Source: Elusimicrobia bacterium CG1_02_37_114 (GTDB lineage Bacteria; Elusimicrobiota; Endomicrobiia; CG1-02-37-114). From it: a stretch of 39,578 nt of DNA. The notes beneath the pieces are model-generated. The model saw only the letters and a list, made by a program, of their open reading frames with translations, did not search any database and was not told the origin of the DNA. The stretch spans positions 1 to 39,578 of the forward strand of contig MNXB01000064.1 of NCBI GenBank assembly GCA_001871125.1, given 5' to 3'. The translations under genes were made by a program, and so were the position numbers. Shown one piece after another: positions 1-39,578 of this stretch. The first letter of the stretch is position 1, and every line of letters begins with the position of its first letter.

Positions 1-1
1 G

Positions 2-1513
2 GTTATCGCCCAGATAGTCAAGGAACATCAAAAAAATAATAAAGCAAAACTCATTGTCTGTGACCCGCGGTATGTCGGACTTGCAAAATATGCCGATGTT
101 TTTATTCAGCATACGCCGGGGACAGATGTTGCTTTGCTCAATGGAATTATGAATGTTATACTGACCGAAGGTCTTGAAAACAGGGATTTTATAGAACAGC
201 ATACTGAAGGATTTGAAGAAGCAAAAAAGGTGATTTTGAAATATGACTTAGAAACTGTAAGTAAGATTACGAATGTAGATAAAGATATAATAAGACAGGC
301 AGGACAAATCATAGGTAACGCAAAATCCGTGATGATTTTCTTTACGATGGGTATAACCCAGCATACAACAGGCGTTGATAATGTTCTGTCAGTTGCTAAC
401 CTTAATATGTTGACGGGGAATGTGGGGAGACCGGGTGCAGGTGTTATGCCTTTGCGTGGGCAGGCGAATGTCCAGGGTGCCTGTGATATGGGAGTTCTTC
501 CCAATGTGTTTACAGGATACCGGAAGGTTAATGACCCCGCAGTGAGAGAAAAATTTGAGAATGACTGGGGCGCAAAACTTCCGGATAAACCGGGAAGTCC
601 CGTGACAGAATTTGCAGAAAAATCATTAAAAGGAGAAATGAAAGCAGTGTATGCTATGGGCGAAAACCCTTTAATGACAGAAGCAGATATTTCTCATGTA
701 AAAGAGGGTTTTGAAAAACTTGAGTTTCTTGCTGTCCAGGATATATTCCTTTCTGAGACAGCAAAACTTGCTGATGTGGTTTTTCCTGCAGCTGCTACGT
801 ATGAAAAAGACGGGACTTTTACGAATACAGACAGGACTGTTCAACTCTTAAGACCAGCGAGAATCAAACCTGAAGGGACAAAGTTTGACTGGGAAATTGT
901 CCGTGAAGTTTCTAAGGCAATGGGTTATGAGATGAAGTACAAGTCCAGTGCTGAGATTATGGAAGAAATAGCAGAAGGGACGCCATCATATTGCGGAATC
1001 AGGCATAAAAGGTTAGAAAAAAATGGTTTACAATGGCCCTGCACGGATGAAAATCACCAGGGGACAGAAATCTTGCATAAAGGCGGGATTTTTAAAACAT
1101 CTTCAGGTAAGGGAATATTCTCTGCTGTGGAATACAAACAGGCACAGGAACTCCCTGACGAAGAATATCCTTTTATTTTGACAACAGGAAGAATTCTTTT
1201 CCATTATCATTCTGGCAATGAAACCAGAAGAGTGAAAGTATTGGATGCTTTTGTGCCTAAAAATTATGTTGAGATTAATCCGGAAGATGCTAAAAAAATG
1301 GGTATTAAAGATAATAATCTTGTCAGGGTATCCACCAGGAGAGGAAGTATTGAATTGAATGCCCGTATATCAGAACAGCCCAAAGAGGGAGTGATTTTTA
1401 TTCCTTTCCATTTCCGGGAAGCGTCTGCGAATGTTTTGACGAATCCTGCGTTGGACCCGAAGTCAAAAATACCGGAGTTTAAAGTTTGTTCAGCAAAAAT
1501 AGAGAAAGTATAA
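2..1513 (+). CDS. Formate dehydrogenase catalytic (alpha) subunit, molybdopterin/tungstopterin oxidoreductase family; 5' end outside window
   Basis: Open frame from base 2 through the listed ORF (VIAQIVKEHQKNNKAKLIVCDPRYVGLAKYAD..GTDVALLNGIMNVI...MLTGNVGRPGAGVMPLRGQANVQGACDMG...). Typical FdhA/FdhF motifs and C-terminal molydopterin-dinucleotide-binding domain (TGRILFHYHSGNETRR). Confidence 0.93.
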   Translation, partial: VIAQIVKEHQKNNKAKLIVCDPRYVGLAKYADVFIQHTPGTDVALLNGIMNVILTEGLENRDFIEQHTEGFEEAKKVILKYDLETVSKITNVDKDIIRQAGQIIGNAKSVMIFFTMGITQHTTGVDNVLSVANLNMLTGNVGRPGAGVMPLRGQANVQGACDMGVLPNVFTGYRKVNDPAVREKFENDWGAKLPDKPGSPVTEFAEKSLKGEMKAVYAMGENPLMTEADISHVKEGFEKLEFLAVQDIFLSETAKLADVVFPAAATYEKDGTFTNTDRTVQLLRPARIKPEGTKFDWEIVREVSKAMGYEMKYKSSAEIMEEIAEGTPSYCGIRHKRLEKNGLQWPCTDENHQGTEILHKGGIFKTSSGKGIFSAVEYKQAQELPDEEYPFILTTGRILFHYHSGNETRRVKVLDAFVPKNYVEINPEDAKKMGIKDNNLVRVSTRRGSIELNARISEQPKEGVIFIPFHFREASANVLTNPALDPKSKIPEFKVCSAKIEKV

Positions 1514-1614
1514 AGGCATAGAAATTTCAATGGTTCCTATAACTTATTGATTTGTGTTTACAGAAATATTTTTGTGAAACATAGTAAGTCTGTTGAAGAA
1601 AAAATTTTGTTTAG

Positions 1615-1902
1615 ACATGGGACCAGGCATTGACATTCTGTGAGGGATTAAGTTATGCGGGTTATTTTGACTGGCGATTGCCCAATAGAAGGGAAGTTAT
1701 AAGCATTGTTGATTACGGAGAACAATTTCCAGCAATAAACACAACATATTTTTCAAACACAAAGAGCAGTTGGCACTGGACATCCACAACATATGTGCCG
1801 AATGCTTCCTACGCTTGGTCCTTGTCTTTCAACTATGGCTATGTGGACTACAGCGATAAGGCCAATGGCTACTATGTCCGTCCGGTGCGTGGTGGCCCGT
1901 GA
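1615..1902 (+). pseudogene. DUF1566 (Lcl-like) domain fragment, 5' truncated
   Basis: TWDQALTFCEGLSYAGYFDWRLPNRREVISIVDY...WHWTSTTY...AWSLSFNYGYVDYSDKANGYYVRPVRGGP matches the DUF1566 pattern; in-frame TAG at 1612 and no proper start. Confidence 0.7.
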
Positions 1903-2205
1903 GTATTGGTTATTTGATTATTTTATACTATATGTAATTTCTTTACAAACCAATAAGGCTGGTGTCTTGTCGTCAACCAGATATCAAGGCAGTAAGTACA
2001 AAATTCTTGACAGAATTATTTAAATTGTATAAAATATGTTACAGATGGAATATTTACTAACAAAGAATGGGTAACAAAGAATGGGCAAAGAATGGGAACG
2101 GTTCTGATTCTTTAAGAACAACAGCAGAAAATATTGGCACTGGAGGAAGCAATCGTAGAATTAAAAAGGTGAAATAGTAAGATAATACTGTTAATGGAGT
2201 AACAA

Positions 2206-2347
2206 TTGCGTTATAATTTTGAGTGGGACAATAGAAAGGCGAAACAAAATATTCACAAGTCGTGAAATTGATACATCATCTTGCGGTATTCGCATCATCT
2301 CTGCACGTAAAGCAACAAAGGGAGAAATAAAACAATACGAGGAGTGA
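2206..2347 (+). pseudogene. Decayed BrnT-type toxin remnant
   Basis: Start-like LRYNFEWDNRKAKQNIHKS* followed by a C-terminal piece IRIISARKATKGEIKQYEE*; the middle of the toxin is missing. Confidence 0.65.
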
Positions 2348-2352
2348 AGATT

Positions 2353-2553
2353 ATGAAGAAAGAGTATGATTTTTCTAAGGGTAAACGGGGTAAATTTTAT
2401 CGTCCTGGTGCCGAACTAAATTTCCCTATTTATCTGGAGCCAGAGATAGCCGATTTCATGCGTAACATTGCTGGGAAAAAAGGCACCGACGTTGAGACGA
2501 TAGTAAATGACTGGCTCAAAAAAGATATAGGGTTAGTTCGGTCTGTTAGATAG
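2353..2553 (+). CDS. BrnA/CopG-like antitoxin
   Basis: MKKEYDFSKGKRGKFYRPGAELNFPIYLEPEIADFMRNIAGKKGTDVETIVNDWLKKDIGLV; located directly after the BrnT remnant as in brnTA modules. Confidence 0.7.
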   Translation: MKKEYDFSKGKRGKFYRPGAELNFPIYLEPEIADFMRNIAGKKGTDVETIVNDWLKKDIGLVRSVR

Positions 2554-2782
2554 TACAAACTTAGATTTTTTAATCCTTCTATCAGAACATCATATAAAGG
2601 GACGGAGTTGACTTGGTTGACTTGCGGAAAAAAATGGGGACGGTTCTTAATTAAACGAATTATGAATTTTAGGAGAAAATTGATGAGTGTGCCAAGCAAA
2701 GTTCTTTGTTTTCTTGAGTGGGTTAAAACAAAACTCCCATCTTGAGTTTAGACAAAGGGGAGGAAGCCAATTTTATAGTTTT

Positions 2783-3391
2783 ATGAAAGATATTTCAGGA
2801 GTGATATTAGCCGGTGGTAAGAGCAAGAGGATGGGATATCCTAAAGCTTTTTTAACCATAGGTGGTAAAAGAATTATAGACAGGATACTGGAAGTATTTA
2901 TGGTATTTTTTGACGAGATACTTATAGTTACGGATGACAGAAGCAGGTTTGCAGAATTTAAAAATATAAAAGTAGTGGAGGATTTAATCAAGGGGATAGG
3001 ACCGCTTGGTGGAATATATACGGGTTTGAAGTCAATATCAAAAAGCAGAGGTTTTTTTATGGCATGCGATATGCCGTTTCCGCATATCGGTTTAATAAAA
3101 AAACTATTAGATGTTTCAAAAAACGGCAATTTTGATTGTGTCGTTCCATATTCGGAAAAGGGGGTAGAACCTTTGTATGGAATATATGCTAAAAGTATAC
3201 TGGTTAAATTGGAAGATTCATTGCCCCGACGAGAAAGACAGACAAAAGAATTTTCTGTAAATAAATTTCTGGAATGTTGTAATTGTAAATATATTAAGCC
3301 CGAACCCGAAGAATTGTCATCGTTTTACAATGTTAACACACAGGATGACCTTAAGGAGATAGAAATAGTCCCACGCAGTTTTCTCCATTAG
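2783..3391 (+). CDS. mobA: Molybdenum cofactor guanylyltransferase MobA
   Basis: SGVILAGGKSKRMGYPKAFLTIGGKRIIDRIL...VEDLIKGIGPLGGIYTGLKS...ACDMPF; in a Moco operon. Start at ATG 2783 preferred over the upstream ORF start. Confidence 0.88.
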   Translation: MKDISGVILAGGKSKRMGYPKAFLTIGGKRIIDRILEVFMVFFDEILIVTDDRSRFAEFKNIKVVEDLIKGIGPLGGIYTGLKSISKSRGFFMACDMPFPHIGLIKKLLDVSKNGNFDCVVPYSEKGVEPLYGIYAKSILVKLEDSLPRRERQTKEFSVNKFLECCNCKYIKPEPEELSSFYNVNTQDDLKEIEIVPRSFLH

Positions 3392-3446
3392 AAGCAATGT
3401 CGAAAACTATACGCTGGGACATCCGAAAGGAGGACATTTTCGGATG
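3368..3446 (+). promoter_or_regulatory. Composite hairpin element ending in the start codon of the ModE-like gene
   Basis: Hairpin gtccca..agttttc/gaaaact..tgggac (3368-3420), then catccgaaa-ggaggacat-tttcggatg (3420-3446) with SD GGAGG in the loop and the ATG in the 3' arm. Confidence 0.75.
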
Positions 3447-3788
3447 GAAATTAAATCTAAAGTCTGGATTGAAAAAGATGGGAAGCTTATATTCGGTAAG
3501 GGTAAGTCGGATTTACTGAAAGCAATAGGGCAGGCTGGTTCTATAAGCGGCGCTTCTAAAAAGATGAATATTTCTTTCAGACATGGATGGGGATATATTA
3601 CTGCCATAGAAAAACGGTTGGGTGTTAAACTCCTGGAAAAGTCAAAAGGCGGAAAGGATAAGGGCGGTTCATCTCTCACGCCTTTAGCAAAAGACCTCAT
3701 TAAGAAATACGATAAATTAGAAAAACTGGTTGACGAATTTGTGGACAGAAAATTCAGGGAGATATTCGGCGAATGGAGACAGAAATAG
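3444..3788 (+). CDS. ModE N-terminal-like (LysR-type HTH) transcriptional regulator without a molybdate-binding domain
   Basis: KSKVWIEKDGKLIFGKGKSDLLKAIGQAGSISGASKKMNISFRHGWGYITAIEKRLGVKLLEKSKGGKDKGGSSLTPLAKDLI. Confidence 0.85.
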   Translation: MEIKSKVWIEKDGKLIFGKGKSDLLKAIGQAGSISGASKKMNISFRHGWGYITAIEKRLGVKLLEKSKGGKDKGGSSLTPLAKDLIKKYDKLEKLVDEFVDRKFREIFGEWRQK

Positions 3789-5041
3789 ATATGATTAAAT
3801 TTGAAGCAGCGCTCAAGAAAGTCCTGGCTAAGGCAGATATATTAGGTATTCAGGAGTTACCTGTAGATAAAACTATAGGATATGTCCTCGCTGAGAATAT
3901 CAGGGCAGGATATGATATGCCACTTTTTAATAAATCTGCTATGGACGGATATGCCGTACACAGCAATGATTTAAAAATTGTTCCCGTGAGACTAAAATGT
4001 GTGGCAACCATCAGGGCAGGGGAGAGTTATTCCTTCCGTAGGAACAAAAGAACTGTTAAAAAAGGGGAATGTGTTAAAATAATGACGGGTTCACCGTTAC
4101 CCAGGGGTACGGATTCAGTCGTGATGGTTGAATATACCGAAGAAGATAATAATGGTTGGATAAGAATCCTTAAGAGGGTAAATCCGGGTGAAAATGTATG
4201 TTTTAAAGGTGAAGATGTAAAAAACGGCAGTGTTGTTCTCGGGAAAGGTATGCTTATAAGGGGACCCGAAGTAGCTATAATTTCAAGTTTGGGAATAACG
4301 AAAGTAAAAGTTTTTAGGAAACCTACTGTCACTATTCTGAATACAGGTGATGAAATAGTTGAACCGGGTAATAAATTAACCTATGGAAAAATTTATAACA
4401 GTAACGGGCATATGTTATTGTCTTTATTCCGGGATATGGGTATAAAAGCCAGGTATCTGGGCATTGCTAAGGATGAAGAGAAAATTTTAACAAAAAAAAT
4501 AATGGAAGGGTTTAATTATGATATTTTTCTTATATCAGGCGGTGTTTCAATGGGCGATTATGACCTTATTCCTGCTGTGCTTGGAAAATGCGGTGTGAAA
4601 AAGATGTTCCATAAGATTAAAATAAAACCCGGTAAACCGGTCTTCTTTGGAATCAAGGAAAATAGATTAATTTTTGGTATCCCGGGAAATCCTGTTTCAA
4701 CCTATCTGGTTTTCTTAATCTTAATTAAACCAGTGATAGATAAAATGATGGGTAAGAAACCGGATTTGAACATCAGGCGGGGAATATTGAAGGAAGATTT
4801 TAAACAAATACCCGGAAGGAAACATTTCGTTCCAGCAAAAGTTATTGATAAATTAGATAATCCTGCGGATAAATTAGATAATCCTGCGGATAAACGGGGA
4901 CTGCTGAAGGTATATCCTGTAAGAGGTTATCATGGTTCTGCAGATATATTTTCGCTTTCTCAGGCAAATGCTTTTATGATAATAGACGAAAATGTTTCCT
5001 TGCTAAGAAGGAACAGATGGGTAAATCTGATACGATGGTAA
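3773..5041 (+). CDS. moeA: Molybdopterin molybdenumtransferase MoeA
   Basis: MPLFNKSAMDGYAVHSND...MTGSPLPRGTDSVVMVE...TGDEIVEPG...SGGVSMGDYD...FGIPGNPVSTYLVF. Start may instead be ATG 3791. Confidence 0.93.
   Translation: METEIDMIKFEAALKKVLAKADILGIQELPVDKTIGYVLAENIRAGYDMPLFNKSAMDGYAVHSNDLKIVPVRLKCVATIRAGESYSFRRNKRTVKKGECVKIMTGSPLPRGTDSVVMVEYTEEDNNGWIRILKRVNPGENVCFKGEDVKNGSVVLGKGMLIRGPEVAIISSLGITKVKVFRKPTVTILNTGDEIVEPGNKLTYGKIYNSNGHMLLSLFRDMGIKARYLGIAKDEEKILTKKIMEGFNYDIFLISGGVSMGDYDLIPAVLGKCGVKKMFHKIKIKPGKPVFFGIKENRLIFGIPGNPVSTYLVFLILIKPVIDKMMGKKPDLNIRRGILKEDFKQIPGRKHFVPAKVIDKLDNPADKLDNPADKRGLLKVYPVRGYHGSADIFSLSQANAFMIIDENVSLLRRNRWVNLIRW
4847..4888 (+). repeat. Two exact 21-bp tandem units encoding DKLDNPA within moeA
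   Basis: gataaattagataatcctgcg x2, followed by a partial unit gataaa; a single copy with one change occurs at 25010-25030. Confidence 0.9.
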
Positions 5042-5979
5042 ACTATCTTCGCATTTCAGTAACAGACAGATGTAATTTGCGGTGTATATATTGTATGCCG
5101 TATGGAAAAAATAATTTCCTTCCAGCTCGGGAAATATTGACTTTTGAAGAAATAGTGAAAACTGTAATGATACTTAACCGGAAAGGCATTGAATATATAA
5201 GAATAACCGGGGGAGAACCTTTAATGAGGCGAAATCTTGAGGTGCTCATTAAAAAATTAAAAGAAGAAACTTCACAGAAGGAAATAAGTATGACGACAAA
5301 TGGAATTCTTTTAGACGGTAAACTTTCCCAGTTAATGGAAGCCGGGCTGGATAGAGTTAATATTAGTTTGAATACTTTTAAAAGAAACAGATACGAACAA
5401 TTGACCGGATTAGATAAATTTGAAGAAGTTTTTTCTACTGTAAAACGTATTCTGTCCGAATCGGTCATTCCACTGAAAATAAATATTGTTCTCCTGAAAG
5501 GAATTAACGATGATGAGATAGAAGATTTTGCTGATTTTACAATAAATAATAAAGTATGCGTGAGATTCATAGAGTATTTTTCAACCGATAACAGTAAATT
5601 GCACTTTGAATTAATATCAGGTAGTTTGGTTAAAGAAAAGATAGAAAAAAAGTTTGGTGAACTGATTCCCTGTGAAGTCAGGGGAAATGGGCCTGCGATA
5701 AATTACAGAATAAATAATGCTCAGGGGCAAATCGGTTTTATAAATACAGTAACCGGTAATTTCTGTAGAAGTTGTAATAGATTAAGGCTGACCGCCGAAG
5801 GTAAGATTTATCCCTGTCTTTTATCTCCACGCAGTATTGATGTAAAAAATATGTTAAGAAATGGCATTAAAGAAGAAAAGATTAAGATGTATATGGATAA
5901 TCTTATATTTGAAAAGCATAACTATTCAAAAAAGCGAGTAAGGGAACATGAATTTGTGATGAGTGATATGGGAGGATAG
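5017..5979 (+). CDS. moaA: GTP 3',8-cyclase MoaA (radical SAM)
   Basis: YLRISVTDRCNLRCIYCMPYG...RITGGEPLMRR...C-terminal CxxC cluster NFCRSCNRLRLTAEGKIYPCL. Confidence 0.95.
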   Translation: MGKSDTMVNYLRISVTDRCNLRCIYCMPYGKNNFLPAREILTFEEIVKTVMILNRKGIEYIRITGGEPLMRRNLEVLIKKLKEETSQKEISMTTNGILLDGKLSQLMEAGLDRVNISLNTFKRNRYEQLTGLDKFEEVFSTVKRILSESVIPLKINIVLLKGINDDEIEDFADFTINNKVCVRFIEYFSTDNSKLHFELISGSLVKEKIEKKFGELIPCEVRGNGPAINYRINNAQGQIGFINTVTGNFCRSCNRLRLTAEGKIYPCLLSPRSIDVKNMLRNGIKEEKIKMYMDNLIFEKHNYSKKRVREHEFVMSDMGG

Positions 5980-5984
5980 AGGGT

Positions 5985-6461
5985 ATGAGAAATGGTATGA
6001 TTGATGTGAGCAGTAAAAAGGAAACCAAACGAGTGGCAAAGTCTCAGGCAGTTATTAAACTTAAAAAGGAAGTGATGGACCTTATAAAGAATAAAAAAGT
6101 TATAAAAGGTGATGTGCTGGAAAATGCACGTTCAGCAGGAATATTGGCTGCTAAAAAAACGTCTGATTTAATTCCACTCTGTCATCCTTTGAGAATTACT
6201 GATATTAAAATATCTTTTTCCTTTACAGATAACGGTATTGTAATTATTTCCCAGGTGTCCGCAATAGAAAGAACAGGTGTTGAAATGGAAGCACTGGTTG
6301 CCTGTGCAATTTCTGCATTGACTGTTTATGATATGTGCAAGATGTATGACAGGTCAATAGAGATTACGGATGTTATGTTGTTGGAAAAACGTGGAGGCAA
6401 AAGTGGCTGCGTGTTCACACGAATAAGTGTGAACGAGCCACGCAGGACGGCGAGTTGGTGA
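5985..6461 (+). CDS. moaC: Cyclic pyranopterin monophosphate synthase MoaC
   Basis: MIDVSSKKETKRVAKSQA...AARSAGILAAKKTSDLIPLCHPLRIT...GVEMEALVACAISALTVYDMCK; extreme C-terminus is repeat-derived. Confidence 0.93.
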   Translation: MRNGMIDVSSKKETKRVAKSQAVIKLKKEVMDLIKNKKVIKGDVLENARSAGILAAKKTSDLIPLCHPLRITDIKISFSFTDNGIVIISQVSAIERTGVEMEALVACAISALTVYDMCKMYDRSIEITDVMLLEKRGGKSGCVFTRISVNEPRRTASW

Positions 6462-6467
6462 GCCGTC
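6403..6467. repeat. Two consecutive palindromes at the moaC 3' end
   Basis: gtggct..gttcacac / gtgtgaac..agccac (6403-6441) and gacggc/gccgtc (6446-6467). Confidence 0.8.
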
Positions 6468-6490
6468 GGGGTGACCAAGGAATAAATAAT

Positions 6491-7414
6491 ATGGGGAAAA
6501 TATTATCTGTTTGCGTGAGTAAAGAGAAGGGAGTACCAAAAAAGAACATAGGCAAAGGAATTGTCAAAGAAAATTACGGGCTTGTCGGAGATGCTCATTC
6601 CGGGCCCGGGATAAGGCAGATAAGCTTACTTGCCAAAGAGAGCCTTGAGGAGATAAGGAAAAAAGGTATTAAAATCGGGTGCGGTGGTTTCGGGGAAAAT
6701 TTTACAACGTCCGGTATGGAACTTACAAGTTTAACGATAGGAACAAATCTTAAAATCGGAAATACTGTTGTTGTAGAAGTTACACAGATAGGTAAGAACT
6801 GTAAAAAACCTTGTAATATTTATAAGAAACAAGGTATGTGTATTTTACCTTCACAGGGAATATTTGCCAGGGTCCTGAAAGGAGGTAATGTAAGACAGGG
6901 TGACGCAATTGAAATAATTAATCATGGAAAGATTTCAGCAGGTATTCTTATAATAAGCGACAGGAGTGCAAGGGGTGAGAGGAAAGATGAAAGTGGAATC
7001 ATTATAGTAAATGAGTTGAAAAAAATAGACGGAGATGCTGTAAGATATAAAATAATACCTGACGATACCGTGATTATCTCGTCGACCCTGAAGGACTGGT
7101 CAGGTATAAATGGGCTGGATTTAATCGTCACCAGCGGAGGGACAGGTTTTTCTCCAAGGGACGTTACACCCGAAGCAACCAAAAAGATATTGCAGAAAGA
7201 AGCGCCGGGTCTTTCTGAATTGATGAGGATGAAGTCAGGAATAAAAAATGAACGCGCGTATCTATCACGGGGAGTTGCCGGAATCAGGGGGGAAACTCTG
7301 ATTATAAACCTTCCGGGAAGCCCAAGAGCAGTTGGGGAGTGTCTTGAGATATTATTCCCGGTTTTAGCTCATGCAATTGAAGTAATGAAAGGGGAGGTTA
7401 AAGATTGTTTTTAA
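6491..7414 (+). CDS. MOSC domain - MogA (molybdopterin adenylyltransferase) fusion
   Basis: MGKILSVCVSKEKGVPKKNIGKGIVKENYGLVGDAHSGP...GENFTTSGMEL (MOSC) plus AGILIISDRSARGERKDESG...DLIVTSGGTGFSPRDVTPEAT...LPGSPRAVGECL (MogA/MoaB). Upstream ORF start at 6455 lies in the repeat. Confidence 0.88.
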   Translation: MGKILSVCVSKEKGVPKKNIGKGIVKENYGLVGDAHSGPGIRQISLLAKESLEEIRKKGIKIGCGGFGENFTTSGMELTSLTIGTNLKIGNTVVVEVTQIGKNCKKPCNIYKKQGMCILPSQGIFARVLKGGNVRQGDAIEIINHGKISAGILIISDRSARGERKDESGIIIVNELKKIDGDAVRYKIIPDDTVIISSTLKDWSGINGLDLIVTSGGTGFSPRDVTPEATKKILQKEAPGLSELMRMKSGIKNERAYLSRGVAGIRGETLIINLPGSPRAVGECLEILFPVLAHAIEVMKGEVKDCF

Positions 7415-8178
7415 CGATTTGTTACCTGTCCGGGATTGTTTTGACACTTGCTTCTACTACCTCCACGTTGGATTCAGGATTATTTGATGTCCTGATACCG
7501 CCGTTTGAAAAAAAATACAACTGTAAAGTGAAAGTAATTGCCGTCGGGACCGGGCAGGCAATACGGCTTGCAAAAGATGGTAATGCAGACGTAATACTGG
7601 TTCATGACAGGAAATCAGAGGAGCAATTTATATCCGGGGGTTACGGTGTGAAAAGGTTTGACGTAATGCACAACGATTTTTTTATTGTCGGTCCCAAAAA
7701 TGACCCTGCAAAAATAAAAGGACTTAAATCCCTGGATGCTTTTAGAAAGTTATACGAGATGAAATCCGCGTTTGTTTCACGCGGTGATGATTCAGGCACT
7801 AACAGGAAGGAATTATATCTCTGGGAAAAATCAGGAATAAAACCTTCAGGTAAATGGTATATTGAGAGTGGCTCGGGTATGGAAGTCACGCTGCGTATCG
7901 CCAACGAAAAAATTGCATACACTTTGTGCGATAGGGCTACCTGGTTATCACATAAAAAGGAACTAGATGCCCTTGATTTGCTTGTTAAAGATGATAATGA
8001 ACTCTATAACCCGTATTCGGTAATTGCTGTTTCGCCTTCAAAATATCCCTGGGTTAAATATGATATGGCAAAAAAGTTTATAGAGTTTATAACAGGGGCT
8101 GAGGGGCAGGACATTATAAAAAATTATGGAGTTGATAAATTCGGGGAACGGTTGTTTTTCCCGGATGTTATTAAATAA
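7405..8178 (+). CDS. tupA: Tungstate ABC transporter substrate-binding protein (TupA-like)
   Basis: TTSTLDSGLFDVLIPPFEKKYNCKVKVIAVGTGQAIRLAKDGNADVILVHDRKSEEQFI...DVMHNDFFIVGPKNDPA; TupA signature region. Confidence 0.88.
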   Translation: MFLTICYLSGIVLTLASTTSTLDSGLFDVLIPPFEKKYNCKVKVIAVGTGQAIRLAKDGNADVILVHDRKSEEQFISGGYGVKRFDVMHNDFFIVGPKNDPAKIKGLKSLDAFRKLYEMKSAFVSRGDDSGTNRKELYLWEKSGIKPSGKWYIESGSGMEVTLRIANEKIAYTLCDRATWLSHKKELDALDLLVKDDNELYNPYSVIAVSPSKYPWVKYDMAKKFIEFITGAEGQDIIKNYGVDKFGERLFFPDVIK

Positions 8179-8184
8179 ATATTT

Positions 8185-8814
8185 ATGGAAATCCTGGGAA
8201 TTGTAATCCTCTCGCTTGTAGTTTCAGGCAGTGCCACGGTTATCGCTGGATTAATAGGCGTACCGGCAGGCGCTTTTATTGCAATAAAGGAATTCAGGTT
8301 TAAAAGATTAATTATTGGTTTTGTCAATACATGGCTTGCCTTTCCTGCTGTGGTTATCGGGCTACTTGTATATATTTTTCTCAGCAGGGGTGGACCAATG
8401 GGAATATTAGGATTCCTGTACACGCCTTACGCTATGATAATAGCCCAGTCAATCCTTGCAGTCCCTATTATTACTGCACTCACCCTTTCTGCTCTCAAGA
8501 ACATTGCAAAAGATACTAAAGATATTGCGTATTCTCTCGGAGCTAACAGGCAGCAGATGATTTTTACGATATTACATGAAGGCAGGTTTGCCTTTCTTAC
8601 GGCAATAATTACCGGATTTTCAAGAGTGATTGGTGAAACAGGAATGACCTTTATGGTCGGAGGAAATATCAAGGGTGCCACCCGGGTACTAACTACTTCA
8701 ATCGCGCTTGAGACAATGAAGGGTAATTTTGAAATTGGAATCGCTCTCGGAGTCGCACTTATTTTTGTTGCGTTAATCATAAACTTTATTTTACAGATGT
8801 TACAGGGCAAATAA
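8185..8814 (+). CDS. tupB: Tungstate ABC transporter permease (TupB-like)
   Basis: Hydrophobic permease with SLGANRQQMIFTILHEGRFAFLTAIITGFSRVIGETGM coupling motif. Confidence 0.86.
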   Translation: MEILGIVILSLVVSGSATVIAGLIGVPAGAFIAIKEFRFKRLIIGFVNTWLAFPAVVIGLLVYIFLSRGGPMGILGFLYTPYAMIIAQSILAVPIITALTLSALKNIAKDTKDIAYSLGANRQQMIFTILHEGRFAFLTAIITGFSRVIGETGMTFMVGGNIKGATRVLTTSIALETMKGNFEIGIALGVALIFVALIINFILQMLQGK

Positions 8815-9891
8815 ATGAATATCAGGACTCAAAATCTTAACAGTAACATAAATAACCTTCAAATACTCAAGAACATAAATGCGTCTTTTAATAACGAGGG
8901 CATAAACGTTTTAATCGGTCCTAACGGTGCGGGTAAGACGTCACTTTTAAGGCAGGTTACCCTCCTGGATAGACCCACATCCGGAGAAATATTTTATGAA
9001 GACAGACCAGTATCAAGGATGTCGTCCGATGAAAAAACTCTTTTTCGGAGAAAAATAGGTTTCGTGTTTCAAACACCCCTGATGCTGTCCGGGACAGTAT
9101 TTGATAATATTACTTACGGGTTAAAAATCAGGGGTATTGTAATTAATAAAAATAAAGTTGAAGAAACACTTCTTAAAATAGGTTTATCTGATAAATCTTA
9201 TCACAATGCAAAAGAACTTTCCGGCGGAGAGAAACAGAGATTATCCATTGCAAGGGTGTTGATAATTGAGCCGGAAGTATTTATTTTTGATGAGCCGACA
9301 GTAAATCTTGACCCTTTGAGCGTAAAAACCATAGAAGACATTATTTCCGGACTTGCGGGTTTGAGGAAAACAATAATTCTTTCAACACATAATTTAAGGC
9401 AGGCAATAAAATATGGCAGTAAAATATCTTTCATGAAAGACGGAGAAATTCTACAGGAGGGTGATTTTAAAGAAATATTTAACCGCCCTGCAATGCTTGA
9501 TGTTGCAGAATATTTATACTCAAAGAACATAATTTATGGAAATATTTTGAAAGAAGATGGGCAAACATATCTTATAAGAGACGATTTAAAAATAGTTGTC
9601 GTGGCGGGTAATATCAGCGGTGAAGTTGCCGGAATTCTGTCCCCTGAAGATATTTTTGTCTCAAAGACACGTTTGGACTCCAGTGCAAGGAATTGTTTCA
9701 GGGGGACCATTAAAAATATAGAATGGCTTGGTAGCGTGTATATCTTAACGGTTTGTGTCAATAAGGTATGTTTTGAAACAGTGATAACCAAACAATCTTT
9801 GATTTCTATGAATTTAAAAATAGGTGATGAAATATTTATAACATTCAAGGCAACATCAGTTCATATATTAAAAAGTCCATTATATCCTTGA
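8815..9891 (+). CDS. tupC: Tungstate ABC transporter ATP-binding protein with C-terminal TOBE-like domain (TupC-like)
   Basis: Walker [11 protein letters not shown], signature LSGGEKQRLSIARVL, Walker B VFIFDEPT; follows tupB. Confidence 0.87.
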   Translation: MNIRTQNLNSNINNLQILKNINASFNNEGINVLIGPNGAGKTSLLRQVTLLDRPTSGEIFYEDRPVSRMSSDEKTLFRRKIGFVFQTPLMLSGTVFDNITYGLKIRGIVINKNKVEETLLKIGLSDKSYHNAKELSGGEKQRLSIARVLIIEPEVFIFDEPTVNLDPLSVKTIEDIISGLAGLRKTIILSTHNLRQAIKYGSKISFMKDGEILQEGDFKEIFNRPAMLDVAEYLYSKNIIYGNILKEDGQTYLIRDDLKIVVVAGNISGEVAGILSPEDIFVSKTRLDSSARNCFRGTIKNIEWLGSVYILTVCVNKVCFETVITKQSLISMNLKIGDEIFITFKATSVHILKSPLYP

Positions 9892-10819
9892 CTGTAGTTA
9901 ATTTGGTAAGTTCGGTGCGTATATGTTTTGCTCCAGGAAAATTGGAGAAATACCGGCAAAAAAGTTTCCTCATTCTGTAGATACCGATGCGTTCATCGTG
10001 AAGTTCTACTGACATTTTCAAATGGTCAATACTGACATTTTTAATTTCCTCCATAGTCGGGGGAGGAAGGACTGTCCCCTTTTCTAAGTAATGTTTTATT
10101 TCGCTGAATATCCAGGGATTTCCCAAAGCCCCCCGTGCAACAAGAATTCCGTCACATCCTGTTTCATCAAACATTTTTTTAGCTGACGGGCCCGAGAAGA
10201 TATCTCCACTTGCTATTACAGGTATTTTAACTGCTTTCTTAACCGCACTTATGGTTTCGTAAGACACCTGCCCGTTATATTTTTGTTCTGCAGTTCTACC
10301 GTGGATGAATATTGCCTTTGCTCCGGAACCCTCGGCTATTTTTGATACTTCTAATGCATTTATGGATTTATTTGCCGTATAGGAGCCGGTTCTGATTTTT
10401 ACAGAGACAGGTATTCTCAAACCATTTGCAAGTTTTTTGATTATTAAACCAAAAACATGAGTATCCTTCAATAAATAAGCCCCGCACTTTCTTTTCAATA
10501 CTTTTTTCACAGGACAGGCAGAATTTATATCAATTAAATCAATTCCCTTCTCCTGTAATACCAGAGCAGTTTCTAACAGGGCTTCAGGGTCATTGCCCAG
10601 TAATTGTGCTCCCAGTGGTTTGTCGGTATCGTTAGTTTTCATCTGAATCTCAAATGTCCTTTTGTTCTTGCGAAGTATAGAGTTATAGTCAAACATTTCA
10701 TAGAATGCAAAAGGACAACCGAACCTGCGGGAAATAGTTCTAAATGCCAGATCGCTTATACCTGACAGGGACGATAAAATTACTGGCGGGTCTATTTTTA
10801 ATTTGCCTATTTCTAACAT
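9845..10819 (-). CDS. dusB: tRNA-dihydrouridine synthase (DusB-type)
   Basis: PPVILSSLSGISDLAFRTISRRFGCPFAFYEM...GAQLLGNDPEALLETA...DINSACPVKKVLKRKCGAYLLKD...IFIHGRTAEQKYNG. Confidence 0.9.
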   Translation of the reverse strand: MLEIGKLKIDPPVILSSLSGISDLAFRTISRRFGCPFAFYEMFDYNSILRKNKRTFEIQMKTNDTDKPLGAQLLGNDPEALLETALVLQEKGIDLIDINSACPVKKVLKRKCGAYLLKDTHVFGLIIKKLANGLRIPVSVKIRTGSYTANKSINALEVSKIAEGSGAKAIFIHGRTAEQKYNGQVSYETISAVKKAVKIPVIASGDIFSGPSAKKMFDETGCDGILVARGALGNPWIFSEIKHYLEKGTVLPPPTMEEIKNVSIDHLKMSVELHDERIGIYRMRKLFCRYFSNFPGAKHIRTELTKLTTVKDIMDFLIYELMLP

Positions 10820-10851
10820 TATAGTGATGTTATTATATATAAAATTTAAGA

Positions 10852-10907
10852 ATTCGTCCAGTTAAAACTGGACGCTACAGGGATTCCCCAATTTATTGGG
10901 GACGAAT
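10852..10907. repeat. REP-like palindromic element upstream of the RDD gene
   Basis: gtccagttaaaactggac palindrome, then cagggattccccaatttattggggacga; related copy at 31421-31448. Confidence 0.8.
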
Positions 10908-10954
10908 ACTTGATTAATATAATGATATTTGGTATATATATATAGGACAAAAAA

Positions 10955-12055
10955 ATGCCTAAAGAACAACCCGCCGCATCCCAGAAATATGTACTGCTTC
11001 CAGACGGAAGGACAACTCTTGTTGAAAACAAAGGTGAATATTGGTTTTCTGAAGAGGAAGGTTATTTCTGGATAGATGAAAGAGGTAATGTAGCTCTATA
11101 TGATGAAGTAAATGATAACTGGAACTGGGTAGGCAAAATTGTTTCAAGACCAGTCCAGCCCAAGCCTGTTGTTGGACCACAACTCCCCAAAATTCCTTCA
11201 ATGCCGCCGTTACCAGCAATTCCTTCACCGACTTCTGAACTTCCTTCGGGTTCTCCAACCGTAATCCGTTCTGATCAGCCAACCCCGACTATTCCAGGTG
11301 AGAAAAAAGTTGGACCTGGCGTAATAGGATCACCCGGTTTGGAAGGGAGAAGGGTGGTAGCAGGTGTTATTTTATCGGAAGACAGTGGATATATGATAAC
11401 CCCATCTAAAAAACAACCCACTACAGTGGCTGATAGCGTGAGAAGGTCTGCGGTTAGAACGAGTGCAGATATACAAATCAAATTAGGAGGGTTCTGGATA
11501 AGATGTTTTTCTGCTGTTTTAGATATATATATTGTTCTTGGTTTGAGTGCGGTTGTAATTTTCCTTACAAAACTTTTGTTAGGAATTGTTTTTAAGGAAT
11601 ATAGCCATATAATTAAAATACTAAGTATTGTCATTATAATTACTATAGGAATATTATATGAAGTATTTCTACTCGGCAAATCCGGTAAAACTATAGGTAA
11701 AAGAGTGTTTGGCTTGATGGTTTTAAGAAGTAATAATTCAATCGTAACTACCCAGATTGCCCTTAGAAGATTGATGGGCAAAGTGATTAATTTATTAACG
11801 TTTGGCATAGGCTATCTGGTGATTATGTTCAGGGAAAATAAGCAGGGATTACACGACGGTTTTGCAGGTACAAAGGTCGTTTGTATGGGTAACCCCAGCC
11901 GTATTTTGATGATTGTTATGTCTATTGTTTTGTTTTTAATTACTCTGGGAGGACCGTTGGCTGTTTACCGGAGCAAAAAGGTAAGAGAGATTGTTTTAAA
12001 ATTAGCAGTTGATTATCTGCCGGTAGAGTTTAAAAATCGGGAAGGCGGGACTTGA
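10955..12055 (+). CDS. RDD family membrane protein with Pro-rich linker
   Basis: C-terminal RDD-type domain (GGFWIRCFSAVLDIYIVLGLSAVV...GKSGKTIGKRVFGLMVL...GLHDGFAGTKVV). Confidence 0.8.
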   Translation: MPKEQPAASQKYVLLPDGRTTLVENKGEYWFSEEEGYFWIDERGNVALYDEVNDNWNWVGKIVSRPVQPKPVVGPQLPKIPSMPPLPAIPSPTSELPSGSPTVIRSDQPTPTIPGEKKVGPGVIGSPGLEGRRVVAGVILSEDSGYMITPSKKQPTTVADSVRRSAVRTSADIQIKLGGFWIRCFSAVLDIYIVLGLSAVVIFLTKLLLGIVFKEYSHIIKILSIVIIITIGILYEVFLLGKSGKTIGKRVFGLMVLRSNNSIVTTQIALRRLMGKVINLLTFGIGYLVIMFRENKQGLHDGFAGTKVVCMGNPSRILMIVMSIVLFLITLGGPLAVYRSKKVREIVLKLAVDYLPVEFKNREGGT

Positions 12056-12110
12056 ACCCGCGACCTCACGGTCCCGAACCGTGCGCGCTAGCCAACTGCG
12101 CTACTTCCCG
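12037..12110 (-). tRNA. tRNA-Pro (anticodon CGG)
   Basis: Reverse complement cgggaag-ta-gcgc-agttggcta-gcgc-g-cacgg-ttcggga-ccgtg-aggtc-gcggg-ttcaagt-cccgc-cttcccg-a folds as a full cloverleaf; anticodon CGG. Confidence 0.95.
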
Positions 12111-12113
12111 AGA

Positions 12114-12605
12114 TTAAAAAATCTTTATAATACCGACTGTTGTAAGAGTTACAACAATACCTGCAATAATTACTCCAAGTGCAATTGCAGGGAATGCATA
12201 CCGTAATCTCATCCCCAAAAGATAAGATGCAACACAGCCTGACCAGGCCCCTGTCATTGGCAGAGGGATAGCAACAAAAAGTATTAGACCGAGCGTCCCG
12301 TATTCTTCTATTATTTTACTTCTTTTTTTTGTTCTTGTAAACCACCAGTCAAAAAATTTTCCCAATATACTTATCTTTGAAAGTTCTTTTGACAGATAAT
12401 TGAGAAATAAAAGAAGAGGTATGACAGGAACCAGATTTCCAATTACTGCAATAATAAATGTTTTTTGAATTGAAAAACCAAATTTTGCAATACCAAGCGG
12501 TATAGCACCACGCAATTCAGAAACAGGTAGTGCACCGAGCAGGAATACCATAAGCTCTGGTGATTTTCCCAGTAGAGATTCTAAAAATTTTATTATGTTT
12601 TCCAT
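12114..12605 (-). CDS. COG2426-type small multidrug export / membrane protein
   Basis: LLGALPVSELRGAIPLGIAKFG...PVIPLLLFLNYLSKELSK...GTLGLILFVAIPLPMTGAWSGCVASYLLGM. Confidence 0.8.
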   Translation of the reverse strand: MENIIKFLESLLGKSPELMVFLLGALPVSELRGAIPLGIAKFGFSIQKTFIIAVIGNLVPVIPLLLFLNYLSKELSKISILGKFFDWWFTRTKKRSKIIEEYGTLGLILFVAIPLPMTGAWSGCVASYLLGMRLRYAFPAIALGVIIAGIVVTLTTVGIIKIF

Positions 12606-13255
12606 CCATATTCACCTATTAGTGGTACAAACATACAACCACAGATTTCTCTTTTAGTGAGATTATCATTAATTTTTTCAATAACTGTGAGTATCTGATT
12701 TAACCTGTTGCCAATAGGTATGACCATTTTACCCAGGTTGCTTAACTGGTCTAACAATGGTTTAGGTACTTCGTTGCTGCCTGCAGTGATAAGTATCCTG
12801 GAATAGGGACCGAATTCCTTCCAGCCAGTCGTTCCATCCCCGATTTTGTATTTGATGTTTTTGTATCCTAATGAAGACAACAGTTTTTCTGCTTTTTCAG
12901 ACAGGTTTTTATTTCGTTCAATGGTATAGACTTCACCTGACAATTCTGAAAGTATAGCGGTCTGGTATCCGGAACCTGTGCCAATTTCAAGTGTCCTATC
13001 TTTAATTGTGAGCTGGAGCAATTCTGTCATAAGTGCGACCATGTAAGGTTGCGATATTGTCTGTCCCTCACCTGTTGGCAATGGATAGTCATTATATGCT
13101 TCTGATAAGAATTTTTCAGGAACAAACAGATGTCTTGGAACTTTTAGCATTACTTCAATGACGTTTTTCTCATTGATACCCTTCTGGACAATCTGTGTTT
13201 CAACCATTTCCTGCCTTTCAGAATCAAAATTTATATTGTCTTTACCACGTTTCAT
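12593..13255 (-). CDS. pcm: Protein-L-isoaspartate O-methyltransferase
   Basis: MVETQIVQKGI..VPRHLFVPEKFLSEAYNDYPLPTGEGQTISQPYMVALMTELL...LEIGTGSGYQTAILSEL. Confidence 0.93.
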   Translation of the reverse strand: MKRGKDNINFDSERQEMVETQIVQKGINEKNVIEVMLKVPRHLFVPEKFLSEAYNDYPLPTGEGQTISQPYMVALMTELLQLTIKDRTLEIGTGSGYQTAILSELSGEVYTIERNKNLSEKAEKLLSSLGYKNIKYKIGDGTTGWKEFGPYSRILITAGSNEVPKPLLDQLSNLGKMVIPIGNRLNQILTVIEKINDNLTKREICGCMFVPLIGEYGWKT

Positions 13256-13357
13256 ATAAATCTATCCTATAAAATTTTTTATCACTAGTCAAATTTTATA
13301 ATATATTATAGACAAGACTAATAAAATTTGATATAATCTATAGTTAATAAAAGATAT

Positions 13358-13454
13358 GTAACTATTCAGTCAACCATTAGGAATTAAATCTTTAGCCTTT
13401 TAATAAAAGCCTAAAGGCTAAATTCCCGAACTTAAGACATACTTCAGTAGTTAC
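13358..13454. repeat. Nested palindromic (MITE-like) element upstream of the heptose kinase gene
   Basis: Nested inverted repeats gtaacta/tagttac, ggaatt/aattcc and tttagccttt/aaaggctaaa. Confidence 0.8.
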
Positions 13455-13482
13455 AAAAATATATTATAAAAGGAAAGTTGTT

Positions 13483-14457
13483 ATGGAAAGAAAGTTTACC
13501 CATTGCATAAAAAGATTTCCCAAAACAGAGGTGCTGGTCATCGGTGATATAATGGTGGATAAATTTATCTACGGCAATGTATCCCGAATTTCACCCGAAG
13601 CACCGGTACCTGTCGTTGAAGTGACAGAAGAAAAATATTTAGCCGGTGGTGCAGGCAATGTAAGCAATAATATCAACTCACTTAATGCTAAAGCATACCT
13701 GGCAGGCATTATCGGAAATGATGCTGTTGGTAGAAATCTTATAGAAAATCTGAAGAAGAAAGGTATAGATATTAAAGGCATATTTATTGATGATAATAGG
13801 CCTACTTCGTTGAAAAGCCGGGTCGTAGCGCACCATCAGCAGGTGGTAAGATTTGATTGCGAAAGTAAAACGGGAATGTCATCCAAGATCACATCACAAT
13901 TATTGGATTATATTTCCGAAAAGATTCCAAAAGTAAACGCTGTCGTCATATCTGACTACGGGAAAGCAGTAATAAATCAGCAGGTACTGAAAGAATCAAT
14001 ATCTAAAGCAAAGAAATATAAGAAACCCATAATTGTGGACCCCAAGATAGAACATTTTATGGAATACCGCGAAGTGACCTGTATTACACCCAACATTAGT
14101 GAGGCAATTGCCGGGATGAGACTGCACAAGGTTAGTTCTGAAAAGGAGATTGTTGCTCTCGGGCAGTCAATTCTGAAACAACTTAACTGTAATTCGGTAA
14201 TAATAACCCGCGGTGAAAAAGGTATGTCGGTTTTTGAAAAAAACAAACCCCCTTTATATATACCGACACGTGCAAAAGAAGTATTTGATGTGACTGGCGC
14301 TGGTGATACTATTGTAGCAGTGATGAGTTTATGTCTGGCGACAGGAGCTGACCTGAGAATTTCAGCAGAAATTGCTAACTATGCTGCCGGCATTGTTGTG
14401 GGTAAGGTTGGTACAGCAACAGTTTCCGTAGAAGAGTTGAGGGCTGCATTTCAATGA
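13483..14457 (+). CDS. rfaE1: D-glycero-beta-D-manno-heptose-7-phosphate kinase (RfaE1/HldE N-terminal type)
   Basis: PfkB-family kinase: VLVIGDIMVDKFIYGNVSRISPEAPVPVVEVTEEKYLAGGAGNVSNNI...EVFDVTGAGDTIVAVMSL. Confidence 0.9.
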   Translation: MERKFTHCIKRFPKTEVLVIGDIMVDKFIYGNVSRISPEAPVPVVEVTEEKYLAGGAGNVSNNINSLNAKAYLAGIIGNDAVGRNLIENLKKKGIDIKGIFIDDNRPTSLKSRVVAHHQQVVRFDCESKTGMSSKITSQLLDYISEKIPKVNAVVISDYGKAVINQQVLKESISKAKKYKKPIIVDPKIEHFMEYREVTCITPNISEAIAGMRLHKVSSEKEIVALGQSILKQLNCNSVIITRGEKGMSVFEKNKPPLYIPTRAKEVFDVTGAGDTIVAVMSLCLATGADLRISAEIANYAAGIVVGKVGTATVSVEELRAAFQ

Positions 14458-15188
14458 AAGTGATTGCCGTTATTCCTGCAAGGTATGATTCAAAAAGATT
14501 TCCAGGAAAACCTATTGCCAAAATATGCGGGAAACCGTTAATTCAATGGGTGTGGGAAAAAAGCCGCAGGGTAAAGTCGATTGACAGGACGATAATTGCC
14601 ACTGACGATAAAAGAATTTTCAATACAGCAAAAAGTTTTGGCGCAGAAGTAATGCTGACTTCAAAAAAATGTAAATCAGGGACTGACCGTGTTGCCGAGA
14701 TTGCTAAAAAAATTAAATGTGATATTGTCGTGAATGTGCAGGGTGATGAACCGTTGATTTCACCGGTGACAATTGAGAAAACCGTTAAGGCACTCATGTC
14801 TGATAAATCAGCAGTTGTTTCAACACCCGTTTGCAGATTTCACACTAAAGATGAATTGAATAATCCACATACTGCTAAAGTTGTTGTTGATAATAATAAC
14901 CATGCACTCTATTTTTCGCGGTCTGTTATACCGCGTCCATTATTCACTGTGCGTAATCTGTGTTTAGGAGATTTTTATAAACACATAGGTATATATGTTT
15001 TTAGAAAGAATTTTTTGTTAAAATTTGTTAAATTACCGGCGAGCAGATTAGAAAATATTGAAAGATTAGAACAACTTAGAATTTTGGAAAACGGGTATCA
15101 GATAAAGACTGTTCTTGTCAACGACGATACAATACCCGTTGATAGACCCTGCGATATAAAAAAAGTTATCAGGAGGTTAGTTAATTAA
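14454..15188 (+). CDS. kdsB: 3-deoxy-manno-octulosonate cytidylyltransferase
   Basis: VIAVIPARYDSKRFPGKPIAKICGKPLIQWVWEKS...VVNVQGDEPLISP; typical KdsB. Confidence 0.95.
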   Translation: MKVIAVIPARYDSKRFPGKPIAKICGKPLIQWVWEKSRRVKSIDRTIIATDDKRIFNTAKSFGAEVMLTSKKCKSGTDRVAEIAKKIKCDIVVNVQGDEPLISPVTIEKTVKALMSDKSAVVSTPVCRFHTKDELNNPHTAKVVVDNNNHALYFSRSVIPRPLFTVRNLCLGDFYKHIGIYVFRKNFLLKFVKLPASRLENIERLEQLRILENGYQIKTVLVNDDTIPVDRPCDIKKVIRRLVN

Positions 15189-15271
15189 AGAGGAAAGCCA
15201 GACTTGACGCCCAGACGAACTCGGGCTTACTATATACGTGGTAGATTTAATAACATATTTTAAGGTGAAAG

Positions 15272-16213
15272 ATGAAAACAATGGTTAGGCAGGCTCACCA
15301 TCCTGAGCAGAGCCGAAGGAAAGTAAAATATAAGCAAAAAAGAGAAAAACAACTCTTTGTAAAAGAGATCTTGACTTCAGCACTGGTTTATAAGCCATCT
15401 ATTAACGAAATTTATAATATGGACTGTATAGAAGGGATGAAACAACTTTCCAACAACAGCATAGACCTAGTAATTACTGATCCACCTTTTGCCATAGAAT
15501 TCAAAGCAAAACGCAGTAATTACAATCGCACACAATCACGTGTCTTGGAAGGATATCAAGAGATTCCGAAAGAGAAATATTATGAATTTACTCTGCAATG
15601 GATGAAAGAAGTTCATAGAATCCTGAAAGAATCTGGTAGTATGTATGTTTTTTCAGGATGGAACAATCTTAAAGATATTCTTAATGCACTTGACGAAATC
15701 GGTTTTATTACAGTCAATCATATCATCTGGAAATATCAGTTTGGTGTGGTGACTCAAAAGAAATTTGTAACCTCACATTATCATTGCTTATATGTTTGTA
15801 AAAATGAGCAGAGAAGAAAATTCTTCCCTTATGCACGCTTTAGTAAAGGTGATAAAAAAGACACAGGCGGAAGTTTGCATTATGAAGATAAAGAAGATGT
15901 CTGGTATATAAAAAGAGAATACTGGAATGGTGACCAGAAAACCCCAACTAAACTGCCAGCAGAATTAATCAAGAAGATATTGCTTTATTCCAGTGAAGAA
16001 GGCGATGTAGTTTTGGACCCATTTTTAGGTTCGGGGCAGGTTGCAGTTGTCAGCAAAATGATTAAACGTCAATATATTGGATTTGAAATTGTGAAAGAAT
16101 ATTACGAATTTGCCAGGGAGAGACTGGAAAAAGATATTTATCGGATTAAGAGCAATCTTAAAGAAAATATTCCTCAATCGTTAGAACTATTTGATACACG
16201 AGAAATAAAATGA
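15272..16213 (+). CDS. Beta-class amino DNA methyltransferase (N6-adenine or N4-cytosine)
   Basis: NEIYNMDCIEGMKQLSNNSIDLVITDPPFAIEFK (motif IV DPPF) ... GDVVLDPFLGSGQVAVVSKMIKRQYIGFEI (motif I) in beta-class order. N-terminal ~20 aa is partly repeat-encoded. Confidence 0.9.
   Translation: MKTMVRQAHHPEQSRRKVKYKQKREKQLFVKEILTSALVYKPSINEIYNMDCIEGMKQLSNNSIDLVITDPPFAIEFKAKRSNYNRTQSRVLEGYQEIPKEKYYEFTLQWMKEVHRILKESGSMYVFSGWNNLKDILNALDEIGFITVNHIIWKYQFGVVTQKKFVTSHYHCLYVCKNEQRRKFFPYARFSKGDKKDTGGSLHYEDKEDVWYIKREYWNGDQKTPTKLPAELIKKILLYSSEEGDVVLDPFLGSGQVAVVSKMIKRQYIGFEIVKEYYEFARERLEKDIYRIKSNLKENIPQSLELFDTREIK
15283..15320. repeat. Dispersed repeat encoding the peptide VRQAHHPEQSRR at the methyltransferase N-terminus
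   Basis: ggttaggcaggctcaccatcctgagcagagccgaagga, a repeat type seen widely in environmental genomes. Confidence 0.75.
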
Positions 16214-17370
16214 ATATTACACAAAAGAGTCAAAAATTGTTAACCACTATTGCCGAAATAGGAAGGGAATATTCTGCCAAACCGGACATACATCTTATAG
16301 ACCCATTTAATCATTTCTTCGATAAGAATAAGAACCTAATTCTAAACGAGTTAGACAAACAAGATGGTCCCTGGACCCGTCGTGAGTTAATTACCAGATT
16401 TTTGCTACTAAATGCAGTGTTAGATCAAGGACCAGATATTGAAGGACTTCGTCAACTACTGATAAAAGTTACTAATGAACTTTATCAAAGAGAGGTTAGA
16501 ATACTTCATCGTCCACTGGATTTTTTCAAAGAATTGGGTATTTCTATAGATAAAATCTGCACTGTTCATGAAGGCATTAAAAAGGTACGTGCTCCTATTT
16601 GGGCTAAAGAAAATCAGTCTAATCCTGAAAAATACAACTTATTTATGGATAACTCCAAGCAGGTACTAAATTATGCAGTATTCCGTTGGGGCGTTCCATT
16701 ATGCGTTCCTTTAATTTTAGAAAAAGATGGTAAAACACTTATTGATTATTTAGAGAGATGTAATTCTGCTGAATTGATGAGCAAGGAAATTAAGGACAAT
16801 GAGAGATATGGTCTGGGTAAAGCAATAGGAGATAAGGCAGGTCATCTCTTTGCCAAATGGTATGTCTGTAGTTTTAATTTGGCAAGAAGACAAGATAAAG
16901 GCTGGCAAAATTTATCTTTTGAAATACCTTTTGATAGTAATGCTGGTCGTATATTTTTCCGCACTGGTTTTTTATTGAACTGGGCAAATATTAAAGATTA
17001 TATAGAATGGGAAGTTGTTCAAAAAGGAAAAGGTAAAGGAGGCTTAAATTATATCAGAGTAACTAATATCAGGGGTAAGAAATCTGATGTGGCATTAAAA
17101 GACAATGGTCTCTTTGAAAGATACAAAACTATTTGCGCAGAATATCTTAGTACGAAGAAAAGACCTCGAACAATAGAAATCCAACAAATACCAAATGCTT
17201 TATTATTGAATACTGATTATGGTATTGATGAATTAGACAATGGATTAATATATATCGGCACGAATTTTTGTCTTAATCATGAGAACTCTAAATGTAAAGA
17301 TTGCCCTATAAAAGAACTGTGTGAAGGGTATAACAGTAATCCCGATCTAATTCAAAATTATAGGACATGA
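16210..17370 (+). CDS. Uncharacterised protein with endonuclease III-type 4Fe-4S cluster loop and HhH-like segment; candidate partner of the methyltransferase
   Basis: C-terminal CLNHENSKCKDCPIKELC (C-X7-C-X2-C-X5-C); internal LGKAIGDKAGHLFAKWYV and IPFDSNAGRIFFRTGFLL; start overlaps the methyltransferase stop. Confidence 0.55.
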   Translation: MNITQKSQKLLTTIAEIGREYSAKPDIHLIDPFNHFFDKNKNLILNELDKQDGPWTRRELITRFLLLNAVLDQGPDIEGLRQLLIKVTNELYQREVRILHRPLDFFKELGISIDKICTVHEGIKKVRAPIWAKENQSNPEKYNLFMDNSKQVLNYAVFRWGVPLCVPLILEKDGKTLIDYLERCNSAELMSKEIKDNERYGLGKAIGDKAGHLFAKWYVCSFNLARRQDKGWQNLSFEIPFDSNAGRIFFRTGFLLNWANIKDYIEWEVVQKGKGKGGLNYIRVTNIRGKKSDVALKDNGLFERYKTICAEYLSTKKRPRTIEIQQIPNALLLNTDYGIDELDNGLIYIGTNFCLNHENSKCKDCPIKELCEGYNSNPDLIQNYRT

Positions 17371-17547
17371 AAAGACAGATGCTTTTTTAATTTGTTGAAT
17401 TATTGGATTTGTTTTGTGCTGGTTTAGATGGCAAAGGTCGCCAAATGCGATGATTGTTCCTTTTCTGAGATATTTGAACATCTTTATCAGCAGAGTAATT
17501 GTTTCGACGGATTTTGAAGTTCGTCTACCGTCAAGTGTGGGGGAGAC

Positions 17548-18372
17548 ATGGGTAATGTCATTAAAATAAATAATATAAAAATTGGAGAAGGAGAACCACT
17601 GGTGCTCATTGCAGGTCCATGCGTAATTGAATCCGAGGAATTGACACTGAATACTGCAAAGAAGATAAAAGAAATCACTGCCAGGGTTGGGATACCGTAT
17701 ATTTTTAAATCTTCATATGATAAGTCTAACCGGTCCTCAGTAGATTATTACCGTGGTCCCGGTATAAAACAAGGATTGAAAATACTTGAACGGATAAAAA
17801 AAGAAGTCGGCGTCCCGGTACTTTCTGATGTCCACTGCCAGACAGAAATTGAGGAAGCATCCAGAGTCCTTGATGTGATACAAATACCAGCATATCTATG
17901 CCAGCAGACAAGTTTAGTTGTTTGGGCAGCTAAAACAGGCAAAGTTATTAATATTAAAAAAGGACAATTCCTTGCTCCCTGGGATATGAAGAAAATCTGT
18001 AAGAAAGCCGAATCAACAGGTAATAAGAATATAATATTGACAGAAAGAGGAACATGTTTGGGATACAATAACCTTGTATGTGATATGAGGTCAATACCTC
18101 TAATGCAAAAAATAGGTTATCCTGTTATTGTAGATATTACACATATTTTACGCATGCCAGGGCCTCCTTCAACTGAATCTTCAGGTGGTCAGCCCGAATT
18201 TATAGCGGTTCTGGCACGGGCAGCAGTTGCCTGCGGGTGTGATGGGTTGTTTCTGGAAGTTCATCCAGAGCCACAAAAAGCATTGTGTGATGCATCAAGT
18301 ATGCTCAATCTTGAAGAATTAGAAGAATTACTGATTTCTGTAAAAAAGATAAGCGAGATTGTCCGGAAATAA
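17548..18372 (+). CDS. kdsA: 3-deoxy-8-phosphooctulonate synthase
   Basis: LVLIAGPCVIESEELTLNTAKKIKEI...YIFKSSYDKSNRSS...GPGIKQGLKIL...LTERGTCLGYNNLVCDMRS. Confidence 0.96.
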   Translation: MGNVIKINNIKIGEGEPLVLIAGPCVIESEELTLNTAKKIKEITARVGIPYIFKSSYDKSNRSSVDYYRGPGIKQGLKILERIKKEVGVPVLSDVHCQTEIEEASRVLDVIQIPAYLCQQTSLVVWAAKTGKVINIKKGQFLAPWDMKKICKKAESTGNKNIILTERGTCLGYNNLVCDMRSIPLMQKIGYPVIVDITHILRMPGPPSTESSGGQPEFIAVLARAAVACGCDGLFLEVHPEPQKALCDASSMLNLEELEELLISVKKISEIVRK

Positions 18373-18416
18373 ACTATAATGTCCCGCCTGACGACGGGCA
18401 GGCAAGACCTGACCCC
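18371..18416. repeat. 46-bp dispersed repeat, copy 1
   Basis: aaactataatgtcccgcctgacgacgggcaggcaagacctgacccc; 44/46 identical to 33106-33151. Confidence 0.95.
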
Positions 18417-19226
18417 ATGGAAAAGATTGATTATGGTTTAAAATTTCTAAGAGATGTATTAAAGGTGGAATCTCTGCATTTTGGCTACTGGGATAACGGT
18501 GTGCCGACCACACTGGCTAACCTCAGATTAGCGCAGGTTAAATATATTGACCACTTAATCAAATTTATTCCTGAAGGTGTCAGTTCTATACTTGATGTAG
18601 GTTGCGGTACAGGTGTAGTGGCAGATAGACTTGTAAATAAAGGTTATAAAGTTTTATGTATATCCCCGGATGTTTACCAGGAGAAAATATTCAAAGAAAG
18701 GTTAAACATACCTTTTCGTTTGACGAAATTTGAAGATTTTGATACTGATTCAAAATATGACCTTATTCTTATGTGTGAGAGTATGCAATATCTTGATTTG
18801 GATAAAACATTTGCAAAATGCCGGGAAATACTGAATCCAAAAGGATACATACTAACATCTGATTATTTCAGGAAAGTTAATACTAACTACTATAAAACCT
18901 GTTATGTTGAAGAAACCTTTCTTAAGAAATCAGAGCAATATGGTTTTCATGTTATAAAGCATGAAGACATTACTGAAAATGTAGTGCCTACACTGGAATT
19001 TGCAAAAAACATATACAAAGATTATGCTCTGCCGGTAGCAGAAATCTTTAGTGGATATATAAACCAGGAATATCCGGGAGTAGCAAAAGTTGGTGGTTTT
19101 TTATTGGGGAATAAATTGAAAAAACTTCACAAATATATCTATACACATACAGAAGAAAAACTTGATACAAAAAAATTTGCTCAGTTTGTAAAATACGGTA
19201 TTTACCTATTGGGGGACGCTACTTGA
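18417..19226 (+). CDS. Class I SAM-dependent methyltransferase
   Basis: ILDVGCGTGVVADRLVNKGYKVLCISPD...YDLILMCESMQYLDL. Confidence 0.82.
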   Translation: MEKIDYGLKFLRDVLKVESLHFGYWDNGVPTTLANLRLAQVKYIDHLIKFIPEGVSSILDVGCGTGVVADRLVNKGYKVLCISPDVYQEKIFKERLNIPFRLTKFEDFDTDSKYDLILMCESMQYLDLDKTFAKCREILNPKGYILTSDYFRKVNTNYYKTCYVEETFLKKSEQYGFHVIKHEDITENVVPTLEFAKNIYKDYALPVAEIFSGYINQEYPGVAKVGGFLLGNKLKKLHKYIYTHTEEKLDTKKFAQFVKYGIYLLGDAT

Positions 19227-19294
19227 AAATTGCTACTTTAGTTTGCTTAATTTCACATTTCAAGGTCTGACCCCATGTCTGGAGGAGACACATG
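19211..19294 (+). promoter_or_regulatory. Composite hairpin element ending at the transaldolase start codon
   Basis: ggggg..cttgaaa/tttcaag..cccc, then tgtct-ggagg-agaca-c-ATG with the SD exactly in the loop. Confidence 0.65.
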
Positions 19295-19942
19295 AAACTT
19301 TTTATTGACAGCGCTGATGTTGACGAAATAAGGACAGTTTTTTCCTGGGGGTTACTTGATGGAGTAACGACCAACCCGACACTGATTGCCAAGCAGAATA
19401 AAAACCCTGAAGAATTGTTAAAACAAATAAGTAAAGTTGCTGACTTGCCCGTCCTTGCTGAACCCGTCAGTACAGACTATGAGGGGATAATAAAAGAGTC
19501 CAATAAACTCACCCGAATTTCAAAAAATATTGTTGCCAAAATTGCTATGACCATGGAGGGTGTCCGGGCGGTAAGTACACTTTCAAAGAAAGGAATAAAG
19601 ACCGCTTTAACTCTGATATTTTCGCCGGCCCAGGCAATCCTTGCAGCAAAAGCAGGTGCTGACTGGATATGCCCTTTTGTAGGCAGATTGGATGATGCCG
19701 GCGAAAGAGGTCTGGACTTGGTAAAGAACATTGTTCAGATATACAAAATTCATAATTATAAAACCAAAGTCCTTGTTGTCTCGGTAAGAAATTCAGATCA
19801 TATATCTTTTTCTGCACTTTATGGAGCAGATGCAGTTTCTGTCCCTTTTAAAGTCATTCAGCAAATGTCCCAACATTCATTGACAGATGCCGGGATTAAA
19901 AAATTTCTTGAAGATTGGTCAAAATCAGGAGAAACAAAATGA
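19292..19942 (+). CDS. Transaldolase / fructose-6-phosphate aldolase-like protein
   Basis: MKLFIDSADVDEIRTVFSWGLLDGVTTNPTLIAK...VAKIAMTMEGVRAV...GADWICPFVGRLDDAG. Confidence 0.93.
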   Translation: MKLFIDSADVDEIRTVFSWGLLDGVTTNPTLIAKQNKNPEELLKQISKVADLPVLAEPVSTDYEGIIKESNKLTRISKNIVAKIAMTMEGVRAVSTLSKKGIKTALTLIFSPAQAILAAKAGADWICPFVGRLDDAGERGLDLVKNIVQIYKIHNYKTKVLVVSVRNSDHISFSALYGADAVSVPFKVIQQMSQHSLTDAGIKKFLEDWSKSGETK

Positions 19943-20190
19943 AATGTCCAAAATGTAATGCCGAAAACAAAAACGATGCAAAAATTTGCAAAAAGTGCGG
20001 GACGCAGATAATTGTGGAACCTCTCTGGAAACCCTCCTGGAAGTGGCATGTTAAAACATTGGCAATAATTTACGTTTTTTTAATTATCCTGTTCTTTTTA
20101 TTGAACTGGTTGTTAAAGCCCTATATGAGGCAGCTCCCAAAGGATGTAACGCCCTGGCTCAATAAAGAAGTCAAAGAGGGTGTTAAATGA
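19939..20190 (+). CDS. Zinc-ribbon small membrane protein
   Basis: MKCPKCNAENKNDAKICKKCGTQI plus one TM segment; ATG overlaps the preceding stop. Confidence 0.75.
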   Translation: MKCPKCNAENKNDAKICKKCGTQIIVEPLWKPSWKWHVKTLAIIYVFLIILFFLLNWLLKPYMRQLPKDVTPWLNKEVKEGVK

Positions 20191-21155
20191 GTAAAAAAAT
20201 AATATCAAGAGCAAAAAAAACAATAGCAATTGAATTATCAGGTGTCCGGGAACAACTTAAACACATAAACTCTGGTTTTGTTAAATCAGTTGAAACGATA
20301 AATTCATGCAGAGGACGTGTTGTTGTCATTGGTGTAGGCAAGTCAGGTCTTATAGGACGCAAAATCGTTGCTACCTTTTCTTCAATTGGTGTGCCGTCAA
20401 TATTTGTTCACCCAACCGAGTTAATACACGGAGATTTGGGTATGATTCTTCCGGAGGATACAGTGATTATCCTTTCGTATTCAGGTGAATCAGAGGAAAT
20501 AAAGAAAATTCTGCCTATGTTGAAAGAATTGAAAATGAAAATTATTGCAATCACGGGGAGAAAGAAATCATTTCTGGCAAAATTTGCTGATTTTGTTATA
20601 GACGTTTCTGTTGATAAAGAGGCGTGTCCATTTAACCTGGTTCCGACAGCATCTACCACTGCTATGCTTGTTATAGGTGACGCACTTGCAATGTCGGTTG
20701 GTGAACTGAGAGGGTTTAAAAAAGAAGATTATGCAAGGTTGCATCCCGGGGGAACATTAGGGAAGAAACTCAATCTGAAAGTTAATCAAATTATGCATTC
20801 AGACAGGGATAACCCTGTTATAAACCAGAATGCAACAGTAGGGCAGGCACTGATAGTTATGACGGAGAAAAAACTTGGTGCGACAAGCGTTGTGGATGGC
20901 AGGGGCAGACTTACCGGATATTTTACTGACGGCGATTTAAGAAGAAAACTGCAATCTGATTCAAATATTCTTAAACGTAAACTCAATACCATAATGACAA
21001 AATCTCCTAAAACCATAACAGGCGATGCCCTAGCATCGGAAGCAGCAGAAACGATGAAAAAATATAACTGTGATAACTTACCCGTTATTGATAATAAACG
21101 GCGAGTCATAGGTATGATTGATGAACGTGATTTGATTGCCATAGGTATAAAGTGA
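20187..21155 (+). CDS. kdsD: Arabinose-5-phosphate isomerase (SIS + two CBS domains)
   Basis: VVVIGVGKSGLIGRKIVATFSSIGVPSIFVHPTELIHGDLGMI...PTASTTAMLVIGDALAM...ARLHPGGTLGKKL. Confidence 0.95.
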   Translation: MSKKIISRAKKTIAIELSGVREQLKHINSGFVKSVETINSCRGRVVVIGVGKSGLIGRKIVATFSSIGVPSIFVHPTELIHGDLGMILPEDTVIILSYSGESEEIKKILPMLKELKMKIIAITGRKKSFLAKFADFVIDVSVDKEACPFNLVPTASTTAMLVIGDALAMSVGELRGFKKEDYARLHPGGTLGKKLNLKVNQIMHSDRDNPVINQNATVGQALIVMTEKKLGATSVVDGRGRLTGYFTDGDLRRKLQSDSNILKRKLNTIMTKSPKTITGDALASEAAETMKKYNCDNLPVIDNKRRVIGMIDERDLIAIGIK

Positions 21156-21162
21156 TAATTAG

Positions 21163-22023
21163 ATGTCTCTAAAAGCAGATCTATTACATTTTGTTATAAG
21201 GATAATACAGACAACTTTGTTTTTCGTCCCTCTTAGATTAGCCCAGAAGCTCGGAGCCGTTTTTGGTTTTATCGCTTATTATTTTTTCCCGCAACACAGG
21301 AAATTAACTTTGGGCAATCTGAAATTTTGTTCTATGAATACTTCTATCGCTCATAGAGTATTTGTCAACCAGGGCAAAAATCTTTTTGAATTATTTAAAT
21401 TTTATAGACTCAATAAAAAAAATATTGATAAATTTGTTAAACTAGAAGGCAAAGAGTTCCTGGATAAAGCATTAAATTATAAGAAAGGCGTAATTGTTTT
21501 GATAGCTCATTTCGGCAACTGGGAACTTCTCTCTCAGACGCTGGTTCTACATGGATATAAGTTTAATGCCACTGCCCGCAAAGTTTATATTAATCAACTT
21601 GAACGTCTTCTGATGAAAATCAGGGAATCCAAAGGAGCAAACATAATAACCCGCAGAGAACAGGGTACCATTAAAGAGACCTTTAATGTATTAGACAGGA
21701 ATGAGTTGTTAGGGATGTTGATTGACCAGAATACAAAAGCTGCCCGCGGAGTTTATATAAATTTTTTTAACCACAGGGCATACACCCCGACTGCACTTGT
21801 CCGGATTGCTCTTAAAACAAACAGCACTGTTATACCGGGATTCATACATCGTCAGAAGAATGACACTCATATACTTGAAATTATGCCGCCTGTCAGATTT
21901 TCATACGAGGGTAACCAGGAAGATAAAATAATGAAAAACACTCAGATACTAAGCGATATTATTGAATCCCAGGTAAGAAAATATCCTGACCAGTGGGTAT
22001 GGTTTCATCGGAGATGGGATTGA
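21163..22023 (+). CDS. Lysophospholipid / lipid A acyltransferase (LpxL/HtrB family)
   Basis: GVIVLIAHFGNWELLSQTL...LGMLIDQNTKAARGVYINFFNHRAYTPTALVRIA...YPDQWVWFHRRWD. Confidence 0.9.
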   Translation: MSLKADLLHFVIRIIQTTLFFVPLRLAQKLGAVFGFIAYYFFPQHRKLTLGNLKFCSMNTSIAHRVFVNQGKNLFELFKFYRLNKKNIDKFVKLEGKEFLDKALNYKKGVIVLIAHFGNWELLSQTLVLHGYKFNATARKVYINQLERLLMKIRESKGANIITRREQGTIKETFNVLDRNELLGMLIDQNTKAARGVYINFFNHRAYTPTALVRIALKTNSTVIPGFIHRQKNDTHILEIMPPVRFSYEGNQEDKIMKNTQILSDIIESQVRKYPDQWVWFHRRWD

Positions 22024-22568
22024 AGCAATACAAACTACTAATTCTATTTTTATTATTTATCTTATCCTGTAATACAAATAGTATAAACAATGTGGAGAAA
22101 ACACAGGATAATACCCCTTCTCCTCCGGAGCAGGTACTGAACAAATTCAGTGCTTACGGGACAAAAGAAGGTAAAAAAATATGGTATTTGACAGCTGAAA
22201 AGGCATACGTCTATGAGTCAAAAAACATTGCATTATTAGAAAAATTTAATGTTAAATTTTTTAAGACTGACAAGAACACAAATTTACCCACTAATCAAAT
22301 AAGTTCTGTGATAAAGTCAAATAAGGGAGAGATGGACATAGGCAAGAATGATTTTCATACAATAGGAAAAACCACAGTAATCACAGCAGACAATGAAATA
22401 CTTGAATGTGAGGATTTAAAATACGTTGACAGGGAGAAAAAAATTTTTACTGATTCATCGGTTGTAATTACACGAAAAGATTCTGTTATCAAAGGAAAGG
22501 GATTAGAAGCCACACCTGACCTTTCGTCAGTAATTGTAAAAAACAATCGCGTTGAAATAAAAAAATGA
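22014..22568 (+). CDS. lptC: LPS export protein LptC-like lipoprotein
   Basis: Lipobox-like LLFILSC; LptC pattern EKAYVYESKNIALLEKFNVKFF; directly upstream of lptA/lptB. Confidence 0.8.
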   Translation: MGLKQYKLLILFLLFILSCNTNSINNVEKTQDNTPSPPEQVLNKFSAYGTKEGKKIWYLTAEKAYVYESKNIALLEKFNVKFFKTDKNTNLPTNQISSVIKSNKGEMDIGKNDFHTIGKTTVITADNEILECEDLKYVDREKKIFTDSSVVITRKDSVIKGKGLEATPDLSSVIVKNNRVEIKK

Positions 22569-22569
22569 G

Positions 22570-23145
22570 ATGAAAATATTTAATTGGGCGATTTTCATAT
22601 TTCTGTGTCTTGTTATAAATGTTTATTCTACTGAACCTGAAATAAAGATTAGTTCAAAAAAGGTTGAATTTCTTAAATTAGAAGGTAAAACTATATTTAC
22701 AGATAACGTGAGAATGCTACAGGGTAAAAATTATATATTTGCCGATAGAATGGTGAAGGACGACAAAAATAAAATTATTGAGGCAGAGAACAATGTAATA
22801 ACTTTCTATGAGACTCTAAATGGTCAGACACTTAAAATATCCGGCAATAAATTGCACTATGATTTGTTAAAGGAAGAGATACATTTACCGGGAAGGCCAT
22901 ATCTGGTTTACACTGATTCATTCACGGGTTCCAGCGGAGAAATCATATCTGACGATGTTACATTTTACAGGTCAGAGGGCAGAATGGTTTTTGAAGGCAA
23001 TGTTCAGATAGACAAATTCCGGTTTAATACAGACGATAATAAATATTTATCCAGATTTAGTGCCGATAAAATCATGTTTTTTATTAATGAGAAAAGAATT
23101 TTATTTAAAGAAAATGTTTATGCAAAAATAGAAGAGGTTGATTAA
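22570..23145 (+). CDS. lptA: LptA/OstA-like periplasmic LPS transport protein
   Basis: Signal peptide; repeating OstA-type [36 protein letters not shown]; position between lptC and lptB. Confidence 0.8.
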
Positions 23146-23146
23146 C

Positions 23147-23881
23147 ATGACTTCACGAAAAGTAACTCTATTAGCGGAAAAGTTGGTAAAAAAATATCGT
23201 AATAAAAAGGTTGTGGATAATGTTACCATTGAAATCAATAAGGGCGAAATCATCGGTTTACTCGGGCCTAACGGTGCCGGTAAAACAACTATCTTTAATA
23301 TGGTAGTCGGTCTGATAAAACCAGAGGGAGGTAAAATTTTCCTGGGTGATATTGAAATCACTAAAATGCCAATGTATAAAAGGTCGCGCGAAGGGATGTC
23401 TTATTTACCACAGGAACCATCAATATTTCGTAAACTTACTGTTGAGCAAAACCTGATGGCAATACTTGAAATGTTAGATTTTTCAAAAGAAATCAGACAA
23501 TCCAGAGTCAACGAACTATTGAAGGAATTTGGACTTGAGAAGTTACGTAAACAAATGGCCTACTCCCTCTCGGGTGGTGAAAAGAGACGGTGCGAAATTG
23601 CACGGGCACTTTTGAGTAACCCGACATTTCTGCTGCTGGATGAACCATTTGTAGGAATCGACCCGATTACGGTTACAGAAATTCAGGGTATGATAGCTGA
23701 TTTGAAGAAAAAAGGAATAGGTATATTAGTAACTGACCACAATGTTCGTGAAACACTGGAGATTATTGACCGTGCCTATATAATATATGAGGGCAGGATA
23801 CTTTTTGGAGGTGATGCACAGGAACTCATTAGCAATCCTGAAGCAAGACGTGTTTATCTGGGTAAAAATTTCCAGGTATAA
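23147..23881 (+). CDS. lptB: LPS export ABC transporter ATP-binding protein
   Basis: [34 protein letters not shown]...[19 protein letters not shown]...[17 protein letters not shown]...[12 protein letters not shown]. Confidence 0.95.
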
Positions 23882-23906
23882 TTAGAAGAAGGAGGAAGAA
23901 ACATCT

Positions 23907-24365
23907 GTGATAAAAATCTTTGATTTTCTTTGTCAAAAAGCCGTTACACTTGAAATTAAATCACGAGACAAAAAAGGTTCAATAAGTGAACTTATTGAGT
24001 TGCTGCTTAAAGAAAAAAAAGTAAAAGATTCTGTAAAAGCATTAAATGCTGTCATGGAAAGAGAAAAATTAGGCACAACAGGAGTCGGTCAGGGAGTTGC
24101 CATACCTCACGGCAGAGTGGATACCGTCAGTGAACTTGTAGGAGCATTTGGTATTTCAAAACAGGGGATACAATTTGACTCGCTTGATGGCGAACCGGTA
24201 CATTTGGTTTTTTTATTACTTTCACCGCCTGATTCAGCAGGGTATCATTTGCGGGCTATAGCACGTATATCGCGACTTTTTAAGGATAAATTTTTCAGAC
24301 AGGCATTACTTGATGCGACTGACGTAGAAGAAGTATTAAAAATTATTCGTCAGGAAGATGAATAA
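23907..24365 (+). CDS. PTS EIIA-type (PtsN-like) protein
   Basis: ALNAVMEREKLGTTGVGQGVAIPHGRVDTVSELVGAFGIS...VFLLLSPPDSAGYHLRAIARISRL. Confidence 0.9.
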   Translation: MIKIFDFLCQKAVTLEIKSRDKKGSISELIELLLKEKKVKDSVKALNAVMEREKLGTTGVGQGVAIPHGRVDTVSELVGAFGISKQGIQFDSLDGEPVHLVFLLLSPPDSAGYHLRAIARISRLFKDKFFRQALLDATDVEEVLKIIRQEDE

Positions 24366-24394
24366 TGCCGCACTCAAAGTAGAGGCATTTTCGG

Positions 24395-26494
24395 ATGAAA
24401 AAACTGTATTTTTTATTTGGTGTTCATAATCATCAGCCAGTCGGTAATTTTCCGCATGTATTTGACAGAGCATATAAACTTGCCTATAGCCCGTTTATAA
24501 AGCTAATGCAGGCACATCCAGGGGTTAAATGGACACTGCACTGCAGCGGAATACTGTGGGATTATTTTGAAGAAAAGCGTCCGGAATACCTAAATATTGT
24601 CAGGAAACTTATTGGTTCCGGTCAGGTTGAACTACTTACAGGCGGTTATTATGAACCTATACTTTCTATTTTACCCGATAGAGATAAATTAGGACAGGTA
24701 AACAAACTTACAGAATTTATCAGGGAAAAATTCAACTTCCAGCCCAGGGGCGCCTGGCTTGCTGAACGTATATGGGAAGGTTCGTTAGCAAAAATTCTTA
24801 AACAATCAAATCTTGAATATACAATACTTGATGACCATCATTTCATTTCAAATGGACTCTCTAAGAAAGATTTAAATGGATATTACATAACCGAAGAGCA
24901 GGGACATGCTCTAAAAATTTTTTCTATAAGCGAGACGTTGAGATACAGTATACCCTGGCGTCCTGTCCAGGATACAATTGAATATTTTAAAACTATGGCA
25001 GCAGAGTCGGATAAATTAGATAATCCTACGGATAATCCATGTGTCGTTATGATAGATGATGGTGAAAAATTCGGACTCTGGCCAGGAACAAATAGACTTG
25101 TCTATACCAGCAGATGGTTAGATAAATTCCTTACCGCAATTGAACAAAATTCAGACTGGCTAAAAACTCTTACATTTAGTGAATTTGTTAAGACTTTTCC
25201 TGCCAGGGGGAGAGTATATTTAGCTCCGGCGAGCTATTTTGAAATGACACAGTGGTCCTTACCTCACAAAGCGCAGTCAGAACTGGAAGATGTTCTTGAA
25301 GAGTTAGAGCATTTACCCGGGGGTGAGAGAATAAAAAAGTTTATTCATGGGGGGATATGGCAGAATTTTCTGGTGAAATATCCCGATGCAAACAATATGC
25401 ACAAAAAAATGCTGTATGTAAGCAATAAAATAGATAATTTTAAAGACACTACCCACCATACTAAAGCACTTGATTCTCTCTACGCAGGTCAGTGTAACTG
25501 TGCCTACTGGCATGGTGTATTCGGCGGTCTTTATCTGCCGCATTTACGCCTGGCAATTTATAAGAAACTTATACGGGCTGAAACCTTATTGAATAAGGAG
25601 CAGAAGTCTGATATAGAATTAAGGAATATTGATTTTGATTGTGATGGGAAACAGGAAATAATTTTGGAGACAAATGCCCAGAATTTATATATCAGACCCC
25701 ATAGCGGCGGTACAATATTTGAGTGGGATATAAAAGGATGCGGGGTCAATTTGCTGGGAGTGATTACCAGATATAAAGAAACCTATCACGATAAATTAGC
25801 AGAGATAGTAGAACTAAAGAAGAAAAAATTAGCTTCCGGTATAAGCGCTGCTTTGCTGGGATTATATAAAAGTAAAGGCAAGAAACTTATTAAATATGTA
25901 CATCATGATTTCTATAACAGAGTTTCTTTGATTGACCATTTCTTTCACAAAAGCACAAAGCTTGAGGATTTTTACAGGTGTCAGTACATTGAACAGGGAG
26001 ACTTTATCCAGGGAGAATATGATTATGACATTATTGACGAGAGAAAAGAAAACGGTGCAATGTCAGTAAGACTTGCAAAGAAAGGCCATGTTTTAATAGA
26101 GGGGACATCTTTTGCACTTGAGGTAAGAAAAACCGTAACTTTCAGTAGAAAATCAGAGGTGGTTGTGAATTATGAAATAATTAATCATTCTGATTTACCG
26201 ATTGCTTTGTGGCATGGTGTTGAGTTTAACCTTGTAGCAGGCTCAAAATCTGTTGAAAAGGAAGAAATGCTGAATAAAAAAACTTTTGAAAAGATTTACA
26301 GGGATGAAAATTTTAAGATAAAATTTGATTTTTCCCTGCCTAAAAATATCTGGATATTTCCGGTAGAAACCGTTTCTCTATCGGATAGAGGTTTTGAACG
26401 CACCTGTCAGGGAGCGTGCGTGCTATTCCATGAAAATTTCAAAATTCAACCGCATAAATCCCATTTCTGGGATATGAGTTTTGGGGTTTGCTGA
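24395..26494 (+). CDS. GH57 alpha-amylase / 4-alpha-glucanotransferase
   Basis: LYFLFGVHNHQPVGNFPHVFDRAY...GVKWTLHCSGILWDYF...LLTGGYYEPILSILPDRDK...GAWLAERIWEGSLAKIL; C-terminal DUF1925/1926-like region. Confidence 0.92.
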   Translation: MKKLYFLFGVHNHQPVGNFPHVFDRAYKLAYSPFIKLMQAHPGVKWTLHCSGILWDYFEEKRPEYLNIVRKLIGSGQVELLTGGYYEPILSILPDRDKLGQVNKLTEFIREKFNFQPRGAWLAERIWEGSLAKILKQSNLEYTILDDHHFISNGLSKKDLNGYYITEEQGHALKIFSISETLRYSIPWRPVQDTIEYFKTMAAESDKLDNPTDNPCVVMIDDGEKFGLWPGTNRLVYTSRWLDKFLTAIEQNSDWLKTLTFSEFVKTFPARGRVYLAPASYFEMTQWSLPHKAQSELEDVLEELEHLPGGERIKKFIHGGIWQNFLVKYPDANNMHKKMLYVSNKIDNFKDTTHHTKALDSLYAGQCNCAYWHGVFGGLYLPHLRLAIYKKLIRAETLLNKEQKSDIELRNIDFDCDGKQEIILETNAQNLYIRPHSGGTIFEWDIKGCGVNLLGVITRYKETYHDKLAEIVELKKKKLASGISAALLGLYKSKGKKLIKYVHHDFYNRVSLIDHFFHKSTKLEDFYRCQYIEQGDFIQGEYDYDIIDERKENGAMSVRLAKKGHVLIEGTSFALEVRKTVTFSRKSEVVVNYEIINHSDLPIALWHGVEFNLVAGSKSVEKEEMLNKKTFEKIYRDENFKIKFDFSLPKNIWIFPVETVSLSDRGFERTCQGACVLFHENFKIQPHKSHFWDMSFGVC

Positions 26495-26539
26495 TGAAAC
26501 TTACATGCCCCTGCGGGGCATCAATTAACATTAAAATTA

Positions 26540-26603
26540 GTCCCCCCTTGATTTCTTCGAAATCAATACAGGGGGGACATCCGAAAGAGAGGATTTTCGG
26601 ATG
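26540..26603 (+). promoter_or_regulatory. Composite hairpin element ending in the HPr start codon
   Basis: gtccccccttgattt-cttcg-aaatcaa-taca-ggggggac, then catccgaaa-gagaggat-tttcggatg with SD in the loop and ATG in the 3' arm. Confidence 0.8.
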
Positions 26604-26864
26604 GAAGAAAGAATTTTACAAATAAAGAACAGATTGGGATTACATGCACGTCCTGCAGCACTTTTCGTTCAGACATCAACAAAGTTCAAATCCAGGATAA
26701 GGGTATTCAAAAATGACCAGGAAGTTGATGGTAAGAGTATTATGGGACTTATGACTCTTGCGGCAGAATGCGATTCATCCATATATATTATTATTGAGGG
26801 AGAAGATGAAAAAAAAGCAATGGAGGAACTCAGTAAACTTGTCCAAAACGGATTTAACGAATAG
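26601..26864 (+). CDS. ptsH: Phosphocarrier protein HPr
   Basis: NRLGLHARPAALFVQTSTKFKS...VDGKSIMGLMTLAA. Confidence 0.95.
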   Translation: MEERILQIKNRLGLHARPAALFVQTSTKFKSRIRVFKNDQEVDGKSIMGLMTLAAECDSSIYIIIEGEDEKKAMEELSKLVQNGFNE

Positions 26865-26876
26865 TGAGGATAAGAA

Positions 26877-28619
26877 ATGGATAAAACAAAATCTAGTGTA
26901 GTGAAAGGAATCCCGGGGTCCCCGGGAATTGCTATCGGTAAGGTTTTTTTGATAGAAGAAGACTTTCCTGTAGTATTAAAAAAAATACCCAAAAGTATGA
27001 TAAAGAAGGAAATCTCAAGGCTTCATAATGCATTATCACAGGTTCGTGAAGAAATGTATTTAGAAAAGCATAAGATTTTGAAAGTACTCGGGAAAGAGCA
27101 TGCTCCATTAGCGGATGTTTATCTGAGAATTCTTGATGACCCCATATTGAAAAAGGACGTTGCAAATAGAATTTCTGAAGAAGGTATTAATGCTGAACAC
27201 GCACTTTCAGCAACAATAGAAAAAGTTGTGCAGTCATTTGAAAAAATAGAAGATGAGTATTTTAATGAACGGAAAAACGATATACAGGAAGTCGGTAAAA
27301 GAATATTGAGGCATTTAATGGGCTCACAAAGAAAATATATTAATGAAGCAAATGCAGATTCTACGATAGTTGCTCACAATTTAACCCCTGCGGATACTGT
27401 TGCGTTGTATGAACATAAGGTGAGTGCGTTTGCAATAGATATTGGCAGTAAAACCGCACACGCTTCTTTACTGGCACAGGGACTGGAAATACCTGCAGTC
27501 GTTGGCTTAAAAAATATTACAGCTATTGCTAACAACGGAGATGATGTCATTGTTGATGGAAATCAGGGATTGGTTATTGTAAACCCCGATGACGAAACAC
27601 TTGAAAATTATCGTAAGGAACATGAGATAGAACAGCAGGAATTGTACGAGTTAAAAAAATTACGTAATGTAGCGGCAGAAACTATTGATGGTCATAGAGT
27701 AACACTGACGGGTAATATTGATAGTATAAAAGAGGTAAAATCCATACTTGATTCAGGAGCAGAAGGCGTGGGTCTTTTTAGAACGGAGTTTCTATACATG
27801 AACCGCGATAAATTACCTTCTGAGGAAGAACAATACGAAATATATAGCAGCATTGCACAGAAAGTACTGCCTTACTCCCTTACTATACGGACTATAGATT
27901 TAGGCGGAGACAAATTAGCAAAATTTGGTTTTGACGATATTGTTGCCGAAGACAATCCTTTTCTGGGTTTACGTTCTCTAAGGTTGTGTTTGAAATATCC
28001 GGAAGTCTTTGTGGTACAATTGAAAGCGATCTTACGTGCATCGGCAAAAGGTAAAATTAAAGTAATGTTTCCTATGGTTACAGGTCTTGCAGAATTTCGT
28101 CAAGCAAAAAAGATTTTTGAGGAGACAAAGGAAGTGCTTAGAAAAAACATTCAGGATTTTGATGAAAACATAAAACTTGGTGCAATGATTGAAACACCGT
28201 CAGCAGCTCTTACAGCCGATGCGATTGCCCGCGAGGCAGATTTTCTTTCGATAGGTACAAATGACCTGATTCAATATACATTGGCAGTTGATAGAGTAAA
28301 CGAAAATGTTGCTTTTATGTATGAACCATTACACCTGTCAATCCTGAGATTATTGAGACATATAATTGAAGCAACGCATAGTGCCGCTAAATTGGTGGGT
28401 ATGTGTGGGGAAATGGCAGGCGACCCTGCATTTACAACAATACTTATGGGACTGGGCTTGGATGAATTCAGTGTCCCTCCCATAGCTGTTCCTAAAATTA
28501 AGAAAATAATAAGGTCAAGTTCGATTGCAGACTCAAAGAAACTCGTCCAGGAAATATTTGGAACGGACGATTACAATACTGTTGTGAATTTACTCCGTAA
28601 ACCCCATCAGAAAGGGTAG
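26877..28619 (+). CDS. ptsI: Phosphoenolpyruvate-protein phosphotransferase (enzyme I)
   Basis: GIPGSPGIAIGKVF...GSKTAHASLLAQGLEIPAVVG...GVGLFRTEFLYMNRDKLPSEEEQY...SIGTNDLIQYTLAVDR...GMCGEMAGDP. Confidence 0.96.
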   Translation: MDKTKSSVVKGIPGSPGIAIGKVFLIEEDFPVVLKKIPKSMIKKEISRLHNALSQVREEMYLEKHKILKVLGKEHAPLADVYLRILDDPILKKDVANRISEEGINAEHALSATIEKVVQSFEKIEDEYFNERKNDIQEVGKRILRHLMGSQRKYINEANADSTIVAHNLTPADTVALYEHKVSAFAIDIGSKTAHASLLAQGLEIPAVVGLKNITAIANNGDDVIVDGNQGLVIVNPDDETLENYRKEHEIEQQELYELKKLRNVAAETIDGHRVTLTGNIDSIKEVKSILDSGAEGVGLFRTEFLYMNRDKLPSEEEQYEIYSSIAQKVLPYSLTIRTIDLGGDKLAKFGFDDIVAEDNPFLGLRSLRLCLKYPEVFVVQLKAILRASAKGKIKVMFPMVTGLAEFRQAKKIFEETKEVLRKNIQDFDENIKLGAMIETPSAALTADAIAREADFLSIGTNDLIQYTLAVDRVNENVAFMYEPLHLSILRLLRHIIEATHSAAKLVGMCGEMAGDPAFTTILMGLGLDEFSVPPIAVPKIKKIIRSSSIADSKKLVQEIFGTDDYNTVVNLLRKPHQKG

Positions 28620-28632
28620 GACTTTCAAAGAA

Positions 28633-30426
28633 ATGCTGATAGAAAATATACGCAATTTCTGTATAGTGGCACATATTGACCACGGGAAAAGCACACTTGC
28701 TGACAGATTGTTAGAATATACAAATACAATCCCCCTGAGCCAGATGAGACCCCAGATACTTGATGGAATGGATATTGAACGGGAAAGAGGTATTACCATA
28801 AGGTCAAAGACAATAAGAATGAATTACAGAACAGATGATGGCAGAGAGTATATACTGGACCTTATTGACACGCCCGGTCATGTTGATTTTAGTTATGAAA
28901 TTTCACGCGCAATGATTGCCTGTGAAGGTGCTATCCTGGTTGTTGATGCATCCCAGGGTGTTGAAGCGCAGACGCTTGCCAATGTGTTCCTGGCAAGGAA
29001 GGCAAATCTTAAAATTATCCCTGTGATAAACAAAATAGATCTTGCTACAGCAGACATTGAAGAGACAAAAAAGCAGATAAAAGAAATTTTAAACATAGAT
29101 ACAGAACCAATACTGGTGAGTGCAAAGGAAGGTATTGGAATAAAAGAAGTACTCAATGCAATAATAACAAAACTGCCGTCACCCAAATGTAATCCGGACA
29201 GCAACTTAAGAGCAATCTTATTTGACTCTTTTTATGATTCCTATAAAGGCGTTGTAGTGTATTCAAGAGTATTTGACGGAGAAATGCGTTCCGGTATGAA
29301 ACTCACGCTGGTTTCTTCAAACAGGAGTTATGAACTCTTAGAACTGGGACACATACAGATTAAAATGATACCCTGTGAAAAACTGACCCCGGGTGAGGTT
29401 GGATATTTAATCGCTGGAATAAAAAACATTCACGAAGTAAGGATAGGCGACACTATAATAGAGAAAGACAAAGTTCCCGAAAAGATAGAAACTCACTATA
29501 CCGAAGTTAAACCGTTTGTTTTTGCCGGACTCTACACAATAAATCCTGGTGAATACGATAATCTCAGGACAGCACTGGAAAAATTACATTTAACCGATGC
29601 GTCATTCCAATATACCCCTGTCAGTTCACATACACTCGGTCCAGGGTTCCACTGTGGTTTTTTGGGTTCGTTACATATGGAAATAGTTAAAGAGAGACTT
29701 GAAAGGGAATATAAAGTAGACCTTATACTAACCCCGCCGAACGTTGTATATCGCGTGAAGACAATAAAAAAAGAAGCCGAGATAGACAACCCGACAAAAT
29801 TTCCTCCATATAATGAAATCATTGAAATCCAGGAGCCGTGTGTTAAAGTAACAATAATTAGTCCGGTTGCATATCTCAGTAACGTAATGGAATTATGTAA
29901 AAATCATCGCGGTAATTATGTGGAAATGCAGCAGGTTGATGCCAACCATGTGATTATTATTTTTGAACTGCCCTTGGCAGAAATTATCGTGGGATTCTAT
30001 GATTCGTTGAAATCTGTTTCAAAAGGTTATGCATCATTTGATTATGAGCATATTGGCTATAAACCGGGTCCTCTGGTGAAATTAGAAATTCTTATCAATA
30101 ACCAGACCATTGATGCATTCTCCTATATCATCCATGAGTCAAAATCACAAACTACCGGTCGTAAAGTTGTTGAGAAACTGAAAGAACTTATCCCGAGACA
30201 TCTTTTTCAAATTCCAATACAGGCAAAAATAAAAAATCACATAGTTGCCCGTGAAGATATTGCCGGATACAGGAAAGATGTAATAGCGAAATTATACGGG
30301 GGCGATGTAACGAGAAAAAGAAAACTATTGGAGAAACAAAAAGATGGAAAGAAAAAAATGAAACAATTCGGTAAGGTCGAAATACCGCAGGAAGTATTCT
30401 TCGCTTTAGTAAAGGAGTCGCTTTAA
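28633..30426 (+). CDS. lepA: Elongation factor 4
   Basis: IRNFCIVAHIDHGKSTLADRLLEYT...RERGITIRSKTIRMNY...LIDTPGHVDFSYE...LepA C-terminal domain. Confidence 0.97.
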   Translation: MLIENIRNFCIVAHIDHGKSTLADRLLEYTNTIPLSQMRPQILDGMDIERERGITIRSKTIRMNYRTDDGREYILDLIDTPGHVDFSYEISRAMIACEGAILVVDASQGVEAQTLANVFLARKANLKIIPVINKIDLATADIEETKKQIKEILNIDTEPILVSAKEGIGIKEVLNAIITKLPSPKCNPDSNLRAILFDSFYDSYKGVVVYSRVFDGEMRSGMKLTLVSSNRSYELLELGHIQIKMIPCEKLTPGEVGYLIAGIKNIHEVRIGDTIIEKDKVPEKIETHYTEVKPFVFAGLYTINPGEYDNLRTALEKLHLTDASFQYTPVSSHTLGPGFHCGFLGSLHMEIVKERLEREYKVDLILTPPNVVYRVKTIKKEAEIDNPTKFPPYNEIIEIQEPCVKVTIISPVAYLSNVMELCKNHRGNYVEMQQVDANHVIIIFELPLAEIIVGFYDSLKSVSKGYASFDYEHIGYKPGPLVKLEILINNQTIDAFSYIIHESKSQTTGRKVVEKLKELIPRHLFQIPIQAKIKNHIVAREDIAGYRKDVIAKLYGGDVTRKRKLLEKQKDGKKKMKQFGKVEIPQEVFFALVKESL

Positions 30427-31401
30427 ATGGAGAAAAAATTATTTTTCGTAGGTATAGCACTATTGATTTATTCTTTATTGTTAAAAGTTTTTGTTAAAAA
30501 GAACAAATATGACAATAGAGTCACTATGGTTTTTCATGGCATATTCTACTGTGCAGCAGGAATTGTTATTGGTTTGCTTGGTCAGGTTTTACTTGGTATG
30601 TTTGGATTCATAAGTATCTCTGAAACTGAACTCAACTCCAGGATCGGTCTGTATTTCGGCATTATCGGAGGGGTGATTGGTGTTATTGCAGGTGTTATAG
30701 GAATATTAAATAAGCCGGAAAAAGAGCGTGAAAAACTGCTTAGAAAAGATTTGGATTGGAGTGATACAGGCTGGTCAGCAGTTTTACTTGCTTCTTTATT
30801 GATGTATTTTGTAGTCCAGGCGTTTAAAATACCTTCCGGCAGTATGCGTATGACTCTTGTTGAGGGAGACCATCTATTTGTAAATAAATTCATATATGGT
30901 ATTCATGTTCCTTTGACAGACGGTAAAAGGGTTCTTCCTATAAAAAAAGTCCAACACCAGGATATAATAATTTTTCTCTGTCCAAAGATAGCGTTGTCAC
31001 AGGATGAACAAAGAAGAGGTGTAGAAAAAGACTTTATAAAACGTGCAATAGGTTTACCTGGCGATACCGTAGAGATAAGGGGTAAGAAGGTTTATGTAAA
31101 TAATAAATTGCTGGAGGAACCATATCTGAACTTTGAAGATGAATATATTCAACCCAGAATAAAATTATTTAATACAAACCAAGAGTATCAGAAAGTGTGG
31201 TCTGCAGGAGGGTTTAGAAGTTTACCTGCGAGGGATAACTTTGGACCGATAACCGTTCCTCCGGGACATTTTTTTGTTATGGGTGATAACAGAGACAAGT
31301 CTTTTGATTCAAGATTCTGGGGACCGCTACCAGACAGAAATCTTAAAGGAAATGCACTTATATTGTACTGGCCAATAAATAGAATCAAGATAATTAAGTA
31401 A
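30427..31401 (+). CDS. lepB: Signal peptidase I with extra N-terminal TM segments
   Basis: FKIPSGSMRMTLVEGDHLFVNKFIYG...KDFIKRAIGLPGDTVEIRGKKVYVN...GHFFVMGDNRDKSFDSRFWG. Confidence 0.93.
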   Translation: MEKKLFFVGIALLIYSLLLKVFVKKNKYDNRVTMVFHGIFYCAAGIVIGLLGQVLLGMFGFISISETELNSRIGLYFGIIGGVIGVIAGVIGILNKPEKEREKLLRKDLDWSDTGWSAVLLASLLMYFVVQAFKIPSGSMRMTLVEGDHLFVNKFIYGIHVPLTDGKRVLPIKKVQHQDIIIFLCPKIALSQDEQRRGVEKDFIKRAIGLPGDTVEIRGKKVYVNNKLLEEPYLNFEDEYIQPRIKLFNTNQEYQKVWSAGGFRSLPARDNFGPITVPPGHFFVMGDNRDKSFDSRFWGPLPDRNLKGNALILYWPINRIKIIK

Positions 31402-31420
31402 AATCCTGAAGGATTAACTC

Positions 31421-31479
31421 CAGGGATTCCCCGATTTATCGGGGACGATTTCTTGGAATGACGAAGGAACTCATTTATG
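31421..31479 (+). promoter_or_regulatory. Palindrome plus SD-containing small hairpin before the NfeD gene
   Basis: ccccga-ttta-tcgggg (31429-31444), then aatga-cgaaggaac-tcatt-t-ATG. Confidence 0.55.
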
Positions 31480-31884
31480 CTCCAGTGGATAATTTTAGCA
31501 GTAATATTTTTCATCATTGAAATACTTACCCCAGGAGTTTTCTTTTTCAGTTGTTTAGGAGTTGGTGCTATACTTGGAGGACTGATAACTTTAGTTAGTT
31601 CACAATGGATATTGCCCTGGTTGGTGTTTATTTTTTCGTCAGTAATTATGATTTATTTTGTGAGACCTGCCGTTAAACGGCTTGTCAAATTTGAACCCAA
31701 GAAATCCAATGTAGATGCACTTATTGGCAGAGAAGCGGTTGTAACACAGGAAATTATCCCGCCGAAAATGGGCCTGGTAAAAGTCGGTGGCGAATTATGG
31801 AATGCAGAATCCAGTGAGAAAATTGAAAAAGATAAAAAAGTTGAAATAGTAAAAATTGAAGGCACCCATGTGGTAGTAAAATAA
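31477..31884 (+). CDS. NfeD-like membrane protein
   Basis: Membrane N-terminus plus OB-fold (ALIGREAVVTQEIIPPKMGLVKVGGELWNAES); directly upstream of an SPFH gene. Confidence 0.88.
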   Translation: MLQWIILAVIFFIIEILTPGVFFFSCLGVGAILGGLITLVSSQWILPWLVFIFSSVIMIYFVRPAVKRLVKFEPKKSNVDALIGREAVVTQEIIPPKMGLVKVGGELWNAESSEKIEKDKKVEIVKIEGTHVVVK

Positions 31885-31887
31885 TTC

Positions 31888-31950
31888 AATCCCCCTTGTT
31901 CCCCCTTTTATTCCTACGGAACCTACTTCGGTAAAGGGGGATATTGGGGG
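31888..31950. repeat. Long nested inverted repeat between nfeD and SPFH genes
   Basis: aatcccccttgttccccctttattcctacggaacctacttcggtaaagggggatattgggggatt. Confidence 0.85.
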
Positions 31951-31968
31951 ATTAAAAAGGAGACAGCA

Positions 31969-32865
31969 ATGGCAGAAATACCGGCAGGACTTATTTTTGT
32001 ATTAGTAATTTTAGCAATTGTGTTCATAGCAAGCGCAGCAAAAATTGTTAAACAAAATGAGAAAGGATTAGTTGAAACACTTGGGAAATATACCCGCACG
32101 GTGGATTCCGGACTGACGATTATTTTTCCAATAATCCAGCACATTCGCAGGGTGGATTTGCGTGAGCAGGTCATTGATGTCCCTCCACAGAACGTCATTA
32201 CCAAGGACAATGTTCTTGTTACTGTTGATGCTATAATTTATTTTCAAATTACAGACCCGTTCAAGGTGGTTTACAATATTGTAAACTTTGCGATGGCAGC
32301 ACTTAAACTTGCACAGACGAACCTCCGTAATGTGATTGGCGACCTTGAACTTGACCAGACACTGACAAGCAGGGAAAAAATTAACCTTCAACTCAGGGAG
32401 GTACTTGATGAAGCAACCGACAACTGGGGCGTTAAGGTTACCCGTGTGGAAATACAGAAGATAGACCCGCCTAAAGATATAACCGATGCCATGAGCAAGC
32501 AGATGAAAGCAGAAAGAGAAAAGAGAGCGGTTATTTTAGAATCTGAAGGAATCCGTCAATCACAGATTTTACAGGCAGAGGGTCAAAAGCAGAAGCAGAT
32601 ACTTGATGCAGAAGGCCGAGCACAGGCTATCAAGGCGGTAGCAGATGCTGAAAAATATCAGATTGAGATAGTGTTTAACGCCATACATTCAGGCAGACCT
32701 ACAAACGACCTGTTGGCTATAAAATATCTTGAAACCCTCGGCAAAATTGCTGATGGCAAAGCTACGAAGATATTCTTACCGCTTGAAACTTCAAATGTCC
32801 TCGGTTCATTAGGCGGGATTGCCGAACTCTTCAAGGAAAAACAAGAAGATAAAAAAGAAGGATAA
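31969..32865 (+). CDS. SPFH/stomatin-like band 7 protein
   Basis: IVKQNEKGLVETLGKYTRTVDSGLTIIFPIIQHIRRVDLREQVIDVPPQNVITKDNVLVTVDAIIYFQITDP...RAVILESEGIRQSQILQAEG. Confidence 0.95.
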   Translation: MAEIPAGLIFVLVILAIVFIASAAKIVKQNEKGLVETLGKYTRTVDSGLTIIFPIIQHIRRVDLREQVIDVPPQNVITKDNVLVTVDAIIYFQITDPFKVVYNIVNFAMAALKLAQTNLRNVIGDLELDQTLTSREKINLQLREVLDEATDNWGVKVTRVEIQKIDPPKDITDAMSKQMKAEREKRAVILESEGIRQSQILQAEGQKQKQILDAEGRAQAIKAVADAEKYQIEIVFNAIHSGRPTNDLLAIKYLETLGKIADGKATKIFLPLETSNVLGSLGGIAELFKEKQEDKKEG

Positions 32866-32884
32866 TAGTTAGGAGGTGTTGAAA

Positions 32885-33073
32885 ATGTCATCAGTAAAAC
32901 AAGAAGTTATTAAGTTAATAAAAACTTTACCAGATGGAGTTGATTACGATAAGATTATGGCAGAAATTTATTTCAGACAGAAAGTTGACAAAAGCTTAAA
33001 ACAGATAGAACAGGGCAAAGTTGTCAGTCATGAGCAAGCAAAGAAAAGGATATCTAGTTGGATAAAAAAGTAG
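32885..33073 (+). CDS. Small antitoxin-like protein of a RelE/ParE-type module
   Basis: DKIMAEIYFRQKVDKSLKQIEQGKVVSHEQAKKRISSWIKK; RBS aggagg upstream; truncated toxin start follows. Confidence 0.55.
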   Translation: MSSVKQEVIKLIKTLPDGVDYDKIMAEIYFRQKVDKSLKQIEQGKVVSHEQAKKRISSWIKK

Positions 33074-33114
33074 AAAAAATAATTTGGACTGAAGATGGGA
33101 TATATAAACTATAA
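33058..33114 (+). pseudogene. Truncated ParE/RelE-like toxin start
   Basis: LDKKVEKIIWTEDGIYKL* overlaps the antitoxin 3' end and breaks off at the dispersed repeat. Confidence 0.5.
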
Positions 33115-33826
33115 AGTCCCGCCTGACGACGGGCAGGCAAGACTTGACCCCCAAAGAACATCAATAATTGTACCGGTATATAACGAAGAAAAGACAGTTG
33201 TTGATGTCATAGAACATCTCAAGAAGTTACCTTTCAACAAGGAAATCATAATTATTGACGATGGTTCAACTGACGGGACAAGAGAGATATTGTCAAACAT
33301 TAAAGATTTGGCTGTTAAGATTGTCTTTCATGAAACCAATAAGGGAAAAGGGTCAGCAATAGCTACGGGGCTTAAGAATGCGGAAGGTGAGATAATTGCA
33401 ATACAGGATGCTGATTTGGAATATGACCCCAATCAGCTGGTGGAGTTAATTAAGCCGATACAGGATAATAAGGCGGATGTGGTTTATGGTTCAAGGTTCT
33501 TGAAGGAAAATCCGAATATTTATAAGAGGTATCTGCTGGGCAACAAGTTCATTACCTGGCTTATAAATATCTTTTATGAAGCACATTTTACCGACTCTTA
33601 TACATGTTATAAGATTTTCCGGAAAGAAATAATAGAAAAATTTAATCTGGAGTCAAAAAGATTTGAAGTTGAAGCAGAAATAAGTATAAAAGTTGCAAAA
33701 GAGAAAATCACTTTTTTGGAAATTCCGATAGATTATAATCCAAGATCTTTAGAACAGGGTAAAAAAATAAGTTTTAAAGATGCAATAAAAGGTGTACTGA
33801 CGATACTGAAATACAAATTCAAATAA
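33095..33826 (+). CDS. Glycosyltransferase family 2 (dolichol-phosphate mannosyltransferase-like)
   Basis: TSIIVPVYNEEKTVVDVIEHLKKLPFNKEIIIIDDGSTDGTREIL...DADLEYDPNQLVELIKPI; N-terminus is repeat-derived. Confidence 0.9.
   Translation: MGYINYKVPPDDGQARLDPQRTSIIVPVYNEEKTVVDVIEHLKKLPFNKEIIIIDDGSTDGTREILSNIKDLAVKIVFHETNKGKGSAIATGLKNAEGEIIAIQDADLEYDPNQLVELIKPIQDNKADVVYGSRFLKENPNIYKRYLLGNKFITWLINIFYEAHFTDSYTCYKIFRKEIIEKFNLESKRFEVEAEISIKVAKEKITFLEIPIDYNPRSLEQGKKISFKDAIKGVLTILKYKFK
33106..33151. repeat. 46-bp dispersed repeat, copy 2
   Basis: aaactataaagtcccgcctgacgacgggcaggcaagacttgacccc. Confidence 0.95.
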
Positions 33827-33831
33827 AATTT

Positions 33832-33888
33832 TTATTTCTTGCCGAGATGGAGTGCTACACGAATTATGTCTCTCCTTGATGTTAATCC
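33832..33888 (-). pseudogene. Fragment of a CBS-domain gene 3' end
   Basis: GLTSRRDIIRVALHLGKK* versus GIISRRDIIRVALQLGKK* in the intact gene at 35547-35930; 43/48 nt identical over the terminal 48 nt. Confidence 0.85.
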
Positions 33889-33991
33889 ATTGAAAATCAC
33901 CCGTTTGAGTTAATTTGTTTTAAAATATCTGGACAAAATCATCGGCATTTGCTATAATATGCCTATGAAAATAACCAGGGGGTGTTGAACT

Positions 33992-34594
33992 ATGGATAAA
34001 AAACAAGAACAGATTGTTAAGATATTCAAAATCCACAATGGGTATGCCAGGTCTAAAGATATCCTGGCCAATGACATCCACTCACGAGACATAAAATCTA
34101 TACTGGAAAAAGGGCTAATAATCAAAGTCAAAAATGGCCTTTATAGACTAGCCGATACTCCTGTTATTACTAACCAGAGTTTTATTGATATTACCTGTGC
34201 TATTCCAGAAGGAGTTATATGCCTTCTTTCAGCTCTATCTTATTATGAACTAACAACCTTTAATCCTTCAGTAATTTCGGTAGCCATACATCGGAAGTCT
34301 TGGAAACCCAAAATCGAATATCCTCCTGTAGAATTTTATTATTTTTCTACAAAGCAATTTGAATCAGGTATAGATATAATAAAGATTAACGATCATAAAA
34401 TTCGTATCTATTACCTGGAAAAAACGATATGTGACTGTATCCGGTACCGTAATAAACTTGGACTTGATGTAGCTAAGGAAGGTCTGTCTGAATATCTTAA
34501 ACGCAAGGACCGTAATCTTGAGAAACTTCTGAAATATGCTGAAATTTGCCGGGTTAAACCACTACTAAAGACATGGCTTAATGTTATGGTTTGA
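33992..34594 (+). CDS. AbiEi-like type IV antitoxin (HTH + DUF)
   Basis: NGYARSKDILANDIHSRDIKSILEKGLIIKVKNGLYRLAD...ITCAIPEGVICLLSALSYYELT. Confidence 0.88.
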   Translation: MDKKQEQIVKIFKIHNGYARSKDILANDIHSRDIKSILEKGLIIKVKNGLYRLADTPVITNQSFIDITCAIPEGVICLLSALSYYELTTFNPSVISVAIHRKSWKPKIEYPPVEFYYFSTKQFESGIDIIKINDHKIRIYYLEKTICDCIRYRNKLGLDVAKEGLSEYLKRKDRNLEKLLKYAEICRVKPLLKTWLNVMV

Positions 34595-35520
34595 AGGAAA
34601 AGATAAATATGAAAAAAGAGATTAAAAATAAGGCTGCTTCCATAAGGGTAAAACTTATGAATATTGCAAGAGAAGATAATATAGATTTTGATGCTTTATT
34701 ACTGCGATATTTTCAGGAAAGATTACTCTATAGGCTCTCTATTTCAGATTTTTCTGACCGCTTTATATTAAAGGGAGGTTTGCTCTTAATCTGTTTAAAG
34801 ATGCCAAAGTATCGTCCAACTAAAGATATTGATTTTCTCGCTGATCAGGTAAAGAACGATATTAACGAAATTAAAAATATTTTCAGCAATATTGCTGGGA
34901 TATCTTGTAATGATGGTGTTAAATTTATTCCTTCTTCAATAAGTTCAGAAAGGATAAAAGAAGACGCAGACTACGAAGGGATACGGTTGAAAATTGATGC
35001 TACTTTGGATCAAGCAAGGAAGAAGTTACAGATAGATATTGGTTTTGGAGATATAATAATTCCTGAATCTACTCAAATGGAATTTCCGTCCCTATTTAGA
35101 GGATCCACCCAAAATTAAAGTTTACTCGGTTGAAAGCATCATATCTGAGAAGTTTGAAGCCATGATAAAACTATCTATGGTTAATAGTCGTATGAAGGAT
35201 TTTTATGATGTTTATTTTCTTTCAGTTGGTCACAATTTTAAAGGCGATGAACTTAAAAAGCTATTGAAACGACTTTCAAAAGAAGAGAAACCCCTATGCC
35301 GGATATTCCATTAATTTTTAAGTCAGAATTTCAGAATGACAAAGAAAAACAAAAGATGTGGATTGCATTTCTTCGTAAATCACGACTTCATGATGTAAAT
35401 CGCGATTTTAATGAAGTAATGCAAAGAATAACCGCATTTCTGAAACCAATTATTCATTCAATCATAGGAAAATCGGAAATAAAAAAATCTTGGATTGCTA
35501 AATCTGGTGTTTGGGGATAG
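34591..35520 (+). pseudogene. AbiEii-like nucleotidyltransferase toxin with two frameshifts
   Basis: N-part FSDRFILKGGLLLICLKMPKYRPTKDIDFLA; middle part in another frame KIKVYSVESIISEKFEAMIKLSMVNSRMKDFYDVYFL; C-part 35296-35520 MPDIPLIFKSEFQNDKEKQKMW back in the first frame. Confidence 0.85.
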
Positions 35521-35546
35521 TAAATACTGAAATTAGAAATTCTGGT

Positions 35547-35930
35547 TTATTTCTTACCGAGTTGAAGTGCAACACGAATTATGTCTCGCCTTGAAATAAT
35601 CCCGAGCACTTTGCCATCTTCAACAATGGGTACTCTCCTGAACTGATGCTGTCCGATAGCCAGAGTAATTGAATCAATATCTGCATCCGGCGGGAAACTC
35701 GTCACGTTTTTTGTCATTGCCTCTTTAACTTTGGTATTGTGCAGATTCCCGCTGAAAGCGAAATTGAGAATGTCTTTTTCTGAGATTATCCCTATCATCT
35801 TCTTATCAGCATCTATGACCGGCATACCACTGATTTTCTTTGTTATCAGAATCTCGATTGCATCTGCTAATGTAGCATCAGGACTGATGGTTATTACATC
35901 CTTCGTCATTAAATCTTTTGCCTTTAGCAT
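35547..35930 (-). CDS. CBS domain-pair protein
   Basis: LKAKDLMTKDVITISPDATLADAIEILITKKISGMPVIDADKKMIGIISEKDI...VKEAMTKNVTSFPPDADI. Confidence 0.93.
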   Translation of the reverse strand: MLKAKDLMTKDVITISPDATLADAIEILITKKISGMPVIDADKKMIGIISEKDILNFAFSGNLHNTKVKEAMTKNVTSFPPDADIDSITLAIGQHQFRRVPIVEDGKVLGIISRRDIIRVALQLGKK

Positions 35931-35944
35931 CTTATTCCCTCCTG

Positions 35945-36403
35945 TTAAATTTTTTTCTCAAGGATAAACATTTTTAAATTAGGTAAATCAATTATATCTT
36001 TCTCTTTAAAGCCATTCTTCAGGCAGACTTTCAGAGCTGTCTGCATCATATCTGTTCCGCGGAATATAACTTTATTATAACTGTGTTTTTTACAAAAATC
36101 AAGTGCTTTGTTTATAAGTTCACTGCCATATCCTTTTTGTCGGAATTCTTTCTTAACGAATAATCTTCGTAAAAGAGCCGTGGAGCGAGTATCTTCTTTT
36201 ATTCCGACAGTCCCTATAATCTGACTGTCTATTTCAGCAACAAGAAAAATGTCATTCTTTCCGCCATAATATTCCGCAGGATTATCAATGTCTTCTACCG
36301 GATAAACTTTACTACTCTCCGGAAGTTCTTTATCCATTATACCGGCGATGAGTTCCTTGACCTGATAACCGTCTTCTGAATTTGCCTGCCTGATTTTAAT
36401 CAT
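35945..36403 (-). CDS. GNAT N-acetyltransferase
   Basis: MIKIRQANSEDGYQVKELIAG...IIGTVGIKEDTRSTALLRRLFVKKEFRQKGYGSELINKALDFCKK. Confidence 0.88.
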   Translation of the reverse strand: MIKIRQANSEDGYQVKELIAGIMDKELPESSKVYPVEDIDNPAEYYGGKNDIFLVAEIDSQIIGTVGIKEDTRSTALLRRLFVKKEFRQKGYGSELINKALDFCKKHSYNKVIFRGTDMMQTALKVCLKNGFKEKDIIDLPNLKMFILEKKI

Positions 36404-37361
36404 CCTGGCCCCCTGAACTTTTAATTTTTTCAATAATATTTTTGAAATTGAATTCAAAACGTTCTCTGACGAGAAAAATAAAAATTATGCCTATGAATAA
36501 ATAGTTTATACAAAATATTAACAGTTGTGCACTGAGAACGCTTGCCTCCGGAAGCCCTATCTGATGATAGAGAAAAACCGCGGAGGCTTCCCTTATACCA
36601 AGACCCGCAACACTTATTGGAATGAAGGCAATTATTGTTACCATACAGTTAATAAAAAGGATTTTCCAGAAGGGGCAACTTATGCCAAACGCAAAAAATG
36701 CCATAAGTATACCGAGGGCTATTACTCCCCAACTTACGAGTATGACAAAAAGACTTAATAAAAGATTTACTTTATATTCTTTGAAATAGGCGCTGATAGT
36801 ATTGGAAAATCCCGTAAATATTTTTGCATAATTGCCCAGCAATTTCTTAAACAGATTTATACCTTTTGGAGTGAACAACAGGAAGCAGACCGATATACAA
36901 CCAAACAGGAACAATGTGCTTAACCTCAAAGTATCCTTCTTACTGAAGAAAAGGGAAAAACTACTAAGAGCGAGAGTTCCGCACAGGAGAAGGTTTCCTA
37001 TCTTATTTAACAATATGACCGCTGTTCCCGTCCCAATACTGATATTTTCCTTCTTCAAAAAATAAACAAGGGAAAACTGACCTGTGTTGGCAGGAAAAAA
37101 TATACCTACCGCCACTGAATAGAGCAGGTATTTCATTAACCGGAAAAATGGCATATTTGGAGCATAAGGGTCAAGTAGTATTTTAAAACTTAATGCATTG
37201 AGAAACATAACTGAAACCAATACTGCCATAGATAAAAAAACATATAATATTTTCGTAGTAGTGAATGTCAGATAAAACCTGTCCGGTCCCACACGGTAAA
37301 TCAGGAATGTAAAAAGCCCCAGACCGATTAGTAATCTCAAATAATTTGACAATTTTTTCAC
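36396..37361 (-). CDS. Lysylphosphatidylglycerol synthase TM / flippase-like membrane protein; proposed GTG start at 37361
   Basis: VKKLSNYLRLLIGLGLFTFLIYRVGPDRFY...FFPANTGQFSLVYFLKKENISIGTGTAVILLNKIGNLL...ISVAGLGIREASAVFLYHQIGL. The 23 aa upstream in the ORF are encoded by the hairpin element. Confidence 0.85.
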   Translation of the reverse strand: MKKLSNYLRLLIGLGLFTFLIYRVGPDRFYLTFTTTKILYVFLSMAVLVSVMFLNALSFKILLDPYAPNMPFFRLMKYLLYSVAVGIFFPANTGQFSLVYFLKKENISIGTGTAVILLNKIGNLLLCGTLALSSFSLFFSKKDTLRLSTLFLFGCISVCFLLFTPKGINLFKKLLGNYAKIFTGFSNTISAYFKEYKVNLLLSLFVILVSWGVIALGILMAFFAFGISCPFWKILFINCMVTIIAFIPISVAGLGIREASAVFLYHQIGLPEASVLSAQLLIFCINYLFIGIIFIFLVRERFEFNFKNIIEKIKSSGGQDD

Positions 37362-37424
37362 TTGAAAATCCTCCCATTCAAGTGTCCCCCCTGCCAGTTT
37401 TACGTTAGTAAAACTAGGGGGGAT
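37359..37424 (-). promoter_or_regulatory. Composite hairpin element ending in the flippase-like gene start codon (variant stem)
   Basis: Minus strand: atcccccct-agttttac-taac-gtaaaact-ggc-agggggga, then cacttgaa-tgggaggatt-ttcaagtg with SD in the loop and GTG in the 3' arm. Confidence 0.75.
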
Positions 37425-37426
37425 TT

Positions 37427-38278
37427 TCATTTTTCAACCCAACTGACGATATACTCTGTTCTTGGTAATAAATTTATTACAGAAGGTGTTTCTGTTATCC
37501 AGTCACCCTTGAGTCCGATATGTTTTGCAGTGAGTTCAAAATGGCACATAGCTATTCCCATATCAATACGTTGAAGGTCAACACTGACTAATTTGTTGTA
37601 GCCGGTAGTTCTCTGAAGATAAAAATGAAGTTTGTTGTTTTGCTTAACGATACGCCAGGGTTGTCTGTTAGAGGCAGAAGGAGCTAATCTCAACATTGAT
37701 AAAGGCTGATAATAAGTTTCATCGCCGGCTTCATTCAGCGGATTGTTAAACGACTCTTTGAAAAATAATTCGTTCCATAGTTTTCTTTTATCAGATCCTG
37801 CCATTTTGCGAATAGCAGAATCCGTTAAGCTGGATTTTTGTGCAGGATAACCTATTGGAGTTATTGCGGGCAGGATTTCGTTTGGTTGTAGATTTATTTT
37901 TTTACTAAAACTTGCTCTGTTGAATGTTCCTCCGAGCCAGCAGGTCCCAATCTCAAATTGTGTTGCAAACAAAATTATTTTTTCTAAGCCATATCCAAAA
38001 TCTTCCCAGCATTTTGCTGAATCCGAAACCACTGCCCCTGTAATAAAGGTTTTTGCTCCTTTAATGATTCTGTATGTTCCCAATTTTTTTGATTCTTCGT
38101 CAGGCAGATTTGATATATCAATGAGTTGGAATCTTACCTTACTTCCGAATGGGACGGTTATATTGGCAAGTGAATCTGTTATTTTTTCCAGTATCTCTTT
38201 TTCAATGGGTTTGGGTTCAAAAGTCCTGCAGGATTTTCGCTGTTTTATGATTTCAGTAATTAACTTAAAAAGTTCCAT
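37427..38278 (-). CDS. Nitroreductase family protein (TM1586-like)
   Basis: IIKQRKSCRTFEPKPIEKEILEKI...GYGLEKIILFATQFEIGTCWLGGTFNR...RLAPSASNRQPWRIV. Confidence 0.85.
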   Translation of the reverse strand: MELFKLITEIIKQRKSCRTFEPKPIEKEILEKITDSLANITVPFGSKVRFQLIDISNLPDEESKKLGTYRIIKGAKTFITGAVVSDSAKCWEDFGYGLEKIILFATQFEIGTCWLGGTFNRASFSKKINLQPNEILPAITPIGYPAQKSSLTDSAIRKMAGSDKRKLWNELFFKESFNNPLNEAGDETYYQPLSMLRLAPSASNRQPWRIVKQNNKLHFYLQRTTGYNKLVSVDLQRIDMGIAMCHFELTAKHIGLKGDWITETPSVINLLPRTEYIVSWVEK

Positions 38279-38328
38279 TGGTAAAATTATATAAATTTAT
38301 ATCTATAATAGTCAAGGTAGCGAGGGTA

Positions 38329-38376
38329 GGGGGACGCTACTTGAAATTTGCTACTTTTAAGAATTAGAACCGTCCC
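38329..38376. repeat. Dispersed repeat bounded by GGGGAC/GTCCCC
   Basis: gggggacgctacttgaaatttgctacttttaagaattagaaccgtcccc; the first 30 nt match 19211-19240 at 28/30. Confidence 0.8.
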
Positions 38377-38422
38377 CATACTTTCCTTTGACAATCTGTA
38401 TGAAATTTTATATACTTTCAAT

Positions 38423-39235
38423 ATGATTTTAGAAGAAAAAATCGGATTGATTGCCGGTAAAGGTATGCTTCCTGTATTATCTGCGCAGGGGGCAAAAAAA
38501 CTTGGTAAAAAAGTTTATGCTGTCGGGCTAAACAGCGATGTGGAAAATGAAATAAAAAAATATGTATATAAACTTAAGTTTATAAGTACAGGCAGATTGG
38601 GGTCAATAATAGAATTCTTTAAGAGAAATGATATAACTAAAGTAATAATGGTTGGACTGATAAAACATAAACTTATTTTTGATAATATTGAAATGGATGA
38701 CCGTACAAAGAGAATGTTTGACTGTATGAAAGATAAAAAAGCCGATTCAATACTGGGTGCTGTCTGCAAGGAATTGCAAAAGGACAATCTTGAATTAATA
38801 CCGGTCACAGAGGTACTGGACGATTCCCTTGTGCCAAGGGGTATGCTGACAGGAAAACGTCATATCAGCAGACAGGAGAACGAAGATATAATGTTCGGAT
38901 TTGATATTGCAAAAAGGGTTGGGGGACTTGATATTGGACAGACCATAGTGGTTAAAGATAAATCAATTGTTGCCATTGAAGCAATGGAAGGCACGGATAT
39001 GTGTATTTTGCGGGCAGGTGAGATTTCAGGCGGAGGATTTGTGGTTGTTAAAGTGGCGAAGCCACAGCAGGACTGGCGGTTTGATTTGCCTGTAATAGGT
39101 ATGAAGACAATAAAAACAATAAAAAAAGCAAAGGGCAAGATACTGGCGGTTGAATCAGGAAAAACATTGATTCTTGAAAAAGAAAAAACCATTAAATTAG
39201 CAGATAAAGAAGGAGTTATTGTCGTAGGGATATAA
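38423..39235 (+). CDS. lpxI: UDP-2,3-diacylglucosamine pyrophosphatase LpxI
   Basis: KIGLIAGKGMLPVLSAQGAKKLGKKVYAVGL...GMLTGKRHISRQENEDIMFGFDIAKRVGGLDIGQTIVVKDKSIVAIEAMEGTD. Confidence 0.9.
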   Translation: MILEEKIGLIAGKGMLPVLSAQGAKKLGKKVYAVGLNSDVENEIKKYVYKLKFISTGRLGSIIEFFKRNDITKVIMVGLIKHKLIFDNIEMDDRTKRMFDCMKDKKADSILGAVCKELQKDNLELIPVTEVLDDSLVPRGMLTGKRHISRQENEDIMFGFDIAKRVGGLDIGQTIVVKDKSIVAIEAMEGTDMCILRAGEISGGGFVVVKVAKPQQDWRFDLPVIGMKTIKTIKKAKGKILAVESGKTLILEKEKTIKLADKEGVIVVGI

Positions 39236-39265
39236 AAATCCCCCTCAATCCCCCTTTAATAAAGG

Positions 39266-39287
39266 GAGGGTGTTAAAAAACACCCTC
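39266..39287 (+). terminator. Probable intrinsic terminator after lpxI
   Basis: gagggtgtt-aaaa-aacaccctc, 9-bp stem, followed by a loosely T-rich stretch. Confidence 0.6.
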
Positions 39288-39367
39288 TGTCGTCGTTATT
39301 TTAATAATTCAAAATTTTACTTATACCCCCATAATTTTGTAAAATGTATCTACGGAGGTACAAATCA

Positions 39368-39578
39368 ATGTCCATGAAAATTAATAAACAATTATCTTTC
39401 GCTATGTATGAAGCTAACATTAAATTTGCTAATGACCCTATGAAATTACTTTTTGATAAAATTGATCTTGCTTTTATCTATCCTTTAGTTGAACCTCACT
39501 ACAAAAAAGGTGGCAGAGATTCTTTTGATCCTATTTCCATTTTTAAAGCTCTTTTATTCATTTATATGGATACGAAAA
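39368..39578 (+). mobile_element. Transposase N-terminus (DUF772-type), cut by window end
   Basis: MSMKINKQLSFAMYEANIKFANDPMKLLFDKIDLAFIYPLVEPHYKKGGRDSFDPISIFKALLFIYMDTK, typical of IS5/IS1182-like transposase starts. Confidence 0.75.

Follow-up and report, generated by a model that had tools for sequence, protein, structure and literature searches.

The window analysed here, a stretch of 39,578 nucleotides, was found to be contig 28 of a 2.09 Mb draft genome (G000) belonging to the same order as Elusimicrobia bacterium RIFOXYA2_FULL_39_19 (G001). At the start region of ptsH, which encodes HPr, two abutting hairpins can be read in the sequence at 26540–26603, running directly into the gene (Table 1). 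Both the sequence and the layout, in which the loop of the second hairpin holds a Shine-Dalgarno (SD) motif and its 3′ foot the ATG, are as described in the initial annotation. The predicted minimum free energy (MFE) of the element is −33.4 kcal/mol compared with a mean of −17.4 kcal/mol for shuffled sequences (z = −4.9). The stem of hairpin 2 had been described as a perfect 9-bp helix; its arms are indeed complementary, but C26578 is claimed by both hairpins, as it can pair with G26540 (hairpin 1) or with G26603 (hairpin 2) and never with both. Hairpin 1 takes this base in the MFE structure, which leaves hairpin 2 with 8 bp and the G of the ATG approximately half unpaired. A frame of 43 codons (26494–26625), opened by an ATG that shares bases with the GH57 stop codon (TGATG), traverses the element out of frame with ptsH.

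Table 1. Double hairpins in the window and the genes which they precede
Feature	Position	Strand	Description
Hairpin 1, second copy	3368..3419	+	Stop codon of upstream MobA-like ORF lies within it
Hairpin 2, second copy	3420..3446	+	CATCCGAAA / GGAGGACAT / TTTCGGATG; stem as in ptsH copy, ATG
LysR-type HTH (ModE-like) gene upstream of moeA	3444..3788	+	Pfam HTH_1; started by second copy
Hairpin 1, ptsH copy	26540..26578	+	Stem GTCCCCCC/GGGGGGAC, inner stem TTGATTT/AAATCAA, 4-nt 3′ bulge TACA; covariation
Hairpin 2, ptsH copy	26578..26603	+	CATCCGAAA / loop GAGAGGAT (Shine-Dalgarno) / TTTCGGATG; covariation
ptsH (HPr)	26601..26864	+	Pfam PTS-HPr; 3′ foot of hairpin 2 forms the start codon
LPG_synthase_TM membrane protein gene	36396..37361	−	GTG start from third copy
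Hairpin 2, third copy	37359..37384	−	CACTTGAA / TGGGAGGATT / TTCAAGTG; GTG start
Hairpin 1, third copy	37384..37424	−	2 nt past stop codon of upstream gene

Related structures had been noted at the starts of at least two other unrelated genes (3368–3446 and 37359–37424), and both proved to be real; the one at 37359–37424 is on the minus strand, differs in its stem and starts with GTG. An upstream MobA-like ORF (2687–3391) extends 24 nt into hairpin 1 of the second copy, where its stop codon lies. The distribution of the element was surveyed by covariance-model and pattern searches of the genome, together with sampled stretches of ~425 kb from the same genome and 391 kb from G001 and G003, another genome of the G001 family. 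A covariance model built from five copies identified eight strong copies in G000 and four in two genomes of another family within the same order. When a model of all 12 copies was run over 97 genomes of the class, the identical 12 were recovered, with weaker matches in one genome (G035) being read as hairpin-1-like repeats. A model of hairpin 2 alone returned the same 12 strict copies followed by an E-value gap from 1e-4 to 0.015, and none of the strict copies in this census occupied a non-start intergenic site. Eight of the strict copies belong to G000, three to G001 and one to G003, at unrelated loci, which bears out the earlier description of a dispersed element; having several similar copies at unrelated loci, it is a dispersed palindromic repeat in the broad sense in which REP, MITE and RPE sequences are so defined.

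AT-rich leaders fold into hairpins easily, which could favor a chance origin for the three structures in the window. The window contains three perfect hairpins (8 bp or longer) that have an SD-like loop and end on a start triplet, whereas 60 dinucleotide shuffles gave 0.05 on average. This difference, the covariance-model E-values (to 1e-18) and the copies in other genomes rule out chance, the probability of which we consider to be practically nil. Pattern scans of 85,488 species yielded, beyond two RIFOXYA2_FULL_39_19 loci, only matches from which hairpin 1 was missing and, in almost every case, a long ORF as well; presence in other phyla was rejected on this basis. A viral origin was likewise rejected, as five matches in viral contigs were all imperfectly paired with just seven codons open from the putative start. 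On the evidence of these models and scans, the strict family is rare and, as far as seen, confined to one order. No Rfam family matches the element above its gathering threshold, the sole Rfam match in the window being a tRNA, in keeping with the earlier statement that no described family was known. As the genomes compared include no close sequenced relative of the family to which G000 belongs, empty sites are not visible at strain level.

Eleven of the 12 strict copies terminate exactly on a start codon, in the sense orientation of the gene. Those in G000 begin ptsH, the LysR-type HTH gene, the LPG_synthase_TM gene, wecB (UDP-GlcNAc 2-epimerase), the gene for HU, nuoD and one unnamed gene, while those in G001 and G003 begin aspS, mtaB, a pitrilysin-like peptidase gene and a short ORF (nuoD, aspS, mtaB and pitrilysin were named from sequence). 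Where the family is recognizable, the N-termini of these genes appear native, and same-strand upstream genes often end within ~45 nt of the element or overlap it. Such exact placement is unlike that expected of a random mobile element. The twelfth copy lies in frame within a GltD-like protein (the gltA copy) with no start codon there; it is situated in a hypervariable linker, the measured stretch of which ranges from 37 to 53 residues among relatives, and is flush with the conserved KVAVVGSG motif. Three of the G001 and G003 copies (G001 C62:17673–17761, G001 C83 and G003 C48) are traversed by an open frame that terminates in FR*, its TGA overlapping the GTG start (GTGA), a geometry of translational coupling. 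At the mtaB element, the crossing frame appears to extend an upstream RsmE-like gene.

Comparison with orthologous genes gives some indication of how the element arrives and decays. Ten ptsH relatives with a readable N-terminus were found to use an ATG start with other leaders and no double hairpin. Orthologue N-termini were sought by a simple motif, by which most HU and many aspS genes were missed, so that those two comparisons are thin; among the HPr, aspS and mtaB orthologue leaders that were readable, no intact copy was found outside the genome listed for each gene. At the pitrilysin-like gene, the G001 arrangement without the element reads stop-AACT-ATGAAAACAAAACTACTGAGAGG, whereas that in G003 reads stop-ATGAA-ATGAAAACTACTTATTC-element (...TTTCAG)-GTGAAAATAAAATACTTGAGAGG, with the native-like ATGAAAACTACTT preceding the element. 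This looks like an insertion which left a native-like start upstream, a new GTG restoring the N-terminus. The apparent re-creation of this start, together with the ending of 11 of 12 copies on start codons, supports portable initiation and the proposal of the initial annotation that the element supplies an initiation region. In genome G004, the aspS leader retains only GAAATATAGGAGTTTCAGGTG, without hairpin 1, and what remains in the mtaB leader is TCTATTCCGGGGACAC, from the 3′ end of hairpin 1, together with GTG as the start. Both look like decayed copies keeping mainly the SD and GTG, although the reading could run in reverse, with these, notably aspS, as pre-insertion sites. Matched 5′ and 3′ flanks did not resemble each other significantly more than mismatched pairs did (permutation p = 0.10), the likeness being suggestive only at pitrilysin and nuoD, and a target-site duplication is therefore not established.

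Both stems covary among the copies. In the 12-sequence alignment, which was fitted to the structure of the model and is hence biased towards it, two-sided changes occur in 13 of 23 pairs, and 94.4% of cells are paired compared with 82.2% when shuffled and at most 62% when slid. The stem of hairpin 2 was still supported in a MAFFT alignment of that hairpin alone with two weaker relatives added. Across the strict copies, hairpin 2 has no one-sided changes and no G-U pairs, its stem variants (CATCCGAAA, CACTTGAA(A), CATTTGAAA, CGTCCGAAA and CACCTGAAA) each occurring with their complement, and the A or G with which the start codon begins is always matched by its partner (T or C). The covariation expected of a cis-regulatory RNA is present, with few independent changes behind it, as there are only 12 copies and 3′ arms are common within lineages. 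The loops of hairpin 2 are variable, purine-rich and mostly SD-like; a CsrA-type site, considered because of the GGA in several of them, was rejected since several copies have no GGA. The fold had been said to hide the start codon and present the SD. The SD loop is indeed predicted to be mostly open and the start substantially occluded in most copies, although with hairpin 2 energies of approximately −6.5 to −13 kcal/mol the predicted occlusion is moderate. Some lowering of initiation is likely on these predictions, but the translational control for which the design had been called suited, by sequestration of the start codon, is an inference.

Several further repeats were observed, and the double hairpin may belong, as one of its branches, to a more extensive population of repeats. 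Hairpin repeats of the form AATCCCCC...GGGGGATT lie directly before gene starts at 31888–31953 of the window and elsewhere in G000 (C93, C23, C59, C118 and C14:16700); several are followed by AAAAGGATTTT(C)RRRTG leaders (ribF-like, nadD-like with GTG, and nuoC-like genes), making up a second start-adjacent type. Near-identical double hairpins, in which a hairpin-1-like repeat is joined to CGATTTGC/GCAAATCG, precede tRNA-Ser-like sequences at G000 C12:30135–30203 and C130:35769–35837, ending at about the first tRNA base. Starts of the form GAGGCATTTTCGGATG without an intact double hairpin occur at 24388–24397 of the window (the GH57 gene) and at G000 C121:34183 (with a decayed GGGGAC hairpin), and are possible relics. 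Small palindromes were also seen within the loops of other hairpins (L003 1427–1530; window 31888–31953; G000 C14, C23 and C121), among them a recurrent TTCCTACGGAACCTACTTCGG and, in the wecB copy, another hairpin of the GTCCCC type. Five nested palindromes of nearly identical sequence, GGACGCTAC[CCCACGATGTTTTACC...CACGGGG]GCAGGC(A/T)GTAGCGTCC, are found at G000 C29, C97, C98, C107 and C116. Another dispersed GTCCC-type repeat, of 48 nt and 96% identity, contains GTCCCGCCTGACGACGGGCAGGCAAGACCTGACCCC and occupies 18369–18416 and 33104–33151 of the window.

The best explanation, to which we assign a probability of roughly 0.6, is a lineage-specific dispersed palindromic element of REP/MITE/RPE-like character, consisting of two abutting hairpins with its own SD and start codon. 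Such an element would come to lie at the 5′ end of a gene, usually within an operon and near the upstream stop, where it would displace the native leader and restart the gene at its native first codon, using the SD in the loop of hairpin 2 and the start at its 3′ foot. It presumably moves, or has moved, as a DNA element. Ribosomes would initiate at the start codon of hairpin 2, which would lower initiation only moderately, and old copies would decay while their SD and start codon were retained.

A true cis-regulatory RNA, in the sense of a translational operator or switch with the SD in the loop and the start in the stem, kept only where it regulates and opened or closed by protein, RNA, temperature or ribosome traffic, seems to us rather unlikely. 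It would account for the occlusion predicted in most copies with a mostly open SD loop, for covariation that extends to the first base of the start codon, and for the exact registration on starts with no strict intergenic copies elsewhere; the G004 mtaB leader may also have a different hairpin over its GTG (ACTTAA/TTAAGT around AGGG, read by eye). Against this, the genes are neither orthologous nor functionally related, no gene was seen with an intact copy in both lineages, an RNA helix undergoing drift would not usually be free of G-U pairs and one-sided changes, as hairpin 2 is, and the stem of the gltA copy (CGTCCGAAA/TTTCGGACG) is perfect although no start codon is present there. That no gene was seen with intact copies in the two lineages and that pairing in gltA is perfect speak for a repeat of the mobile type no less than for a regulator, and the gltA pairing suggests that the palindrome also matters at the DNA level. 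Both ideas would be combined in a portable translation switch of natural origin, in which a mobile double hairpin targets starts, replaces the initiation region and imposes sequestration control, with ATG/CAT and GTG/CAC pairing being selected; this is an unlikely reading.

Alternatively, insertion could be guided by base pairing: the element would comprise hairpin 1 and the 5′ arm only, and its site would be selected through complementarity of that arm to a pre-existing native leader TTTCRRRTG. This accounts for perfect pairing both at start codons and in gltA, and it is consistent with GGAGTTTCAGGTG at G004 aspS, where hairpin 1 and an intact 5′ arm are absent, and with native-looking starts such as that at 24395 of the window, which has GGCATTTTCGGATG without an element. 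However, both TTTCAGGTG starts found in 300 kb sampled from G001 carry the element, all four copies of the G001/G003 family have a single stem in common, and the 3′ end of hairpin 1 kept at G004 mtaB makes decay the simpler reading, so that guided insertion appears quite improbable. It is very improbable that hairpin 2 was formed beside an inserted hairpin 1 as a templated palindrome, through quasi-palindrome correction or template switching that copied the native leader into an inverted arm. Its perfect Watson-Crick arms would be expected, and away from starts, before two tRNA-Ser-like genes and elsewhere, other hairpin-1-like repeats do precede inverted repeats of different sequence; yet the same few stem sequences recur at unrelated genes, with four of four identical in G001 and G003, which leaders copied independently would not produce.

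Dispersed palindromes are usually regarded either as lying outside genes or as in-frame insertions that proteins tolerate. A dispersed palindromic element which brings its own ribosome-binding site and start codon would represent a third route to harmlessness, at the gene boundary, and would cause start codons to turn over (ATG to GTG) in core genes, aspS and that for HU being examples. It also raises the question of how an element comes to stop precisely at start codons.

Among known repeats, Rickettsia palindromic elements (RPE) and bacterial MITEs are likewise short palindromes scattered among unrelated genes, in some cases in frame within coding sequence (PMC10969869). The element resembles RPE in that the gltA copy is in frame within coding sequence and an open frame crosses three of the G001/G003 copies. 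However, RPE encode a peptide inside ORFs, whereas this element sits at gene starts and supplies an SD and start codon; the open frame is similar, and an encoded peptide conserved, in the G001/G003 copies only, those in G000 using different frames. MITEs are distinguished by terminal inverted repeats and target-site duplication, neither of which is established here. In common with REP/BIME sequences and their RAYT transposases, the hairpins are GC-rich and dispersed, and G000 has eight Y1_Tnp matches. No transposase could be tied to the element, as the strong hairpins flanking the six RAYT-like (Y1) loci examined of these eight, on incomplete contigs, were of other kinds. REPs are classically extragenic, and to our knowledge they do not carry a start codon.

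The translational operator of the RNA-phage replicase (MS2/R17 type) is a hairpin around the initiation codon which lowers translation when bound (PMC3561173). The likeness to the element is one of layout only, the operator being a single phage site bound by coat protein, whereas the element is dispersed, is abutted by a second GC-rich hairpin and has no known ligand. The double hairpin would also show, in nature, the arrangement on which synthetic start-codon switches are built. In the engineered toehold switch, the SD is placed in a loop and the start codon within a hairpin, preceded by a 5′ single-stranded toehold; the SD-in-loop layout is common to both, but the 5′ side of the element is closed by hairpin 1.
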